Shown here: piece after piece, positions 1 to 64,000 of the stretch
How the letters are laid out: every line of letters starts with the position of its first letter
Numbering within the stretch: the stretch's first letter is position 1
Source: Rhodospirillaceae bacterium
GTDB lineage: Bacteria; Pseudomonadota; Alphaproteobacteria; Rhodospirillales; Rhodospirillaceae
Direction of reading: 5' to 3'
Assembly (NCBI GenBank): GCA_029243545.1
Contig: JAQWRV010000005.1
Location: 1-64,000 of the forward strand
Length of the DNA: 64,000 bases
Position numbers and translations under genes: made by a program
Notes under the pieces: generated by a model
What the model was told of the DNA's origin: nothing
The model's input: the letters and a program-made list of their open reading frames with translations, nothing else
Database searches by the model: none

Positions 1-258
1 CGATAAAAAGGGTTGCTATCAAGACGGAGACGCACTGAACGGCGCTCGAAGTGGACGTGTATGCGGTCATAAAAACCCCAACTGAACCAAAGAATATTGC
101 TAGTGAACAGCGTAGTGGAGGATCGGACGCCAACCTAGCGATGTGAAGAAGGGAACCGCGACTCGGGCGGAGATAGGTAAAAAGGTATAGGTTTTGAGCC
201 ACGTTTCTTGGGCTTCTGGTCCGAAAAACAGCCAAATAGGTCTGCAAGCCTGGATCAT
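1..258. other. left-edge stretch without a recognisable gene
   Basis: No reading frame here resembles a known protein and none has a convincing start with a ribosome binding site. It lies just upstream of a receiver-domain fragment and may hold decayed sequence from the same ancestral gene. Confidence is low because the stretch is cut by the window edge. Confidence 0.3.
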
Positions 259-506
259 GACGCTGTATGCCCGGCCCCAAGGTATTAGGCTTATACGAAT
301 GCCTCTCACGCGTATGCCTCCGCAACGTGCGCCCAGATTTTCGGGTTCTGTTGACCAGCGGGTATTCGGATCAAAAGGTATTGAAAGACGCTTTGGATAT
401 TTCGGCTGTTGTGCGCAAACCGTTTGACCTGCAAGAGCTAAAGGAGAAACTTGCAATTCTTACGGCCGGCCTCGGGGCCTTCGACTCCAAATCCAAACGA
501 GGATAG
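259..506 (+). pseudogene. receiver (REC) domain fragment of a response regulator or hybrid kinase
   Basis: From 267 the frame encodes about 79 residues. Their middle (RPDFRVLLTSGYSD) and end (VRKPFDLQELKEKL) match the beta4 strand, the conserved Thr/Ser region and the Lys-Pro motif of a CheY-like receiver domain. The MPGP at the beginning matches the segment just after the phospho-accepting Asp. Immediately upstream, the frame containing Asp-Ala-Val before that MPG is shifted by one base, and an in-frame TGA lies at 258-260. The N-terminal half with the acidic pocket is not recognisable. A 5'-truncated, frameshifted remnant is the simplest reading. The frame ends 18 bp before the stop of the convergent MFS gene. 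Homology to REC is fairly sure; the parent protein is unknown. Confidence 0.5.
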
Positions 507-524
507 GCCCGTGCTGTGCGTCTA

Positions 525-1787
525 TTACGCCGCCACTGTTTCCTGTTGTCTTCGTGACATTTGACGTTTGATGGCAAAGATACAAACCATGGCTATTGCG
601 ACCATAAACAGCATGAGGTCAATAGCGGGAATATAGCTGCCCAACTGGACACGTAATGTCCCGAGCGTAAATATTCCAATCGCGGCCGCGATCGTATCAA
701 CCGCCACATAGACTCCCAAGATTCGTCCATAAGTCGGCCCTGCGAAAAGCTCTGCTATCGTTAATTGTATCATCGTGAATGCACCTGAAAAGCCAATGCC
801 ATAGACAATGGCGTAGGCATAAGTCATGGCAATATTTTCACCGTCCACCATACGTAAAATAACCAGCCCGATACCAAGGTTTGCTGTTGCCAACAACATG
901 ACGGCAAGCCTGTTCACGTGATCACTCAGCCAGCCAAAAGTAAACTTTCCTACAATGGCGCAGAGGAAGAAAACAAACACAACATCAATAACAGTGGCAC
1001 GATCATACCCATGATCTTTTTCTAGGTAGACCGCATGGTGTTGCGTTACGCCAGTGATACAGAACCACAGAATTCCGGTGGCAATAAGAAGGTAGTAAAA
1101 GACTGGCATTCGTGCGACCTGATTTAGGGGCAACCCACCGACAATACCAATTTTCTTGGTGCCTTCCCCGCCTTCTGTTTCACTTTGTGGTACTCCGTCA
1201 GGTGTAAGTCCTTTATCTTCCGGCCGCGCACGCAATGGCCATAAGACTGGCAGAAACATTCCGACAAAGCCGATTCCGGCCAAGATCATCATGGCCATTC
1301 GCCAGTTGCCATCGGTCAGAGGTACCTGAACAACCTTTGGCAACGCCGCTCCGCCAAAGCTTGATGCCATGAGAAGGATCCCGACAGCGCGTCCACGATA
1401 CTTAGTGAACCAGCGGCTGGTTGTCAGCATGGAAGGAATTAGGCCGCATAAAGACAAACCGAACGCGACGAATAGGTAAATCATGGTAAAGTGTAGAAGG
1501 CTGTCCATTGACAAGAACATGGTAAGGCCAAAAACCATCAACAGTGCACCAGCACCCATAATTGGGCGCGGAGAGTATCGATCAAACAGAAAACCAGCCG
1601 TTAGGTTAAAAACGGAAGCGAAAAGAAACTTGATTGCCGCCGGGCGCGTGACCTCTTCTTGGTTCCAGCCATATTCATCCATGAACGATGAGTAAAAAAC
1701 CGGTAGTGTAAAAGTGGCTATACCGTTTGAGACGGCATACATCACGAACAAGCCACCAAGAACCCACCAACCATAAAAGATCCGCAT
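525..1787 (-). CDS. MFS transporter, monocarboxylate/oxalate-formate-like
   Basis: A 420-residue inner-membrane carrier with about twelve hydrophobic segments and a central hydrophilic loop near residues 195-215. The opening FYGWWVLGGLF resembles the start of monocarboxylate and oxalate/formate-type MFS proteins. FDRYSPR near residue 65 is the loop 2-3 MFS signature, and WLSDHVNR is its second-half counterpart. It is clearly paralogous to the next upstream gene: both end with a segment containing AELFAGPTYGRILGVY or a close variant. It is the last gene of a same-strand series from adhC and fghA, 116 bp after its paralogue. Substrate cannot be read from sequence; export or uptake of a small organic acid such as formate is an inference from the neighbours. 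Confidence 0.8.
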   Translation of the reverse strand: MRIFYGWWVLGGLFVMYAVSNGIATFTLPVFYSSFMDEYGWNQEEVTRPAAIKFLFASVFNLTAGFLFDRYSPRPIMGAGALLMVFGLTMFLSMDSLLHFTMIYLFVAFGLSLCGLIPSMLTTSRWFTKYRGRAVGILLMASSFGGAALPKVVQVPLTDGNWRMAMMILAGIGFVGMFLPVLWPLRARPEDKGLTPDGVPQSETEGGEGTKKIGIVGGLPLNQVARMPVFYYLLIATGILWFCITGVTQHHAVYLEKDHGYDRATVIDVVFVFFLCAIVGKFTFGWLSDHVNRLAVMLLATANLGIGLVILRMVDGENIAMTYAYAIVYGIGFSGAFTMIQLTIAELFAGPTYGRILGVYVAVDTIAAAIGIFTLGTLRVQLGSYIPAIDLMLFMVAIAMVCIFAIKRQMSRRQQETVAA

Positions 1788-1903
1788 GATGCTCTATCCC
1801 TTTTGTCCGGACGCCAGCTGAATTACCGTGTTCGAATGAGGTGGTAAAAGTACGCAAAAGCGGGATGCGGCGATACAGTATTCTTCGCGTTATCTGACGC
1901 TAT

Positions 1904-3166
1904 TCACGTAGTAACCGACTGAACCCGCTTTGCGGCAAGCCGATTAATAGCAATGACGCAAATTGTCGCCACGACGCACATGCCAATCATCAGGTCGATG
2001 GCGGGAATATAACTACCGGCTCTCACTCTGATTACACCGGTTATGAAAATTCCCGTTCCAGCGGCCAGCGTATCAACAAAGAAATACACACCGAGAATGC
2101 GGCCATAGGTCGGGCCGGCGAAGAGATCAGCGATCATGAGCTGAACCATAGTGAATGTTCCTGCAAAGCCAATGCCGTAGACTAGTGCATAAATATAGAC
2201 CATCGTCATGCTTGAACCATCGAGCATGCGAAGTACCACCAAACCTGCCGTAATATTAATGATTGCCAGCAACATGATGTGGCCTTTGGAAAACTTATCG
2301 CTGAGCCAGCCGAACAACACTTTTCCGATAATCGAACACCAAAAGAAAATACTAAACGCAAACGCGAGTTCAGCCCCTCCCAGGCCTTGATCGCGGCCAA
2401 GATAGATAGATTGGTGTTGGAGGACACTGGTGATGCAATACCACAACGTGCCGGTGGCAACGACGAGCAGATAAAAGATCGGCATTTTCATGGCTTCGCT
2501 AATGGTGGCACCGGCGACGATACCGAGCTGCTCTTTTTCTTCGGGTGACCCGGCATCGGCCACAGGAAGACCATCAGGTGTCTGGCCGACATCTTCCGGC
2601 TTGTCACGCAGGGGCCAGACCAGCGGCACGACCATACACACTGCTGCAATAGTAATGAGTATCCAAAGGGCCGCACGCCAATCACTTTCCTGAAGGGAAC
2701 CGGCAATCGTTAGTGGCAACGTAGCGCCACCAAAGCTAGAGGCCATGAGCAAGGTGCCAAAGGCAAAACCCCGGTATTTTGTAAACCAGCGGCTGGCCAC
2801 CACCATCACTGGCATCATTCCGCATAAGGCCAAGCCAAACGAGAAAATGAGATGAACCGCCGTAAGATGCCAAAGTTCTGAAATGAACGTGTAGGCAATG
2901 AGATCGACGATGACGATGACCGCGCCGGTGATCATCATGCGACGCGCGGAGAAACGGTCGATTAGAAAACCAACGGCGATGGAGTAAAATGCGGCCGCAA
3001 AAAACATGAGCGCCGCTGGACGCGTTACCTCCGCCTCATTCCAAGTGAACTCTTCGATCAATGAAGGATATAAAAGCGGTAAGGTAAAGTTGGATATGCC
3101 GTTGGACACTGCATACGTTACGAACAGCGCAATTAAAACAAACCACCCATAAAATATGCGGGGCAT
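1904..3166 (-). CDS. MFS transporter, tandem paralogue
   Basis: Also 420 residues, with the same architecture as the downstream copy: an N-terminal FYGWFVL start, the loop signature FLIDRFSARRM, a long central loop (about residues 195-215), and WLSDKFSKG in the second half. The C-terminal third is strongly conserved between copies (DLFAGPTYGRILGVYFFVD). The two genes and the shortened third copy are tandem duplicates that have diverged. It begins 13 bp after the stop of the shortened copy, so the two are probably co-transcribed. Likely an inner-membrane secondary carrier for a small carboxylate. MFS membership is sure; substrate is unknown. Confidence 0.8.
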   Translation of the reverse strand: MPRIFYGWFVLIALFVTYAVSNGISNFTLPLLYPSLIEEFTWNEAEVTRPAALMFFAAAFYSIAVGFLIDRFSARRMMITGAVIVIVDLIAYTFISELWHLTAVHLIFSFGLALCGMMPVMVVASRWFTKYRGFAFGTLLMASSFGGATLPLTIAGSLQESDWRAALWILITIAAVCMVVPLVWPLRDKPEDVGQTPDGLPVADAGSPEEKEQLGIVAGATISEAMKMPIFYLLVVATGTLWYCITSVLQHQSIYLGRDQGLGGAELAFAFSIFFWCSIIGKVLFGWLSDKFSKGHIMLLAIINITAGLVVLRMLDGSSMTMVYIYALVYGIGFAGTFTMVQLMIADLFAGPTYGRILGVYFFVDTLAAGTGIFITGVIRVRAGSYIPAIDLMIGMCVVATICVIAINRLAAKRVQSVTT

Positions 3167-3179
3167 AGACTAATCCTTG

Positions 3180-3521
3180 TCAAGTTGTCGCGTCGGCCGC
3201 GCGCACCTGTACCGTCGTACGCTGACTCACATAAACACAAACGAAAGCTGCAACACAGAGTCCGATCATCATATTGATGACGGGATAATAGTTATCGGAC
3301 ATCACGCGCAGCTGGGCTAATGCGGCAATACCCATGGCACCGACAAGCTTATCGATAAACACGTATACGCCCAGAATGCGGCCATAGGTAGGGCCGGCGA
3401 ACAACTCGGCGATCATCAATTGGATCATGGTAAACGCGCAAGAGAAGCCGATGCCGTAGATGACCGCATAGGTCAGGCACAGACCGCCGAGCAAAATACA
3501 CCCGTAAAACACACGACACAT
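3180..3521 (-). pseudogene. internally deleted MFS transporter, third tandem copy
   Basis: This 113-residue frame starts like its neighbours (VFYGCILLGGLCLTYAV) and then, without a stop or shift, continues as the last quarter of the same family (YGIGFSCAFTMIQLMIAELF, then GPTYGRILGVY). About 300 residues, from helix 1 to around helix 9, are missing. The joint falls where N-terminal Tyr-Ala-Val resembles C-terminal Tyr-Ala-Ile-Val-Tyr-Gly-Ile in the paralogues, suggesting deletion between short similar sequences. Start codon and an AAGGGA upstream are intact, so it may still be made as a short membrane protein. It lies 38 bp after fghA and 13 bp before the intact copy. Transport by this product is very unlikely. 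Confidence 0.75.
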
Positions 3522-3559
3522 GGCAGCGTTCCCTTTTGAATCAATACCGTGCTTATCAC

Positions 3560-4417
3560 TTATTTGAGCGCTGCAGCGTGATGACGAAGATGGTCTTCCA
3601 TAAACGTGGAAATGAAATAATAGCCGTGATCGTACCCTGCGTGACTGCGCAGCGTTAGGGACAACCCGACCTCAGAACAGGCGTTCTCTAACAAATGTGG
3701 ATGCAGCTGGGTTTTAAGAAACGAATCACTCATACCCTGGTCGATGAGCAGCGGCGGACGCCCGTGAGCATCATCCTTGCTCAAACTTAAAATAAGCTCG
3801 GCGGCATCGTATTCACGCCAGGTTTCTTGTTGCGGCCCAAGATATAGCCGCAAAGCCTTGTCGCCCCATGGGCAGTGCAGGGGAGAACAGATCGGCGCGA
3901 AGGCCGAAATACTGCGGTATGTGTCGGGATTTTTGAGGCCGATGGTGAGTGCGCCGTGACCACCCATGGAATGACCGAAGATGCCTTGCCGATTGGGATC
4001 TGCCGGAAATCCGTCGCGTATAACGGTGTTCAGTTCCTGGGTGATGTAGGAGCACATGCGATAGTGCGCCGCATAAGGCGCTTCCGTCGCATCAAGATAA
4101 AACCCGGCGCCATGACCAAAATCCCATCCGCCGTCGGGATCATCCGGAACGTTCTCGCCACGCGGCGAGGTATCGGGCGCGACCAGCATGAGGCCAAGTT
4201 CGGCCGCCACCCGCTGCGGCCCAGCCTTAGTCATGAATGTTTCTTCCGTGCAAGTCAGGCCGGCCAGATACGTGAGCACCGGCACAGGACCATCTTTAGC
4301 CTGCGGTGGCACAAACACGGAGAATCTCATCGAGCACTGTGTTTCCGTCGCATCATGGCGATAAAACCCCATGGTGCCGTTAAACGATGCATGCTCAGAG
4401 AGTGTTTCAAAGGTCAT
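3560..4417 (-). CDS. fghA: S-formylglutathione hydrolase
   Basis: Hydrolyses S-formylglutathione to formate and glutathione, the second step of glutathione-dependent formaldehyde removal, in the cytoplasm. The 285-residue esterase-D-type protein shows the nucleophile motif GHSMGGHGAL with Ser near residue 150, and candidates for the rest of the triad in LIDQGMSD (Asp) and AGYDHGYYF (His). YLAGLTCTEETF near residue 50 is a family hallmark. I place the start at 4417 (MTFETLSEH), 10 bp after the adhC stop, rather than at codons lying inside adhC. It directly follows adhC, which makes its substrate, so the pair is almost surely one transcription unit. Confidence 0.93.
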   Translation of the reverse strand: MTFETLSEHASFNGTMGFYRHDATETQCSMRFSVFVPPQAKDGPVPVLTYLAGLTCTEETFMTKAGPQRVAAELGLMLVAPDTSPRGENVPDDPDGGWDFGHGAGFYLDATEAPYAAHYRMCSYITQELNTVIRDGFPADPNRQGIFGHSMGGHGALTIGLKNPDTYRSISAFAPICSPLHCPWGDKALRLYLGPQQETWREYDAAELILSLSKDDAHGRPPLLIDQGMSDSFLKTQLHPHLLENACSEVGLSLTLRSHAGYDHGYYFISTFMEDHLRHHAAALK

Positions 4418-4427
4418 GGGATGCAGC

Positions 4428-5618
<1,191 letters not shown>

Positions 5619-5638
5619 CTACCCTTCCCAAATTCCGT

Positions 5639-5683
5639 CTTACCCCTACCCACCACGGTGTGGCCGGAGTACATTGGGGTAAG
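5639..5683. repeat. 8-bp inverted repeat between adhC and the PAS-EAL remnant
   Basis: CTTACCCC (5639-5646) and its exact complement GGGGTAAG (5676-5683) flank 29 bases that contain a second small dyad around CCACGGTGTGG. It sits upstream of divergent adhC. It could be an operator, or chance; there is no second copy in the window to compare. Confidence 0.25.
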
Positions 5684-6200
5684 GGTTTCTCGGGGATTGG
5701 GGCTATACCATCGCATGCTAGGCACACAAGCCTTATTTGATGCCAGGCTTGATGCGACAAGCGGTGCCGTAATGGTGACCGACCAGTCGGGAACCGTCGT
5801 CCGCGTCAATGCCGCCATCGAAAAACTCACAGGCTATTCGGAAAAGGGTCTCAGCGGTAATGATGCAACAGATCTCTTTGGCGAATTTAATGACGAAGGG
5901 TTTTTCAACGAACTTTGGTCGGTCGACGATCAGTCAAGACGAGACTTTAATTCCGTAAGGTCGAAACATGCGGATGGCAAAGCGCAAATTAATAATACCG
6001 CGGCAATCGCTCGGGCAATTATCCTCTTCTCCAAAGGACTGGGCCTGGAAGTGACCGCCGAAGGGGCGGAGTTGATCGAGCACGTTGATTTTCTGCGCGA
6101 GAACGGATGCGATCTTATTCAAGGGTTCTTCTATTCCCGCCCCGTACCTGCTCACGAACTAGAGAAATTGTTGCAGCAGTCCGCCCTGATGAACGACTAA
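5658..6200 (+). pseudogene. PAS domain joined to the C-terminal end of an EAL domain (internally deleted c-di-GMP enzyme)
   Basis: The frame (180 residues; a second possible start is ATG 5715) carries a PAS domain at about residues 30-110 (VTDQSGTVVRVNAAIEKLTG). It then passes directly into the last third of an EAL phosphodiesterase domain (AIARAIILFSKGLGLEVTAE, later GCDLIQGFFYSRPVP). A GGDEF domain, usually between PAS and EAL, and the first two thirds of EAL including its Glu-Ala-Leu metal site are absent. Phosphodiesterase activity is therefore not expected. No stop or frameshift marks the join, so this is an in-frame internal deletion, like the shortened MFS copy 2 kb away. A functional PAS-only sensor is a remote alternative. 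Confidence 0.7.
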
Positions 6201-6217
6201 CGCTTCAAATACCCGCA

Positions 6218-7057
6218 GTGCTTGCCTACCCCCTCCCGGAAATTAAAGAAGATAAAGCGGACGGACATATCGCTGCCCTGTATAATGATATTCGTGCCGT
6301 TATCCGTGTGCCTATCGTTAATTTAATCTTCCGGTATATGGCCACCGTACCCGGCTGCTTGGAATGGACATGGGGAACTCTACGGCCTCTCTATATTTCT
6401 GGGTACATCCCGGCTGCTGCTGATGTATTAACAGCGGACGTTCTGCCCGGACAATCCGCTGATCTGTCGGGCCCCATTTCAAAAGCCGCTCTAACGCCCG
6501 ATGACATCATTGCCATAGACAGAGTTCTGAATTCATACGGCCGCGCCAATCCCATGAATGCGGTGGGCCTTCAGGTCATCAATCTCGCCTTAGACCAAGA
6601 GCCGCAGAGTGAGTCTGTGGGATACGCTTTATCTCTCACTGATGGTGATTTGCTGTCGCCGAGTGGGCTAGCCGATCTTCTGCCTATGATCGACCCCTCA
6701 ACAGCACCCGAACGGGTGCACAACGCCTTGCAACGTCTAGCCAGACAAGTTCACGGCGGCGACACCGATGTGATCCCCTCGCTCTTCCGTCACTTTGGAG
6801 CATGGCCGGTGTTTCTGGAGCACCTTGAAAGCGCGCTGGCTCCGGTGCTGAGCGATGGCATTGAAAGCGCAGCGATGCGCATGCTGGAGGAAAGCAAAGA
6901 CCACGCGCACACGTTGTATATGAACCTCACCTTGCCCGAGACACAGCCTAACGGATCAACCATAGCAGCTTTGAGAAAGCTGATCGGGCAATTTCCGGCA
7001 AACATCTGCCGGATGACGGTCCTTGCGACCCTGCTCAAACGCGGCTTGCCAAGCTGA
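6218..7057 (+). CDS. DehI-like protein (halocarboxylic acid dehalogenase-type fold family)
   Basis: About 279 residues if translation begins at GTG 6218; an upstream in-frame ATG at 6107 would overlap the PAS-EAL remnant. The N-terminal part (DIRAVIRVPIVNLIFRYMAT, then PGCLEWTWGTLRPLYISG) resembles a family annotated in alphaproteobacteria as DehI, whose characterised member hydrolyses 2-haloacids. Two loosely similar halves fit the pseudo-dimeric all-helical DehI fold. Whether this member dehalogenates is unknown, and catalytic residues were not verified. No signal peptide or membrane segment. It stands alone, facing the convergent hydrolase gene. Family call is from memory of similar sequences and is moderately sure. 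Confidence 0.5.
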   Translation: MLAYPLPEIKEDKADGHIAALYNDIRAVIRVPIVNLIFRYMATVPGCLEWTWGTLRPLYISGYIPAAADVLTADVLPGQSADLSGPISKAALTPDDIIAIDRVLNSYGRANPMNAVGLQVINLALDQEPQSESVGYALSLTDGDLLSPSGLADLLPMIDPSTAPERVHNALQRLARQVHGGDTDVIPSLFRHFGAWPVFLEHLESALAPVLSDGIESAAMRMLEESKDHAHTLYMNLTLPETQPNGSTIAALRKLIGQFPANICRMTVLATLLKRGLPS

Positions 7058-7131
7058 GGGCCGTGCAACGGGTGACGGGAGTCCGCGATGATATTTCGGT
7101 TTGGCTCAAAGCCTTACGGCTCATACTCAAT

Positions 7132-8022
7132 TTACTGATCTTCAAGAGTATCTACTTTGGCGACAAAGGCCTCAATGGCTGACAGTGCTTCCGGCTCGGT
7201 CAGTGTAGGCACGTGCCCCCGGTTTGGGACAGTTACAAGGTCGAGACCTGGCAGCCTTTCGGTCATTTCAGCCGCTGTTTCTTTAGACAAAAGGTCTGAT
7301 AGGGCGCCCCGGATGAGGAGGCTAGGGATTGGCTTAAGCGCCTCAAACACAGGCCATAAATCAAGATCAGTGACCTGGTTTTGTGCCATGGCTTGGGCGA
7401 TTGCTGGGTCGCAATCTTGGGTCACTGTGCCGTCTGGATTGGCGCGGCATGTTTGGAGTGCAAATTCGCGCCACTGAGCGTCCGTAAAGGTTGGATAAAT
7501 CACCGTATTGATTTCGCGTATCGTGGCAATCGCTTCATCCCAGCCTGACCACGCAGTCCACGTACCCATATACTTACCGATCCGAGCTAAACCAACAGGG
7601 TCAATAATCGGGCCTATGTCATTGAGAACGACACCGGCGATCCTTTGAGAGGTAACCTGACATAACCCAGCACTTACAATACCACCCAATGATGTTCCGA
7701 TCAGAATAACGCGCTCAAGTTTACGGAGATCCAACAGAGTAAGAACGTCACCGACGTAAATAGACGGTTCGTAGTGCGACGGGTCCGAATCCCAATCGGA
7801 CGCACCTCGCCCCCTGAAATCAGGGCAGATCACTGAACGCGTCGCAGATAAATGGCTTGCCAGTTCAGAAAAGTCGCGCGCGTTACGCGACAGACCAGGT
7901 AGGCAAATGGCCGGCACGCCATCCGCCCTGGCATACTTCACATAGTGAAGCGTGAGATCATCAGCAGACTGATACGTGTGATCCTGACCAGCCTTTGCGG
8001 CCGTTACTATTGACTGTGACAT
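7132..8022 (-). CDS. alpha/beta-fold hydrolase
   Basis: A 296-residue cytoplasmic protein with an alpha/beta hydrolase core. It shows CLPGLSRNARDF near residue 40 for the oxyanion loop, PDFRGRGASDWD near residue 90, the nucleophile elbow GTSLGG near residue 120, and a C-terminal RGHVPTLTEPEAL supplying the catalytic His. PSLLIRGALSD should hold the acid residue. It resembles broad alphaproteobacterial esterase/lyase-like hydrolases. The substrate cannot be told from sequence. It is transcribed alone, divergent from the nucleoside transporter and convergent with the DehI-like gene. Confidence 0.8.
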   Translation of the reverse strand: MSQSIVTAAKAGQDHTYQSADDLTLHYVKYARADGVPAICLPGLSRNARDFSELASHLSATRSVICPDFRGRGASDWDSDPSHYEPSIYVGDVLTLLDLRKLERVILIGTSLGGIVSAGLCQVTSQRIAGVVLNDIGPIIDPVGLARIGKYMGTWTAWSGWDEAIATIREINTVIYPTFTDAQWREFALQTCRANPDGTVTQDCDPAIAQAMAQNQVTDLDLWPVFEALKPIPSLLIRGALSDLLSKETAAEMTERLPGLDLVTVPNRGHVPTLTEPEALSAIEAFVAKVDTLEDQ

Positions 8023-8167
8023 AGCCGCTTTCAGTCGTTTCTAGGGCCCAGGTTTTTAGCACATTTCCCTGGGATTCCTCGGGTTCTAGAGAAACACGAC
8101 GATAGGGTAAAGAAATTGCCTTTACGCAATCAAGCGGTCACAGTGAGCCGCCGCAAGGGGGCAATGA

Positions 8168-9436
8168 ATGTTAGAATCGATGCAGAGCGCTTTGGGACTG
8201 GTTGTGCTCACGGGAGCGGCCTGGGCGATGAGCGAACAGCAATCTGCTGTTTCCTGGCGGGTGGTCGGGACAGGTCTTTCAGCCCAATTGATCATCGCGT
8301 TAGCGCTTCTCAAGGTGGGTGTATTTCAAGACGTTTTTGCGGTGCTGAACAACGGCGTGATGGCTGTCGCCGATGCGACACGCGCCGGAACATCATTTGT
8401 CTTCGGCTATATCGGGGGTGGCGAAGTACCTTTTGTGGTACGTGACGATGCCGGCTCAACGTTCGTGCTCGCGTTTGAGTCACTCCCTCTGATCTTGGTG
8501 ATCAGTGCAATTTCAGCTCTTTTGTTTCATTGGAAAATTATGCCGCCAATCGTGCGTGGGTTTGCATGGGCCCTGCGCCGGACGATAGGTGTGAATGGTC
8601 CTGTCGGCATTGCGGTAGCGCTTAATATTTTCATGGGCCAGACTGAGGCGCCAATCGTTGTCCGGCCCTATTTGAAGACGGAATCCCGCGCCGGACTATT
8701 TGTAATTATGACGGCGGGCATGGGTACCGTCGCTGGCTCGGTGATGCTTCTCTATGTAACCTTTTTAGACGGAATAATTCCTAACCCGCTGGGTCATATT
8801 CTCACGGCATCTCTGATTAGTGCGCCGGCTGCAATTATGGTTGCGCTTCTGATGATTCCAGAAGACCCAGATCGTGCGGACGACGCTTCGGACGCCCATG
8901 TACAGTTTCCGTCTGAGGAAGGTGATAATGTGATGGCCGTTGTTACACGAGGCACGCTGGAAGGTGTTCAGTTGGTCATTAATATTATTGCCATGCTGAT
9001 TGTGCTTGTTGCGCTGGTGACTCTCACCAATATGATTATGGGCATCCTACCTTATGTGAATGGTGAGCCGCTAACCTTGCAACGCATTCTTGGGTGGGTT
9101 ATGGCGCCGGTGGCTTGGCTGATAGGAATTCCCTGGAGCGAGGCCTTCACCGCCGGTTCTCTCTTGGGGACAAAAACAATTCTGAATGAATTGATTGCCT
9201 ATATAGATTTTTCTCAGTTGCCCGAAGATGCACTTAGCCCGCGCAGCCGCCTCATTATGACTTACGCGCTGTGCGGGTTTGCCAACCTGGCATCAATCGG
9301 AATTGGCATTGGCGCCCTGTTAACCATGGCGCCCGAACGCCGCAGAGATATTATTGAACTCGTTCCACGCGCGGTCATTTCTGGAACCATTACGACGCTT
9401 CTCACGGGCGCCATGGTGGGCGTGATCTCAACCTAA
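8168..9436 (+). CDS. concentrative nucleoside transporter (CNT/NupC family)
   Basis: A 422-residue inner-membrane cation-coupled nucleoside carrier. The family motif NIFMGQTEAPIVVRPYL, which contributes to nucleoside and sodium binding, is present near residue 160. The second conserved region, including GSLLGTKTILNE and the C-terminal ALCGFANLASIGIGIG, is intact. Length fits bacterial NupC-type proteins. The start at 8168 follows GGGGGCAATGA; a nearby ATG at 8164 is out of frame. It is alone in its unit. Uptake of nucleosides for salvage is the expected role; exact specificity is not readable. Confidence 0.9.
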   Translation: MLESMQSALGLVVLTGAAWAMSEQQSAVSWRVVGTGLSAQLIIALALLKVGVFQDVFAVLNNGVMAVADATRAGTSFVFGYIGGGEVPFVVRDDAGSTFVLAFESLPLILVISAISALLFHWKIMPPIVRGFAWALRRTIGVNGPVGIAVALNIFMGQTEAPIVVRPYLKTESRAGLFVIMTAGMGTVAGSVMLLYVTFLDGIIPNPLGHILTASLISAPAAIMVALLMIPEDPDRADDASDAHVQFPSEEGDNVMAVVTRGTLEGVQLVINIIAMLIVLVALVTLTNMIMGILPYVNGEPLTLQRILGWVMAPVAWLIGIPWSEAFTAGSLLGTKTILNELIAYIDFSQLPEDALSPRSRLIMTYALCGFANLASIGIGIGALLTMAPERRRDIIELVPRAVISGTITTLLTGAMVGVIST

Positions 9437-9652
9437 ACTGCACAGCTTCGACTGGTTCCAACTGCCGAGAACGCCTTTATGGTTCACACACTGGAGATGG
9501 GCATTAGCATTCACGCGAGCCGGCGCGCGTTCTTGTCAACGTCACACACAGATTCGGATACCGACTTGATTATTGAGGTTTGAATCACCGCCCGGGACCG
9601 AGCAGCAGCTGACGGTTTGTTTAGCAATCCCAGCTGACCGCCTTACTGTTTC
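9437..9652. other. intergenic, nothing identified
   Basis: This gap lies between two convergent genes. I saw no coding frame with a family resemblance and no strong hairpin followed by a T run. Confidence 0.4.
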
Positions 9653-10039
9653 TTAGTCTAAAACATTCAAAGCAGCGCTAAGGTCTGAACACCTTTGCAG
9701 AATGACGTCTATCGACTTGGCATTGGTTTCAGCTGCTTGTTGCCGCGCCCTTTCCGACGTGCAGGACATGTTATAGAGGCGCCGAATATTACGTACTAGT
9801 TCGTCATCGCACGGCGCCGTGCGTGCAACCTCAATGTCCCGATGGACAGGCAGGTCAAGTTTATCATTAAAAACGGGCGCATCACCTATCATCAATCCCG
9901 GAACTAAGCCGGGGGGATTGATCAGTTGACCAGCATCATTCTTAAACGCAACCTCAACACATTGCGCAGACGAACGCTGATCAGCCAGCACGCACGCCGC
10001 GAGCGTTAAGGCAAAAAATAGCGGTTTATTCACGTGCAT
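9653..10039 (-). CDS. small exported protein of unknown function
   Basis: A 128-residue protein with a typical signal peptide: positive start MHVNK, hydrophobic FFALTLAACVLA, likely cleavage around SSA-QC near residue 26. The mature part has four Cys, so periplasmic disulfides are possible. No domain recognised; the only notable composition is a helical C-terminal third (SERARQQAAETNAKSIDVIL). A lipoprotein reading is weak, since the Ala-Ala-Cys within the hydrophobic core is not a clean lipobox. Its start lies 26 bp past the 3' end of the tRNA-Leu on the same strand, so it might be read through from the tRNA promoter. Confidence 0.55.
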   Translation of the reverse strand: MHVNKPLFFALTLAACVLADQRSSAQCVEVAFKNDAGQLINPPGLVPGLMIGDAPVFNDKLDLPVHRDIEVARTAPCDDELVRNIRRLYNMSCTSERARQQAAETNAKSIDVILQRCSDLSAALNVLD

Positions 10040-10064
10040 TATCCATAAACGGTCATCAATATTA

Positions 10065-10151
10065 TGGTGCGGGTGAAGGGAATCGAACCCCCACTCCCCG
10101 AAGGGAACCAGATTTTGAGTCTGGCGCGTCTACCAGTTCCGCCACACCCGC
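10065..10151 (-). tRNA. tRNA-Leu (anticodon CAA)
   Basis: The minus strand folds as an 87-base tRNA with acceptor stem GCGGGTG/CACCCGC and an encoded CCA end. The anticodon loop around CTCAAAA reads CAA (decoding UUG). A long variable arm closed by TCCC/GGGA is present as in class II tRNAs, with a T loop GGTTCGATTCC. All features agree with tRNA-Leu. A good promoter lies just upstream. Confidence 0.95.
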
Positions 10152-10169
10152 ACATAGTAAGAAGCGCTC

Positions 10170-10198
10170 CTTATAACGGCGACGCCGGGTACCCGCAA
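10170..10198 (-). promoter_or_regulatory. promoter of tRNA-Leu
   Basis: On the minus strand TTGCGG (10193-10198) and TATAAG (10170-10175) are separated by 17 bases. The expected start site falls about ten bases before the tRNA 5' end, the usual arrangement of a housekeeping-sigma tRNA promoter. Confidence 0.6.
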
Positions 10199-10288
10199 GC
10201 GAGCTTCTTGCACCACCTGAGATGGGCTCAGCCGGACATTGCTGCGTTCCATGGGACCTGCTACACCGCGCGTAATGGAGCTTTACCG

Positions 10289-10870
10289 ATGATTCAAAGA
10301 TTATATGACTGGGTCCTCGCATTGGCCACAAGGCCAAATGCACTTTGGCTCCTCGCCATTATCGCCTTCATTGAGGGTTCCATATTTCCAATCCCGCCCG
10401 ACGTGATGATTTTGCCAATGATCTTGGCGGCTCCTACCCAAGCCTGGCGGATCGCTGGCGTTGCAACTGCGGCAAGTGTCCTCGGCGGATTTGCCGGCTA
10501 TGCCATCGGCATGTTTCTGTTTGACCTCGCAGGCCAGCCCTTACTCGATTTTTATGGATACGCAGAAAATTTTGAAGAATTTCAGTCCCTTTATTCAGAG
10601 TGGGGGGCATGGATCGTATTTGGCACCGGACTTACACCGTTCCCATTTAAAGTCATCACCATTGCCAGTGGCGCACTCGCTTTTGATCCACTTGTATTTG
10701 GCGTCGCAGCGATCCTTGCGCGTGGTATTCGCTTCTATTTAGAAGCCGCGTTCCTTTGGAGGTTTGGCCCGCTAATTCGCGAACTTGTCGAAAAACGGCT
10801 AGGGTTGTTCGCAACGCTCGGCTTCGTAGTGTTTATCGGCGGCTTTGTTGCGATTAAATGGATGGACTAG
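10289..10870 (+). CDS. DedA/YqaA-like membrane protein
   Basis: A 193-residue inner-membrane protein of the DedA/SNARE-associated (VTT) superfamily, closest in style to YqaA. FIEGSIFPIPPDVMILPMIL near residue 25 has the conserved Glu and Pro-Pro of the re-entrant loop. TGLTPFPFKVITIASGAL in the second half is the matching loop. I chose ATG 10289 because GGAG lies 8 bases upstream and the protein then begins MIQRLYDWVLAL; upstream in-frame codons would run into the tRNA. DedA proteins are linked to lipid scrambling and envelope homeostasis. dsbB starts 9 bp downstream, so they are likely co-transcribed. Confidence 0.85.
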   Translation: MIQRLYDWVLALATRPNALWLLAIIAFIEGSIFPIPPDVMILPMILAAPTQAWRIAGVATAASVLGGFAGYAIGMFLFDLAGQPLLDFYGYAENFEEFQSLYSEWGAWIVFGTGLTPFPFKVITIASGALAFDPLVFGVAAILARGIRFYLEAAFLWRFGPLIRELVEKRLGLFATLGFVVFIGGFVAIKWMD

Positions 10871-10879
10871 ACTTGTCCC

Positions 10880-11380
10880 ATGTTCACGAAAACTAGAACC
10901 GATTTTATAGCCATTTTTGCGGCGTTCCTTTCCGCCTTTGCGGCGTTAGGAACGGCTTGGACGGCCCAATACGGGTTTGATCTATTCCCCTGCGAACTCT
11001 GCCTTTATCAACGCTTGCCATATATCGGCATCCTGGCTCTCTCCTCAGCATCTTTGACGCCTTTCGTAGATTCTGAACCACGCCGGTTGGCCATGGGAGT
11101 AATAGCTCTTCTCTTTTTAACCACAGCAGCAGTTGCCGGATATCACATCGGGGTAGAACAAGGCTGGTGGGACTCGTCCTGCGCCCCTACTGGCAACCAA
11201 AGTTTCTCTATTGATGATATTCAGTCTGCCTTGCAGAAGCCGGGAACGCCTGCATGCAACGACGTTCCCTTCACGCTGTTTGGTTTATCAATGGCGGTGT
11301 ATAACATGATTACCGGTATGGCATTATCAGGCCTAGCGTTCTGGGCTACGCGTAAAACATCTCTTTGGAACACGCCATGA
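10880..11380 (+). CDS. dsbB: disulfide bond formation protein B
   Basis: A 166-residue quinone-linked oxidase of the DsbB family with four membrane helices. The first Cys pair is in CELC (FPCELCLYQRLPYIG), the second in the long periplasmic loop (SSCAPTG and ACNDVPFTLFG). It should reoxidise a DsbA-like thiol oxidase and pass electrons to ubiquinone. It overlaps the next gene, coq7, by ATGA. Coupling of a ubiquinone-using enzyme to a ubiquinone biosynthesis gene is plausible but may simply be synteny. Confidence 0.9.
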   Translation: MFTKTRTDFIAIFAAFLSAFAALGTAWTAQYGFDLFPCELCLYQRLPYIGILALSSASLTPFVDSEPRRLAMGVIALLFLTTAAVAGYHIGVEQGWWDSSCAPTGNQSFSIDDIQSALQKPGTPACNDVPFTLFGLSMAVYNMITGMALSGLAFWATRKTSLWNTP

Positions 11381-11946
11381 CGTCTGCGCGCCGCCCCAAA
11401 CACACATCAGACCACCCTCTCCCGGGAGATCCGGACCGAGAAGAAATCGTAGCACGAATGATCCGGGTTGATCAGGCGGGAGAATATGGCGCAAAGAGAA
11501 TCTACGAAGGCCAACTTGCGATCCTCGGAGGCTCCGATGACGAACCCGTCTTGCGCGAGATGCTCAACCAAGAACTTGAGCATCTCGAGCGGTTCAATCA
11601 ATTGCTTACCGAGCGGCAAGTTAGGCCGACGATCTTGCAGCCCCTGTGGCACGCGGCCGGATTCGCCTTAGGTGTTGGCACCGCATTACTAGGCCGTGAA
11701 ACCGCCATGGCGTGCACCGTCGCTGTAGAGGAGGTCATCGAAGAACATTACACCGAGCAAGCTGAGCAACTGGGTGATGACGAAAAAGAGTTGCTATCCG
11801 TTATCGAGGATTTTCGTGACGATGAGCGACACCATCGAGAAATTGGGCTCAAAGAAGGCGCCGAACAGGCCCCAGCATTTCCAGTTCTTAAAGGAGCTGT
11901 TAAAGCCGGGTCTAAGCTAGCAATTTGGTTGTCAACGCGTATTTGA
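11377..11946 (+). CDS. coq7: demethoxyubiquinone hydroxylase (Coq7)
   Basis: A 189-residue di-iron hydroxylase that acts late in ubiquinone synthesis. Ligand motifs are in place: Glu in RVDQAGEYGA, the first ExxH in NQELEHLERF, Glu in VEEVIEEHY, and the last ExxH in RDDERHHREIG. I take ATG 11377, which overlaps the dsbB stop as ATGA; an ATG four codons earlier lies inside dsbB. Membrane-peripheral, with the helical repeat usual for the family. The gene ends convergently with the HNH gene. Confidence 0.93.
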   Translation: MTSARRPKHTSDHPLPGDPDREEIVARMIRVDQAGEYGAKRIYEGQLAILGGSDDEPVLREMLNQELEHLERFNQLLTERQVRPTILQPLWHAAGFALGVGTALLGRETAMACTVAVEEVIEEHYTEQAEQLGDDEKELLSVIEDFRDDERHHREIGLKEGAEQAPAFPVLKGAVKAGSKLAIWLSTRI

Positions 11947-11991
11947 CTGCGTATTTGCCAGCGTCGGCTTAAATGGCAACGCTGGCCATTC

Positions 11992-12555
11992 TCACCACGG
12001 ATCGAGTTCGGAGTCCCAATACAAAAAGTCGCGCCAGCTTTCATGAAGGTAGTTAGGCGGAAAAGCACGGCCAGCATCTTGTAGCTGAGGCGCAGATGGT
12101 CTTCTGGGCAAACGCTGCAATGCCATTCCCGCCTGTTTGGGCGTTCTATTGCTTTTCCTCAGATTACAGCTTGAGCAGGCAGCCGTGACATTGTCCCATG
12201 TCGTGCGCCCGCCTCTCGAGCGGGGTACAACATGGTCAAAGGTTAGATCATTGGCAGATTGATTGACGTTGCAATATTGACAGGTAAACGTATCCCGCAA
12301 GAACACGTTGAAACGCGTAAAGGCCGGCGACCGGTCCATGGGTGCAAACTTTTTTAGTGAAATGACGCTCGGCAGTTTAATTTCAAAACTTGGAGAGTGT
12401 ACGACGGTATCATACTCCGACACGACGTTCACCCGCCCTAGGAAGACAGCTTTGATCGTGTCCTGCCACGCCCAAAGGGACAGCGGAAAGTAGCTGAGCG
12501 GTCTAAAATCCGCGTTCAGCACCAAAGCAGGACTATTCCCTAAACCACTCGTCAC
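11992..12555 (-). CDS. HNH endonuclease family protein
   Basis: A protein of about 187 residues with a zinc-finger HNH domain: CQYC, then DHVVPRSRGGRTTWDNV, then CSSCNLRKSNRTP. The conserved N-terminal block PALVLNADFRPLSYFPLS is typical of a widespread alphaproteobacterial HNH family of about 185 residues. I chose GTG 12555 because AAGGGA precedes it by 8 bases and the length then fits; the open frame continues to a GTG at 12666 without a better start. Its role is unknown; it is not next to phage or restriction genes. Divergent from gluQ. Confidence 0.8.
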   Translation of the reverse strand: MTSGLGNSPALVLNADFRPLSYFPLSLWAWQDTIKAVFLGRVNVVSEYDTVVHSPSFEIKLPSVISLKKFAPMDRSPAFTRFNVFLRDTFTCQYCNVNQSANDLTFDHVVPRSRGGRTTWDNVTAACSSCNLRKSNRTPKQAGMALQRLPRRPSAPQLQDAGRAFPPNYLHESWRDFLYWDSELDPW

Positions 12556-12672
12556 GCTCGCAATCCCTTCATAGGACGCCACCAACGATTTGAAATCGTA
12601 GCCTTTTTCCGCGCCGAACGCAAAATGTGGTATGGTTGTGAATCTCCATTGAGAACCCAATATCACAGCATC

Positions 12673-13539
12673 ATGCCTACCTCATCCCAATGCGATCCGG
12701 TTACCCGGTTTGCCCCCTCACCATCAGGATACCTTCATCTCGGTCATGCTTACGCGGCATTGACCGCAGCGAACAAAGCTCGATTAGGTGGGGGCGAATT
12801 TCTATTACGCTTAGAGGATATAGACCGTGAGCGTTGCCGCTCGGAATTTGAAGACATGATCCTGACTGACTTGCAGTGGCTAGGACTCACTTGGAAGGAA
12901 CCCATCTTACGCCAGTCGGAGCGTCACGACGCTTATCAGGCGGCACTCTCCCTATTATTCAAGAAAGACCTGCTATACCAATGCTTCTGTACACGCCAAG
13001 ACATCCGACGAGAGATAGAAAGTTCAGGTGCGGCGCCCCATGGCCCAGACGGGCCATTGTATCCTGGCACGTGCCGATCATTGTCGGACTCCATCCGCAA
13101 TCAGCGCATCAGCGATGGTGAGGGCTACGCGCTTCGGCTGGACATGAGAAATGCTACATCTCAAGCTGGCCGTCTCGAATGGAATGATATTGAAGCTGGC
13201 CGAAACATTGCTAACCCGGATCAATTCGGGGATGTCGTTCTGGCTCGAAAGGACAGCCCGACGAGCTATCACCTATCCGTCGTCGTCGATGATCATTTTC
13301 AAGGCGTGACCCTTGTCACACGCGGTGAAGATCTATTTCCCGCAACACATGTTCATCGTTTGCTACAGGCATTACTGACATTGAACACGCCAGACTATTT
13401 ACATCACAAATTGATCCTGGGGCCTGACGGTAAGAAATTCTCAAAGCGTGACCAATCCGTAACTCTCCACACACTTCGCCACCAAGGCAAAATGCCCGAT
13501 GATATTTATGCTGAGCTCGGCCTTAGTCCGGCAAGGTGA
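12673..13539 (+). CDS. gluQ: glutamyl-Q tRNA(Asp) synthetase
   Basis: A 288-residue, truncated glutamyl-tRNA synthetase paralogue that attaches glutamate to the queuosine of tRNA-Asp. It shows RFAPSPSGYLHLGHAYAAL with the HIGH-like HLGH, the zinc-site Cys in QCFCTRQD and YPGTCR, and a KMSKS-like KKFSKRD near residue 255. The anticodon-binding half of true GltX is absent, as expected. ATG 12673 gives the family N-terminus; an earlier in-frame codon at 12625 lies in the divergent promoter region. Its end overlaps convergent xerD by 17 bp. Confidence 0.92.
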   Translation: MPTSSQCDPVTRFAPSPSGYLHLGHAYAALTAANKARLGGGEFLLRLEDIDRERCRSEFEDMILTDLQWLGLTWKEPILRQSERHDAYQAALSLLFKKDLLYQCFCTRQDIRREIESSGAAPHGPDGPLYPGTCRSLSDSIRNQRISDGEGYALRLDMRNATSQAGRLEWNDIEAGRNIANPDQFGDVVLARKDSPTSYHLSVVVDDHFQGVTLVTRGEDLFPATHVHRLLQALLTLNTPDYLHHKLILGPDGKKFSKRDQSVTLHTLRHQGKMPDDIYAELGLSPAR

Positions 13540-14440
13540 GATGTGACAAAGGATGACTGGTTTCAACGAGCCGCTTGAGCCTCTCATCAAGAACGTGTGT
13601 ATAAATCTGAGTGCTCGAAATATCCGCGTGCCCCAGCATCTGTTGCAAACTGCGCAAGTCCGCACCGTGCGCCAATAGATGCGATGCAAAAGAATGCCGC
13701 AGAACGTGCGGAGATACGCGTGACGGCGTGATATCAGCCTGCACAGCAAGGTCTTTCAGCGCACGCGCAACGATATCCCGGCCGAGGTGCCCGCTTTTTG
13801 ACCGGGACGGAAAAAGCCATTGGGACGTTCTTTTTCCTCCTGCAATAAATCTTTCTCGCACCTCTAAATAGGCCGCGACCGCTGCACGTGCCGGCTCACC
13901 GATCGGAACCATACGCTCCTTATTGCCTTTTCCTCGTACAATAAGTATCGGTCTATCCTGAATAGCGGCGGCGGAGGGCAATGCAACAAGTTCAGACACT
14001 CTCAGCCCTGTTGCATATAGAAGTTCAATGACAGCAGTGAGACGCACTGCGCCCGGCGCATCGTCTACTCGCGATGCAGCGAGAAGGCGGTCAACTTCAT
14101 CTTCACTGAGAAAATTCGGCAAACGAAACCCTTGGCGTGGGCTATCGAGAATAGTCGTGGGGTCATCTGACCGCACACCCTCTGCGAATAAAAATCTAAA
14201 GAACTGACGTAAACAAGAAAGATGCCGTGCCATTGTGCGCGGCGCCAGACCTAACGCCGCCAACTGGTCAATGTATTTGCGGAGATGCAATGACTGAGCA
14301 TCTGACGCGTCGCCCGCAAGCAATGATTGGAGTTTTTCCAGGTCACGCCGGTAAGCATCAATGGTATGTGGCGAAGCGCCGCGTTCAGCCGCCATCATAT
14401 CTAGAAATGTTTCAATATGGCGGCTGCCTTGGCGTGTCAC
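13523..14440 (-). CDS. xerD: tyrosine recombinase XerD-like
   Basis: A 305-residue site-specific recombinase. The N-terminal SAM-like DNA-binding domain is at about 1-95. The catalytic domain shows Arg in TGLRVSELVALP, Lys in VRGKGNKERMVPIG, HVLRHSFASHLLAHGADLR (His-x-x-Arg), GHADISSTQIYTH (second His and the nucleophile Tyr). Length and motifs fit chromosomal XerD, which resolves chromosome dimers at dif. The 3' end overlaps convergent gluQ by 17 bp. XerC cannot be excluded, but the gene neighbourhood next to the aroK region is that of xerD in related bacteria. Confidence 0.88.
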   Translation of the reverse strand: MTRQGSRHIETFLDMMAAERGASPHTIDAYRRDLEKLQSLLAGDASDAQSLHLRKYIDQLAALGLAPRTMARHLSCLRQFFRFLFAEGVRSDDPTTILDSPRQGFRLPNFLSEDEVDRLLAASRVDDAPGAVRLTAVIELLYATGLRVSELVALPSAAAIQDRPILIVRGKGNKERMVPIGEPARAAVAAYLEVRERFIAGGKRTSQWLFPSRSKSGHLGRDIVARALKDLAVQADITPSRVSPHVLRHSFASHLLAHGADLRSLQQMLGHADISSTQIYTHVLDERLKRLVETSHPLSHLTLPD

Positions 14441-14474
14441 TGAATAAGGCTCCGCGTAGTTGTCTCTTTTATGA

Positions 14475-16589
14475 CTATAGACCTTGGATAATGGCAGCTT
14501 CGACCGCTAACCTCCTTGCCTCATTCTCTAGCCCCACTTGGACCAATGCAGAGATGACATGAGAAAGTACGATTGGAGAAATGGACGACAGCCCGTCTTC
14601 ACCTAATGCGACGAGAGCGATTAAAACCGTTTCACCTAGGCGCCCATTGTGAGAGGCGTCGATCAATCCGTTCCATATTTGAGGGCTGGGGATTTCCGTT
14701 GAACGGCGGCTCTGATTGCCCATAAGGTCAAACCAGTCGTCGTTTGTAACCGCCTCACCTAACGATCCTAACGTACTCAAAACGAGCGTTTTATCCCCAG
14801 AAATCCGGCCCGAAGGACGGCTTTCTTCCCATCGTTTTAAGCGCAGCGGCGTGAACCGGTTCCTAAACGTGGGTTGGAATTGCCGTTCAATCGGCCACAT
14901 CGCAGCTGCGACGTCTGCAGCCTCAATACTTGTACGGGCGTAAAGTTGAGTAAGCGCAAGCCAGTCCCGGCTAGCCTCGAGTTCACCTGCCGCTAAGAGC
15001 GCGCGAGCCGCATTGCCCGCAAACCAATCCAAATCCCCCGCTGGAGCCATTTCTTTTAGAAGCGAGGAAAAAATTCGTCCCATTGTAGCCACATCAGGAC
15101 CACGGCGTCCCCGGTCAGCACGGGCAAAGTCTATTGCACGCGAGATGACTTCTGCACGTGCCGTCGGAATACTTTGAGCCTCTGCTAGCTTAAACAATCG
15201 TGCGCGTGCCAATACGGTATCAACAGGGAAATCGTTGAGATCAAGATCGTCTACGGCTGTATTTGTGGCCAGCGTTTTCCCTAAAGCTTGATCGTTCTGT
15301 CGCTGCGCTAGACTTTCCGTAACACTGTCACCGGCAACGATATCTTCAGCAAACATCTCAGCTCTATAAAGGTTCCGAAGGACTTCCGGGTCCAACGCTC
15401 CCAAACTCACAGCACGCTCGGCTGCGCGCAAACGATCTTCAAGTGCACGGCGCAATCGTTCTTCAACAATGACTTCATCATCATCGTCTCCGGCGATAAA
15501 CAGTGGCTCTGCTTCTGCGAGGACACGGAGTAAGGTCGGGTCACCATCGCTTACTAGTTGAGAAGGCAGCGGCCGGCCGGCACCTCGCAGCATCGCCAAC
15601 TGGAGCGGAGATAGGCGGCGAAGACCGTTAGGCGTAATAGGCCGGTTTCCGGACATGATTTCAGCCGCCCAGAAGAAGGCCTGATCGTCCGTGCCTAGTT
15701 CGCGCAAGAGATCAATGGTTAAAAACGCACCGGATACGTTGCCGTCACTGAGCTGGCAAAATGCAAACACTTTTTGCCAGTACGGCGCGTTTGATAAAGA
15801 TAACCGCTCCCCCGCTTCTGCGCAGGCAACGTCCACCCCCCCTTCGACCAACGCTAGATCCGTCCTTACTTGGAGAATGGACTCTGTTGCAGCGGGTGCG
15901 GGCACCAGTTCGATCAATGCCCGCACATTGCGCCAGTCTCCCATTAAGGCTAATTGCGCAACCCGGCGTTCTAGGATTCCAAGATCTGCAATAGTTTCCA
16001 GATCAATGGCGCCCATGTTTTCTACCAAACCGGCATCGGCATCGGCATCGGCATCGGCATTGTGAATAAACCCCGTTGAACTCGGCACAAGCGCCGACAT
16101 ATCAACAAACACGTCTTCGACTCGGGCAGGTTCTGGAGGACGGGCAACACTCAACAGAAGTTGCCGCATCAAAGACCGGGAAGCTTCAGAGCTTACACGC
16201 GCTGGCAGCTTGGGCAGAAGAACATCAACCAATTCTTTTGGTGTGCCACTCCACATATCCACAGAGAGACCGCCGGTCAGAGCATCTGTTAGTCCAAGGG
16301 AATCTGAACTCACTTCATCCAGTTCACGGACCGCAATCGACCCTTCCGGAACAATGTCTGAAGACCGTACGCCTCGAGGATTATTCAGATCGCCAGATTG
16401 AGGAACGAGGGGAACGGGAGGTGTGAGCAACGTGGCTGGGGTCGATGGCGCCACGCCGAGGGCTGTTTGGTTAGGTTTCTCCTGCGCGTCAGCTGAAACA
16501 ACAAGTCCCGCTGACAGCAGTAAAGGCGTAACAATCCAAAAAAACCGGCGGGCAAGCATACGAGATGCCAATTTAGCGAAACCGGTCAT
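14475..16589 (-). CDS. large exported protein of unknown function
   Basis: A 704-residue protein with an N-terminal signal peptide (FFWIVTPLLLSAGLVVSADA, cleavage before QEKP). The rest is helical, rich in Ala, Leu, Glu and Arg, without a domain I recognise; its repetitive helices might form a TPR- or Sel1-like solenoid. Near residue 180 an Asp-Ala dipeptide run is encoded by five perfect copies of a six-base unit. I chose ATG 16589 because the residues after it form a clean signal peptide. The start overlaps the end of a 45-residue membrane peptide gene by 17 bp, so translation is probably coupled. Divergent from aroK and 34 bp upstream of xerD. Confidence 0.65.
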   Translation of the reverse strand: MTGFAKLASRMLARRFFWIVTPLLLSAGLVVSADAQEKPNQTALGVAPSTPATLLTPPVPLVPQSGDLNNPRGVRSSDIVPEGSIAVRELDEVSSDSLGLTDALTGGLSVDMWSGTPKELVDVLLPKLPARVSSEASRSLMRQLLLSVARPPEPARVEDVFVDMSALVPSSTGFIHNADADADADAGLVENMGAIDLETIADLGILERRVAQLALMGDWRNVRALIELVPAPAATESILQVRTDLALVEGGVDVACAEAGERLSLSNAPYWQKVFAFCQLSDGNVSGAFLTIDLLRELGTDDQAFFWAAEIMSGNRPITPNGLRRLSPLQLAMLRGAGRPLPSQLVSDGDPTLLRVLAEAEPLFIAGDDDDEVIVEERLRRALEDRLRAAERAVSLGALDPEVLRNLYRAEMFAEDIVAGDSVTESLAQRQNDQALGKTLATNTAVDDLDLNDFPVDTVLARARLFKLAEAQSIPTARAEVISRAIDFARADRGRRGPDVATMGRIFSSLLKEMAPAGDLDWFAGNAARALLAAGELEASRDWLALTQLYARTSIEAADVAAAMWPIERQFQPTFRNRFTPLRLKRWEESRPSGRISGDKTLVLSTLGSLGEAVTNDDWFDLMGNQSRRSTEIPSPQIWNGLIDASHNGRLGETVLIALVALGEDGLSSISPIVLSHVISALVQVGLENEARRLAVEAAIIQGL
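16031..16060. repeat. five perfect tandem copies of CGGCAT
   Basis: A 30-base microsatellite inside the large exported protein gene, read as alternating Asp and Ala. Because the unit is six bases, copy-number change keeps the frame and would alter only the length of the linker. Confidence 0.9.
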
Positions 16590-16710
16590 TCGAAATAACT
16601 TTCTCGCGTGTAGCAGTGGGCGCCGGCATATCCCATGTGGCAAGCGCAACAGCACCGCCTACAATAAGAATTAGAACCAAAAAGATTAAAATACGGGTTA
16701 TAAACTTCAT
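16573..16710 (-). CDS. 45-residue single-helix membrane peptide
   Basis: Begins at ATG 16710 (MKFITRILIFLVLILIV) and ends at TAA 16573. It has one strong transmembrane helix (about residues 4-24) followed by a short tail TWDMPAPTATREKVISNDRF. Similar short peptides with a helix, a Pro-Ala-Pro-Thr segment and a Lys-Val-Ile-x-x-Asp-Arg-Phe end occur upstream of exported proteins in related alphaproteobacteria as I recall, which argues for a real gene. It overlaps the start of the large exported protein gene by 17 bp in another frame. No clear Shine-Dalgarno. Function unknown; a small partner or chaperone of the exported protein is a guess. Confidence 0.6.
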   Translation of the reverse strand: MKFITRILIFLVLILIVGGAVALATWDMPAPTATREKVISNDRFR

Positions 16711-16840
16711 AGCTTTAAATGAACCGATACGGACTTGAACCCTTCCTCGTAAGCGCTAACAAGGTTGCCTGCAAATATGGCTAGACCGGGGCGATGCCGT
16801 GTCGTTGCGTAGGCACGGCTTCATTGCCGTTCCAGTGATG

Positions 16841-16870
16841 TTACTTACAGTACGTTACAGGTATGATAAT
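16841..16870 (+). promoter_or_regulatory. possible aroK promoter with phased TTACAG repeats
   Basis: TTACTT (16841-16846) and GATAAT (16865-16870) are separated by 18 bases. Two TTACAG copies start at 16845 and 16855, exactly one helical turn apart. This could be a promoter with an operator. The match to consensus is modest. Confidence 0.35.
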
Positions 16871-16983
16871 GTCTAGATATCGCTAGGTTACTATGAGTTT
16901 CTAGGTCCGCCGATTTGAAAGTCTTGGACCGTGACTCGCCCAGCAAATGTGCAACAACTAACAGCATACCAAACCTTACGTTC

Positions 16984-17562
16984 ATGACCTCTAGCGCAAC
17001 CCTTCCAGACCCAACACCGACAGTGGATCGCATGATTGTACTCGTTGGCCTCATGGGTGCAGGTAAGAGCTGTATCGGGCGACGAGTTGCTCAGCGGCTC
17101 AGCATTCCTTTTGTAGATGCCGATGCAGAAGTAGAAACGGCTGCAGGATGCTCGGTCGCTGATATTTTTGCTAAGTATGGAGAAGAAGCGTTCCGTGACG
17201 GTGAACGACGTGTCATTGCGCGTCTTCTTGATGGCCCGCCTGCGGTACTTGCGACGGGCGGCGGCGCCTTTATGGATGATGAAACCCGCAAACTTATCTT
17301 GGACGGTAGCATTTCAGTCTGGCTGCGGGCGGATCTGGATACTTTACTGGAAAGAACAGCGGGCCGATCGCATAGACCACTTCTGAATCTTGGCAACCCT
17401 AAAGAAACGTTGTCAAAACTCATCGACCAACGCTATCCCATTTACGCAGAAGCAAATTTAGTCGTCGACACAGGGAGTGACAGCGCTACTGTCACTTGTA
17501 ATCGAGTCATAGAAGCCCTAACGAACCCGCACAATTTACCAGCAGCAACAGCAGCTTCATGA
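16984..17562 (+). CDS. aroK: shikimate kinase
   Basis: A 192-residue kinase of the shikimate pathway (shikimate to shikimate 3-phosphate). It shows the Walker A loop GLMGAGKS, the shikimate-binding DADAEVE and FRDGERRVI, and ATGGGAFMDDETR. The lid region carries Arg in GRSHRPLL. ATG 16984 gives a short N-terminal extension of about 15 residues before the core; an earlier in-frame ATG at 16915 would add 23 unlikely residues. The stop overlaps the aroB start as ATGA, so they are translationally coupled. Confidence 0.95.
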   Translation: MTSSATLPDPTPTVDRMIVLVGLMGAGKSCIGRRVAQRLSIPFVDADAEVETAAGCSVADIFAKYGEEAFRDGERRVIARLLDGPPAVLATGGGAFMDDETRKLILDGSISVWLRADLDTLLERTAGRSHRPLLNLGNPKETLSKLIDQRYPIYAEANLVVDTGSDSATVTCNRVIEALTNPHNLPAATAAS

Positions 17563-18683
17563 CATCTGAACAAGAATTAGGGCGCACCCTGACCGTCTCA
17601 TTAGGTGAGCGTAGCTATGACATTTTTATTGGGCCCGGCCTGGTCGACCAAGCCGGCGCTATACTCACACCGATTATTAAGCAGAAGCGCACTTTCGTTT
17701 TGAGCGACGACAATGTCGCCCCTCTTTACCTCGAACGGCTTTTCAAGGCGCTGGGTGACAGTAAGATCGAAGCAGACTCATTGGTGCTTCCGGCGGGAGA
17801 ATCCACAAAGGATTTCACTCATCTAGAACGCGTCGTAAAAACACTCCTGTCGGCCAAAGTCGAGCGCGCGACAACACTGATCGCTCTCGGCGGTGGTGTT
17901 ATTGGAGATCTAACAGGATTTGCCGCTGCAATTGTTTTGCGCGGTATCGATTTTGTGCAAATTCCAACGACGCTGCTAGCGCAAGTTGACAGCTCTGTCG
18001 GCGGAAAAACAGGAATCAATACACCCCAAGGCAAAAACCTCGCTGGCAGTTTTCACCAGCCCATTGCGGTTCTTGCTGATATTGACGTGCTGAGGACGCT
18101 GTCTGATAGGGAACGTTTGGCTGGTTACGCAGAAGTCTGCAAATACGGTCTGATTGGGGACAAAGATTTTTGGCACTGGCTGGAAGAAAATGGCGAGAAG
18201 ACCATATCGGGAGATCCAGCTGCCACCGCTCATGCCGTTGAGACAAGCTGTGCGGCGAAAGCCAGCATTGTCGCGGAGGACGAACGGGAAAGCGGAAAGC
18301 GCGCCCTTCTCAATCTCGGCCATACCTTTGCTCATGCATTAGAAGCTGAGGCCGGCTACTCAGGCATTCTCCTTCATGGCGAAGCGGTTGCCATCGGCAT
18401 GGTCATGGCGTTCACGCTTTCGGCGAGACTGGGACTCTGCTCAGAGGATGATGCAAAGCGCGTCCGTTCGCATTTTGAAGCTGTGGGGTTGCCTGTTGCG
18501 CCGCCTCGTCAAATTGGAGCCATGAAGGCCGACACACTTTTGGCCCACATGGCACAAGACAAAAAAGTCCAAGATGGTGACCTAACTTTCGTCTTGGTGC
18601 GGGGAATTGGCGAAGCTTTTCTCACCCAAGATGTATCACGCGAAGACCTTGTATCAATTCTTGAGGCGGCCCTCGCCACTTAA
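17559..18683 (+). CDS. aroB: 3-dehydroquinate synthase
   Basis: A 374-residue NAD- and metal-dependent enzyme that converts DAHP to 3-dehydroquinate, the second step of the shikimate pathway. The core LIALGGGVIGDLTGFAA binds NAD. TTLLAQVDSSVGGKTGIN is the substrate-binding signature. The metal ligands should be Glu in GYAEVCKYGLI and His in LNLGHTFAHALE and LLHGEAVAIGM. Full length. Co-transcribed with aroK (ATGA overlap) and followed at 33 bp by a CorC-type transporter gene, an order frequent in alphaproteobacteria. Confidence 0.96.
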   Translation: MTSEQELGRTLTVSLGERSYDIFIGPGLVDQAGAILTPIIKQKRTFVLSDDNVAPLYLERLFKALGDSKIEADSLVLPAGESTKDFTHLERVVKTLLSAKVERATTLIALGGGVIGDLTGFAAAIVLRGIDFVQIPTTLLAQVDSSVGGKTGINTPQGKNLAGSFHQPIAVLADIDVLRTLSDRERLAGYAEVCKYGLIGDKDFWHWLEENGEKTISGDPAATAHAVETSCAAKASIVAEDERESGKRALLNLGHTFAHALEAEAGYSGILLHGEAVAIGMVMAFTLSARLGLCSEDDAKRVRSHFEAVGLPVAPPRQIGAMKADTLLAHMAQDKKVQDGDLTFVLVRGIGEAFLTQDVSREDLVSILEAALAT

Positions 18684-18716
18684 CACACTAATCGATCTTA
18701 ACGGAGCAACTGAACC

Positions 18717-20012
18717 ATGGCGTTCACTGCAGGATTCGTATTCTTCCTTCTTATTTTATCTGCCTTTTTTTCAGGGTCTGAGACAGCTCTGACGGCGACG
18801 TCGCGCTCATACATGCATCAGCGCGAGAATGAAGGTGACGCCGGCGCAAGACGAGTCAATCGGCTTCTAGCCCATCGAGAACGCCTGATCGCTACCATTT
18901 TGCTTGGTAATAACTTGGTCAATATCCTCGCCTCCGCGTTGGCGACTAGCCTCTTGATCGATGCGTTTGGTGAACGTGGCGTGGTATACGCGACCATCAT
19001 CATGACGGTTCTAGTTCTCATTTTTGCAGAGATACTACCAAAAACATTTGCCCTCATGCACACCAATCAAATGGCGCTTGCCGTCGCGCCCGTCATGCAG
19101 GTGCTGACCTGGTTCTTCCGGCCCGTGAACGCCGCGATTCAAGGCGTCGTCCAGATTGCTCTGAGAATACTGGGTGCGAGCCCAGAACGGGCGCTTACGG
19201 CACAGCAAACACTCTCTGAATTACGTGGCGCGATCGACCTGCATACGGGAGAAGCAGAAATCAAAGAAGAGGTGAAGCACGAACGGGCGATGCTACGGAG
19301 TGTGCTTGATCTCACCGATGTAGAAGTCGGTGAGATCATGACTCATCGCAAAAACCTGGTTACGATTGATGCTGATACTGCGTCTGACAGTGTTTTAGCT
19401 CAAGTTTCAGAGAGCCAGTATACACGCATTCCCTTATGGCAAGACCGCACTGAGAATATTGTTGGCGTACTGCACTCCAAGGCGCTACTTCGTGCGTTGC
19501 AAGATGCGAACGGTAATATTCAGCATGTTGACCTTGTAAAGGCGTGTTCTGATCCGTGGTTTGTGCCGGAGACAACTAAACTGCTCGACCAACTCAACGC
19601 ATTTAGGGAACGCCGCGAACATTTTGCGATTGTTGTCGATGAATACGGTGACGTGCAGGGCATTGTCACATTGGAAGATATCCTAGAAGAAATTGTCGGT
19701 GATATTGCCGATGAACACGATGAATCCGTCTCCGGTGTGTATCCCCAGCACGAAGGCGGATTCATCATCGATGGCGCGGTCACGATTCGGGATCTTAATC
19801 GCGAATTTGAATGGGATTTGCCTGACGATGAAGCCGCAACCATTGCGGGCTTAGTGATGAATGAATCTCGTTCAATTCCATCTCCAGGCCAGGTTTTCAC
19901 GTTTCATGGGTTTCGCTTCGAGATTCTAAGGCGACATCGCAATCAAATCATCCAATTGCGCTTAACTACTCCGAAAACTGGTGATGCAGATGACGGGGTC
20001 AGCGTTGCCTAA
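18717..20012 (+). CDS. HlyC/CorC (CNNM) family transporter
   Basis: A 431-residue membrane protein with a DUF21 domain of about four helices (residues 1-180, including FFSGSETALTATSR and AEILPKTFAL). A pair of CBS domains (about 200-330, with EIMTHRKNLVTID and VDEYGDVQGIVTLEDILEEI) and a C-terminal CorC/HlyC domain (about 350-425) follow. Such proteins are linked to magnesium or cobalt efflux and resemble CorB/YfjD. The CBS pair likely binds ATP-Mg. The haemolysin name is historical. Follows aroB closely. Confidence 0.88.
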   Translation: MAFTAGFVFFLLILSAFFSGSETALTATSRSYMHQRENEGDAGARRVNRLLAHRERLIATILLGNNLVNILASALATSLLIDAFGERGVVYATIIMTVLVLIFAEILPKTFALMHTNQMALAVAPVMQVLTWFFRPVNAAIQGVVQIALRILGASPERALTAQQTLSELRGAIDLHTGEAEIKEEVKHERAMLRSVLDLTDVEVGEIMTHRKNLVTIDADTASDSVLAQVSESQYTRIPLWQDRTENIVGVLHSKALLRALQDANGNIQHVDLVKACSDPWFVPETTKLLDQLNAFRERREHFAIVVDEYGDVQGIVTLEDILEEIVGDIADEHDESVSGVYPQHEGGFIIDGAVTIRDLNREFEWDLPDDEAATIAGLVMNESRSIPSPGQVFTFHGFRFEILRRHRNQIIQLRLTTPKTGDADDGVSVA

Positions 20013-20129
20013 CATGCCCCATTTCCCCGGAGTCGGATGCTGCGACTTGACCGATGGGATGATAAAGCGCGAAAATTTGGCTAAGCGGAGCTGAGATACC
20101 TGCACCCAAGGGGAGTGAAGGAGAACCCC

Positions 20130-20576
20130 ATGATGCGAAAAATCTTCCCCGACGTCATCAGTGACCAAACACTGGTTACCGTCGGACCCAATGACACGGC
20201 ACGCTATTGTGCCCAGACCATGAAGAAAAAAAAGATTGCAGCTGTTCTGGTGACAGAGAACAGTCTTCTCATCGGAATCATTACGGAACGAGACATTACA
20301 ACACGTGTCGTTGCTGCAGAGATCGACCCGAATACGAGTTTGGCAAAAGACATCATGACTGCCAATCCAGATACGCTGCATCCGGACGACACGGCGTCAC
20401 AAGCTATCAAAATGATGAGAGAGCGGAATTATCGCCATCTTCCAGTTAAAGAAGGTGACGCATTGGTCGGTATAGTTTCAGTGAGAGATTTATATGCGAT
20501 CTACAATCTCGAACTAGAAGAAGACCTCAAAGACCGCAATGCTTTTATTTATGGTGAGAATTACGGCACGGGCTGA
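20130..20576 (+). CDS. two-CBS-domain protein
   Basis: A 148-residue protein made only of two CBS domains: about residues 12-68 (ending LIGIITERDITTRVV) and 76-132 (DIMTANPDTLHPDDTASQ, then LVGIVSVRDLYAIY). Such stand-alone pairs usually sense adenine nucleotides and act on a partner. No partner is fused or adjacent apart from the CBS-bearing CorC-type gene upstream. ATG 20130 follows AAGGAGA at a good distance; an in-frame GTG at 20115 is unlikely because it overlaps that ribosome binding site. Confidence 0.8.
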   Translation: MMRKIFPDVISDQTLVTVGPNDTARYCAQTMKKKKIAAVLVTENSLLIGIITERDITTRVVAAEIDPNTSLAKDIMTANPDTLHPDDTASQAIKMMRERNYRHLPVKEGDALVGIVSVRDLYAIYNLELEEDLKDRNAFIYGENYGTG

Positions 20577-20691
20577 CCTTGTCCCGAGATAGGCTGTGAT
20601 TGCATAGGCCCTATCCGATCAAAGGCCTTTGCCTTTGGCTGTCACTCAGCTAGGAGTGAACCTGTTCTTATTCACCCGACGCTGAGGTCCT

Positions 20692-21252
20692 ATGCCCCTT
20701 CCCACCCCGAGTTGTGAGCGCGAGCTTCTTCATACCCGCACCATTGAATGCAAAGGATACCTGCGTAGTGACGGCCTATGGGATATCGACGGGTGGCTTA
20801 CCGATATCAAAACCTACAACTTCCCTAACAAAGACCGCGTGGAAATTAAGGCGGGAGAAGCGCTTCATGGCATGGGACTCCGCATAACCATAGACGAGAT
20901 GATGACTATTCGTGACTGCGTCGCCGTTACGGATTTTAGTCCATTCAGCCTTTGCGGAAACATCACTCCGCACTTTAAGAAATTGATTGGGCTAAGAATT
21001 ACTCAAGGCCTGACCAAGAATGTTCAAGAACGTCTCGGCGGCGTGCATGGCTGCACCCATTTGGTTGAACTCGTCAAACCCCTTGCGACAACAGCGTTTC
21101 AAACCTTGGTGGGGCGGCGCATGGGTAAATTGAGCGCTGCTCTAAAGTCAGGTAAGATCCGTAAACCACCCGTTATTGACACGTGTCATGCCTGGGCGAG
21201 CGATGGCCCTGTCATAAAGCGGGAATTCCCTGACTACTACACCGGCGAATAA
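20692..21252 (+). CDS. DUF2889 family protein
   Basis: A 186-residue protein matching DUF2889: RELLHTRTIECKGYLRSDGL at the start, then GWLTDIKTY, GLRITIDE and GVHGCTHLVELVKPLATTA. The conserved Cys and His in GCTHL suggest a metal or catalytic site, but no function is established for the family. Cytoplasmic, no signal peptide. Encoded alone, convergent with bolA. Confidence 0.8.
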   Translation: MPLPTPSCERELLHTRTIECKGYLRSDGLWDIDGWLTDIKTYNFPNKDRVEIKAGEALHGMGLRITIDEMMTIRDCVAVTDFSPFSLCGNITPHFKKLIGLRITQGLTKNVQERLGGVHGCTHLVELVKPLATTAFQTLVGRRMGKLSAALKSGKIRKPPVIDTCHAWASDGPVIKREFPDYYTGE

Positions 21253-21270
21253 GCAAGACTGCTGTCCAGA

Positions 21271-21567
21271 TTAGGGACTAGCACCGGATTTTGATTCCGC
21301 GGGCGTTTGCGTCGTAAGCGATAGAGCATGGACGCGCTCGTTAAGTTCGTCGCTCAATAACGCGTATACTCGGCGTTGACGCGCCACACGATTTTCACCT
21401 TCAAAAACGTCTGAAACAATACGCACCTTGAAGTGCGTCTCGTCCCCACCATCGGGATGAGCACCGGCGTGCCCAGCATGAAGATGCGATTCATCTTCAA
21501 TAACGAGTGTTTGCGGCGACAATGCGGCAGAAAGTTTCTGTTCAATACGATCACGGTAGATTGTCAC
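21271..21567 (-). CDS. bolA: BolA family protein
   Basis: A 98-residue BolA-like protein: core LVIEDESHLHAGHAG, then THFKVRIVSDVFEGENRVAR, and RRVYALLSDELNERVHAL. BolA proteins pair with monothiol glutaredoxins in iron-sulfur cluster handling, using the conserved His. Divergent from a J-domain gene that leads into cobS-cobT; bolA, the J-domain gene, cobS and cobT are neighbours in many alphaproteobacteria, which supports the call. Ends convergently with the DUF2889 gene. Confidence 0.88.
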   Translation of the reverse strand: MTIYRDRIEQKLSAALSPQTLVIEDESHLHAGHAGAHPDGGDETHFKVRIVSDVFEGENRVARQRRVYALLSDELNERVHALSLTTQTPAESKSGASP

Positions 21568-21680
21568 AAGCGGCTACGCTCCGAGAAAAGAGGCTGATTA
21601 CTATTCACTATGCGGAGCAAGCATACTTCGGTTAAAGAAGCAAGATTGCTCTACAGCTGAACGCGCCGGATACTATACCC

Positions 21681-22256
21681 ATGTCACACACGACAAATCA
21701 TACAGAGCCGCTTCCCGGAAGCCAGCCTGCCAGTGATAGCATTGAACGCCGGTGCCAATGGGAGGGGTGCATGGAAACCGGTGAGTTCCGTGCACCAAAG
21801 GATAAATCATTGACGGAATACCACCTGCTCTGCCTCGACCATGTTCGTTCCTATAATGCCGCTTGGAATTTTCATGAAGGTCTGGACGACGAAGAAATGG
21901 AACGGGAATTCCGCAGCGCTGCCACATGGGACCGCCCCACCTGGAAACTCGGGCTGCGGCCTGCTCCGGGGCCACCATGGCACGACGTCTTCGACCCATT
22001 CGACCTTTTCCAAGATGCCCTGGGTGGAAACGGTGGCCCGCAAGGAAGCACGCCTCCGCACGGAAGTAGTGAGCACGAGGCGAGGCAAGTTCTAGGGTTG
22101 CAAGTCGACTATACTTTGGAAATGCTGAAGACGCGTTACAAGGAGTTAGTCAAACTTCATCACCCTGATGCCAATGGTGGCTCTCAAGACGCCGAAAATA
22201 GAATGAAAAACATTAACGCAGCGTATCAAGCTTTGAAAAGCTCGCTGGCGTCCTAA
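21681..22256 (+). CDS. J-domain (DnaJ-like) protein
   Basis: A 191-residue protein whose C-terminal 60 residues form a J domain: EARQVLGLQVDYTLEML, then YKELVKLHHPDANGG with the essential His-Pro-Asp, and INAAYQALK. The N-terminal half has a Cys-containing segment (RRCQWEGCMETGEF, later HLLCLDHVR) that could bind zinc, and an aromatic stretch. It should stimulate an Hsp70 ATPase. It is not DnaJ itself, lacking the Gly/Phe and zinc-repeat regions. Its place between bolA and cobS-cobT is conserved in the class. Confidence 0.85.
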   Translation: MSHTTNHTEPLPGSQPASDSIERRCQWEGCMETGEFRAPKDKSLTEYHLLCLDHVRSYNAAWNFHEGLDDEEMEREFRSAATWDRPTWKLGLRPAPGPPWHDVFDPFDLFQDALGGNGGPQGSTPPHGSSEHEARQVLGLQVDYTLEMLKTRYKELVKLHHPDANGGSQDAENRMKNINAAYQALKSSLAS

Positions 22257-22300
22257 CGGACACTCTTTAATCAAACTTAATCAGTGAGTGTGGTTTTCAC

Positions 22301-23092
22301 ATGGATCTAGGTCTTAAGAACAAAGTTGCCCTTATTACTGGAGCGAGTCGCGGCCTCGGTGCGGCTACGGCAGAGGCCCTCGCCGAAGAGGGTGTGTCCT
22401 TGGTGCTGACAGCCCGCGGCACAGAATCACTAAACGCACAAGCTGAGCGTTTGGGTAGCGCGAATGGCGTAAAAGCTGTTGCGATTCCCGCTGATCTGAC
22501 CAAAGAAGACGCTGCCAATCAGGTCGTGAATACAGCCTTGGACGCATTCGGCGGAATAGACATACTTGTCAATTCAGCCGGAGCTTCTCAAGGCGGGGTG
22601 TTCTGGGAGCTGTCCGATCAGGTTTGGCAGGACAGTATGGACCTCAAAGTTATGGGTACCGTGCGAATGATGCGTGCCGTTATTCCAGGAATGATTGACC
22701 GCAAAGGCGGTCGGATTGTGAACATCGTCGGCAATACGGGAATGCAGCCTTCGCCGCGTCTTTTGCCGGGCGCCTCTGCCAATGCAGCCCTATTGGCAAT
22801 TACACGCGGCGTGGCGGAGGATTTGGCACCACACAATATTGTCGTCAATGCTTTGAATCCGGGGCCCACCCGCACCGAGCGCTGGACAACCCTGATGGAC
22901 CGCCTGGCCGAAAGCTCGGGCCGCACCGTAGCAGATGTTGAGCGTGACTATACGGAGCAAATTCCCATGGATCGCCTGGCTTCACCAGCAGAAATGGGCC
23001 GTCTAGCAGCCTTTTTGGCGTCAGAGAAAGCCGCCAATATGACCGGCGCGTGCCTTACGGCAGATGGCGGCTGGACGAAAGGTATTGGCTAA
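22301..23092 (+). CDS. SDR-family protein lacking the usual catalytic residues
   Basis: A 263-residue Rossmann-fold short-chain dehydrogenase/reductase homologue with the cofactor loop TGASRGLG (residues 13-20) and NSAG (91-94). The classical triad is replaced: the Ser position is Gly144 in NIVGNTG, and the Tyr-x-x-x-Lys site reads Gly157 and Asn161 in LLPGASANAALLAI. The C-terminal motif LTADGGWTKGIG is normal. It may bind a nucleotide without redox chemistry, or use other residues. It lies between the J-domain gene and cobS, an uncommon insertion in that neighbourhood. Family is sure; function is open. Confidence 0.82.
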   Translation: MDLGLKNKVALITGASRGLGAATAEALAEEGVSLVLTARGTESLNAQAERLGSANGVKAVAIPADLTKEDAANQVVNTALDAFGGIDILVNSAGASQGGVFWELSDQVWQDSMDLKVMGTVRMMRAVIPGMIDRKGGRIVNIVGNTGMQPSPRLLPGASANAALLAITRGVAEDLAPHNIVVNALNPGPTRTERWTTLMDRLAESSGRTVADVERDYTEQIPMDRLASPAEMGRLAAFLASEKAANMTGACLTADGGWTKGIG

Positions 23093-23175
23093 CCGGGGCT
23101 GTATGAGACCCTACAAGGGTTTACAACGCCACGGTTGCGCGGGTTATAACGCGGGCCACACATAAGGACTTACCC

Positions 23176-24159
23176 ATGGCGCCTGATAGCGAACAGACAA
23201 TTGGTCTTCCTGACACCACGGTCAGCGTGAAAAAGGTCTTCGGCCTCGACACAAAAATGACCGTACCGGCCTTTAGCGCGCGGAAAGAACATGTGCCCGA
23301 TCTTGATCCAGCCTACGTGTTCGATCCCGATACGACGTTGGCGATTCTTGCGGGCTTTGGTCACAACCGCCGCGTCATGATTCAGGGATATCATGGCACT
23401 GGAAAATCAACCCATATCGAACAAGTAGCCGCACGTCTCAACTGGCCCTGTTTGCGTGTCAATTTAGACAGCCACATCAGCCGCATCGATTTGATTGGAA
23501 AAGATGCAATCGTGTTGCGCGAGGGTGTTCAGGTTACAGAATTCCGCGAGGGCATTCTGCCCTGGGCGTTGCAAAACCCAATTGCCCTTGTTTTTGATGA
23601 GTATGATGCCGGACGGCCCGATGTCATGTTTGTCATTCAACGCGTTCTGGAAGTGGAGGGGCGACTTACGCTGCTCGACCAAAACAAAGTGATAAAGCCT
23701 CATCCCTATTTTCGTCTGTTCTCAACAGCCAATACTGTTGGACTCGGTGATACAACGGGTCTTTATCATGGCACGCAGCAAATTAACCAAGGGCAGATGG
23801 ATCGCTGGAATATTGTTGCCACGCTCAATTATCTAGAACATGACACAGAAGCAGAGATCGTGCTCGCCAAAGTGCCCGCCTATGACAATGAAGAGGGCCG
23901 TAGAATTTTGTCGTCAATGGTCCGGGTGGCTGAACTTTCGCGTGCCGGATTTATGTCTGGCGACATTTCAACTGTAATGTCTCCCCGCACCGTTATCACG
24001 TGGGCGGAAAACGCCAGCATCTTTGACGACATTTCCTACGCCTTCAGAGTGACGTTTCTAAACAAATGTGACGAGACAGAGCGTCCAGTCGTGGCTGAGT
24101 ATTATCAACGTTGCTTTGGCGAAGAATTACCTGATTCTGTCGCTCAAGCAGTCGCGTAA
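23176..24159 (+). CDS. cobS: aerobic cobaltochelatase subunit CobS
   Basis: A 327-residue AAA+ ATPase. It shows Walker [10 protein letters not shown] near residue 75, Walker [14 protein letters not shown] near residue 135, and sensor-like [19 protein letters not shown]. CobS and CobT form the ATPase ring that drives CobN to insert cobalt into hydrogenobyrinate diamide in the aerobic B12 route. cobT follows at 14 bp. cobN is not in this window. The N-terminal [15 protein letters not shown] is typical of the family. Confidence 0.94.
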
Positions 24160-24173
24160 CGCAGCGCCCGGCC

Positions 24174-26102
24174 ATGCCGCCGCGCGCTCCGGCTCAGAAA
24201 GATTCAAAACCACCCGCGCCTGAGCGAACTCCGGCGCGGGTGGAGGCGCTAAAGAATGCCACGACTGCAGCCGTACGGGCCTTATCGGGGCAAAAAGAAA
24301 CAAACGTTTCATATGCACCCATCGCAACCAACCAGAAGAGTGGGGGGCAGGGCACCACAGTAAGGCTCCCTCTCCCTCCGGCAAAACTCACGCGGGAAAA
24401 CGTCATACGGCTACGCGGGTCAGCGGACGCCAGCGCCATGCGGCTGCGATTCCATAGTGCCCGCATGCACAAGCGGCGCATGCCGCATGGCAAAGATGCC
24501 ATCGATGCATACAACACCATGGAACAAACCCGCGTCGAAGTGTTGGGGGCGCAAGATTACGGCGGAGTGGCAACAAATTTGTCGCAAGCACTGGAACAGC
24601 GCCTGGCGCTCGAAGGTTACCAAATGGCCCGCGCATCAAACCAAATACAGGTGCCGGATGCTTTGAAGGTGATGATTCATTCCCGCTGCAGCGCCGTGGA
24701 TTTGGGAGAGGCCGGCGAGCACGTTCTTGGTGTTGCTGAACGCGAGTTTGGCGACGTTCTTGGTCCCTATCTGGACCGCCTCGCAGAGTCCCTCGATGAC
24801 CAAAGGGTTTATTCCAACATTTTGCGGAAAATGATTGAGGCGCTAGACCTTGAGAAAGACGACGGCGGGCGAGACCTGTCGGAAGACGAAAGCCCTGACA
24901 TCGACGAGGAATCAGACTCGACCGACGAAAGCGATGAAGGAGAGTCAGAAGGCGAAGACCAGTCTGAACCAGACACCGGAGAGGCAGAATCTGACACCGG
25001 CGCTTCCGAAGATGACGTTCAGCCAAGCGATTCTGATGAGGACTTATCTGTTCCCTTTGCCATGGATTCCACCGAGGAACCGGGCAACGACGGACAGGAA
25101 CCGTTGCCCCAACCGGGCCACAACCGAGGCACCGAAGAAGACCGGTATCGCGTTTTCTCCAGTGAGTTTGACCAGGTCGAAGACGCAGACAAGTTATGTG
25201 ACCCCGAGGAACTGGCGCGACTCAGGCTGCAGCTCGACCGTCAGCTGGCTCATATGCAAGGCGTGGTATCCCGTCTCGCCAACCGGCTTCAACGCAAACT
25301 TATGGCAAAGCAAGTCAGAAGCTGGGAATTCGATCTCGAAGAAGGTTTGCTTGATACCAGCAGACTGGCCCGCATTGTTGCAAACCCCATGCACTCTTTG
25401 TCGTTCAAACGTGAGAAAGAAATGGAGTTTCGTGACACGGTGGTAAGTTTGTTGATCGATAATTCAGGGTCTATGCGTGGCAGGCCCATTACAATAGCCG
25501 CCACGAGCGCCGACATTCTGGCGCGCACCCTCGAGCGGTGTGGCGTTAAAGTTGAGATTCTTGGCTTTACCACCAGCCATTGGAAGGGCGGCCAGGCCCG
25601 TAAACAGTGGGCGGATGGCGGCAAGCCTTCTCAGCCTGGCCGGCTCAATGACCTGCGTCACATTATTTACAAGGCGGCGGACACGCCCTGGCGGAGGGCT
25701 CGCAAGAACCTTGGGCTGATGCTGCGTGAAGGTATTTTGAAGGAAAACATTGACGGAGAGGCGTTGGCTTGGGCCCATAACCGGTTGCTAGGGCGCCCCG
25801 AAGCGCGGCGTATATTGATGGTCATATCAGATGGCGCGCCGGTGGATGACTCAACATTATCGGTCAATCCGGGCAATTACCTGGAAAAGCATTTACGCGA
25901 CGTCATCCGTTTTATTGAAACCCGTTCTCACGTTCAATTACTCGCCATTGGCATCGGCCATGACGTGACACGTTATTACCGCCAGGCCGTGACGCTCATG
26001 GACGTAGACGAACTAGGCGGTGCGGTTATGGCCCAACTCACAGATCTCTTCGATGAGGATGATGGTGGGCGTGGAGTTGGCACTGGCGGCAGGGTTTTTT
26101 AG
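24174..26102 (+). CDS. cobT: aerobic cobaltochelatase subunit CobT
   Basis: A 642-residue partner of CobS. The N-terminal domain (about 1-230) is followed by an acidic linker rich in Asp, Glu and Ser (about 235-310). A von Willebrand factor A domain (about 410-635) carries the MIDAS motif [13 protein letters not shown] and [11 protein letters not shown]. This matches CobT closely, including [20 protein letters not shown]. The MIDAS is thought to contact CobN through its integrin-like motif. Same unit as cobS; convergent with rpmB. Confidence 0.94.
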
Positions 26103-26291
26103 GTATTTTCAGACCTACTAGTCCTGGCAGCGGCTTGGCCTTTCGTCGTGCTCCGGATCATTCAGAGCGTAATCCACCTGACCACGAACAACGTCAAACA
26201 ACGCGCCTATGGCTTTTCAAAAGCTGTCTTATGCTTCTGGCTCTGTGGGTCGGCATCGTTGCAAAACTTTTAACCCACTCTGGCTAGTGCC

Positions 26292-26319
26292 GAAAACAAC
26301 AAAGGCCCGCAGAACGGGC
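26292..26319 (-). terminator. rho-independent terminator of rpmB
   Basis: On the minus strand GCCCG-TTCTG-CGGGC is followed by CTTTGTTGTTTTC, a GC hairpin with a T-rich tail, 28 bp past the rpmB stop. It could also slow transcription from cobT. Confidence 0.65.
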
Positions 26320-26346
26320 GTTATTGATCACGGTAACGGCCTATTT

Positions 26347-26637
26347 TTAGGCTGCTTTAGCCTGTATTTTCTTGATCTGCCGTTTGACTTTGAGAGCTTC
26401 TTGAGGAAGATCACCATCGCGCGAAGAGAGCAAGAAAGCGTCTAAACCTCCCCGCTTTTCAATGGTTCTTAGAGCACTTGTGGCAACCCGCATGCGCACG
26501 GGCTTATCCAAGACCTCACTGAACAGTGAGACAGCCTGCAGGTTCGGCAAAAACCGCCGCCGGGTCCTGTTGTGGGCATGGCTGACGTTATTACCCGTCA
26601 ATACGCCCTTGCCGCTTATAGAACAGCGTCGCGACAT
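26347..26637 (-). CDS. rpmB: 50S ribosomal protein L28
   Basis: A 96-residue L28: [20 protein letters not shown] at the start, then [11 protein letters not shown] and the basic [18 protein letters not shown] lies 7 bases before the start. Located beside cobS-cobT as in many alphaproteobacteria. A hairpin terminator follows. Confidence 0.96.
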
Positions 26638-26721
26638 GTAAATCTCCTACAAACCGGCCCGATGGACCATGATGGAGGCGGGGTTTTAGCGGCGGTAGGG
26701 GCAGCAGTCAAGGCTGGACCG

Positions 26722-26919
26722 TTAGCCTCTGAAGACGTCACCTGGACCTTTTCTTGGCCAGTGGCCACTCTCTAGGTGCCCACGAATAATGGCCATTGCG
26801 GCATAACGCCAGGCCGGATGGGCCATCGCCTCATTTATGATCCTCGCTGACCCCTTAAGGCGAAGCGCCCGGTCAATGGCGGCCTTGCGGTCCTTTTTAT
26901 CCACATAGGTTAAAGACAC
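26722..26919 (-). CDS. small basic protein of unknown function
   Basis: A 65-residue frame beginning at GTG 26919 (SLTYVDKKDRKAAIDRALRL) with a helical, basic middle (NEAMAHPAWRYAAMAIIRGHL). Its GTG overlaps the stop of another small frame upstream (GTGTCTTTAA), the pattern of translational coupling. It lies about 85 bp upstream of rpmB on the same strand. I do not recognise the family. The codon pattern looks protein-like and there is no stop, but length makes it uncertain. Confidence 0.45.
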   Translation of the reverse strand: MSLTYVDKKDRKAAIDRALRLKGSARIINEAMAHPAWRYAAMAIIRGHLESGHWPRKGPGDVFRG

Positions 26920-27173
26920 TCTTTTTTGTCTGCCTCGTTAGGCAGGCCTTTTGCCAAGTCAATGGCAACGGAAATATCAGGACGAGCAATGTAGCCGGCG
27001 CCAGCCAAAGCAAACTTGACCTCTGCCATTTTCATATTCTTGGCTTTGCGCGACTTAATGCGTGCTTGTAAATCAGCACCATCGGGTTTCTTATGCTGTG
27101 CTGCGTCACGTGCATTTCCAGTCCTGATATCATTGACGGACTTGCCTTTACGTTTTTCCGCCGAATAAGGATC
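26910..27173 (-). pseudogene. small coding frame of unknown family, start lost or frameshifted
   Basis: From 27173 the frame gives about 87 residues (DPYSAEKRKGKSVNDIRTGN, later FALAGAGYIARPDISVAIDL) with good protein-like composition, basic then acidic. There is no start codon before Met at 27035, which would give a 41-residue MKMAEVKFALAGAGYI product. An in-frame TGA lies directly before the frame at 27174-27176. An ATG at 27178-27180 is one base out of register, so a single-base slip may have separated it. The stop overlaps the GTG of the following small gene. Either a short gene starting at 27035 or a recently disrupted longer one. Confidence 0.35.
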
Positions 27174-27206
27174 TCAGCATGGCGCCCTAACAACTACTCT
27201 GGCCGT

Positions 27207-28058
27207 TCAATTCGGACGAGAACCGGCCGGGAATAAAGTGGGTTGTGGACCTAAGCGGTCAGCCATTGTATCGCCTTCAGTTTCGGCGCCTTCGTCTTCA
27301 AGGTTTTGGGCACGGCTTTGTACCTCATCTGCTTGTGGCTGGTCGGTGCCCAGAGAAACAGACGCTAAGAGTTTGTCTACTTGAGCGATAGGACCATCGT
27401 CTAGGATTTGCAGCAGCAACCTTTGGTCGCCTACACCATGGTCATGACTTCTCAATGTTTGTACGCACCTAACAAAAGATTTTGCGGAAACTTGAGCGGG
27501 GCCGTCTTGAACCAATGCTTTGGTGAGGCGTTCGGCAAAGTCCGCTTCGTTGGTGGCCCGGGTAAGAAATGGATTTAGGAGGGCCCAGCAATCTCCCGCG
27601 CCATATCGCGCCCAGGCAAGATCCAGACTATCTGAATCAAGAACACCAAGATGTTCTGCAACTGTAGCCGCCTGAGAGGATAAGTCATCAAGAGCAATGG
27701 ACAGCGCATCTTTCGTGGCACTGCGCCCGGCTGCAGCTGCCAATTCCAACAACGCGCGCCCATTGACTTCGGCCTGATCTTGTCCGCGGCGCATGGTGAG
27801 CCCCAAATCTACGACCATCTTGCGCAACAAGGTTAGCTCTTGCTGTTGCGCCACGACCATCAAGACCAGCCAAAGAGCCGCTGGAGGCGTAGCAACGGCC
27901 GCGAGAGTCGACGCTAAAGTACCCGGCTCAAGCGACAGAATACCATACCATCCCAGTCGGTTCAGGTAGGTAAAACTCAACACGACCCAAGCTGTCGTTG
28001 CGGCAACGGCTAGTACAAAGACGCCCCATCGCAGGACTGTTTTAATTACGGTTTCCAT
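27207..28058 (-). CDS. two-helix inner-membrane protein of unknown function
   Basis: About 283 residues from ATG 28058 (METVIKTVLRWGVFVLAVAA), with two transmembrane helices at about residues 8-30 and 48-70 (TPPAALWLVLMVVAQQQEL). The long cytoplasmic part is helical, rich in Ala, Leu and Asp, and may be coiled coil after residue 75. A TTG at 28079 is a less likely start. No known domain is recognised. Short-helix hairpin plus helical domain suggests a membrane-anchored scaffold, but this is inference. Divergent from the Nudix gene. Confidence 0.6.
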   Translation of the reverse strand: METVIKTVLRWGVFVLAVAATTAWVVLSFTYLNRLGWYGILSLEPGTLASTLAAVATPPAALWLVLMVVAQQQELTLLRKMVVDLGLTMRRGQDQAEVNGRALLELAAAAGRSATKDALSIALDDLSSQAATVAEHLGVLDSDSLDLAWARYGAGDCWALLNPFLTRATNEADFAERLTKALVQDGPAQVSAKSFVRCVQTLRSHDHGVGDQRLLLQILDDGPIAQVDKLLASVSLGTDQPQADEVQSRAQNLEDEGAETEGDTMADRLGPQPTLFPAGSRPN

Positions 28059-28162
28059 GACAATCGTGTTGCGAATCAAGACCCGATAGTTTCGTAAAAG
28101 ACTGAAAAACCACTATAAGGGACGATGCTAGCTGCGGCCATAGAGCGGGATTAAAACCTTTA

Positions 28163-29035
28163 ATGAGCTTTCTTGACCGCATTGATGCCTGCAACACATA
28201 TAATCTCTCTCGCTTTGTGCCGTTTCAGATTGATCAGCAAACATTAGGGTGGATAAAACCTTCCTTCGCCGAAACGCTTAAAAACTCCCCCTCAATTTTT
28301 GTCGTCCAAGAGCACGCAATAACCCTTAGTGCTGAGCTTGATAGCGCAGATACGCGATCGGCGGCGATTGCCGAAGTGGCGGCCGATTGGGCCGAGGCGG
28401 GGCTGGTGCGAAAATTGATGCACGAAATCTATCCGGTTCGGAAATTCTGGCCCGCTCCAGATCAATTCCGCCTAGACCGGGCTCTCGTTCCATTGTTCGG
28501 TATCCGCGCATACGGCGTGCACTTAAACGGGTATTTGAAACAGAATGGGAAAATCATGCTTTGGATCGGTAAGCGAAGTGGCGACCGAGAAATTGAACCG
28601 GGCAAATTGGACAACATTGTCGCCGGCGGTCAGCCGGCTGGCTTATCCATTATGGGCAATCTTATAAAGGAGAGCGACGAAGAGGCCAGCATACCTGAAT
28701 ATCTCACTCGGTCCGCAAGTTCGGTAGGGACTATTCGTTATTGCATGGAGACCGAGGCCGGCCTCAAGCCAGATACTTTATTTTGCTACGACGTAGAGTT
28801 GCCGCCCGGCTTTGTGCCAGTCAACCAAGACGGGGAAATCGAAGATTTTCGATTGATGCCCATTGATGCGGCGCTGGAATTGATCTCTCAAGGTGACGCC
28901 TTTAAGTTTAATGTGTCGTTGGTCATCCTCGATTTCGCCATTCGCCACGGCATCTTAACGCCTGATAATGAGCCAAGTTACGAGGCTACATTAGCAGGAC
29001 TCCACGCACCTCCCCCTCATGTTCACGCAACATAA
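28163..29035 (+). CDS. DUF4743-Nudix hydrolase, thiamine-pyrophosphokinase-associated type
   Basis: A 290-residue protein: an N-terminal DUF4743 domain (about 1-120) followed by a Nudix domain with the box VAGGQPAGLS through KESDEEASI. This architecture is found in eukaryotic Tnr3-like and plant proteins and in alphaproteobacteria, where related Nudix domains clean damaged thiamine diphosphates such as oxothiamine forms. Here there is no thiamine pyrophosphokinase domain. Substrate is therefore a suggestion from family knowledge. The gene precedes accA in the same direction, 83 bp away. Confidence 0.75.
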   Translation: MSFLDRIDACNTYNLSRFVPFQIDQQTLGWIKPSFAETLKNSPSIFVVQEHAITLSAELDSADTRSAAIAEVAADWAEAGLVRKLMHEIYPVRKFWPAPDQFRLDRALVPLFGIRAYGVHLNGYLKQNGKIMLWIGKRSGDREIEPGKLDNIVAGGQPAGLSIMGNLIKESDEEASIPEYLTRSASSVGTIRYCMETEAGLKPDTLFCYDVELPPGFVPVNQDGEIEDFRLMPIDAALELISQGDAFKFNVSLVILDFAIRHGILTPDNEPSYEATLAGLHAPPPHVHAT

Positions 29036-29118
29036 AACTTTGATATAGTTGACTTCCAAGGCCTACTTCACAAGTATGCGCGCCGCCCGATGGGGGTTTG
29101 CACTGGTCTGGAGCCACC

Positions 29119-30072
29119 ATGCATTTTCTAGAGTTCGAAAAACCGATCGCAGAAATTGAAGGCAAGATCGCCGAACTGCGTCATATGAGTGACGGGGATG
29201 GCATTAATATTGCCGAAGAAGTTTCCCGGCTTCAGGGCAAAGTAAATAAAGACCTCAGGTCCACCTATGCCAAATTGACGCCATGGCAAAAAACGCAAGT
29301 CGCGCGCCACCCTGAACGCCCGCACTGCCTTGACTATATTTCTGCTCTTATCACTGATTTCCTGCCGCTTGCCGGAGATCGCAACTACTCGGAAGACGCC
29401 GCCGTGATTGGTGGGTTAGGCCGTTTCCAAGGCCGCTCTGTGATGGTCATCGGGCAGGAGAAGGGACACAACACGGAATCGCGTTTGAAGCACAATTTTG
29501 GCATGGCCCGGCCCGAGGGCTATCGTAAAGCACGGCGTTTGATGGAACTGGCAGACCGGTTCTCGTTGCCGGTTCTTACGCTGGTCGACACGGCAGGCGC
29601 CTATCCGGGCGTCGGTGCTGAAGAACGTGGCCAGGCCGAGGCGATTGCTCGCTGTATTGAAACCTGCCTTAACCTCCGGGTTCCTATCATTAGTATGATT
29701 ATTGGCGAGGGTGGCTCAGGCGGCGCAATTGCGCTGGCCACCGGTAACGTTGTGCTCATGCTTGAACATTCGATTTACTCTGTTATTTCACCCGAAGGCT
29801 GTGCGTCGATTCTGTGGCGTGACGGTGATCAAGCTAAGACTGCGGCTGAAGCGTTAAAATTAACGGCACAAGATTTGGATAGACTTGGCATCATTGACGG
29901 TATCATTACGGAACCTGTCGGCGGCGCCCATCGCAATCACCAAGAAGTCTTTTCAAAAGTGCGCGACATCATCGCCAATCACTTGCAAGACCTTCTATCC
30001 GTGGAGGGTGGTCAGCTTCGTGCCCGACGACGGGAAAAGTATCTTGCTATAGGACGCCTGAGCGAAACCTAA
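29119..30072 (+). CDS. accA: acetyl-CoA carboxylase carboxyltransferase subunit alpha
   Basis: A 317-residue subunit of the carboxyltransferase that forms malonyl-CoA for fatty acid synthesis, with AccD as partner. It shows [15 protein letters not shown] at the start, [35 protein letters not shown] and the oxyanion region [14 protein letters not shown] 29119 follows GGAG; an in-frame TTG at 29098 is upstream of it and is rejected. Convergent with pgk. Confidence 0.96.
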
Positions 30073-30104
30073 CAGGTATACTGAACTCAAAATGCCGTCG
30101 CCCG

Positions 30105-31295
30105 TTATGAAAGCGCCTTCACGCCTGGTAGAGCCTTACCTTCGAGCCATTCAAGAAAAGCCCCGCCAGCAGTTGAAACGTAGGTGAACTGATCTACCAC
30201 TCCAGCGCCGTTTAATGCTGCAACCGTATCACCACCACCGGCGACAGAAACCAGCTTTCCAGCGGAAGTCAGATCAGCGGCTGCAGCGGCAACTCGATTG
30301 GTCCCGACATCAAAAGGTTTTACTTCAAAGGCACCCAAAGGCCCGTTCCAGACAACGGTGGCGCATACTTTGAGCCGCGCTTCCAGGTTAGCTATACTAC
30401 CCTGACCGACGTCCAGAATCATTCTGTTCTGCGGGACTGAATCAATGGCGCAGCTATCCACTTTGGTGTTTTCTGCTAGCCCCGCAGCAACAACGGCATC
30501 CTTGGGGAGAACAATTTCACAATTGCTGGTGCGCGCTTTTTCAAGAATATCCCGAGCCGTATCCGCGAGGTCGGGTTCATGCAATGATGTGCCTACTTCG
30601 ATTCCTTGAGCATGTAAAAATGTGTTCGCCATGCCGCCGCCGATAATGATCATGTCGACTTTGTCGAGCAGGTGTCCAAGCACGGCTAACTTTGACGATA
30701 CCTTTGCTCCCCCGATAACGGCTGCCACAGGCCGCTTTGGCGCCCCTAGGGCGCGCTCCAGAGCGTTTAATTCCGATTCCATTTGCCGGCCCGCCGCATT
30801 GGGCAGGAGGTGAGCCAAATGCTCGGTTGAAGCATGTGCGCGATGGGCTGCAGAAAATGCATCATTCACATAAAGATCGCCCAATTCTGCAAGCTGCCTC
30901 GCAAATCCTGGGTCGTTCGTTTCTTCGCCGGGATGAAAGCGTAGGTTCTCCAGGACTGCAACATCGCCCGACGCCATCCTATTTACGACGGACTCTGCTG
31001 ACGCACCGACACAGTCTTCCGCGAACTCGACATCTGTTTCCAAAACATCACTCAACGCTTTTGCGACGAGCGCGAGCGAGAATTCTGCTCGTGGCTCTCC
31101 TTTCGGGCGGCCAAAATGGGACAGAACAATCACGCGTGCACCACGTTTAGAGAGTTCTTTTATGGTGGGCGCGAGACGATCCAAACGCGTCGTGTCAGTG
31201 ACAACACCGCCCTTCATTGGAACGTTGAGATCAGCCCGAACCAAAATCCGCTGGCCGTAAACTTTTAGATCGTCAAGAGTGCGGTACGCTGCCAC
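30105..31295 (-). CDS. pgk: phosphoglycerate kinase
   Basis: A 396-residue glycolytic/gluconeogenic kinase. It shows RADLNVPMKGG with the N-domain substrate site, RVIVLSHFGRPKGE, HRAHASTEHLAHLLP, the hinge PVAAVIGGAKVSSKL, and the C-terminal nucleotide site VWNGPLGAFE and SVAGGGDTVAAL. Full length. It follows gap by 9 bp on the minus strand, so gap-pgk is one unit; no fba, tkt or pyk is adjacent. Confidence 0.97.
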   Translation of the reverse strand: MAAYRTLDDLKVYGQRILVRADLNVPMKGGVVTDTTRLDRLAPTIKELSKRGARVIVLSHFGRPKGEPRAEFSLALVAKALSDVLETDVEFAEDCVGASAESVVNRMASGDVAVLENLRFHPGEETNDPGFARQLAELGDLYVNDAFSAAHRAHASTEHLAHLLPNAAGRQMESELNALERALGAPKRPVAAVIGGAKVSSKLAVLGHLLDKVDMIIIGGGMANTFLHAQGIEVGTSLHEPDLADTARDILEKARTSNCEIVLPKDAVVAAGLAENTKVDSCAIDSVPQNRMILDVGQGSIANLEARLKVCATVVWNGPLGAFEVKPFDVGTNRVAAAAADLTSAGKLVSVAGGGDTVAALNGAGVVDQFTYVSTAGGAFLEWLEGKALPGVKALS

Positions 31296-31304
31296 GTCCG
31301 GTCC

Positions 31305-32312
31305 TTACAGTAATCTGCCCATAGCAACCAAGGTGTCGAGCATCCGGTTAGAGAAGCCCCACTCATTGTCGTACCAAGACAATACACGCACAAAATCTCC
31401 CTCTAAGACCTTGGTTTGCGTTGCATCGTACGTAGAACTGGCAGGGTTGTGATTAAAATCAATCGACACCAAGGGCAGCTCATTCACAGCCAGAACACCT
31501 TTTAGAACGCCGTTCGCCGCTTCGTGCATTGCCCCGTTAATATCATCCTCTGTCACAGATTTTTCCAGGACACATTTTAAGTCAATCATCGACACATTGG
31601 GCGTGGGTACGCGAATGGCTGATCCGTCCAGCTTGCCTTTTAGCTCTGGCAACACTTCACCGACCGCCCGCGCGGCGCCCGTTGATGTTGGAATCATGCT
31701 TACGGATGCAGCACGGGCCCGGTGCAGATCAGAATGCAAGGTATCAACAGTGCGCTGATCTCCGGTAAAGGCATGCACTGTGGTCATGTAACCGTGATTG
31801 AGACCAAATACCTGGTTAAGAACATGGGCGACCGGCGCCAAACAGTTCGTCGTGCATGATGCGTTTGAAACAACGACGTGATTTGCGGTCAGCTTGTCGT
31901 GATTGACACCGTAGACAACGGTTAGATCCGCGCCTTTCGATGGCGCAGAGACCAGGACCCGTTTAGCGCCTGCTTCTATGTGAACGGCCGCTTTGTCACG
32001 GTCCGAAAATATGCCGGTGCATTCAGCAACGATATCAACGCCGAGGTCAGACCAGGGCAGCGCAGCCGGGTCACGCTCTGCCAGCACCTTGACCGATTTA
32101 CCACCAACGGTCATCTGATCGCCGCTTACGGAGACGTCCATTGGAAGCCGTCCGTGAACGGAATCGTATCGCAACAAATGCGCGTTGGCGTCAGCAGAAC
32201 CAAGATCGTTTATGGCCACGACTTCTATGTCATCGCGGCCAGATTCTGCCATTGCTCTAAAAACCATGCGGCCTATGCGGCCAAATCCGTTCATCGCTAC
32301 GCGAACAGCCAT
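31305..32312 (-). CDS. gap: glyceraldehyde-3-phosphate dehydrogenase
   Basis: A 335-residue NAD-dependent enzyme with the N-terminal Rossmann motif MNGFGRIGRMVFRAM, the active-site VSNASCTTNCLAPVAHV and TTVHAFTGDQ. RRTVDTLHSD-like residues after it suit phosphate binding. The start is ATG 32312 (MAVRVAMNGFG); an in-frame codon at 32357 would add 15 residues that do not fit. First gene of gap-pgk. Confidence 0.96.
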   Translation of the reverse strand: MAVRVAMNGFGRIGRMVFRAMAESGRDDIEVVAINDLGSADANAHLLRYDSVHGRLPMDVSVSGDQMTVGGKSVKVLAERDPAALPWSDLGVDIVAECTGIFSDRDKAAVHIEAGAKRVLVSAPSKGADLTVVYGVNHDKLTANHVVVSNASCTTNCLAPVAHVLNQVFGLNHGYMTTVHAFTGDQRTVDTLHSDLHRARAASVSMIPTSTGAARAVGEVLPELKGKLDGSAIRVPTPNVSMIDLKCVLEKSVTEDDINGAMHEAANGVLKGVLAVNELPLVSIDFNHNPASSTYDATQTKVLEGDFVRVLSWYDNEWGFSNRMLDTLVAMGRLL

Positions 32313-32607
32313 TCTCTTTACCCCTACTTCAAGCCTATAAACCAGGAACGAAGCCACACAGCTAGTCCCAATCTTAAGCTACCTATTTCAACGAGCCTTG
32401 GGGAATACACCACGCAAAAGACCCTGCCAAGAGAATGCCTAGGGGCTCCACCTTGTCGCTTTCGCTTGCGTTCCCTGATACGGGATTTATGGTCGTTTCC
32501 GGTCAAACGGTCGGTTTGTAGGTCGAATGGCCAAACGGGTGCCGTATAGGGCCCTGCAAGAAGCGCCCAAATAAGATATAGCCGCATGACCGGCGAACAG
32601 GAGACGC
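32313..32607. other. divergent intergenic region gap / ABC importer
   Basis: About 295 bases between divergent start codons should carry both promoters. I did not find a strong match to a known operator. It holds CGGTTTGTAGG-like short G/C tracts and no obvious hairpin with T run. Confidence 0.4.
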
Positions 32608-33606
32608 ATGAGTTCAACTGCCGAAACCGCTCCAGCGGGCCCGCAGGCTGCAGGGAGATGGGATTCTCTCATCGGTCCTTTTGTTCCGGTTCTCCACCAG
32701 CTGACACGGCTGGCCGTGTTGCTATTCATGGTCACCACGCTCCTGTTTTTCATGCTCAGGCTTGCCGGCGATCCTGCTCTTGTCTTGGCGGGAAACGACG
32801 CAACGCCGGAACAACTTGAGGCAATCCGCGCTCAGTACGGATTGGATAAGCCTCTTATCGTTCAGTACTTCAACTACATGGGTAATTTAATTCAAGGTGA
32901 TTTCGGCAAATCGCTGGCAAGCGGCGAACGGGCCATGGGCAAAGTGCTGACCATGCTGCCGGCAACGCTTTTGATCGCCGGGCTGGCGATGGCAGCGTCT
33001 ATTTGCATCGCGATACCGTTGGGCGCCTGGCTTGGCTTTAAACCAGAACGATTTGACCGCCGCGGTGTTTCGGGAATCATTTTTGTATTTCAGGGCGTTC
33101 CGGGATTTGTGAGCGCCCTTATATTTATCCAAGTATTTGCGGTTAATCTGCGCTGGCTACCGTCGCTCGGGATGGACTACGGAAACGTTAAGACTTGGAT
33201 TTTGCCGTCGGCAAGCCTGGCCTGGTTCCTGATGCCGAGCCTAACGCGTGTTGTCGCGGCTAATACCGCTGAAGCGATGCGTGAAGATTACATCCGTACG
33301 GCACGCGCTGGGGGAGCACCCGGATACTCCTTGTTGTGGCGTCACGCTTTGCCTAATGCCCTTCTTGGTGCCGCTGCATTAATTGGCACTCAATTCGCGT
33401 TTTTGGTGGGCGGCGCAGTCATCACCGAAACCATTTTTGCCTGGCCTGGCATCGGCTGGCTCCTCATTGAATCAACACAGACCTTGGATTTTCCCGTCGT
33501 GCAAGCGCTGGCATTTTGCATTGCCATACTCGTGTTTACGGTGAATGCAGTGACGGATTTAAGCTTCCAATACCTCGATCCGCGGCTGCGGACGAAGGGG
33601 AATTAA
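32608..33606 (+). CDS. ABC transporter permease, DppB/OppB type
   Basis: A 332-residue inner-membrane permease with six helices. The binding-protein-dependent loop motif is EDYIRTARAGGAPGYSLLWRH near residue 235. The N-terminal FMLRLAGDPALVLAGNDATP is typical of the DppB group. It starts a three-gene unit (permease, permease, fused ATPase) for peptide, opine or nickel-type import. No solute-binding protein lies in this window. Substrate cannot be inferred. Confidence 0.88.
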   Translation: MSSTAETAPAGPQAAGRWDSLIGPFVPVLHQLTRLAVLLFMVTTLLFFMLRLAGDPALVLAGNDATPEQLEAIRAQYGLDKPLIVQYFNYMGNLIQGDFGKSLASGERAMGKVLTMLPATLLIAGLAMAASICIAIPLGAWLGFKPERFDRRGVSGIIFVFQGVPGFVSALIFIQVFAVNLRWLPSLGMDYGNVKTWILPSASLAWFLMPSLTRVVAANTAEAMREDYIRTARAGGAPGYSLLWRHALPNALLGAAALIGTQFAFLVGGAVITETIFAWPGIGWLLIESTQTLDFPVVQALAFCIAILVFTVNAVTDLSFQYLDPRLRTKGN

Positions 33607-33609
33607 TCC

Positions 33610-34512
33610 ATGACTGAAGTGAAAATAAGCCGCACCGCCGGGCTGTTGGGCGGAAGCGAAGGGCGGACCTTTAGCTGGGATAAAATTCGTCAAGTTGCCA
33701 ATGTTGAAATTGTGATTGCGGGCACGTTGTTCACAATCATCGCTGTGATTGCGATCTTTGGCCAATTCTTGCAGACGCATGACCCCATGCAGGGCGACCT
33801 CCTCAAACGGTTCACGCCGCCTGGCCAAGAGGGCTACTTTATGGGCAGCGATCACCTGGGACGTGACCTATGGTCTCGCATGGTTGATGGTCTGCAGTGG
33901 TCTATGGCCTGCGCCATGACAGCCAACGTACTCAACCTCCTCATTGGTTCAACGCTTGGTTTACTCGCAGCTGAAAAACCAGGCTGGCTCCGGATTATCG
34001 TCAACCAGTTTGTCTACACCCTCCAGTCGTTCCCGGGCCTGGTTATTCTTATCTGTGTAGTCGTGGTGGTCGGCCAAGGATTTATAACGCTTGTCTTGAC
34101 CTTGGGCCTGCTGTCTTGGGTTGTATACATGCGCGTGGTCTATGCAGAGGCCTCAAGCCTATCCCAACGCGAGTATGTCCAGGCTGCTCGGCTTGCCGGT
34201 GTCAGCCGGTGGGCGATTATGTTCGGCCATGTGCTGCCAGGCGTGCGGGCAAGCTTGTTTGTGATTTTTGCATTCCACTTTGCCGGCTTGTTGATTGCCG
34301 AGAGTGCCTTGTCGTTCTTAGGCTTAGGCGCGCCGCTGGGCGTACCGACCTGGGGCAACATGCTTGCAGAAAGCCGCCAATATATGATCCGCGCCCCTTG
34401 GATGCTAGTGGTGCCGGCGGGCGCCATTGTGACCGCCGTGGTGACTATGAACTTGGTCGGTGACGGCATTGCCAGCTTGGCCCGCAAAAAAGGCCCCAGC
34501 ATTGATGCTTAG
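33610..34512 (+). CDS. ABC transporter permease, DppC/OppC type
   Basis: A 300-residue second permease with the N-terminal DppC-type extension, FMGSDHLGRDLWSRMVDG (family signature), and the EAA loop SQREYVQAARLAGVSRWAIM near residue 190. The end ALSFLGLGAPLGVPTWGNML is typical. It starts 3 bp after the first permease stop, so the pair is co-translated. Together they form the membrane channel of the importer. Confidence 0.9.
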   Translation: MTEVKISRTAGLLGGSEGRTFSWDKIRQVANVEIVIAGTLFTIIAVIAIFGQFLQTHDPMQGDLLKRFTPPGQEGYFMGSDHLGRDLWSRMVDGLQWSMACAMTANVLNLLIGSTLGLLAAEKPGWLRIIVNQFVYTLQSFPGLVILICVVVVVGQGFITLVLTLGLLSWVVYMRVVYAEASSLSQREYVQAARLAGVSRWAIMFGHVLPGVRASLFVIFAFHFAGLLIAESALSFLGLGAPLGVPTWGNMLAESRQYMIRAPWMLVVPAGAIVTAVVTMNLVGDGIASLARKKGPSIDA

Positions 34513-34550
34513 AAGGGCCGGCAAATCAATCGAGAGAAATCGGAGCGTTC

Positions 34551-36239
34551 ATGGTTAAGCCTGTTGTCCGCATTGAAGATCTAAGCCTTGAATTCATAAG
34601 TCAGGCCGGCGCTTTTGAAGCGCTAAAAGGTATATCCCTCGATATCGGTGAGGGCGAGATAGTCGGGGTGGTGGGAGAGTCGGGCTCCGGTAAATCCGTC
34701 ACCGCCATGAACATCCTTCAATTACTGCCGCGCACAAAGATCAGAGTGCCCACCGGCTCCATCAATGTGTTGGATCACGATGTCCGCGCTATGAGCGAGA
34801 AACGACTGCAGCAAATTCGCGGTGGCGAAGTTTCGATGATTTTTCAGGAGCCCATGACCGCTTTGAACCCGGTGCTTCGGGTCAGCGATCAAATCAACGA
34901 CGTCATTCTCCGCCATAAAGACGTGTCCGCATTAGAGGCAGAAGAAATATCCCTGTCTCTTTTGGAGGACACGCAAATTGCGGACCCGCGCAGGGTCTAT
35001 GAGTCATACCCCCATGAACTTTCCGGTGGCATGCGCCAACGTGTCATGATTGCGATGGCATTTTCCTGCTCTCCTAAGCTTATTGTTGCTGACGAACCAA
35101 CCACAGCGCTGGATGTGACCGTGCAGGCGCAAATTCTCAGGCTGCTCAAAGAGCGGGCTGAAAAAACAAATACCTCCGTTCTGCTCATCACCCACGACTT
35201 AGCGGTGGTCGCGCAACTCTGCAATCGTGTTTACGTCATGTACAAAGGTGAGTTTGTTGAGGAGGGCACGACGCAAGATGTTATAGGCAATCCGCAACAT
35301 GTTTATACCAAAGCGCTGTTGAACTCCTTACCAGAAGGCAAGACACCAAAAAGCCGTCTTGCCACGGTCGCCGCCGCTATGTTGGAAGGTGGCTCCAACG
35401 ATAAAGTCATTAAATCCCCTGTCGCCGCTACGCGCATCGCCCGCAGCGGGGATACTGTTCTTGAAATCAAAAAGGGTACTGTGCGTTACCCCAAAGACTA
35501 CAACTTCTTTGGCCGGCCGATCACGTTTCACACCGCTGTTGATCATGTCAGCGTTGATATCAAAGAAGGCGAGACCTTGGCCTTGGTCGGCGAGTCAGGC
35601 TGCGGCAAAACGTCACTAGCTAATGCCGTCGTTGGACTTAATCCCTTGGCCGACGGGGAAATCATTTACCGCGGCAAAAATATAAAGGATCACGATCCAG
35701 AAACGCGGCGCGAGATCCAGATTGTATTTCAAGATCCCCAATCATCGCTTGATCCCCGGTGGCCGGTCTGGAAAATCATGACCGAACCTCTGACGGTCGG
35801 AAAATCTCTGGACAAGGCTGAGCTTAGAAAACGAGCCGGTGAGCTGTGTGAAATGGTTGGCCTAGAGCCTGACCAGATTGACCGCTTGCCCCATGAGTTT
35901 TCGGGTGGTCAACGTCAACGCATTGCGATCGGCCGGGCTCTCTCTGTGCGGCCCAAGCTACTGGTACTGGATGAGCCAACCTCCGCCCTGGATGTTTCTG
36001 TGCAGGCACAGATTTTGAACCTGCTGCTAGATCTCCAAGATGAATTTGGCCTGACCTACCTATTCATTTCCCACGATGTGGCGGTGGTCAGGCATATCGC
36101 AGACAAAGTTGCTGTGATGTACCAGAGCAAGGTGGTTGAGGAAGGGGACACGGAGCAGATTCTTTCAGCTCCGACCCATGAATACACCCGCACCTTGATG
36201 AATGCCGTCCCAAGCCTGGAAAAAGCTTTCGCAGCCTAG
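34551..36239 (+). CDS. fused dipeptide-type ABC ATPase (DppD-DppF)
   Basis: A 562-residue protein with two nucleotide-binding domains in one chain. NBD1 (about 5-265) shows Walker A VGESGSGKSVT, signature LSGGMRQRVMI and Walker B LIVADEPTTALD. NBD2 (about 305-555) shows VGESGCGKTSL, FSGGQRQRIAIG and LLVLDEPTSALD. The fusion of the usual two ATPases is common in some proteobacteria (YejF/GsiA-like). Each has the C-terminal oligopeptide-transporter extension with HEYTRTLMNAVPSL-type ending. It energises the two permeases encoded just upstream. Confidence 0.92.
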   Translation: MVKPVVRIEDLSLEFISQAGAFEALKGISLDIGEGEIVGVVGESGSGKSVTAMNILQLLPRTKIRVPTGSINVLDHDVRAMSEKRLQQIRGGEVSMIFQEPMTALNPVLRVSDQINDVILRHKDVSALEAEEISLSLLEDTQIADPRRVYESYPHELSGGMRQRVMIAMAFSCSPKLIVADEPTTALDVTVQAQILRLLKERAEKTNTSVLLITHDLAVVAQLCNRVYVMYKGEFVEEGTTQDVIGNPQHVYTKALLNSLPEGKTPKSRLATVAAAMLEGGSNDKVIKSPVAATRIARSGDTVLEIKKGTVRYPKDYNFFGRPITFHTAVDHVSVDIKEGETLALVGESGCGKTSLANAVVGLNPLADGEIIYRGKNIKDHDPETRREIQIVFQDPQSSLDPRWPVWKIMTEPLTVGKSLDKAELRKRAGELCEMVGLEPDQIDRLPHEFSGGQRQRIAIGRALSVRPKLLVLDEPTSALDVSVQAQILNLLLDLQDEFGLTYLFISHDVAVVRHIADKVAVMYQSKVVEEGDTEQILSAPTHEYTRTLMNAVPSLEKAFAA

Positions 36240-36288
36240 GGTCTCCTAGGAGTCGCCTTTGGAACCGCGCATCACCCAGTCCAATACA

Positions 36289-36316
36289 GCGCCCTGTTTA
36301 GCAAGGGCGTTAATGA
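36289..36316 (+). terminator. possible terminator after the ABC importer
   Basis: CGCCCT (36290-36295) pairs with AGGGCG (36304-36309) around an 8-base loop, followed by TTAATGAATGGTATT, only weakly T-rich. Plausible end of the importer unit. Confidence 0.4.
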
Positions 36317-36400
36317 ATGGTATTATATTCTTCTATATTCCCATTAATTAGAATTTTATTCTATTTTTAGATGTTATTCGTATATATTTTATTTCAACAG
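36311..36400. other. 90-bp A+T-rich island
   Basis: By count only about 17 of these 90 bases are G or C, against about half elsewhere. It lies between the importer unit and the DUF1501 gene and contains several TATATT-like hexamers. It could hold a promoter, an UP-like element or a nucleoid-protein site. Confidence 0.6.
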
Positions 36401-36472
36401 GCAGATTTCGGCGTAGACCTGCAATACAGCTTCTAAGTATGATCACCATCTTTGAAGAATTCTCGTTTCGCT

Positions 36473-36487
36473 AGGAGGCACCCAATA
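36473..36487 (+). promoter_or_regulatory. strong Shine-Dalgarno pointing to an ATA codon
   Basis: AGGAGG (36473-36478), a perfect anti-16S match, is followed after 6 bases by ATA (36485-36487) in the DUF1501 frame. The codons after ATA read Lys-Leu-Thr-Arg-Arg, where family members usually have Met-Lys or Met-Thr before the twin Arg. This decides the start placed for the gene. Confidence 0.6.
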
Positions 36488-37786
36488 AAACTTACTCGCA
36501 GAAATCTCCTTGCCAGCGCTACAAGTGGCGCGTTTATGGCGTCAGCAGGCCCCGGCCTCCGTGTTTCCATGGCCGCCGAAGGCTCAGGTGCCGGTGACAT
36601 ACTCGTCGTACTGTTTGCACGCGGCGGTACCGATGGCCTTCAACTTGTAGCACCCGCCAACGACAGTGTTTACCAAGACGCCCGGCCGACCATTGCCGTT
36701 CAGACCGGCGGCACGAATGCTGGTCTTCCGCTCGCTAATGGCATCGGTGGTGTGGACTTCTTCTTCAACCAAGATGCGACCGAGTTGAACGATCTTTACA
36801 CGTCGGGCAACCTGGCTCTTATCCATGCAGCCGGTGTGCCAACTGAAAACCGTAGTCATTTCAAGTCCATGGACATGATGGAACGCGGCTTGGCCGACGA
36901 CGAAACCAGCCTTACGTCAGGCTGGCTGACCAGGCATGTTAAAACGTTGACGGCAGAACGGCCATGGTTGTCGACCGTCTCAACGGCATCCAACAACCCG
37001 ATTTCTCTACTGGGTTACCCGCAAGCGGTTAGCATACCTGACGTGCAGAGCTTCAATGTCTCCGGCGGAGACGTGAATGCAAACGTCATAGCGGCGCTGA
37101 ACGCATCTGGCGGATCCGCATATCAGCAGGCTGCGCTACAGACTTTGGATGCGATTGATACCGTGCAAACTAAACTGCAAGAACTCGATGATGCCGAAGG
37201 TGATGATAGCGATAGCGAAGCCGGACCGGCCTATACTAATGGGCCGCTGTCTGGCGCATTACGCAACCTTGCAACTCTGATCAAGATGGATGTGGGCCTG
37301 GATGTCGCTACCGTCGATCAAGGCGGCTGGGACCACCACAACAATCTACTCAATGAGTTCAGCAATAATGCGACCGAATTGTCTCAGTCATTGGGGGCTT
37401 TTTGGGAAGATATGGTCGACTATCAAGACCGCATTTCATTGGTGTTTATGACAGAGTTCGGACGCCGCCTCGGCGAAAATTCAAGCGCAGGGACGGACCA
37501 CGGTTCGGGTTCAGTTATGATGGTCTTGTCCGGCAATGCCAATGGCGGACAGATGTACGGCGAATGGCCCGGCTTAGAGGGCGTCAACCTCAACAACGGG
37601 GACTTGGCGGTCACCACCGACTATCGCCAAGTGATCAGCGAAGTGTTGGCCAAGCGTCATTGCAGCCCCTCACTCGATACCGTGTTCCCGACCGTTGCCT
37701 ATAATCCACTCGGGCTCGTTAACGGTGACGATTCAGCACTCACTGGCGCAGCCGTTGCCAACGCTGGAACCACAAGCACGAGCTAG
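36485..37786 (+). CDS. DUF1501 family Tat-exported protein, apparent ATA start
   Basis: About 433 residues from the apparent ATA start. The N-terminus has a twin-arginine signal (LTRRNLLASATSGAFMAS, then Ala-rich with a likely cleavage near MAAEG). The mature part shows DUF1501 marks: LVVLFARGGTDGLQLVAP, GVPTENRSHFKSMDMMERGL, QGGWDHHNNL and MTEFGRRLGENSSAGTDHGS. The family is sulfatase/alkaline-phosphatase-like by fold and often pairs with a DUF1800 gene; none is adjacent here. An in-frame TTG at 36452 lacks a ribosome binding site, and the first in-frame ATG would delete the twin Arg. Function unknown, periplasmic or outer surface. Confidence 0.8.
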   Translation: MKLTRRNLLASATSGAFMASAGPGLRVSMAAEGSGAGDILVVLFARGGTDGLQLVAPANDSVYQDARPTIAVQTGGTNAGLPLANGIGGVDFFFNQDATELNDLYTSGNLALIHAAGVPTENRSHFKSMDMMERGLADDETSLTSGWLTRHVKTLTAERPWLSTVSTASNNPISLLGYPQAVSIPDVQSFNVSGGDVNANVIAALNASGGSAYQQAALQTLDAIDTVQTKLQELDDAEGDDSDSEAGPAYTNGPLSGALRNLATLIKMDVGLDVATVDQGGWDHHNNLLNEFSNNATELSQSLGAFWEDMVDYQDRISLVFMTEFGRRLGENSSAGTDHGSGSVMMVLSGNANGGQMYGEWPGLEGVNLNNGDLAVTTDYRQVISEVLAKRHCSPSLDTVFPTVAYNPLGLVNGDDSALTGAAVANAGTTSTS

Positions 37787-38000
37787 CGCTTAGCCGCACG
37801 GCCGCCTTTAGCGTCCCTTGTGCTGACCATGGGGCAAAAAACGAAGCAACACATCCGCTTGTGGTAGAAGCTGGAAGGACATGTGTAAGGATAGCGACAT
37901 ATATGTTGCCCTCACAGCCTTCCTTTGGGCGCCTCGCGCTCAACCTCATCACCGAAGAGGTGGTCCCGCCACAAGCGACGAGTTTGCTTACCGCTGAGCC
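37787..38000. other. intergenic, convergent, nothing identified
   Basis: No family-like frame and no clean terminator hairpin were seen between the DUF1501 and TPR genes. Confidence 0.35.
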
Positions 38001-39809
38001 TCACGTTCTTTGCGATAGCGCTTTGGCGACGGTATCAAGAACCTCAGACCATTGGTCTTTTTCTGTTTGCCGGAAAATCTGAACGTTGGGGTACCAAAGC
38101 GCGGCATCACCCGAGAGCCCCCATCGCCATTCTGGAAACTTGGGAACCATAACCCATGCTTCTTTACCGAGAGCACCAGCAAGGTGAACTGCCGTGCCCG
38201 ACGTCGCAATAACAAGGTCTAGGGCGGCAATTTGAGAAGCGGCAGCATCTAGACTCTGCATCGGGTCGACATCAGGATCAGAAAAGATACGAACACCTGT
38301 ATTGTTTTCCGTATCTGCGATCGCCGCGCCGGTATCTCCATATTGAAGACTTACAAAAAATGCGTTCTCCGATTTCAAGATCGGTGACCACTGCTCCAGT
38401 GAGAGTGATTTAGTTGTACCGAATGATGGATTAACGCTGTGCCACGCGATGCCGACCATGAGCCGGCCTTCCGCGTGCGCTTTATATTTATTGGCAAGAT
38501 CCGCAACGGACCTTTCATCCGCTTTGATATAGGACTGTGGACTAGCAAAATCCGCAAGAGATCGTCTAAAGAGGCGGCCGAGAGATCCGATTGGAATTTG
38601 GGCCCGACAACTCTTGATGACCTCTTCAGGCAAAGAATCATAACCGTATACTGAGAGATTCTGGGACGCACGCTGTATCAGCGGCACCAGACGAGGTTCA
38701 ATTTCGACCACCACTTCTAGGCCAAGGTCAGATAGATTTGAAAGAATCCCAGAAAATAAAATTTGGTCGCCAACGCCCTGCTCTCCCCAGATAAGCAGCT
38801 CTTGACCGGACAAATCGTTTCCATCCCAAAGGGGGAGCCCGCGGTCTCTCTTCTTTGAAATAAAACTTGAAACGCCCCACCGGGTTTCATACCCATCCCA
38901 ACCGTCTGACCATTGCCCCCGCAACAACTGAAGCCGGCTCAGATTATATTGTGCGTCTTTACACCCGGGATCTATTGCCAAAGCAGCACGGCAGTCTGAG
39001 TCTGCGCCATCTAGCTGACCGGTCCGCTCTCTGGCCCCCCCCCTATTGATGCGCGTTATGACATGATCAGGACAGACACCTATGACCTGATCGTAGATGT
39101 CTAGCGCATCTTCTAGATTACCTGCCTCTGCGCTGATCACGCCTAGCGTCATAGTCGCGTCGGCCCATGGCGCAGTTCCCTCTGGAGCCACCTTTAGTGC
39201 TCTTTCAAGAGCCGTTCTCGCTCCAAGAAGATCGTTCTTCTGATGAAGTAAAAGCCCCTTGTTGACTAATATTTCTGCGTTATGAGGATCATGAGACAGC
39301 CCTGTCGCGTAGGCTGCTAAGGACTCATCTAGGCGGCCCAGATCCCTGAGGACGCTTCCGCGCACGTTATGGGCTTCTGGAAGGTAAGCTTGAGCGCCGA
39401 TCGCCTTATCAATCGCATCAAGCGCTGCGTCAAAGTCTCTATCCCCGACTAAGAACCGGGCTAGGTTGATTTGAGCCGAGGCTTGTGTGGGGTCAAGCGC
39501 AACAGCTTTTTCGAAAACCTTGCGTGATCCCGCCTGATCTCCAGTCGCCTCTAGAGCCATACCGAGGTCATTCCATATGGCGGCATCGTCTGGACGCGCT
39601 TTTATAGCTTTCTCAATCAAGGGAATAGCTAGATGCGGATCTCCAGACTGCAGAAAGATCGTTCCCTTAAGCCACAAAGCGTCCGGTTGCGCAGGGTGCT
39701 TTTTCAAAACCTTTTCGTAGAGGATCAAAGCGCCTTTAAGGTCACCCGCTTTGTGTTTGGTAAAACCTTCATCAAGCCGGGATGCTATTTCTGGCGAGAT
39801 CTTACTCAC
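38001..39809 (-). CDS. TPR protein with a C-terminal glycosyltransferase-like domain
   Basis: A 602-residue protein. About residues 5-310 form eight or so tetratricopeptide repeats (for example LWLKGTIFLQSGDPHLAIPL, and AIWNDLGMALEATGDQAGSR). About 335-600 resemble a GT-B glycosyltransferase of the family 9/41 style: WGEQGVGDQILFSGIL near residue 345, then SGTAVHLAGALGKEAWVMVP and a typical end PNVQIFRQTEKDQWSEV. Such bacterial TPR-GT proteins are often linked to surface polysaccharide or O-linked modification. No polysaccharide genes flank it, so the role is unknown. Divergent from the hydantoinase gene. Confidence 0.75.
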   Translation of the reverse strand: MSKISPEIASRLDEGFTKHKAGDLKGALILYEKVLKKHPAQPDALWLKGTIFLQSGDPHLAIPLIEKAIKARPDDAAIWNDLGMALEATGDQAGSRKVFEKAVALDPTQASAQINLARFLVGDRDFDAALDAIDKAIGAQAYLPEAHNVRGSVLRDLGRLDESLAAYATGLSHDPHNAEILVNKGLLLHQKNDLLGARTALERALKVAPEGTAPWADATMTLGVISAEAGNLEDALDIYDQVIGVCPDHVITRINRGGARERTGQLDGADSDCRAALAIDPGCKDAQYNLSRLQLLRGQWSDGWDGYETRWGVSSFISKKRDRGLPLWDGNDLSGQELLIWGEQGVGDQILFSGILSNLSDLGLEVVVEIEPRLVPLIQRASQNLSVYGYDSLPEEVIKSCRAQIPIGSLGRLFRRSLADFASPQSYIKADERSVADLANKYKAHAEGRLMVGIAWHSVNPSFGTTKSLSLEQWSPILKSENAFFVSLQYGDTGAAIADTENNTGVRIFSDPDVDPMQSLDAAASQIAALDLVIATSGTAVHLAGALGKEAWVMVPKFPEWRWGLSGDAALWYPNVQIFRQTEKDQWSEVLDTVAKALSQRT

Positions 39810-39956
39810 AGCGGCACCTTACACCTTAGAACCCAATATTAACTAAGCCGAACGTACCGCGACTGCCGTGGATTTCATAGCGTCTGCAAAGACTTGCGAA
39901 GATTAGAAGAGCATGAAACGGTGCAGAAATTCCGCGTGCAATGGGCGAATACTCTT

Positions 39957-42900
39957 ATGGGCTGGCAATTCTGGGTCGATCGCGGCGGCACTTTCACAGA
40001 CATTGTTGCGCGCGCGCCTGGCGGCCAAATTATTTCCTGTAAGCTTCTTTCGGAGAACCCTGAACAATACGAAGACGCTGCCGTTACGGGTATGCGAAAC
40101 CTGCTCGGCCTCGATGCAGAAGAACCCTTCCCCAGCGATCAAATTGATTCGATCAAAATGGGAACGACAGTTGCCACCAACGCTCTTCTAGAACGTGCGG
40201 GAGAACCGACCCTACTCGCCATCACGCTAGGATTCGCCGACGCGCTGTTTATCGGAACACAGAACCGGCCACGCCTATTCGATCTTAAGATTGAACGCCC
40301 TGAGAAGCTGTATGGCGATACGGTCGAAATTGAAGAACGCCTATTTGAAGATGGCTCCGTAGAGACGCCACTCAACGAGCAAAGGGCGGAGGAAGACCTC
40401 AGATCGGCATTCGATAAGGGATACAGATCCATTGCCATTGCTTTTCTGCATGCTGACCGGCATCCCGCTCATGAGCAGAGTATCGCTGATATCGCCCGCG
40501 ATATCGGGTTTGAACAAATTTCAGCATCACACGACGTCATCCCCCTTATGAAGCTAATTGGCCGAGGAGATACGACTGTTGCTGATGCCTACCTGTCACC
40601 CGTTTTGCGGCGCTATGTAGAACAAATTGAGAGTCGCGTCGCAGGTTCCCGGCTTCTGTTTATGCAATCGAACGGCGGATTAACGCAGGCAAACCTATTC
40701 CGCGGCAAGGATTCAATCCTATCGGGACCAGCCGGCGGTGTGGTCGGAATGGCAGGTATCGCAGAAGCTGCAGGTATCAAAAAAGTAATTGGTTTTGACA
40801 TGGGCGGCACGTCTACAGATGTGTCGCACTACAACGGATCATTTGAACGCACGTTTGACAGCACGGTTGCCGGTATTCGTGTACGCGCGCCAATGATGAA
40901 CATTCATACCGTAGCCGCCGGTGGTGGATCCATATGCCTCTTTGACGGTCTTCGTTTCAAAGTCGGCCCGGAAAGTGCTGGCGCGAACCCAGGACCAGCC
41001 GCCTACCGCCAAGGCGGCCCGTTAACGATCACAGACTGCAATGTGCTGCTTGGGCGCGTTCAGCCGCACCACTTTCCCGTTGTGTTTGGCGCTAGAGGCA
41101 ACCAACCTATAGATAACGCGGCTGTCACCAGGCGGTTTTCGGCGTTGTCCCACGACGTTAAGAACGCGCTTGGTAAGGGCATGAATGCAGAGGAGCTCGC
41201 CCAAGGGTTTCTTTCCATAGCGATTGAAAACATGGCCAACGCGATTAAGACCATCTCGGTTCAGAAAGGGTACGACGCTACCACCTATACACTTGTCAGT
41301 TTTGGTGGCGCGGGAGGTCAACATGCCTGCCAGGTCGCCGATGTATTGGGGATGCGCCAAGTCCTCATTCATCCCCTCGCCGGGGTATTGTCAGCCTACG
41401 GAATGGGGCTGGCAGACCTGCGTGTGCTTCGAGAGAGAACCCTCGCTCTTTCTCTATCTGAGAATCAGTTCGACGCGATCGGGTATACCTTAGAGCAACT
41501 CTCACAAGAGGCCCGACAAAAACTGATTGACCAAGACATTCAGGAGCAGGACATAACAGTCACCCGTTCTGTTCATATTCGGTACAGCGGATCGGATTCA
41601 ACCCTGTCCGTTCCCTACGAGTCTGTGCCGAAGATGATCAAGAACTTCGAAGATACGCACTATCAGCAGTTCGGTTTTCTACAAGAGAACAAAGCTCTAA
41701 TCGCCGATTCCGTAAGTGTTGAAGCAGCTGGTGGCGGCTCTCCCATACGTGAAAACGAATACGAGCAGCGGCCAGCCGTTCAAGATGCTGAACCAATCGA
41801 GCAGGTTAAGATGTTCTGTTCAAACCATTGGATTGACGTTCCGGTCTTTAGCAGAGGCCGGATGGAGCCGGGGCACGCTTTGCAGGGCCCCGCACTCATC
41901 GTTGAGGCCAATGCCACCACCGTCGTTGAGCCGGACTGGCACGCTGAGGTTTCGTCTCTCAATCATCTTGTGCTGTCGAGACAATCAGCTAAACCGGCAC
42001 AACACACCGCGGGCTTAGATGCTGATCCCGTGAAGATTGAAGTGTTTAACGGCTTGTTCATGGCCATCGCCGACCGCATGGGCGCCACTCTTCAGAACAC
42101 AGCGCATTCTGTCAACATTAAGGAACGCCTGGATTTCTCCTGCGCGGTGTTTGATGCTGGCGGGTCTCTCGTTGCCAACGCTCCACACATGCCTGTTCAT
42201 CTCGGCTCAATGGGTGAAAGTGTGAGGGCTATTCTCACAGCCCATAGCGCCAGCATGAGGCCCGGAGACGTTTATTTTACCAACGCACCTTACAATGGGG
42301 GCACACACCTTCCCGACATTACCGTGGTCGCAGCCGTTTTTGACCGATGCAGTGAGGAACGCGTTTTTTTTGTGGCTGCGAGAGGTCACCATGCCGATAT
42401 CGGTGGAATTTCCCCAGGCTCAATGCCGCCAAACAGCCGCACCATTGTTGAAGAAGGCGTATTGATTGACGCTGCGCCCTTAGTAAGGGAACAGCAGTTC
42501 TTAGAGGACCAATTGCGCGCTGCCCTGTCGTCCGCCGATTTTCCAGCCCGGAACATTGAGCAGAATCTCGCCGATCTGCGTGCTCAATTGGCGGCATGCA
42601 CCAAAGGGTCTACTGAGTTGCATGCAATGATCGATGAATTCGGATTGGACTGTGTCCAAGCTTATACGGGTTATGTCCAGCGCAACGCTGAGGAAGCCGT
42701 AAGGCGCGCCATCGACAAACTAAACGACGGGTCTTTTGTTGCACCGATGGATGATGGCAGCAAAATCTGTGTGTCGGTCTCTATCGATAAGGCGGCACGA
42801 TCGGCAACAATCGATTTTTCTGGCACGTCACAACAGAGGTCAAATAACTTCAATGCGCCGGCTGCCGTGTGCCGCGCAGCGGTCCTTTACGTATTTAGGA

Positions 42901-43553
42901 CACTTGTTGACGACGACATTCCCTTAAACGAAGGATGTCTAAAGCCATTGAACCTCATAATTCCTGAAGGATCTATGTTGAACCCCCGCCCCCCTGCCGC
43001 CGTGGTCGCCGGCAATGTTGAGACATCTCAAATTATTTGCGATGCGTTGTATGGCGCATTGGGAAAACTCGCCGCAAGCCAGGGAACCATGAACAACCTG
43101 ACATTTGGCAACGACACCTATCAGTACTACGAAACGCTATGCGGCGGCTCTGGCGCGGGGCCGGATTTCGACGGTGCCGACGCTGTACACACCCACATGA
43201 CAAATTCACGGCTCACAGACCCAGAAGTTTTGGAATGGCGCTACCCCGTCCTTGTTGAGTCATTTGGAATTCGCAAGGCTTCTGGTGGATCTGGAAAACA
43301 GTGTGGCGGCAACGGCGTTGAAAGAAGGATTCGCTTTCGCGAGCCTATGACGGTTGCGATGCTGTCAGGGCGGCGCAACACACGCCCCTTTGGCCTCGAC
43401 GGCGGCGGTGAAGGAAGCCCCGGAACAACTTGGATTGAACGCATTGACGGAACCCAAAGAGCAATGGAATCCGCAGATAGCGCGGACGTAGCCGCAGGCG
43501 ACACAATTGTTATCGCCACTCCTGGAGGAGGCGGATTTGGTGCGCCTGATTGA
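39957..43553 (+). CDS. 5-oxoprolinase / hydantoinase HyuA-HyuB fusion
   Basis: A 1198-residue ATP-dependent amidohydrolase. The HyuA half (about 1-680) shows [39 protein letters not shown] and [15 protein letters not shown]. The HyuB half (about 690-1195) shows [34 protein letters not shown] and [20 protein letters not shown]. Single-chain length and order match 5-oxoprolinase, which opens 5-oxoproline to glutamate with ATP; hydantoin or acetone-carboxylase-like substrates are alternatives. ATG 39957 gives the family N-terminus; upstream in-frame codons add 21 unrelated residues. No partner gene adjoins. Confidence 0.9.
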
Positions 43554-44157
43554 ACACCGTACATGAATGATGTTCTCATTTGCTGTATGAATTTACCCTA
43601 TGGCCCCTCTAAGCACACCCTCAGCCGGCCCAGTACGGATGGGATGACCAAGTTGAATAATGGCAAAGAAACGAGAAAGTCTGTCACGCTTTATTGGGCG
43701 AAGCTGTGATTCGCCGGTTCCGCGCACCCTTGACGCTAGAGGGCTCGGCTTTTTACAGCGACGGAGAAGGCAGCCTCATTGCCTACACGACCACGGCGCT
43801 CGACAACAGGCGCAACGAGAACGTTACCAAATTAGATGCGCACGGCGCACTGAACTGGTGGCTCGGGGTTAAACGGGTTATCCGGATAGGAAAAAATCTA
43901 CCGCGGGCGCATCGAGACATGGTTGAGAGGCACGTTATTGCTTGCGCGTCCCTTAAGAATCCAGGCTCTGGATAAGGTCATATTTTAAGCAATAATGCGG
44001 TGGGCTACCCGGAACCATCGCAGGACGGGAATCGAGTCGCATTCACGCACATCATTCTTAGTCGAGCCACTTATGTAAACGCCTCACAGACGACCGCAAT
44101 ACTTGCCAATAAAGTTCTGACCGCGTACCACACCTCTTAGCTGTTTCCGAACAAAGG
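43554..44157. other. 604-bp gap holding a gene remnant
   Basis: Apart from the agmatine deiminase fragment at 43694-43975, I see no coding frame or RNA here. The sequence after 43975 has no recognised element until the antiporter start. Confidence 0.5.
43694..43975 (+). pseudogene. agmatine deiminase (PPAD family) fragment
   Basis: The frame (93 residues) matches the middle of agmatine deiminase: LTLEGSAFYSDGEGSLIAYT corresponds to the family block with Glu-Gly-Gly then Asp-Gly-Glu-Gly-Thr. NRRNENVTKLDAHG and WWLGVKRVIRIGKNLP follow in the usual order, and the tail HRDMVERHVIACA resembles the catalytic His-x-Asp segment. The N-terminal guanidine-binding part and the nucleophilic Cys C-terminus are absent, and no gene for the rest lies nearby. 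Intact members are about 340-370 residues. A decayed remnant. Confidence 0.6.
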
Positions 44158-45141
44158 GTGCCCAAATTGGCTGAAATTGCCCCGTATATATACTTGGTCT
44201 TAGGTTTGGTTCTGCTCAGTGTTTCCGCTAACTATCTCATTAGGGGCGCGGTGGACTTGGCATCCCTTTTAAACATCCCGCCTCTGGTCGTTGGCTTGAC
44301 CGTCGTCGCGTTCGGAACGTCCTTACCTGAACTTGTTGTCTGCGTACGCGCAGCTTTGGAAGGCTCATCAGGAATTGCCGTTGGCAATATTGTTGGCAGT
44401 AATATTGCCAACATTCTTCTCATCATTGGAGCTGGCGCGCTCATTTTTCCGATTACAGCACACCGCAGTCATTTTATCCGTGACAGCATGATCATGATTG
44501 GCGCCTCGGTAATTTTTGTCGCGTTTGCTTTATCCGGTAGTATTGGCTCAGAGGCTGGTAAGATTATGCTTGTCTGCATCGTCGCCTTTCTGCTGTTCTC
44601 TTATTGGCAGGGCAAAAAGCACGGCGGCGCTGACCTGACAATGATCGACCTAGAAGAAGCGAGCCCGGGTGACGATATATCGCCCTATCTAGCATCGGCT
44701 TGGGTTGTCGGAGGTCTTGTTGGCGTTGCAGTCGGTGCAGAATTACTCGTTGGCGGCGCAACGACTATTGCCCGCAGCTTAGGGGTTAGCGAAGAAGTCA
44801 TCGGCCTCACCATGGTTGCTATCGGAACATCCTTACCAGAGTTGGCGACTGTCATTGCTGCAGCGGCCAAGAAGCAGACAGACGTTATCGTCGGCAATGT
44901 AATGGGGAGTAATATATTCAACATTTTCGGTGTGATGGGAGTAACGGCAATCGTAGCCGATGTACCCGTTGCGGATCAGGTTTTATCTTTTGATATTTGG
45001 GTGATGATGGCCGTCGCAATCCTCCTAATCCCCGTAATGCTGGGCGGCAACGCTCTTTCACGTCGGGAGGGGGGTATCTTTCTTGTCCTTTATTTCAGTT
45101 ATATCGCCGTGCAATACGTCGGTGTGGCAAACCTAATTTAA
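44158..45141 (+). CDS. calcium/sodium antiporter, CaCA family
   Basis: A 327-residue inner-membrane exchanger with ten or so helices. It contains both alpha-repeats: GTSLPELVVCVRAALEGSSG followed by GNIVGSNIANILL, and GTSLPELATVIAAAAKKQTD followed by GNVMGSNIFNIFG. Acidic residues for calcium are in place. Start is GTG 44158 or TTG 44167; the second has AAGGG at a suitable distance. Likely exports Ca2+ using Na+ or H+. An SDR gene follows 15 bp later. Confidence 0.92.
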   Translation: MPKLAEIAPYIYLVLGLVLLSVSANYLIRGAVDLASLLNIPPLVVGLTVVAFGTSLPELVVCVRAALEGSSGIAVGNIVGSNIANILLIIGAGALIFPITAHRSHFIRDSMIMIGASVIFVAFALSGSIGSEAGKIMLVCIVAFLLFSYWQGKKHGGADLTMIDLEEASPGDDISPYLASAWVVGGLVGVAVGAELLVGGATTIARSLGVSEEVIGLTMVAIGTSLPELATVIAAAAKKQTDVIVGNVMGSNIFNIFGVMGVTAIVADVPVADQVLSFDIWVMMAVAILLIPVMLGGNALSRREGGIFLVLYFSYIAVQYVGVANLI

Positions 45142-45156
45142 CCGGTCCGAGAATAT

Positions 45157-45924
45157 ATGCCTTCGATTGATCATAAGACCGCGCTTATTACAGGGGGTTC
45201 GCATCGAATTGGCGGGCATATTACCACCGCGCTTGCAGATTCAGGGTGGTCTGTCGCCATTCACTATCACGGGTCTGCCGAAGAAGCTGAAGACCTTGCT
45301 CATTCAATAGTCGCGCAAGGCGGGGAAGCGATTACAGTCGGTGCCGACTTAAGTGATGCTGGCTTGGCTTGCAAACTCATATCTGACGCATCCAAGGCAA
45401 CCGGCCCGATAGGCGCGCTCATAAATAACGCCTCTCTGTTTGAAGCAGAGAATTGGGAAGCCGTGACACCAGACTCTTGGGCCGCTCATATGGACGTTAA
45501 CCTGCGTGCACCGTTCTTCTTGAGCCAAGCGTTTGCCAAAGAACTGCCCGAGACCTCATACGGTTCAATCATTAATATAATTGACCAGCGTATATGGAAT
45601 CTGACTCCTGATTTTATGTCCTATACAATAAGCAAATCCGGTTTATGGACATTGACAAAAACGCTGGCACTCGCTCTAGCGCCACGCATAAGGGTTAATG
45701 GTATCGGACCGGGACCGACCCTCGCGAGCAAGAGACAGGACGAGATGGCGTTTAAATTACAATCAGAGTCTACACCACTAGGGCACGGCGCTACTCCTGG
45801 TGACATTGCCGACGCGGTGCTTTATTTGCTGGATGCAAAATCAGTTACCGGCCAGATGATCGCTATCGACAGCGGCGAGCATCTTGATTGGGTAAAACCA
45901 AACACTGACACGGCTAGTCAATGA
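45157..45924 (+). CDS. SDR oxidoreductase, pteridine reductase-like
   Basis: A 255-residue NADPH-type short-chain reductase: TGGSHRIGGHI (cofactor loop), NNASLFE, and the catalytic YTISKSGLW (Tyr-x-x-x-Lys). The Arg-Ile in the first loop and Asn-Asn-Ala-Ser resemble FolM/PTR1-like pteridine reductases. It overlaps folB by ATGA, supporting a role in pterin reduction, perhaps dihydromonapterin or dihydrofolate. I judge the family sure and the pterin role likely. Confidence 0.8.
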   Translation: MPSIDHKTALITGGSHRIGGHITTALADSGWSVAIHYHGSAEEAEDLAHSIVAQGGEAITVGADLSDAGLACKLISDASKATGPIGALINNASLFEAENWEAVTPDSWAAHMDVNLRAPFFLSQAFAKELPETSYGSIINIIDQRIWNLTPDFMSYTISKSGLWTLTKTLALALAPRIRVNGIGPGPTLASKRQDEMAFKLQSESTPLGHGATPGDIADAVLYLLDAKSVTGQMIAIDSGEHLDWVKPNTDTASQ

Positions 45925-46343
45925 GTGAACTTAGAAAATCTCGTGTGATAGAACCTTTACGCATCGCCGACGCTGGGGAGAACCTGCGCCATGTCTTTGT
46001 TCGTGACCTCGTTCTGGAGTGTGACATCGGTGTTCACGCCCACGAGAAAGGACGGCCACAGAGGGTGCGGGTTAACCTCGATTTAGGCGTTACGGATGAT
46101 GGCGGCCCGCTCGCCGACCGGTTAGAGAATGTGGTGTGTTATGAAACCGTCGTTATTAGAATCCGAGCCATTGCGGCCGACGGCCACACCAATTTGGTTG
46201 AGACCCTGGCTGAGCGTATTGCCCAGACATGCCTTCAACTGCCCGACTGCCAGTCGGCACGTGTGAGAGTCGAAAAACTGGACGTGCTCGAAGATGCAGA
46301 AAGCGTTGGGGTGGAAATTGAGCGGCGTGCCAAAGCCCATTAA
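45921..46343 (+). CDS. folB: dihydroneopterin aldolase
   Basis: A 140-residue FolB: core VFVRDLVLECDIGVHAHEKG, with the Glu and later Lys of the family (VRVEKLDVLEDAESVGVEIE), and TNLVETLAERIAQ. It converts dihydroneopterin to 6-hydroxymethyl dihydropterin and glycolaldehyde in folate synthesis. An N-terminal extension of about 20 residues precedes the core. Overlap with the upstream SDR start-stop (ATGA) suggests coupled translation. Confidence 0.88.
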   Translation: MSELRKSRVIEPLRIADAGENLRHVFVRDLVLECDIGVHAHEKGRPQRVRVNLDLGVTDDGGPLADRLENVVCYETVVIRIRAIAADGHTNLVETLAERIAQTCLQLPDCQSARVRVEKLDVLEDAESVGVEIERRAKAH

Positions 46344-46725
46344 ATTCCGAGGCCAGTCTAGTCTATTGAAATAGCTCATAAAGATACCTTCGAATCAGCT
46401 TCGAATCGCAATCGCTGTATCAAGTCAAGAGAGTTGCGCACACGACCGTTGATGAATTTTCTTAATGATCGAAGGTTGGATAACCCAGCTTAAATTGGCC
46501 TCTCAATAACGCTCAGGTCCCCATAAACTATTTAAAATCAGTGAGTTATAAAATTACCCCCAATATGAAGCAGAAATAGATCCGGGGCTGAAATTCATCA
46601 TTGAAGAGGAATGAGATGCGACATTCCCACAGAGTTTTCCACAGCAAGGACTAAAAATTCAGCAGATTTGGCTATTTGAAGGTCAATTGGTTGACCGAAC
46701 AGAGCCGGAATGCCACATCGAAGAT
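46344..46725. other. 382-bp intergenic before uvrC
   Basis: Rather A+T-rich around 46500-46600. It contains TTTTCCACA at 46635-46643, one base from a DnaA-box consensus, and a nearby CCCACAG. It probably carries the uvrC promoter. Nothing else is recognised. Confidence 0.4.
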
Positions 46726-48666
46726 ATGAAGACATCGAAAGCTCAACCCGGAAAGGCCCCTAAAGCGCCAGCTAAGTCGACGCCGGCTGCTGGAGAAAAT
46801 TCGAACCCAAAACCGAGCCCAAAATCAAACGGCGGGCTTGCGGTCATCAGCGAAGCTTTGCCGTCTTTGCCGACCAGTCCCGGCGTCTATCGTATGCTCA
46901 ACGAAAAGGGCGACGCACTTTATGTAGGCAAGGCAAAAAACATAAAAAAGCGCGTCGTTTCCTATACCCGTATTGAAAGCATGCCAATCCGCCTCCAACG
47001 TATGGTCATGGCAACCCGCCAACTGGAAGTCATAACAACACATACGGAGGCTGAAGCCCTTCTCCTCGAAAGCAACCTCATTAAACGGCTTAAGCCGCGT
47101 TACAATATTTTGCTGCGAGACGACAAATCCTTTGCTTACATCAAGATTACAAGCGATCACAATTATCCACGCATTTTGAAACATCGAGGAGCAAGAAAGC
47201 CGCCGCACGATTACTATGGCCCCTTCGCATCAGCAGGCGCTGTCAATCAAACCTTAACGACGTTGCAGAAAGCCTTTCTATTGAGGTCGTGTTCTGACAA
47301 TGTTTTTGATAACCGTTCACGGCCCTGTCTGCTGTATCAAATTAAGAGATGCTGCGCGCCATGCGTTGGGGAAATTGATCACGCTGACTATGCCGACCTT
47401 ATACGGCAGTCCCGTGAGTTTCTTGACGGAGATAGCACTGAAATCCAATCCGACCTTTCCGCTCAAATGGATGAGGCCAGTAAAAATCTTGACTATGAAG
47501 AAGCGGCGGGACTGAGGGACAGAATTAGAGCTCTGGCAACCGTCCAGAATCGTCAGGACATTAATCTAAGGTCTATAGATAACACTGATGTCATCGCCCT
47601 TTACCGGGCTGGTGGTCAATCCTGCATTCAAATATTTTTCTTCAGGGGCGGACAGAATTTTGGCAATCGCGCTTATTTCCCGTCGCACAGCGCAGAAGAT
47701 GAAGACGGTTCGATTCTAGAGGCCTTTGTTGGTCAGTTCTATGACACGACACCGGCGCCTCGGTCTATTTTTGTGAGCCACATGCCACCAAGCCGGAATC
47801 TATTAAACGAAGCGCTGTCCATTAAAGCAGAACATAAAGTTGAGATTCTTTCGCCGCAGCGAGGAGGCAAACGGAAACTCGTCGATCATGCCTCTTTAAA
47901 TGCGAAGGAAGCTTTGGGTCGACGAATGGCCGAAAGCTCAGCCCAGCGCAAGTTACTGGAGGGTCTCTCTGAGACATTCGATCTTCAGTCTATTCCTAAG
48001 CGGGTTGAGGTTTACGACAACTCTCATATTTCCGGCACCAATATGGTGGGAGCCATGATTGTGACAGGCCCAATGGGTTTCGAAAAAAACGCATACCGGA
48101 AATTCAACATCAAAACTGTTGGTCTAGCGCCTGGCGATGATTACGGCGCCATGCGTGAAATTTTTACGCGGCGCTTTGCAAGAGCACAGAAAGAAGATCC
48201 AGATAAGCAGAAAGGACTTTGGCCAGATCTTGTCATTATCGACGGTGGCCAAGGACAACTCTCGACCGTTGCTCAAAGTCTTGAAGGCCTCGGCATTGAT
48301 GATGTACCGCTGGTCGCAATTTCAAAGGGTCCTGACAGAACCGCAGGCCGCGAACAGTTTCACATGCCGAACCGGTCTTCATTTAAGCTCGCGCCTGCTC
48401 ACCCAGCACTTTACTTCCTTCAGCGCTTGAGAGATGAGGCGCATCGCTTTGCTATTACCGCGCATAGGGCACGACGGGCAAAAGATATTGTCCGGTCTGA
48501 GCTAGACGGTATTCATGGAATAGGGTCACGCCGGAAACGCGCCCTGCTGCACCGGTTTGGCTCTGCCAAAGGTGTCTCAGAAGCAGGCGTTGAGGACTTA
48601 TCTACTGTCGACGGGATCAGTGCAGCCTTGGCAAAAAGAATCTATGATCATTTCCACGCTAACTGA
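46726..48666 (+). CDS. uvrC: UvrABC excinuclease subunit C
   Basis: A 646-residue nuclease of nucleotide excision repair. The N-terminal GIY-YIG domain (about 45-130: LPTSPGVYRMLNEKGDALYV, then AKNIKKRV) makes the 3' cut. The UVR segment is DEASKNLDYEEAAGLRDRI near residue 235. The RNase H-like 5' nuclease is at about 400-560 (EVYDNSHISGTNMVGAMIV), and a helix-hairpin-helix end has ELDGIHGIGSRRKRALLHRF. ATG 46726 follows a lysine- and proline-rich extension; a TTG at 46687 is less likely. Confidence 0.95.
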   Translation: MKTSKAQPGKAPKAPAKSTPAAGENSNPKPSPKSNGGLAVISEALPSLPTSPGVYRMLNEKGDALYVGKAKNIKKRVVSYTRIESMPIRLQRMVMATRQLEVITTHTEAEALLLESNLIKRLKPRYNILLRDDKSFAYIKITSDHNYPRILKHRGARKPPHDYYGPFASAGAVNQTLTTLQKAFLLRSCSDNVFDNRSRPCLLYQIKRCCAPCVGEIDHADYADLIRQSREFLDGDSTEIQSDLSAQMDEASKNLDYEEAAGLRDRIRALATVQNRQDINLRSIDNTDVIALYRAGGQSCIQIFFFRGGQNFGNRAYFPSHSAEDEDGSILEAFVGQFYDTTPAPRSIFVSHMPPSRNLLNEALSIKAEHKVEILSPQRGGKRKLVDHASLNAKEALGRRMAESSAQRKLLEGLSETFDLQSIPKRVEVYDNSHISGTNMVGAMIVTGPMGFEKNAYRKFNIKTVGLAPGDDYGAMREIFTRRFARAQKEDPDKQKGLWPDLVIIDGGQGQLSTVAQSLEGLGIDDVPLVAISKGPDRTAGREQFHMPNRSSFKLAPAHPALYFLQRLRDEAHRFAITAHRARRAKDIVRSELDGIHGIGSRRKRALLHRFGSAKGVSEAGVEDLSTVDGISAALAKRIYDHFHAN

Positions 48667-48707
48667 TATGCATTTGACCTTCGAGGGTCTCCAATCGGAA
48701 ATTTGCT

Positions 48708-49304
48708 TTGCTTAATCTCCCCAACTTACTCACTTTATCGAGAATCTTTATTATCCCCATCGTCATTGGGTTATTTTATTGGGACAGCCCGACGACGCGA
48801 TGGGTAATGGTAGGTCTCTTTACGATTGCATGCATAACAGACTTCTTCGACGGCTATTTGGCACGCCGTAGCAATCAAGTGTCTTCCTTTGGCCGTTTTC
48901 TAGACCCAATAGCAGACAAGCTCTTGATCGCAGCGCTTTTGCTCATGCTCGTTGGCTTTGAGCGGATGACCGTCTGGACCTATCCTGCCGCCGTCATCAT
49001 CCTCATGCGGGAATTATCGGTCTCCGGGCTGCGGGAATTTCTGGCACAGGCACAGGTGAGCGTTCCTGTAACCTCACTGGCAAAATGGAAGACGACCCTG
49101 CAAATGATCACGCTCGGCTTCCTCATCGTAGGAAGAGACGCGCCAAACTGGATCCCGGCCCAAATGATCGGTGAAATAGGTCTTTGGCTTGCCGCCGTTC
49201 TAACGCTCATCACTGGATATGATTACTTTAAGGCGGGCCTCAAACATATGCGCGAGCCTGGTCCGGAAAACGCTGTGTCAGCTGATGAAAAAATAGCGGA
49301 ATAA
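48708..49304 (+). CDS. pgsA: CDP-diacylglycerol-glycerol-3-phosphate 3-phosphatidyltransferase
   Basis: A 198-residue inner-membrane enzyme that makes phosphatidylglycerol phosphate. The CDP-alcohol phosphotransferase motif is complete: DFFDGYLARRSNQVSSFGRF followed by LDPIADK. N-terminal NLPNLLTLSRIFIIPIVIG is typical. The start appears to be TTG 48708, with GGAAA upstream; no ATG suits. Four to five helices. It lies between uvrC and moaD on the same strand, a common order. Confidence 0.93.
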   Translation: MLNLPNLLTLSRIFIIPIVIGLFYWDSPTTRWVMVGLFTIACITDFFDGYLARRSNQVSSFGRFLDPIADKLLIAALLLMLVGFERMTVWTYPAAVIILMRELSVSGLREFLAQAQVSVPVTSLAKWKTTLQMITLGFLIVGRDAPNWIPAQMIGEIGLWLAAVLTLITGYDYFKAGLKHMREPGPENAVSADEKIAE

Positions 49305-49310
49305 AGATCA

Positions 49311-49568
49311 ATGGCTGTCAAAGTTCTCTATTTCTCGTGGATAAAGGAAAAAGTCGGAGCCGGAGAAGAGCTGTTGTCTCCCCCGGACTCAGTTGAAACA
49401 GTCTCAGATTTCGTGGATTGGCTGAGGACTCAAAGCCCAGCTCATGACAGTGCGTTCGAAAACTTAAAACAAATTCGCGCCGCTGTGGATCAAGTCCATG
49501 TGCCGCTAGAAAGCCGGATCGGCCTGGCGAAGGAGATTGCATTCTTTCCCCCGGTCACCGGAGGGTGA
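49311..49568 (+). CDS. moaD: molybdopterin synthase small subunit
   Basis: An 85-residue ubiquitin-fold sulfur carrier ending in the obligate Gly-Gly (FFPPVTGG), with VKVLYFSWIKEKVG at the start. It is thiocarboxylated and donates sulfur to cyclic pyranopterin within MoaD-MoaE. The next gene, moaE, begins one base after the stop codon. Confidence 0.92.
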   Translation: MAVKVLYFSWIKEKVGAGEELLSPPDSVETVSDFVDWLRTQSPAHDSAFENLKQIRAAVDQVHVPLESRIGLAKEIAFFPPVTGG

Positions 49569-49569
49569 C

Positions 49570-50037
49570 ATGATCCGTGTTCAAGGCACCCCCTTCGACC
49601 CGGGTGCAGAAATCAAAAGCTTCTTGGGCAGAAATCCGAATTCCGGCGGCATTGCCACATTCATTGGCCAGGTGAGAGACTTTCAACCCGTCCAAAATTC
49701 TAGTTCTTCCGAAGTGACCAGCCTAGAGTTAGAGCATTACCCCGGCATGACGGAAAAAGAGCTTGAGAGAATCGTCGAAGACTCTTTTACCCGTTGGCCG
49801 CTCGACGATGCCCTCGTCATCCATCTCTATGGCCAATTGAAACCGGGAGATTCGATTGTGTTGGTGTGCACTGCCGCCACGCATCGCGGCGACGCATTCG
49901 CGTCCTGTGAATTCATTATGGATTGGCTAAAGACCAAAGCACCGTTTTGGAAACGTGAACAGACCCAAGCAGGCACAACGTGGGTCGATGCCCGTGCCAA
50001 CGATACCGAGCGCGCTGACCGGTGGGCTAAAGACTGA
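49570..50037 (+). CDS. moaE: molybdopterin synthase large subunit
   Basis: A 155-residue MoaE. It shows GGIATFIGQVRDF near residue 30, LELEHYPGMTEKELERI, the catalytic Lys region HLYGQLKPGDSIVLV, and the end DWLKTKAPFWKRE. It builds molybdopterin with MoaD. ATG 49570 lies directly after the moaD stop, following GGAGGGTGAC. Confidence 0.94.
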   Translation: MIRVQGTPFDPGAEIKSFLGRNPNSGGIATFIGQVRDFQPVQNSSSSEVTSLELEHYPGMTEKELERIVEDSFTRWPLDDALVIHLYGQLKPGDSIVLVCTAATHRGDAFASCEFIMDWLKTKAPFWKREQTQAGTTWVDARANDTERADRWAKD

Positions 50038-50057
50038 GAAGACGCAAGACCAGTTTA

Positions 50058-50957
50058 TTAAGCAGCGCTCGACTCTGCAGCGGTAGTCTTTCCTACAGCC
50101 TCGTCATAGGCTGTCATCAGGGTCTTACACACCTCACCTGGCGTGAACGTATACGTCCCTATTGACCCTACGGGCGTGACCTCTGCTGCCGTACCCGTTA
50201 GGAAACACTCATCGGCCTGATCCATTTCTTCAGGCATAATCGCGCGCTCAATGACATCGCACCCATGTTCTTTTGCCAGTCCGATAACAGTACGGCGGGT
50301 AATTCCGTCGAGAAAACAGTCGGGAGTGGGTGTGTGAATTTTGCCATCAATCACAAAGAAGATGTTAGCGCCGGTCGCCTCTGCTACTTGTCCGCGCCAG
50401 TCCAACAACAATGAATCGTCCAACCCTTTGCGCTCAGCCGCATGTTTGGACAACGTACAAATCATATAAAGGCCTGCCGCCTTAGCGAACACAGGCGAGG
50501 TTTCCGGAGAGGGACGCCGCCATTCCGATATATCGAGTTTTATGCCCTTCAGGCGTGCTTCAGGCGAAAAATAGGACGGCCACGCCCAAACTGCGATCGC
50601 CACGTTAATTTTCGTACTCTGCGCCGAAACCCCCATGAGTTCGCTGCCGCGCCAGGCAATTGGCCGCACATATCCATCAATAATACTGTTGGCACTAAGC
50701 GCCTCGTAAGTCGCCATGTTAATGACGTCACGCTCATAAGGAATTTTCATGTCCAGCACGTCAGCCGAATAGAATAGACGGTCCGTATGCTCTTCCAGCT
50801 TGAAGACTTTACCGTTGTAAGCCCGCTCCCCCTCGAATACCGCCGATGCGTAGTGAAGTGCATGGGTGAGAACGTGGGCTTTTGCCCCCCGCCACGGCTG
50901 AAGTTCGCCGTTAAGCCAGATATATCCGTCACGATCATCAAATGCTGGAGTCGTCAT
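50058..50957 (-). CDS. ilvE: branched-chain amino acid aminotransferase
   Basis: A 299-residue PLP enzyme of fold type IV. The PLP Lys is in SPVFAKAAGLYM, and LLLDWRGQVAEATGANIFFV and GITRRTVIGLAKEHG follow as in IlvE. It makes Leu, Ile and Val from their keto acids. ATG 50957 (MTTPAFDDRDG) is preferred to TTG 50963 two codons earlier. Divergent from the MarR gene, whose promoter region holds an inverted repeat that also overlaps a TTGACA on this strand. Confidence 0.93.
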   Translation of the reverse strand: MTTPAFDDRDGYIWLNGELQPWRGAKAHVLTHALHYASAVFEGERAYNGKVFKLEEHTDRLFYSADVLDMKIPYERDVINMATYEALSANSIIDGYVRPIAWRGSELMGVSAQSTKINVAIAVWAWPSYFSPEARLKGIKLDISEWRRPSPETSPVFAKAAGLYMICTLSKHAAERKGLDDSLLLDWRGQVAEATGANIFFVIDGKIHTPTPDCFLDGITRRTVIGLAKEHGCDVIERAIMPEEMDQADECFLTGTAAEVTPVGSIGTYTFTPGEVCKTLMTAYDEAVGKTTAAESSAA

Positions 50958-51041
50958 AGCCAAATCCTAATGAGACTGCGTGTCTGGCCCGTTTTTGGCG
51001 CTTTGTTGTTTACTGGTAGCCAAATCCGTACATCCGTTTGT

Positions 51042-51070
51042 TATTTATGTCAATATTACTGACATAAATA
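51042..51070. promoter_or_regulatory. perfect 11-bp inverted repeat between ilvE and petP
   Basis: TATTTATGTCA (51042-51052) and its exact complement TGACATAAATA (51060-51070) are separated by 7 bases. The centre-to-centre distance of 18 bp suits a dimeric winged-helix repressor. TATGAT (51069-51074) for petP overlaps its right edge and a minus-strand TTGACA for ilvE overlaps its left part. A good candidate operator for autoregulation by the MarR protein. Confidence 0.6.
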
Positions 51071-51091
51071 TGATACTCTAGTGGCTCCACT

Positions 51092-51604
51092 ATGGAGAGA
51101 CCGCACCTTATGGCCGCCTCGAGCCCTCACACGGATCCACCTTTTTCGCGCGATGCTGATCTCCGCCAGGCCATCGAACTCTTATTCTTCGCCTATCGAG
51201 ACTTCACCGCCGAAGGTGATGCCATCCTGGCAAAACAGAGTTTTGGCAGGGCACACCACAGGGTCATATATTTCGTCGGGCAATACCCGGGCATGCGTGT
51301 CAGTGAATTGCTAGAAATTTTATCCATTACTAAGCAGAGTCTTTCGCGTGTCCTAAGACAGTTGGTTCACGAAGGTTACATTGAGCAAAATCCGGGCAAA
51401 ACGGATCGCCGCGAGCGATTATTGAAATTGACGGATAAAGGATTGGAGTTGGAACGATTGTTGACCAGTGAACAACGGGTCAGAATTGCGACAGCCTACG
51501 AGAGTGCTGGCGCAGATGCGGTGGAGGGGTTTAAGAAAGTCATGCTCGGTATTATGGACGCATCAGCAAAACACCGGTTTACGGAAAAGAAAGTATTAGA
51601 CTGA
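51092..51604 (+). CDS. petP: MarR-family regulator, PetP-like
   Basis: A 170-residue winged-helix regulator: the recognition helix region VSELLEILSITKQSLSRVLR and wing GKTDRRERLLKLTDKG are as in MarR proteins. It is 4 bp upstream of an OmpR-type response regulator. In Rhodobacter, petP and petR form this same pair and affect cytochrome bc1 expression, so the name is by synteny and family. A second in-frame start is ATG 51110. The upstream inverted repeat is a likely own operator. Confidence 0.75.
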   Translation: MERPHLMAASSPHTDPPFSRDADLRQAIELLFFAYRDFTAEGDAILAKQSFGRAHHRVIYFVGQYPGMRVSELLEILSITKQSLSRVLRQLVHEGYIEQNPGKTDRRERLLKLTDKGLELERLLTSEQRVRIATAYESAGADAVEGFKKVMLGIMDASAKHRFTEKKVLD

Positions 51605-51608
51605 CGTC

Positions 51609-52316
51609 ATGCCCAATACTGTAAAAGAACCCGACGCTTTGCCAGCCCACGTTTTGGTCATTGACGACGACTCGCGTTTACGGAAACTAATTCAGAAGTA
51701 CCTGAGCGAACAAGGGTTTCTCGTCACCGCAGCGTCATCTGCAGCAAATGCACGGCGCCAATTGGAATTCCTGCAGTTTGACCTGCTTGTCCTAGACGTC
51801 ATGATGCCGGGCGAAGATGGCATGAGTTTTGCAGCCGATTTAAGAAAAACCAGCGACGTCCCCATTCTAATGCTGACCGCAATGGGAGAATCGGAGCATC
51901 GTATCAAAGGACTGGAACATGGTGTAGACGACTATATGGGAAAACCCTTCGAGCCAAGAGAATTACTCTTACGTGTCAATTCCATTTTCAAACGTGTTCC
52001 ACCACCGCCAGACGACAGCACACATGAACTGCGCTTCGGCTCATGCCGGTATGACATTTCCCGAGGTGTTCTCATGAAAGAAGAGGTGTCCGTCCACCTA
52101 ACGTCAGCAGAATCGGATCTGATACGGGTACTAGCGTTAAACGCGAACACACCCGTGAAGCGGTCCCAATTGAGCGAATCCAGTAGCAATTCCTCGAATC
52201 CAAGGACGATTGACGTGCAAGTCACACGATTGCGGCGCAAAATAGAAGCCGACCCTCGGCAACCACGCTATCTACAAACCGTGCGTGGAACTGGATACCT
52301 TTTGCGGACTGACTAG
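51609..52316 (+). CDS. petR: OmpR-family response regulator, PetR-like
   Basis: A 235-residue regulator. The receiver domain (about 14-125) has the phospho-Asp in LLVLDVMMPGEDG, Thr in LMLTAMGESEHR and Lys in MGKPFEPREL. The C-terminal winged helix (about 140-230) has RTIDVQVTRLRRKIEADPRQ and ends YLQTVRGTGYLLR. It follows the MarR gene and precedes a sensor kinase by 15 bp. The kinase is therefore its probable partner. Confidence 0.85.
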   Translation: MPNTVKEPDALPAHVLVIDDDSRLRKLIQKYLSEQGFLVTAASSAANARRQLEFLQFDLLVLDVMMPGEDGMSFAADLRKTSDVPILMLTAMGESEHRIKGLEHGVDDYMGKPFEPRELLLRVNSIFKRVPPPPDDSTHELRFGSCRYDISRGVLMKEEVSVHLTSAESDLIRVLALNANTPVKRSQLSESSSNSSNPRTIDVQVTRLRRKIEADPRQPRYLQTVRGTGYLLRTD

Positions 52317-52331
52317 CGGGTAACACCATCC

Positions 52332-53714
52332 ATGAGTGACCGTCTCGCCTCACCCTCTCCCTGGACCGATCGCGTAGCGCATTGGTTCAAAGAGGAACTG
52401 TGGTCAGATTTAGTGCCCTCTACATTGATGGGGCGTTCCGCCCTTATCATTGTTGTGCCATTGATCCTGTTTCAGGTAATTTCAACTTTTATCTTTTATG
52501 AAAATCATTGGGAAACCCTGTCCCGCCGCCTTGCACAAAGCCTCGCTGGCGATATCTCCCACATCCGGATCCACATGCGGGACCACCCAGGCGCCGAGAA
52601 ATTCCAATGGATTCAAACAGTCGCCAGCCAGACCATGCTGCTTGACATCACTTTTGAAAATGGCGCCGCTCTGCCGTCGAATCAAACCATCAATGCTGAT
52701 GGTCCGTTCTCGGATGTACTCACTCGTGAACTTTGGCGGGAAATGAAAAGACCGTTCACGATCGATTTTGTGGGGACCGACCGGAATATTGAAATTGCCA
52801 TGCAACTGCCCGACGGAGTTCTGAACGTACTCGCGCCGCGAAAAAGACTTTTCAGCTCCACCACATATGTCTTCGTACTCTGGATGGTTGGCTCTTCGCT
52901 AGTTTTGTTCGGCGTTGCCGCCCTTTTCTTAAATAACCAAGTTCGGGCCGTGCGCCGGCTGGCGCGTGCTGCCGATAGTTTTGGTAAAGGGCAAGACGTG
53001 CCTAATTTCAAACCTGAAGGCGCTACCGAAGTGCGTCAGGCGGCACGCGCCTTTACAGTTATGCGGAACAGAATTCAACGTCAAATGGATCAGCGGACAG
53101 AAATGCTTGCCGGCGTTTCTCACGATTTACGCACACCCCTTACGCGCATGAAGTTACAAATCGAAATGCTGGACGGTGCCAGCGCGAATGATATTGCCGA
53201 TATCAAGGAAGATATCGACGAGATGGAGCGCATGCTCAACGGCTATTTGGCGTTTGCTAGGGGTGAAGGCACCGAGTCTTCCAAGCCAACTCACATTCCA
53301 AACCTCGTCGACGACATTCATCGCAGATTCAAGCGCGCCGGTGCTGCAATTGTACTCGACATCATTGGCTTAGAAGATCCCGTTGTCATTAAGCCAATGG
53401 CATTCCAACGTTGCCTCAACAACCTCGTTGGAAATGCAGCCCGCTACGGTACACGAGTTGAAATCAGCGCTAAGCGCGTCGGGATGCACCTTCAAATCAA
53501 CGTTGATGATGACGGACCAGGCATACCCGCAAATCTACGAGAAGATGTCTTTAGAGCGTTCTATCGGGTTGAACCATCTAGAAACCCCGAAACAGGGGGC
53601 GTAGGACTGGGCATGACTATCGCACGCGATATTGCCCGCACCCTTGGAGGCGATGTCATTTTAGGCGAGAGCCCGCTAAAGGGACTAAGAGCGACGGTCC
53701 GGCTGCCCATTTAG
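52332..53714 (+). CDS. sensor histidine kinase, EnvZ-like
   Basis: A 460-residue membrane kinase with two helices (about 33-58 and 175-200) bounding a periplasmic domain, then HAMP (about 200-255). The dimerisation domain carries the phospho-His in AGVSHDLRTPLTRMKLQ. The ATPase domain shows NNLVGNAARYG, DDDGPGIP and GGVGLGMTIARDIARTLGG. Same unit as the MarR and response-regulator genes. The stop overlaps the convergent TetR gene stop by 4 bp. Confidence 0.88.
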   Translation: MSDRLASPSPWTDRVAHWFKEELWSDLVPSTLMGRSALIIVVPLILFQVISTFIFYENHWETLSRRLAQSLAGDISHIRIHMRDHPGAEKFQWIQTVASQTMLLDITFENGAALPSNQTINADGPFSDVLTRELWREMKRPFTIDFVGTDRNIEIAMQLPDGVLNVLAPRKRLFSSTTYVFVLWMVGSSLVLFGVAALFLNNQVRAVRRLARAADSFGKGQDVPNFKPEGATEVRQAARAFTVMRNRIQRQMDQRTEMLAGVSHDLRTPLTRMKLQIEMLDGASANDIADIKEDIDEMERMLNGYLAFARGEGTESSKPTHIPNLVDDIHRRFKRAGAAIVLDIIGLEDPVVIKPMAFQRCLNNLVGNAARYGTRVEISAKRVGMHLQINVDDDGPGIPANLREDVFRAFYRVEPSRNPETGGVGLGMTIARDIARTLGGDVILGESPLKGLRATVRLPI

Positions 53715-54370
53715 TCTGAATTTTGTTCAGTCTTCTTCTGTCGTGATGGCGGTTTGAAAGGGGCCATTTTTACCAGCTTCTCTAATCGGCCTAGCGCTTT
53801 GTCTAGCGCGGACATGGTTTGGGACATATCGCTACTATCGTCCTTAAGCCATACGCCCAACACAGATACGTAGGCGACAGCTAAAGTATGCGCCCTTGCC
53901 ACCCCGATCATCCCGTCAGCGCTCACACCAGCAGCTATCAATATGAGCGCCATTGTGTGGAGTGTACTAGGAGTGCGGAACAAAAGAGCAACAGGACGCC
54001 GCATCAGGTGATTGATCAAGCTGACATACCCAGCCCGGTTTGCTTGAAGCGCGTCGAAGCGCATCATCAGGACATCGAATATACGATCCCGCACGCTTTC
54101 CGATCGATCAATAGAGCTCACCTGATTGAGCACAACATTATCGACGCGTTTAAAGAGGAAGCTCAAGAGACTAGTACGTGTGGGACAGACGGCGATAACG
54201 CGGCCAAGCGGGATTTTCAGATCAGTTGCAAGCCGATCAAGAGAGACGGCCGCCCAACCTTCATCAGCAGCAATCGTTAGTGCTGCGGCACAGAGACGGT
54301 CTTCAAGATGCACATCGGCCTGAGCCTTACGCGCAACTTGCTTTTGGGTCGTGGTTTTTCTGGACGCCAT
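53711..54370 (-). CDS. TetR-family regulator
   Basis: A 219-residue protein: a basic N-terminus (SRKTTTQKQVARKAQ) precedes a TetR-type helix-turn-helix (about 25-70, LCAAALTIAADEGWAAVSLD then RLATDLKIPLGRVIAVCPTR). The C-terminal ligand domain is helical with no clue to the ligand. The HTH ends in Cys-Pro-Thr-Arg instead of the usual Tyr-Phe/His-like residue, a mild oddity. Near proC but 40 bp from it on the same strand, so co-expression is possible. Confidence 0.7.
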   Translation of the reverse strand: MASRKTTTQKQVARKAQADVHLEDRLCAAALTIAADEGWAAVSLDRLATDLKIPLGRVIAVCPTRTSLLSFLFKRVDNVVLNQVSSIDRSESVRDRIFDVLMMRFDALQANRAGYVSLINHLMRRPVALLFRTPSTLHTMALILIAAGVSADGMIGVARAHTLAVAYVSVLGVWLKDDSSDMSQTMSALDKALGRLEKLVKMAPFKPPSRQKKTEQNSD

Positions 54371-54410
54371 GTCTCAGCCTTTCACGGCTAAGATGTTTAA
54401 ATCAAGAACC

Positions 54411-55232
54411 TTAGCCCGCCAATTCCCGTGATCGTTTGGCAGCAGCCGCAACGGCCCCGTTCATAAGGTCTGACATGCCGTTGCTCGCCATCAGAACGTC
54501 TAACGCTGCAGCTGTCGTGCCGCCCGGGCTGGTAACAACCTTTCGCAGTTGGGCGCACGACGAGTTGCTGCTTGCGAGGAGTGCGCCGGCTCCCGATACC
54601 GTTGCCAAAGCCAGCTGCTCGGACAATTCTGGGCTTAAGCCCGCTTTGACACCGGCTTCTGCAAGCGTTTCTACAAGAAGAAAAACGTAAGCTGGCCCGC
54701 TGCCAGAGACAGCCGTCACCGCATCCATATCAGCTTCATTCTCAATCCACGCGGTCTGACCAACAGCAGCCATAAGCACCTTGCAAACACGCTTTTGCGA
54801 GGGGCCCGCTTGCGATCCTGGGCATAAAACGCTGATGCCCTGACCGATGGATGCAGGCGTATTGGGCATGGCGCGCACCAAAGCCGAGTTTGCACCGAGC
54901 AAAGCCTCGAGCTTTGCGAGTGGTAACCCTGCAATGATAGACAGAAACACGGTTCCAGACTCCGCCATATGCGCGTAAGCCGGAATGACATCCTTTGCGT
55001 TTTGCGGTTTGACGGCGAACACCACCACGTCGGGCGTAAAATCAGTCGGTAGTTCGCTGACATCTGAAAGGACAACTAGCGCAGGATGCTCGGACGCTGC
55101 GGCGACAGACTCCCGCCCCGCCGGCTCCACAATCATAATATCGACCGGGTTAAGTCCGCGGGCGAACCACCCTTTTAGGAGAGCGCTACCCATGTTGCCG
55201 CAGCCAACCAGAAGAACTGTGCCTTCAATCAT
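54411..55232 (-). CDS. proC: pyrroline-5-carboxylate reductase
   Basis: A 273-residue NADPH enzyme, last step of proline synthesis. It shows LLVGCGNMGSALLKGW at the start, VVFAVKPQNAKDV, RAMPNTPASIGQGI and the C-terminal ending VTSPGGTTAAALDVL. Length fits. It lies between the TetR gene and the YbjN-domain gene on the same strand, an order seen in related bacteria with the ubiK gene beyond. Confidence 0.94.
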   Translation of the reverse strand: MIEGTVLLVGCGNMGSALLKGWFARGLNPVDIMIVEPAGRESVAAASEHPALVVLSDVSELPTDFTPDVVVFAVKPQNAKDVIPAYAHMAESGTVFLSIIAGLPLAKLEALLGANSALVRAMPNTPASIGQGISVLCPGSQAGPSQKRVCKVLMAAVGQTAWIENEADMDAVTAVSGSGPAYVFLLVETLAEAGVKAGLSPELSEQLALATVSGAGALLASSNSSCAQLRKVVTSPGGTTAAALDVLMASNGMSDLMNGAVAAAAKRSRELAG

Positions 55233-55299
55233 GAAATCATTCTATCACATTAAGGTGACGAATGACCTGGTCACCTAAAACTTTGGGGAGGTGTGACTT

Positions 55300-55800
55300 T
55301 TAAGCTTCGCCAACGGTATCCAGTAGAGCGCAGGAAATTGCATCATCGGGAGTTCGTCCACCCCATATGACGAATTGAAAAGCGGGGTAGTACCGTTCGC
55401 ACTCACTTCGAGCGAGATCAACCAACTCGCTAATATGCGGCGCATCTATCCGGCCGCCTTGGCAGTAAATCGTATGACGGAACATGGGAATGCCTTCGTC
55501 GATCCAAATCGCAAAATGACCGATCCAAAGCCGTTCATTAAGTTTGGCAATGAGCTCGTAAATATTGTTTTGCACTTTCGGTTGTACGCGCATGTCCAGC
55601 GCACAAGAAAAATGCAAAGCGTCTAATTCTGCAGACCAGGCAAAAAACAGTCCAAAATCACACCATGTACCGGGCGCCTCGACGGCCATCTCTTCGTCGT
55701 TACGACGATCAAAAACCCAGTCTTTAATGGAAATGACTTCTTCTATGCGGTCCAGAGGGTTATCCGCAGTGGATTCGTGGCTGACGGTGGTGGTACGCAT
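55300..55800 (-). CDS. YbjN domain-containing protein
   Basis: A 166-residue protein resembling the YbjN/type III chaperone-like fold. GTWCDFGLFFAWSAELDALH then MRVQPKVQNNIYELIAKLNE and WIDEGIPMFRHTIYC are the conserved core. Start at ATG 55800 (MRTTTVSHES); earlier frame codons give an unlikely extension. Function of the family is poorly known; proximity to proC and ubiK is recurrent in alphaproteobacteria. Confidence 0.8.
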   Translation of the reverse strand: MRTTTVSHESTADNPLDRIEEVISIKDWVFDRRNDEEMAVEAPGTWCDFGLFFAWSAELDALHFSCALDMRVQPKVQNNIYELIAKLNERLWIGHFAIWIDEGIPMFRHTIYCQGGRIDAPHISELVDLARSECERYYPAFQFVIWGGRTPDDAISCALLDTVGEA

Positions 55801-55984
55801 AGAATTCCCCTCATCTGCCCCGGGCCCGACCGGTTGTTCGAGCCCACCAAAATATGGCCCGAAAATCAAGATATAGTAGGTTCAGAGGGTGAGCAATAAC
55901 AATTCTTAGGATTTCTGGCGAGTCGCGTAGCGCGACAAAACCTTCCTTAAATCTTGGTTTGGCCAGGCCAAAAAACCAAGGAAA

Positions 55985-56326
55985 TCAAGTCTTTGCAGCC
56001 GGTTTTCTGGCTATTTTCCGACCCGTCTTTTTTGCCAGACTCTTGCGTGGCGACGCCTGATCAGACGCTGAACCTGTTGTTTTTGGCGACGCCCCTTCTA
56101 AGGTTTCAAGGCGCGTCAAAAGACGCACCTGCTCTGCCCGTGCTTCAGAGGCCATGGCTTTAACAGCTTCAAATTCTTCCCGGGTCACAAAGTCTCGATC
56201 GGCCAGAAAGCGTTCGACCCTTTGACGAACAAGAACTTCGATCTCCTGCTTCAAGCTGCCAAGCGCTCCTAATGCACCTCCAGCAACCTTAGCAATATCG
56301 TCAAAAATTCTCTTTTGGCTTTGCAT
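55985..56326 (-). CDS. ubiK: ubiquinone biosynthesis accessory factor UbiK
   Basis: A 113-residue protein of the UbiK/BMFP family: MQSQKRIFDDIAKVAGGALG, then EIEVLVRQRVERFLADRDFV and a coiled-coil segment VTREEFEAVKAMASEARAEQ. The C-terminal tail is Lys/Arg-rich (KKTGRKIARKPAAKT). UbiK helps UbiJ-linked ubiquinone synthesis. Start at ATG 56326 fits the family; the open frame further upstream has no resemblance. Divergent from hldD. Confidence 0.88.
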   Translation of the reverse strand: MQSQKRIFDDIAKVAGGALGALGSLKQEIEVLVRQRVERFLADRDFVTREEFEAVKAMASEARAEQVRLLTRLETLEGASPKTTGSASDQASPRKSLAKKTGRKIARKPAAKT

Positions 56327-56465
56327 CTTGCGTCTCCGTTGCCGGTATTCATTTAGACTATCTGTTCTTATGTGCTTCTCTTCAAGCCTTCTCCGTACTG
56401 GCCATTGCCGCATGATAAGCGATCCGGCATAACTCGAACCACATAGCATAGTGGACACACCCTGC

Positions 56466-57452
56466 ATGCTCGCTCTTACCGGCGCCGCCGGATTCATAGG
56501 TTCAAATTTCATGGCCGCTTGGGAAACCCATGAGGACCGCCCCATTGCGGCTTTTGATACGATCGATAGCCCGGAAAAACAATTCAATGTCGATAAACGG
56601 CGAAATGTAACCTGGTTTGGTCCAGCTGATATCCTTACCTTCTTGCAAGCCAATGCAGAATTGATAGAAGTGGTGGTCCACCTAGGTGCAGAGACGAACA
56701 CCACGGCCTCTGACCGATCGGCCGTTTTTGCAGTGAATGTCGATCTGAGCACGGCACTTTGGACGTGGTGCGCGGAGAATTCTATACCGTTTATTTATGC
56801 ATCTTCAGCTTCAGTTTATGGTGATGGCACCCAGGGCTTTAACGATGACCTCTCTCTCGGCGCACTGAATGCCTTAAAGCCGCTCAATCTCTACGGACAA
56901 AGTAAACTTGCCTTTGATACGTTCGTATCTCAAGCCGTATTCGATGGATCTCCGGCGCCACCGCAATGGGCGGGACTTCGCTTTTTCAATGTCTATGGTC
57001 CGAATGAAACCCATAAAGGCACCCAGGCAAGCGTCGTATCGCAAATGCATCCGATCGCTGCCAAAGGCGATGCTTATGCGCTGTTCCGGTCTCACCGGGA
57101 AGGCATAGGCAACGGTAAACAAAAACGCGATTTCGTCTTTGTCGACGACTGCACTGCCGTCATTCGATGGTTACTGGAAACACCAACTGTCACAGGTCTT
57201 TTTAACGTCGGAACAGGAAAAGCCCGCACGTTTCTGGACCTCGCACGGGCGGTGTATACCGCAGCGGATCAACCCTTCACGATTACTTGGCGAGATACGC
57301 CGGCTCATTTACAAACCCACTACCAATATTTCACAGAAGCGAATATGAGCCGGCTGGAAGCCGAAGGATACCCAGACGCGTTTACCTCTTTAGAAGACGG
57401 TGTCACCATCACTATTCGAGACTACCTCAGCAACCCAAACCCTTACCGTTGA
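56466..57452 (+). CDS. hldD: ADP-L-glycero-D-manno-heptose-6-epimerase
   Basis: A 328-residue extended SDR: TGAAGFIGSNFMAAWE (Rossmann), HLGAETNTTASD, YASSASVYGDGTQGF, catalytic LYGQSKLAFDTF and GLRFFNVYGPNETHKG. The last segment, with His-Lys-Gly, is typical of HldD, which makes the L-heptose precursor of LPS. The start is ATG 56466; a GTG at 56451 also fits the frame. Followed by lgt with 4 bp between. Confidence 0.85.
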   Translation: MLALTGAAGFIGSNFMAAWETHEDRPIAAFDTIDSPEKQFNVDKRRNVTWFGPADILTFLQANAELIEVVVHLGAETNTTASDRSAVFAVNVDLSTALWTWCAENSIPFIYASSASVYGDGTQGFNDDLSLGALNALKPLNLYGQSKLAFDTFVSQAVFDGSPAPPQWAGLRFFNVYGPNETHKGTQASVVSQMHPIAAKGDAYALFRSHREGIGNGKQKRDFVFVDDCTAVIRWLLETPTVTGLFNVGTGKARTFLDLARAVYTAADQPFTITWRDTPAHLQTHYQYFTEANMSRLEAEGYPDAFTSLEDGVTITIRDYLSNPNPYR

Positions 57453-57456
57453 TTAT

Positions 57457-58275
57457 ATGACTCCGTTTGCCCTGACATTTCCGGCTATTAACCCAATCCT
57501 GATTGAACTGGGTCCATTTGCCATTCGCTGGTATGCGCTGGCCTATATTGCAGGGCTCTTTGGCGGGGTCTGGTACGCGCGCCAATTGGTCTTGAGACCG
57601 CCCGCGCTTTTGAAGCCCTCTCAGATTGACGACTTTTTGATTTGGGTTTTGCTAGGAATCGTTTTTGGCGGACGGCTGGGCTACGTGCTGTTTTATAAGC
57701 CTGCCTACTATCTTGCCAATCCAGCTGAAATTTTAATGACGTGGACCGGTGGGATGTCGTTTCACGGCGGCTTACTTGGCGTCATCGCAGCCATCATCCT
57801 ATTTGCGCGGAAAGCCCGCGTCGATAAATGGTATGTTTCAGACAACGTCGGCTGTGCGGTTCCCATTGGGTTATTCCTCGGCCGCGTAGCAAATTTCATT
57901 AACGGTGAACTTTACGGCCGTTTTGCCACCGATGTCCCTTGGGCTATGGCCTTCCCCGGCGGCGGCCCCATAGCCCGCCATCCGAGCCAACTCTATGAAG
58001 CGCTTCTTGAAGGCCTACTCCTGTTCATCGTCATGCATCTCCTTTGGCGCAACGAAGCCATTCGCTCTAAGCCCGGTGTCCTAACCGGATGTTTTTGTGT
58101 TGGATACGGATTGTCACGGATAGTCGCTGAATTCTTTCGAGAACCAGACCGCCATCTAGGGTTCATTGCTGCTGGCACGACCATGGGGCAAATTCTTTCC
58201 ATTCCCATGATCCTGTTTGGGCTTTGGGTGATACGGCGATCCCTTGCCCAGCCCGCCCTAAAAACCAAAGCATGA
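57457..58275 (+). CDS. lgt: prolipoprotein diacylglyceryl transferase
   Basis: A 272-residue inner-membrane enzyme that adds diacylglycerol to lipobox Cys. It shows AIRWYALAYIAGLFGGVWYA, GGRLGYVLFY, MSFHGGLLGVIAA (with the His-Gly-Gly) and GRVANFINGELYGR (the Lgt signature). The end ARHPSQLYEALLEG and FREPDRHLG fit. ATG 57457 gives the family N-terminus. Overlaps the methyltransferase gene start by ATGA. Confidence 0.95.
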   Translation: MTPFALTFPAINPILIELGPFAIRWYALAYIAGLFGGVWYARQLVLRPPALLKPSQIDDFLIWVLLGIVFGGRLGYVLFYKPAYYLANPAEILMTWTGGMSFHGGLLGVIAAIILFARKARVDKWYVSDNVGCAVPIGLFLGRVANFINGELYGRFATDVPWAMAFPGGGPIARHPSQLYEALLEGLLLFIVMHLLWRNEAIRSKPGVLTGCFCVGYGLSRIVAEFFREPDRHLGFIAAGTTMGQILSIPMILFGLWVIRRSLAQPALKTKA

Positions 58276-59345
58276 GCGGCCCGGACATCACTGGCGAATT
58301 AGCGGATCAAATCGCCAAAGACGGGCCTATTTCTGTAGCGGCGTATATGAAGGCCATCGCAGAGTCTTATTACTCATCGGGCCATGTCTTCGGCAAAGAC
58401 GGAGACTTCGTGACAGCCCCTGAAGTGTCTCAAATATTTGGAGAACTGATCGGTCTGTGGTGTGTGACGGCATGGCAGGCTCTTGGCCAGCCCCGGCACA
58501 TCAACATTGTCGAATGCGGGCCAGGCCGCGGAACACTTATGGCCGATGCTATGCGGGCCATTGGCGAAGTTATACCTGCCTTTCTGAATACCGCCTCCAT
58601 ACATCTGGTTGAGCAAAGCCCGGCACTCCGTAGCCAGCAACGAACTCTTCTTAGGGCGTACGACGTTGAATGGCACGACGATTTGTCCACGCTGCCGTAT
58701 GGTCAACTCATTATCATTGGCAACGAATTTCTCGATGCGCTTCCTGTGCACCAATACGAGAGAACAGCGGCTGGCTGGTGTGAGCGCCTTGTCAGTTACA
58801 GTAGTTGTGAGTTTTCATTCACCACCGCCCCCTTCCCTGCAAATGTGATTGACGACACATTTGATGACGCCCCGGTCGGAAGTATTATTGAGCATTCTGG
58901 AGCTGTGGAAGATACGGTAAAAGAAATGGCTCAGCTCTGTATAGACCGACATGGCGTCGCTCTGATGATCGACTACGGTCACACGCAGTCGGATATTGGA
59001 GAGACCCTTCAAGCCATGAAAGACCATTCCTATCATCCGGTTCTAAAGGACCCTGGCACAGCCGATATAACCGCCCACGTTGACTTCGCCCTAGTCGCGC
59101 AAACAGCCCGCTCAGAAGGGGCAAGCGTGCTTGGGCCCATAGAACAAGGCGTATGGTTGCGACGGATCGGCGCGTCGGTGAGGGAGGCTCAACTGTGTGC
59201 CGATAAAACACCTGAGACCGTTGTCACCATTAAGGAAAGTGTTGGCCGCCTAATCGATGCTGAGGGCATGGGAACTCTCTTTAAAGTGATTGCCTTAGCC
59301 CCGCGAGAGATTGGATCGCTCGCCGGCTTTGAAGTGGAGCGGTAA
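58272..59345 (+). CDS. SAM-dependent methyltransferase, MidA/NDUFAF7 family
   Basis: A 357-residue protein of the family that includes human NDUFAF7, which dimethylates an Arg of complex I subunit NDUFS2. It shows GPISVAAYMKAIAESYY, GDFVTAPEVSQIFGELIG, ECGPGRGTLMAD (SAM loop) and GNEFLDALPVHQYE. Bacterial targets are not established. Coupled to lgt by ATGA and to pgeF by a 4-bp gap. Confidence 0.85.
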   Translation: MSGPDITGELADQIAKDGPISVAAYMKAIAESYYSSGHVFGKDGDFVTAPEVSQIFGELIGLWCVTAWQALGQPRHINIVECGPGRGTLMADAMRAIGEVIPAFLNTASIHLVEQSPALRSQQRTLLRAYDVEWHDDLSTLPYGQLIIIGNEFLDALPVHQYERTAAGWCERLVSYSSCEFSFTTAPFPANVIDDTFDDAPVGSIIEHSGAVEDTVKEMAQLCIDRHGVALMIDYGHTQSDIGETLQAMKDHSYHPVLKDPGTADITAHVDFALVAQTARSEGASVLGPIEQGVWLRRIGASVREAQLCADKTPETVVTIKESVGRLIDAEGMGTLFKVIALAPREIGSLAGFEVER

Positions 59346-59349
59346 GTGT

Positions 59350-60117
59350 ATGTTGAAGGCCGATAACTTAACTGCCCTATCAAACGTTAAGCACGGCTTC
59401 TTTACGCGGCGGAACGGGCATTCGTCGGGAATATACGCGGGCCTGAATTGTGGACTAGGGTCTGGAGACCATAAGGGCGTAGTTATCCGCAATCGCAACA
59501 TGTGCGCGGAGCTGCTGGGAGTCGAATCTTGCAATCTTCTTACAGTTCACCAGGAACATACGGCTGACGTTGTAACCGTGGACACACCTTGGGTTCCGGA
59601 CGGCGCTCCGGTCGCGGACGCCCTGGTCACTGACCGCCCAGGCCTTGCGCTCGCGATCCTCGCTGCCGACTGCGCTCCGATCTTATTCGCTGATCCCGAA
59701 GCCGGTGTTATTGGCGCGGCCCACGCCGGTTGGAAAGGTGCATTCGGGGGAATTATAGAAGCCACTGTCGGCACAATGACAACGCTCGGTGCTCAACGAG
59801 AGACCATAAGGGTTGCGGTCGGGCCGTGTATCGGCGCCTCGTCCTACGAGGTTGGCCCTGAATTTAGAACGAGGATTGTCGAACAAAACACGGATCACGA
59901 TTGTTATTTTAAGGGCTCTGGAAAAGCAGATCATTTTTACTTTGATCTTCAGTCCTATGTGGCCAATCGAATTAAGCTAACTGGTATATCGAAAATCGAA
60001 TCCCTCGATACTAATACGTATGGAGATGAAGAACGATTTTTCAGCTACCGCCGGGCCTGCCATCGCGGTGAAACTGATTATGGCCGGCAACTCTCAGGCA
60101 TAGCTTTGATCGCCTAA
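59350..60117 (+). CDS. pgeF: peptidoglycan editing factor PgeF (laccase-domain protein)
   Basis: A 255-residue COG1496 protein. Metal/active site: VHQEHTADVV (His), LAADCAPILFADPE (Cys), GAAHAGWKGAFGG (His). It is reported in other bacteria to remove misincorporated L-Ser from peptidoglycan; oxidase naming is older. ATG 59350 lies 4 bp past the methyltransferase stop. Confidence 0.92.
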   Translation: MLKADNLTALSNVKHGFFTRRNGHSSGIYAGLNCGLGSGDHKGVVIRNRNMCAELLGVESCNLLTVHQEHTADVVTVDTPWVPDGAPVADALVTDRPGLALAILAADCAPILFADPEAGVIGAAHAGWKGAFGGIIEATVGTMTTLGAQRETIRVAVGPCIGASSYEVGPEFRTRIVEQNTDHDCYFKGSGKADHFYFDLQSYVANRIKLTGISKIESLDTNTYGDEERFFSYRRACHRGETDYGRQLSGIALIA

Positions 60118-60120
60118 TTT

Positions 60121-61008
60121 ATGAACCCCCGGTCCGCTCCTCAAAACATACTTTTGATTTTGCTCTTCGGGCTCCCCTTAACCGCATGCGGCAATGTACC
60201 CCGGCCATTTGAACCCACCCAAGGCGCAGTTATTTTTCTTCCCGAGAGCCCCAGCACTTTGGGCATTGGAGTGCTCCCGATTGGAGGAATTGACGCCGAT
60301 GCAGCCGAACAACTGGCTGGCGCGATCGCAGACGCGCTGCAGCAGCAGGATATTCCAGCCGAGGCCGTGGACCGCGCTGGGCGCCTTGGTTACAGCCTTG
60401 AAGGTCACGTAAATATTGAAGGGTCGTCAAACCTCGGGGATGAATTAACCCTGACCTGGCATTTAAAAGACCGCAACGGAGACATCGCGCAACAATTCAC
60501 CCAAGCGCTGCAGATGGAACGGTCTGAGTGGAAAACACTTTCACAGGCGCAGCAGTCTCAAGTCGCCGATGACCTGACGTCAAAAGTCGCCTGGTCATTA
60601 GCACCCACGGGCCCGGTGGTTCACCCACCAGCGTTGCTCGGCACAGGACTGTCAGTGGTTATTCGCCCGCCGGCCGAAACACCAGGAGACGGTGCCATAG
60701 CCCTCGCCCGTATTCTCGGAAACCGACTAGCACAGCAAGGGTTCAAACCAGCTGCGGATGAGTCTGACTTTCAGATTGTTGGCTCTGTGACCGTCCGCCC
60801 CTACGATTCTGCTCATGACGATATTGCAATTGTCTGGCAGGTCTTAGACCCGGAGGACAAAGACTTAGGTGAAGTCAGGCTGGACAATCGAATTCCGCGG
60901 GGAGACTTAGACGGCCCATGGGGACTGGTCGCCGAGGCGATCATCGACTCAGCTTTCCCCGGGCTGATGGAAATCGTTGTCGCCGCGGGGCGTACCCGAA
61001 ACCAATAA
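60121..61008 (+). CDS. outer-membrane lipoprotein of unknown function
   Basis: A 295-residue lipoprotein: signal peptide ILLILLFGLPLTACGN with lipobox Leu-Thr-Ala-Cys. The mature part is alpha/beta; near the end a block (IAIVWQVLDPEDKDLGEVRL, then RGDLDGPWGLVAEAIIDSAF) recurs in uncharacterised alphaproteobacterial lipoproteins. Only 3 bp from pgeF, so it is in the lgt-midA-pgeF unit. Lgt from the same unit would lipidate it. Role unknown, perhaps envelope assembly. Confidence 0.7.
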   Translation: MNPRSAPQNILLILLFGLPLTACGNVPRPFEPTQGAVIFLPESPSTLGIGVLPIGGIDADAAEQLAGAIADALQQQDIPAEAVDRAGRLGYSLEGHVNIEGSSNLGDELTLTWHLKDRNGDIAQQFTQALQMERSEWKTLSQAQQSQVADDLTSKVAWSLAPTGPVVHPPALLGTGLSVVIRPPAETPGDGAIALARILGNRLAQQGFKPAADESDFQIVGSVTVRPYDSAHDDIAIVWQVLDPEDKDLGEVRLDNRIPRGDLDGPWGLVAEAIIDSAFPGLMEIVVAAGRTRNQ

Positions 61009-61142
61009 TGGCCAATCGGCAACACCATCCAAAGACTCGACCCATTATACCGTCCGGAACGTTTACAGAGCTGTGACAGATTGATAGGTTTTCGCCCGTC
61101 GGGAGCGGCTGGGGAACTATCCTTCAGGCCGGGTTTTGAGGA

Positions 61143-61163
61143 ACGTCCCACCGGACGTCCCAC
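61143..61163 (+). repeat. 9-bp direct repeat ahead of prs
   Basis: ACGTCCCAC occurs at 61143-61151 and 61155-61163 (12-bp period), 15 bases before the prs start. It may be a control element in the leader or a chance duplication. Confidence 0.3.
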
Positions 61164-61177
61164 AGGGGTCCATTGCA

Positions 61178-62113
61178 ATGAAATTGATGGCTGGGAATGC
61201 CAATAAGCCGCTCGCTGAGGCCATCGCGGCTTATCTGCAAGTTGAGCTAACCAACGCGTCGATCAAACGCTTCTCAGACATGGAAGTCTTTGTAGAAATC
61301 AATGAAAACGTTCGAGGTGAGGACGTCTTCGTGGTACAGCCGACATCTTATCCAGCCAACGACAATCTCATGGAATTGTTGGTGACCTTAGATGCGTTAC
61401 GCCGCGCCTCTGCGAACCGCGTTACGGCTGTGATTCCCTATTATGGGTATGCCAGACAAGATAGGAAGACGGCCCCACGGACACCGATTACGGCAAAACT
61501 CGTTGCCAATCTCATCGCCCAGGGCGGTGCCAGCCGCGTCGTCACGCTGGATCTCCATTCAGGGCAGATTCAGGGCTTTTTCGACATTCCACTGGACAAT
61601 CTGTACGCCCAACCCGTGTTTATAAACGACATCAAAGACCGATATTCCGACAACGGTGGCCCGATGATTGTTTCGCCCGATGTCGGTGGCGTGGTGCGGG
61701 CCAGGGCGTTTGCCAAAAGGCTCAATACGGATCTGGCTATTATAGACAAACGGCGCGAAAAGGCTGGCGTTTCCGAAGTCATGAACATCATCGGCGACGT
61801 TAATGATCGCGACTGCATCCTGGTTGACGATATTGTCGATTCAGCGGGCACTCTCTGTAATGCAGCGGTCGCCTTGATGAACGATGGTGCCAAATCCGTC
61901 TCAGCCTATGTGACCCACGGGGTCCTTTCAGGCGGCGCCGTCGGGCGGGTTTCTGCTTCTCCCATGCGGGAATTGGTTATTACAGACAGCATACAAGCCA
62001 CGGAGGCCGTCAGGCTGGCTGATAATGTCCGCCAGATGTCTATCGCCCCCCTCATGGCTGAGGCAGTCAAACGAATCAGTTCAGAATCCTCCGTCTCAAG
62101 CCTGTTTGACTAA
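61178..62113 (+). CDS. prs: ribose-phosphate pyrophosphokinase
   Basis: A 311-residue enzyme making PRPP from ribose 5-phosphate and ATP. It shows [31 protein letters not shown] (ATP loop start), [39 protein letters not shown] and the PRPP loop [21 protein letters not shown] 61178 is used; a slightly earlier in-frame codon at 61136 is unlikely. Followed by rplY. Confidence 0.96.
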
Positions 62114-62152
62114 CATTCCCCTTGGCGCTGAAAAGCACCCGCTCTGTGGGGC

Positions 62153-62181
62153 TTGAGCCCAACCCCGAATCACTGTATATC
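62153..62181 (+). promoter_or_regulatory. promoter of rplY-pth-ychF
   Basis: TTGAGC (62153-62158) and TATATC (62176-62181) are separated by 17 bases, 99 bp ahead of the rplY start. A GGG-CTTGAG-CCC hairpin at 62149-62160 overlaps the -35 and may serve as a weak end for prs transcripts. Confidence 0.45.
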
Positions 62182-62279
62182 GCGCCCTTCGCGTTGCCCT
62201 TGGCTTACCGGGGTTTGCGCGAACCCGGCGGCGACACCCCTGGAGGCCTGCCGGGAACATATACATAAGGAGACCAGAA

Positions 62280-62966
62280 ATGGCCGAAGCAAGCGCCCTG
62301 ACAGTTCAGGGACGCGACCGGGCCGGCAAGGGGGCAGCCCGCGCAATACGCCGAGAAGGCCTCGTGCCTGGCGTAATCTATGGAGATAAAAAGGACGCCG
62401 TCCTAATTTCCATGGAACCGCGCGACCTGTTCGTAGCTATGCACAAACCCGGTTTCGCGACCCAGATTTTTGAAATTACCGTCGATAAGACGACCCACCG
62501 AGCCATGGCTCAGGATGTCCAACTCGATCCCGTGCGGGATGTGCCCATACACGTGGATTTTAGGCGTATTGGCAAGGATACGGTTGTAACCGTTGAAGTG
62601 CCGGTTCACTTCTTAAATGAAGAGGGATCTCCCGGCCTCAAGCGCGGCGGCGTCATCAACGTCGTGCGCCATACCATCGAGGTTCGCGCTAAACCGGATG
62701 ATCTACCCGAGCAATTCGAGGTCGATTTAACGGGTTTAGACATCGGCGATTCGGTGCACATCAGTGCTATTAGTATGCCCGATGGCGTAGCCCCGACGAT
62801 TTCTGATCGCGACTTCACCGTCTGCACGATCGCCGCTCCGACTGTACAAGCCGTCGAAGAAGAGACTGAAGAAGGCGAGGAAGGGGAAGAGGGTGCCGAA
62901 GGCGAAGATGCCGAGGTGGAAGCAGAAGGCGGCGAAGACGACAAGAAAGAAGAGTCTGCCAAATAG
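62280..62966 (+). CDS. rplY: 50S ribosomal protein L25/general stress protein Ctc
   Basis: A 228-residue long form of L25: the N-terminal 5S-RNA-binding domain (about 1-95, GRDRAGKGAARAIRREGLVP) and a C-terminal TL5-like domain (about 100-190, DDLPEQFEVDLTGLDIGDSV). The last 40 residues are a highly acidic Glu/Asp/Gly tail ending in Lys-rich EESAK. AAGGAGA lies 7 bases upstream. Precedes pth as in many bacteria. Confidence 0.95.
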   Translation: MAEASALTVQGRDRAGKGAARAIRREGLVPGVIYGDKKDAVLISMEPRDLFVAMHKPGFATQIFEITVDKTTHRAMAQDVQLDPVRDVPIHVDFRRIGKDTVVTVEVPVHFLNEEGSPGLKRGGVINVVRHTIEVRAKPDDLPEQFEVDLTGLDIGDSVHISAISMPDGVAPTISDRDFTVCTIAAPTVQAVEEETEEGEEGEEGAEGEDAEVEAEGGEDDKKEESAK

Positions 62967-62975
62967 AATTGGGTC

Positions 62976-62997
62976 GGGCCCGGCTCAAGCCGGACCC
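62976..62997 (+). terminator. hairpin after rplY (possible terminator or attenuator)
   Basis: GGGCCCGGCT pairs with AGCCGGACCC (one G-U) around a short loop, 10 bases past the rplY stop. The following sequence is CGCTTCATTGTT, only weakly T-rich, so it may end or reduce transcription into pth. Confidence 0.4.
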
Positions 62998-63051
62998 GCT
63001 TCATTGTTCTCGAAATTGTATTCATTCCATCGCTTTTAATGCGAGACCGCC

Positions 63052-63672
63052 ATGCGTTTGCTTGTCGGCCTGGGCAATCCTGGCTCCGGCTATGCCAATA
63101 ATAGACACAACCTCGGCTTCATGACCGTCGATGAGCTCGTTGAGCGTTATAACCTGGGCGCGTGGCGCGGCAAGTTTCAGGGCCAGGTCGCAGAGGGCCG
63201 TGTTGGCAACAACAAGGTCGCGGTACTAAAGCCAACAACGTTTATGAATGAGTCAGGCCGGGCTTTAAACGAAGCTATCAAGTTTTACAAAATTGACCTT
63301 GATGACCTAGTGGTGTTTTTTGATGAGATCGAGTTGGCACCAGGGAGAATCCGCGTCAAAAAAGGCGGCGGTCATGCCGGTCACAACGGTATTCGCAGTT
63401 TGATCTCTCACATTAGTGGTGATTTCTGGCGGGTGCGCATGGGTGTTGGTCACCCTGGTCACAAAGACCGGGTCTCAGGATACGTCCTTCAGGACTTTGC
63501 CAAATCGGACCAGGACTGGGTTCGAACCCTTGTTAATGCAACCGTCGACTCAACACCGCTTCTCCTCGACGGCGACCACAACCGATTCATGTCAGACGTA
63601 GCCCGAGCAATGAATGATGTATCAACACCACTCTCACTACGCGATGCTATTAAAGCAGAAAAAGAAGAGTAA
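63052..63672 (+). CDS. pth: peptidyl-tRNA hydrolase
   Basis: A 206-residue enzyme that recycles peptidyl-tRNA. It shows [20 protein letters not shown] with the catalytic His, [30 protein letters not shown] and the [11 protein letters not shown] segment. Start ATG 63052. ychF follows 5 bp later, so they share a transcript. Confidence 0.96.
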
Positions 63673-63677
63673 AGTTT

Positions 63678-64000
63678 ATGGGTTTTAACTGCGGCATCGT
63701 TGGACTGCCAAATGTGGGCAAGTCAACACTTTTCAACGCTTTAACGTCAACAGCCGCAGCGCAAGCCGCTAACTTTCCGTTCTGCACCATCGAGCCAAAT
63801 GTGGGCCGTGTCGCCGTTCCCGATGACCGCTTAATGCGGATTACCGAAATCACCAAGTCTGCGGAAACCATTCCGACTCAGCTCGAGTTTGTTGATATTG
63901 CCGGATTGGTGAAGGGCGCTAGTAAGGGTGAAGGCCTTGGCAATAAGTTTCTTGCCAACATCCGCGAAGTTGACGCCATCGTTCATGTCCTCCGGTGCTT
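63678..64000 (+). CDS. ychF: redox-regulated ribosome-binding ATPase YchF, 5' part
   Basis: The first 107 residues of YchF/OLA1: [20 protein letters not shown] with the P-loop, [20 protein letters not shown], and [20 protein letters not shown] (G3 loop). The window ends inside the gene. YchF prefers ATP, unlike other Obg-type proteins, and binds the ribosome. Directly downstream of pth, a common pair. Confidence 0.95.

Follow-up and report, generated by a model that had tools for sequence, protein, structure and literature searches.

A window of 64,000 nucleotides from a Rhodospirillaceae bacterium (contig JAQWRV010000005.1 of assembly GCA_029243545.1, the whole stretch analysed; positions below are those of the window) contains a DUF1501 gene whose reading frame opens with ATA, and the question raised by this locus is whether the codon serves as a start, marks the loss of the gene, or is an error in the sequence. 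The initial annotation had described an AGGAGG spaced six bases from an ATA that lies exactly at the family start before Lys-Leu-Thr-Arg-Arg, a description confirmed by the letters themselves, by the match to Pfam family PF07394 and by the ATG of the relatives. The position it gave for the beginning of the gene, 36473, is that of the Shine-Dalgarno sequence; the reading frame itself begins at 36485. The features at the start are as follows.

36485-37786, plus strand: DUF1501 coding frame of 433 codons, opening with ATA and closing with the stop TAG at 37784-37786; matches PF07394
36485-36487, plus strand: ATA codon at the family start position, ATG in all seven close relatives
36473-36478, plus strand: Shine-Dalgarno sequence AGGAGG, six bases from the ATA, its first two bases being part of the stop codon of a DUF1800 remnant
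36494-36508, plus strand: twin-arginine motif T-R-R-N-L (in translation) of the export signal, with R5 and R6 invariant
36452-36454, plus strand: alternative in-frame TTG without Shine-Dalgarno sequence; no start codon at this place in the seven relatives

The spacer between AGGAGG and ATA (36479-36484) reads CACCCA, and the ATA is followed in frame by AAA CTT ACT CGC AGA (K L T R R), such that the protein opens I-K-L-T-R-R-N-L-L. It matches PF07394 (DUF1501) with 98.3 bits against a cut-off of 27, is without a match in NCBIfam at E 0.001, and is encoded by the sole DUF1501 gene found in the 3.48-Mb genome. The twin-arginine motif at its N-terminus (KLTRRNLL) is recognized by motif alone; R5 and R6 are invariant across 17 aligned sequences, the window protein among them. 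Concerning the fold, DUF1501 belongs by clan assignment to the alkaline-phosphatase-like proteins. The structure model is of low confidence (mean pLDDT 50) and its matches in the PDB are weak (best E 5.8e-3, with none of 642 passing 0.001); among the 50 matches listed, most titles suggest the alkaline-phosphatase-like superfamily (YejM, EptC, sulfatases).

A search of 148 genomes gave matches to the gene in 58, the window's own included. In the seven close relatives (G001, G023, G037, G043, G047, G052, and G056; 76-79% identity), ATG stands exactly at the position of the ATA and none has ATA, so that ATA replaces ATG as had been guessed, and the unusual start codon itself is not conserved. A further 29 loci, comprising the best-scoring matches only, include 28 with a readable N-terminus (L022 is cut by a contig end). 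By hand count, methionine occupies the start place, four residues before the first arginine of the RR pair, in 23 of these 28 best-scoring loci and lies further upstream in the remaining five; ATA at the start place was found in none of the 28.

The energy of pairing with the anti-Shine-Dalgarno sequence at the ATA amounts to -10.5 kcal/mol, a value attained by 68 out of 5000 20-mers drawn at random from the window. It is the strongest among the eight genomes, the seven relatives ranging from -5.3 to -9.6; this agrees with a compensation of the weak codon, a single comparison of this kind proving little. For the 70 bases around the start, the folding energy (-9.2) is the weakest of the eight by a small margin (-9.4 to -15.4 in the relatives) and was not used.

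Start codons were also surveyed across the window by ungapped comparison of the 57 genes with relatives in at least three of four genomes. In 22 of them the start is backed by a loosely defined Shine-Dalgarno sequence in at least two relatives, the other 35 being uninformative, and these 22 starts comprise 18 ATG, two GTG, the ATA of DUF1501, and one TCT backed by only two of the four relatives. The TCT is codon 27 of a stop-to-stop frame at 55300-55881 on the minus strand, for which the two relatives have ATG and a Shine-Dalgarno-like stretch. The 51 AGGAGG sites on both strands of the 263-kb contig are too few to judge an enrichment of ATA after AGGAGG. A CTG that follows AGGAGG at position 123545 of contig C21 likewise looked like a non-canonical start but was discarded, as an ATG lies directly before the CTG, five bases past the AGGAGG.

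The surroundings of the gene differ from those in the relatives, where the order is gap, two permease genes, dpp ATPase, (TonB receptor), (DUF1800a), DUF1501, (DUF1800b), TPR protein, and oxoprolinase, the genes in brackets varying in their presence; the stretch of G056 ends inside the TPR gene, and its oxoprolinase match was found separately. Six of the seven relatives match the whole 616-residue C-terminal query of the receptor and G047 does not match it. DUF1800a is long in three relatives (G001, G052, and G056) and broken or a stub in G023, G037, G043, and G047; DUF1800b is long in G037, G047, G052, and G056, shortened in G043, and was not found in G001 and G023. The DUF1800a gene of the relatives, whether complete or reduced, closes with EEFSFR-TAG or a similar sequence, and its stop codon overlaps the DUF1501 Shine-Dalgarno sequence, an arrangement suggesting that the two genes may be translationally coupled. 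In the window the following parts are found around the DUF1501 gene.

34551-36239, plus strand: dpp-type ABC transporter ATPase, left flank, present in all seven relatives
36300-36395, plus strand: A+T-rich spacer, by eye like the stretch upstream of the receptor gene of the relatives; may hold the present promoter
36404-36436, plus strand: 3'-end remnant of the TonB-dependent receptor gene (FGVDLQYSF-stop), 33 bp with 88% identity to three relatives (E 2.7e-5)
36439-36474, plus strand: open frame of 11 codons at the junction left by the deletion, closed by the DUF1800 stop, without Shine-Dalgarno sequence
36450-36474, plus strand: 3'-end remnant of the DUF1800 gene formerly located upstream (EEFSFR-stop, TAG at 36472-36474), with the same peptide and stop in relatives
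38001-39809, minus strand: TPR protein, right flank, present in all seven relatives

The neighbouring DUF1800 gene, which is the usual context of DUF1501, is thus reduced to a tail remnant: only MITIFEEFSFR-TAG is retained, soon after the 33 bp of the receptor end, and the DNA match to the relatives at this tail begins at 36450-36454. No DUF1800 or receptor match was obtained by tblastn of the window, and no trace of a second DUF1800 gene was found between 37787 and 38000. Phylogenetic analysis of 29 proteins places the eight close sequences in a single clade (100/99) whose base is not resolved; within it, G047 and G056 are sisters (100/98). As the receptor, DUF1800a, and DUF1800b are all retained in G056, independent losses in G047 and in the window are the simplest assumption. 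The deletion removed the region before DUF1800a, the probable site of the original promoter; a promoter-like match is situated at 36298-36326, and the region 36200-36560 contains two such matches versus a mean of 0.7 in shuffled sequences.

Two further observations concern the relatives. A partly conserved leader precedes their TonB receptor gene, recognizable by eye around GAATGCAACAAG ... GGTTGCTTTCA ... CCGTTGGATGA; it is present in the loci L043-L049 except L046, is clearest in L045, L047, L048, and L049, and might be a regulatory element. By eye, neither the window nor G047 shows it. The dpp ATPase of G056 (locus L044, about 8959-10519 of the reversed locus) appears as two adjoining matches in different frames with no single frame spanning them, and represents either a broken gene or an assembly error.

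Concerning the partner, Pfam search identified one DUF1800 gene in the window's genome, of 553 codons and situated on another contig (C27), with a counterpart in five relatives at 67-72% identity. A search with this C27 protein, by which more distant copies could be missed, found at least one long DUF1800 gene in each of the eight genomes. Exactly one is present in the window's genome (G000) and in G001, G023, G043, and G047, belonging to types c (unlinked), a, c, c, and b, respectively. DUF1501 at the locus is intact in all eight genomes, G052 possessing a second full-length copy. Across the loci L043-L049, the flanking DUF1800 genes are broken or missing in differing genomes, with DUF1501 intact throughout. 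On the simplest reading, DUF1501 would be a fixed partner with which one DUF1800 protein or another can pair, and this would also give a reason for its retention in the window's genome.

The coding sequence shows no frame-breaking lesion and no damage at conserved residues: all 433 codons are open, and none of the 77 residues invariant in 28 homologues is changed in the window protein (zero to five changes in the other rows). Within the close group, the window departs from otherwise invariant columns more often than any other sequence (16/289), followed by G047 (14/287) and G001 (9/282), with one or two deviations in the remaining ones; a longer branch may explain the higher count of the window. 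Averaged over the seven relatives, the dN of the window gene is 1.41 times as high as the mean of the relatives among themselves, within the range of 1.38-1.89 obtained for eight genes nearby (two of which were compared with six relatives only), such that no relaxation is visible. Synonymous sites are saturated (pS 0.76 to the relatives), so that a recent end of constraint would be invisible, and a stop would result from 2.7% of the single-base changes possible in the frame.

A comparison within the same genome is provided by infC, the gene of initiation factor IF3, which in E. coli starts at AUU. In the window's genome (L076 1453, G000:C25) it reads GAGGAGACTCATAA-ATA GCT AGA CCC ATG ATG. The ATA directly follows the stop TAA, and therefore no upstream start is possible; the next ATG, four codons on, would be too far from the Shine-Dalgarno sequence. 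Among 73 genomes of the family searched, 70 matched and 50 loci were opened (L076-L125), of which 49 are readable and one is truncated (L084); 13 loci missed by the first patterns were taken up separately, with 12 of them readable. The aligned start codon is ATA in 42 of the 49 readable loci (its placement being uncertain in L112) and ATC in seven, and neither ATG nor GTG nor TTG occurs at this place in any of the 49. ATA occurs in each of the eight genomes that make up the close group, and the string ATAGCTAG is kept at the DNA level in many of the family loci. From this pattern we infer that ATA and ATC are the actual infC starts, which suggests that initiation at AUA may be routine in these bacteria; gene callers that accept only ATG, GTG, and TTG would set the infC start at a wrong place. 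Among the papers listed by a literature search, none treats an AUA start in alphaproteobacterial infC, to judge by titles and opening abstracts.

Three other explanations of the ATA have to be weighed. That translation starts elsewhere, at TTG 36452 with 11 residues added before the ATA or at ATG 36536 with the twin-arginine motif removed, is very improbable. The TTG is chosen by an open reading frame listing restricted to ATG, GTG, and TTG, and the residues it would add are basic and might be tolerated before the motif, but its pairing with the anti-Shine-Dalgarno sequence reaches just -1.2 kcal/mol, compared to -2.8 for ATG 36536 (codon 18) and -2.0 for ATG 36569 (codon 29). In addition, the relatives read CCG (four), TCT (two), or ACC (one) at the place of the TTG, three of them have a stop codon between this place and the start, and the extension consists of out-of-frame DUF1800 and Shine-Dalgarno sequence. 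Initiation at ATG 36536 would delete the invariant R5-R6. An error of sequencing, assembly, or population consensus, the true base being G, is unlikely, even though the ATA rests on one assembled genome of the genus and constitutes a single transition at the critical base, with ATG in all seven close relatives. Against it, just one of 270 frames matched in four relatives gave an adjoining out-of-frame pair, largely opposite another gene, and no other frame-shift of the window passed the filter; the assembly looks clean, a statement that holds for indels only. A supposed frame-shift between the overlapping frames 3180-3671 and 3560-4498 was not supported.

Early decay of the gene, in which the loss of the receptor, of both DUF1800 genes, and probably of the promoter made DUF1501 dispensable and the loss of the ATG was the first lesion, deserves somewhat more attention, and we consider it possible at a low probability. 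Every local partner has been deleted. Several relatives have broken copies of the flanking DUF1800 genes, and additional DUF1501 copies survive as short fragments in G037, G023, and G043, so that the family does decay within this group. However, the window gene carries no other lesion and keeps all 77 invariant residues, and, by a rough inference, neutral drift beyond about 1.7% divergence would be expected to strike an invariant codon. The persistence of an intact DUF1501 at the locus in all eight genomes, while DUF1800 copies come and go, likewise argues against decay, as does G047, which lost the receptor and most of DUF1800 and yet kept an intact, ATG-started DUF1501.

The explanation to which we give somewhat better than even weight is that the DUF1501 gene is functional, that its ATG became ATA, and that the ribosome still starts there, weakly; this and the other probabilities expressed here in words are judgements, not computed odds. 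A weak working start appears likelier than a dead gene because the genome's own infC also appears to start at ATA. Counting against it, the region before DUF1800 and a possible translational coupling to DUF1800 are gone. Among the options of the initial annotation, the rare start and the weakening by an ATG-to-ATA change are hence favoured and merge into one reading, that of ATA as a weak working start, for which the intact frame, the infC ATA, and the retained unlinked DUF1800 gene speak; silencing and a base error are less favoured. The deletion of the partner genes and the apparent ATA start of infC had not been part of that annotation.

Under such a weak start, the full AGGAGG at six bases would hold the 30S subunit at the ATA and allow weak initiation. 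IF3 should disfavour AUA, and the expression of DUF1501 would probably be a fraction of its former level; it may rise or fall with IF3 activity, as expected for infC in the family. After the loss of the local partners (the TonB receptor and two DUF1800 genes) by deletion, DUF1501 would have been kept under constraint, probably because the protein still functions together with the one DUF1800 encoded elsewhere in the genome. The use of AUA in DUF1501 and infC, the expression level, the sensitivity to IF3, and the partnership in trans are all proposals drawn from the sequence. Going further, it is a tentative thought that the AUA or AUC of infC in the family is a conserved start sensed by IF3, and that the orphaned DUF1501 gained the same start together with a full Shine-Dalgarno sequence, IF3 setting its expression relative to the unlinked DUF1800.

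AUA start codons are already documented in Staphylococcus aureus, and the window gene would by analogy be of the same kind. In S. aureus, infC, ccpN, and citZ are reported to use AUA, as shown by ribosome profiling; reporters of ccpN and citZ reach about 10% of AUG in poor medium and that of ccpN up to 30% in rich medium; and the starts of infC, ccpN, and cvfC1 are accompanied by extended Shine-Dalgarno motifs (PMC13009471). The window gene shares with infC, ccpN, and citZ an AUA at the start position and a strong Shine-Dalgarno sequence at proper spacing, without a well-placed canonical start. S. aureus, however, is a Firmicute studied by profiling and by the ccpN and citZ reporters, whereas the present case concerns an exported DUF1501 protein of an alphaproteobacterium known here from sequence alone. 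Moreover, the AUA is described there as conserved across species for ccpN and as occurring in strains of one lineage for citZ (PMC13009471), whereas the ATA of the window gene, in contrast to that of ccpN, is absent from all seven close relatives. That IF3 disfavours non-canonical starts is stated in two reports (PMC13009471, PMC5472188), the second of which describes a GTC start codon of Streptomyces sigR repressed by IF3. Equally to sigR, the window gene would be a non-canonical start outside the translation machinery; the codon is a different one, and repression by IF3 is shown for sigR but only proposed for the window gene. In DUF1800-DUF1501 pairs, for which a predicted operon and a Tat motif on DUF1501 are described (PMC5122149), the twin-arginine signal lies on the same protein as here, and the relatives of the window gene likewise have DUF1800 directly upstream. 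The window itself differs from these pairs in that its adjacent DUF1800 consists of the last codons, the only DUF1800 found being on another contig.

If the ATA works, it would be a case of native AUA initiation in an alphaproteobacterium for a gene outside the translation machinery, and the ATG-started relatives would serve as ready controls. Gene callers generally seek ATG, GTG, and TTG, and those restricted to these codons would begin DUF1501 at the doubtful TTG and give the protein a false N-terminus. The ATA or ATC of infC across the family is the more general point, and the question of AUA initiation could be tested with two genes of one genome. The history of the cluster points to an uncharacterised exported pair, in which DUF1501 would be the constant and DUF1800 the interchangeable member.
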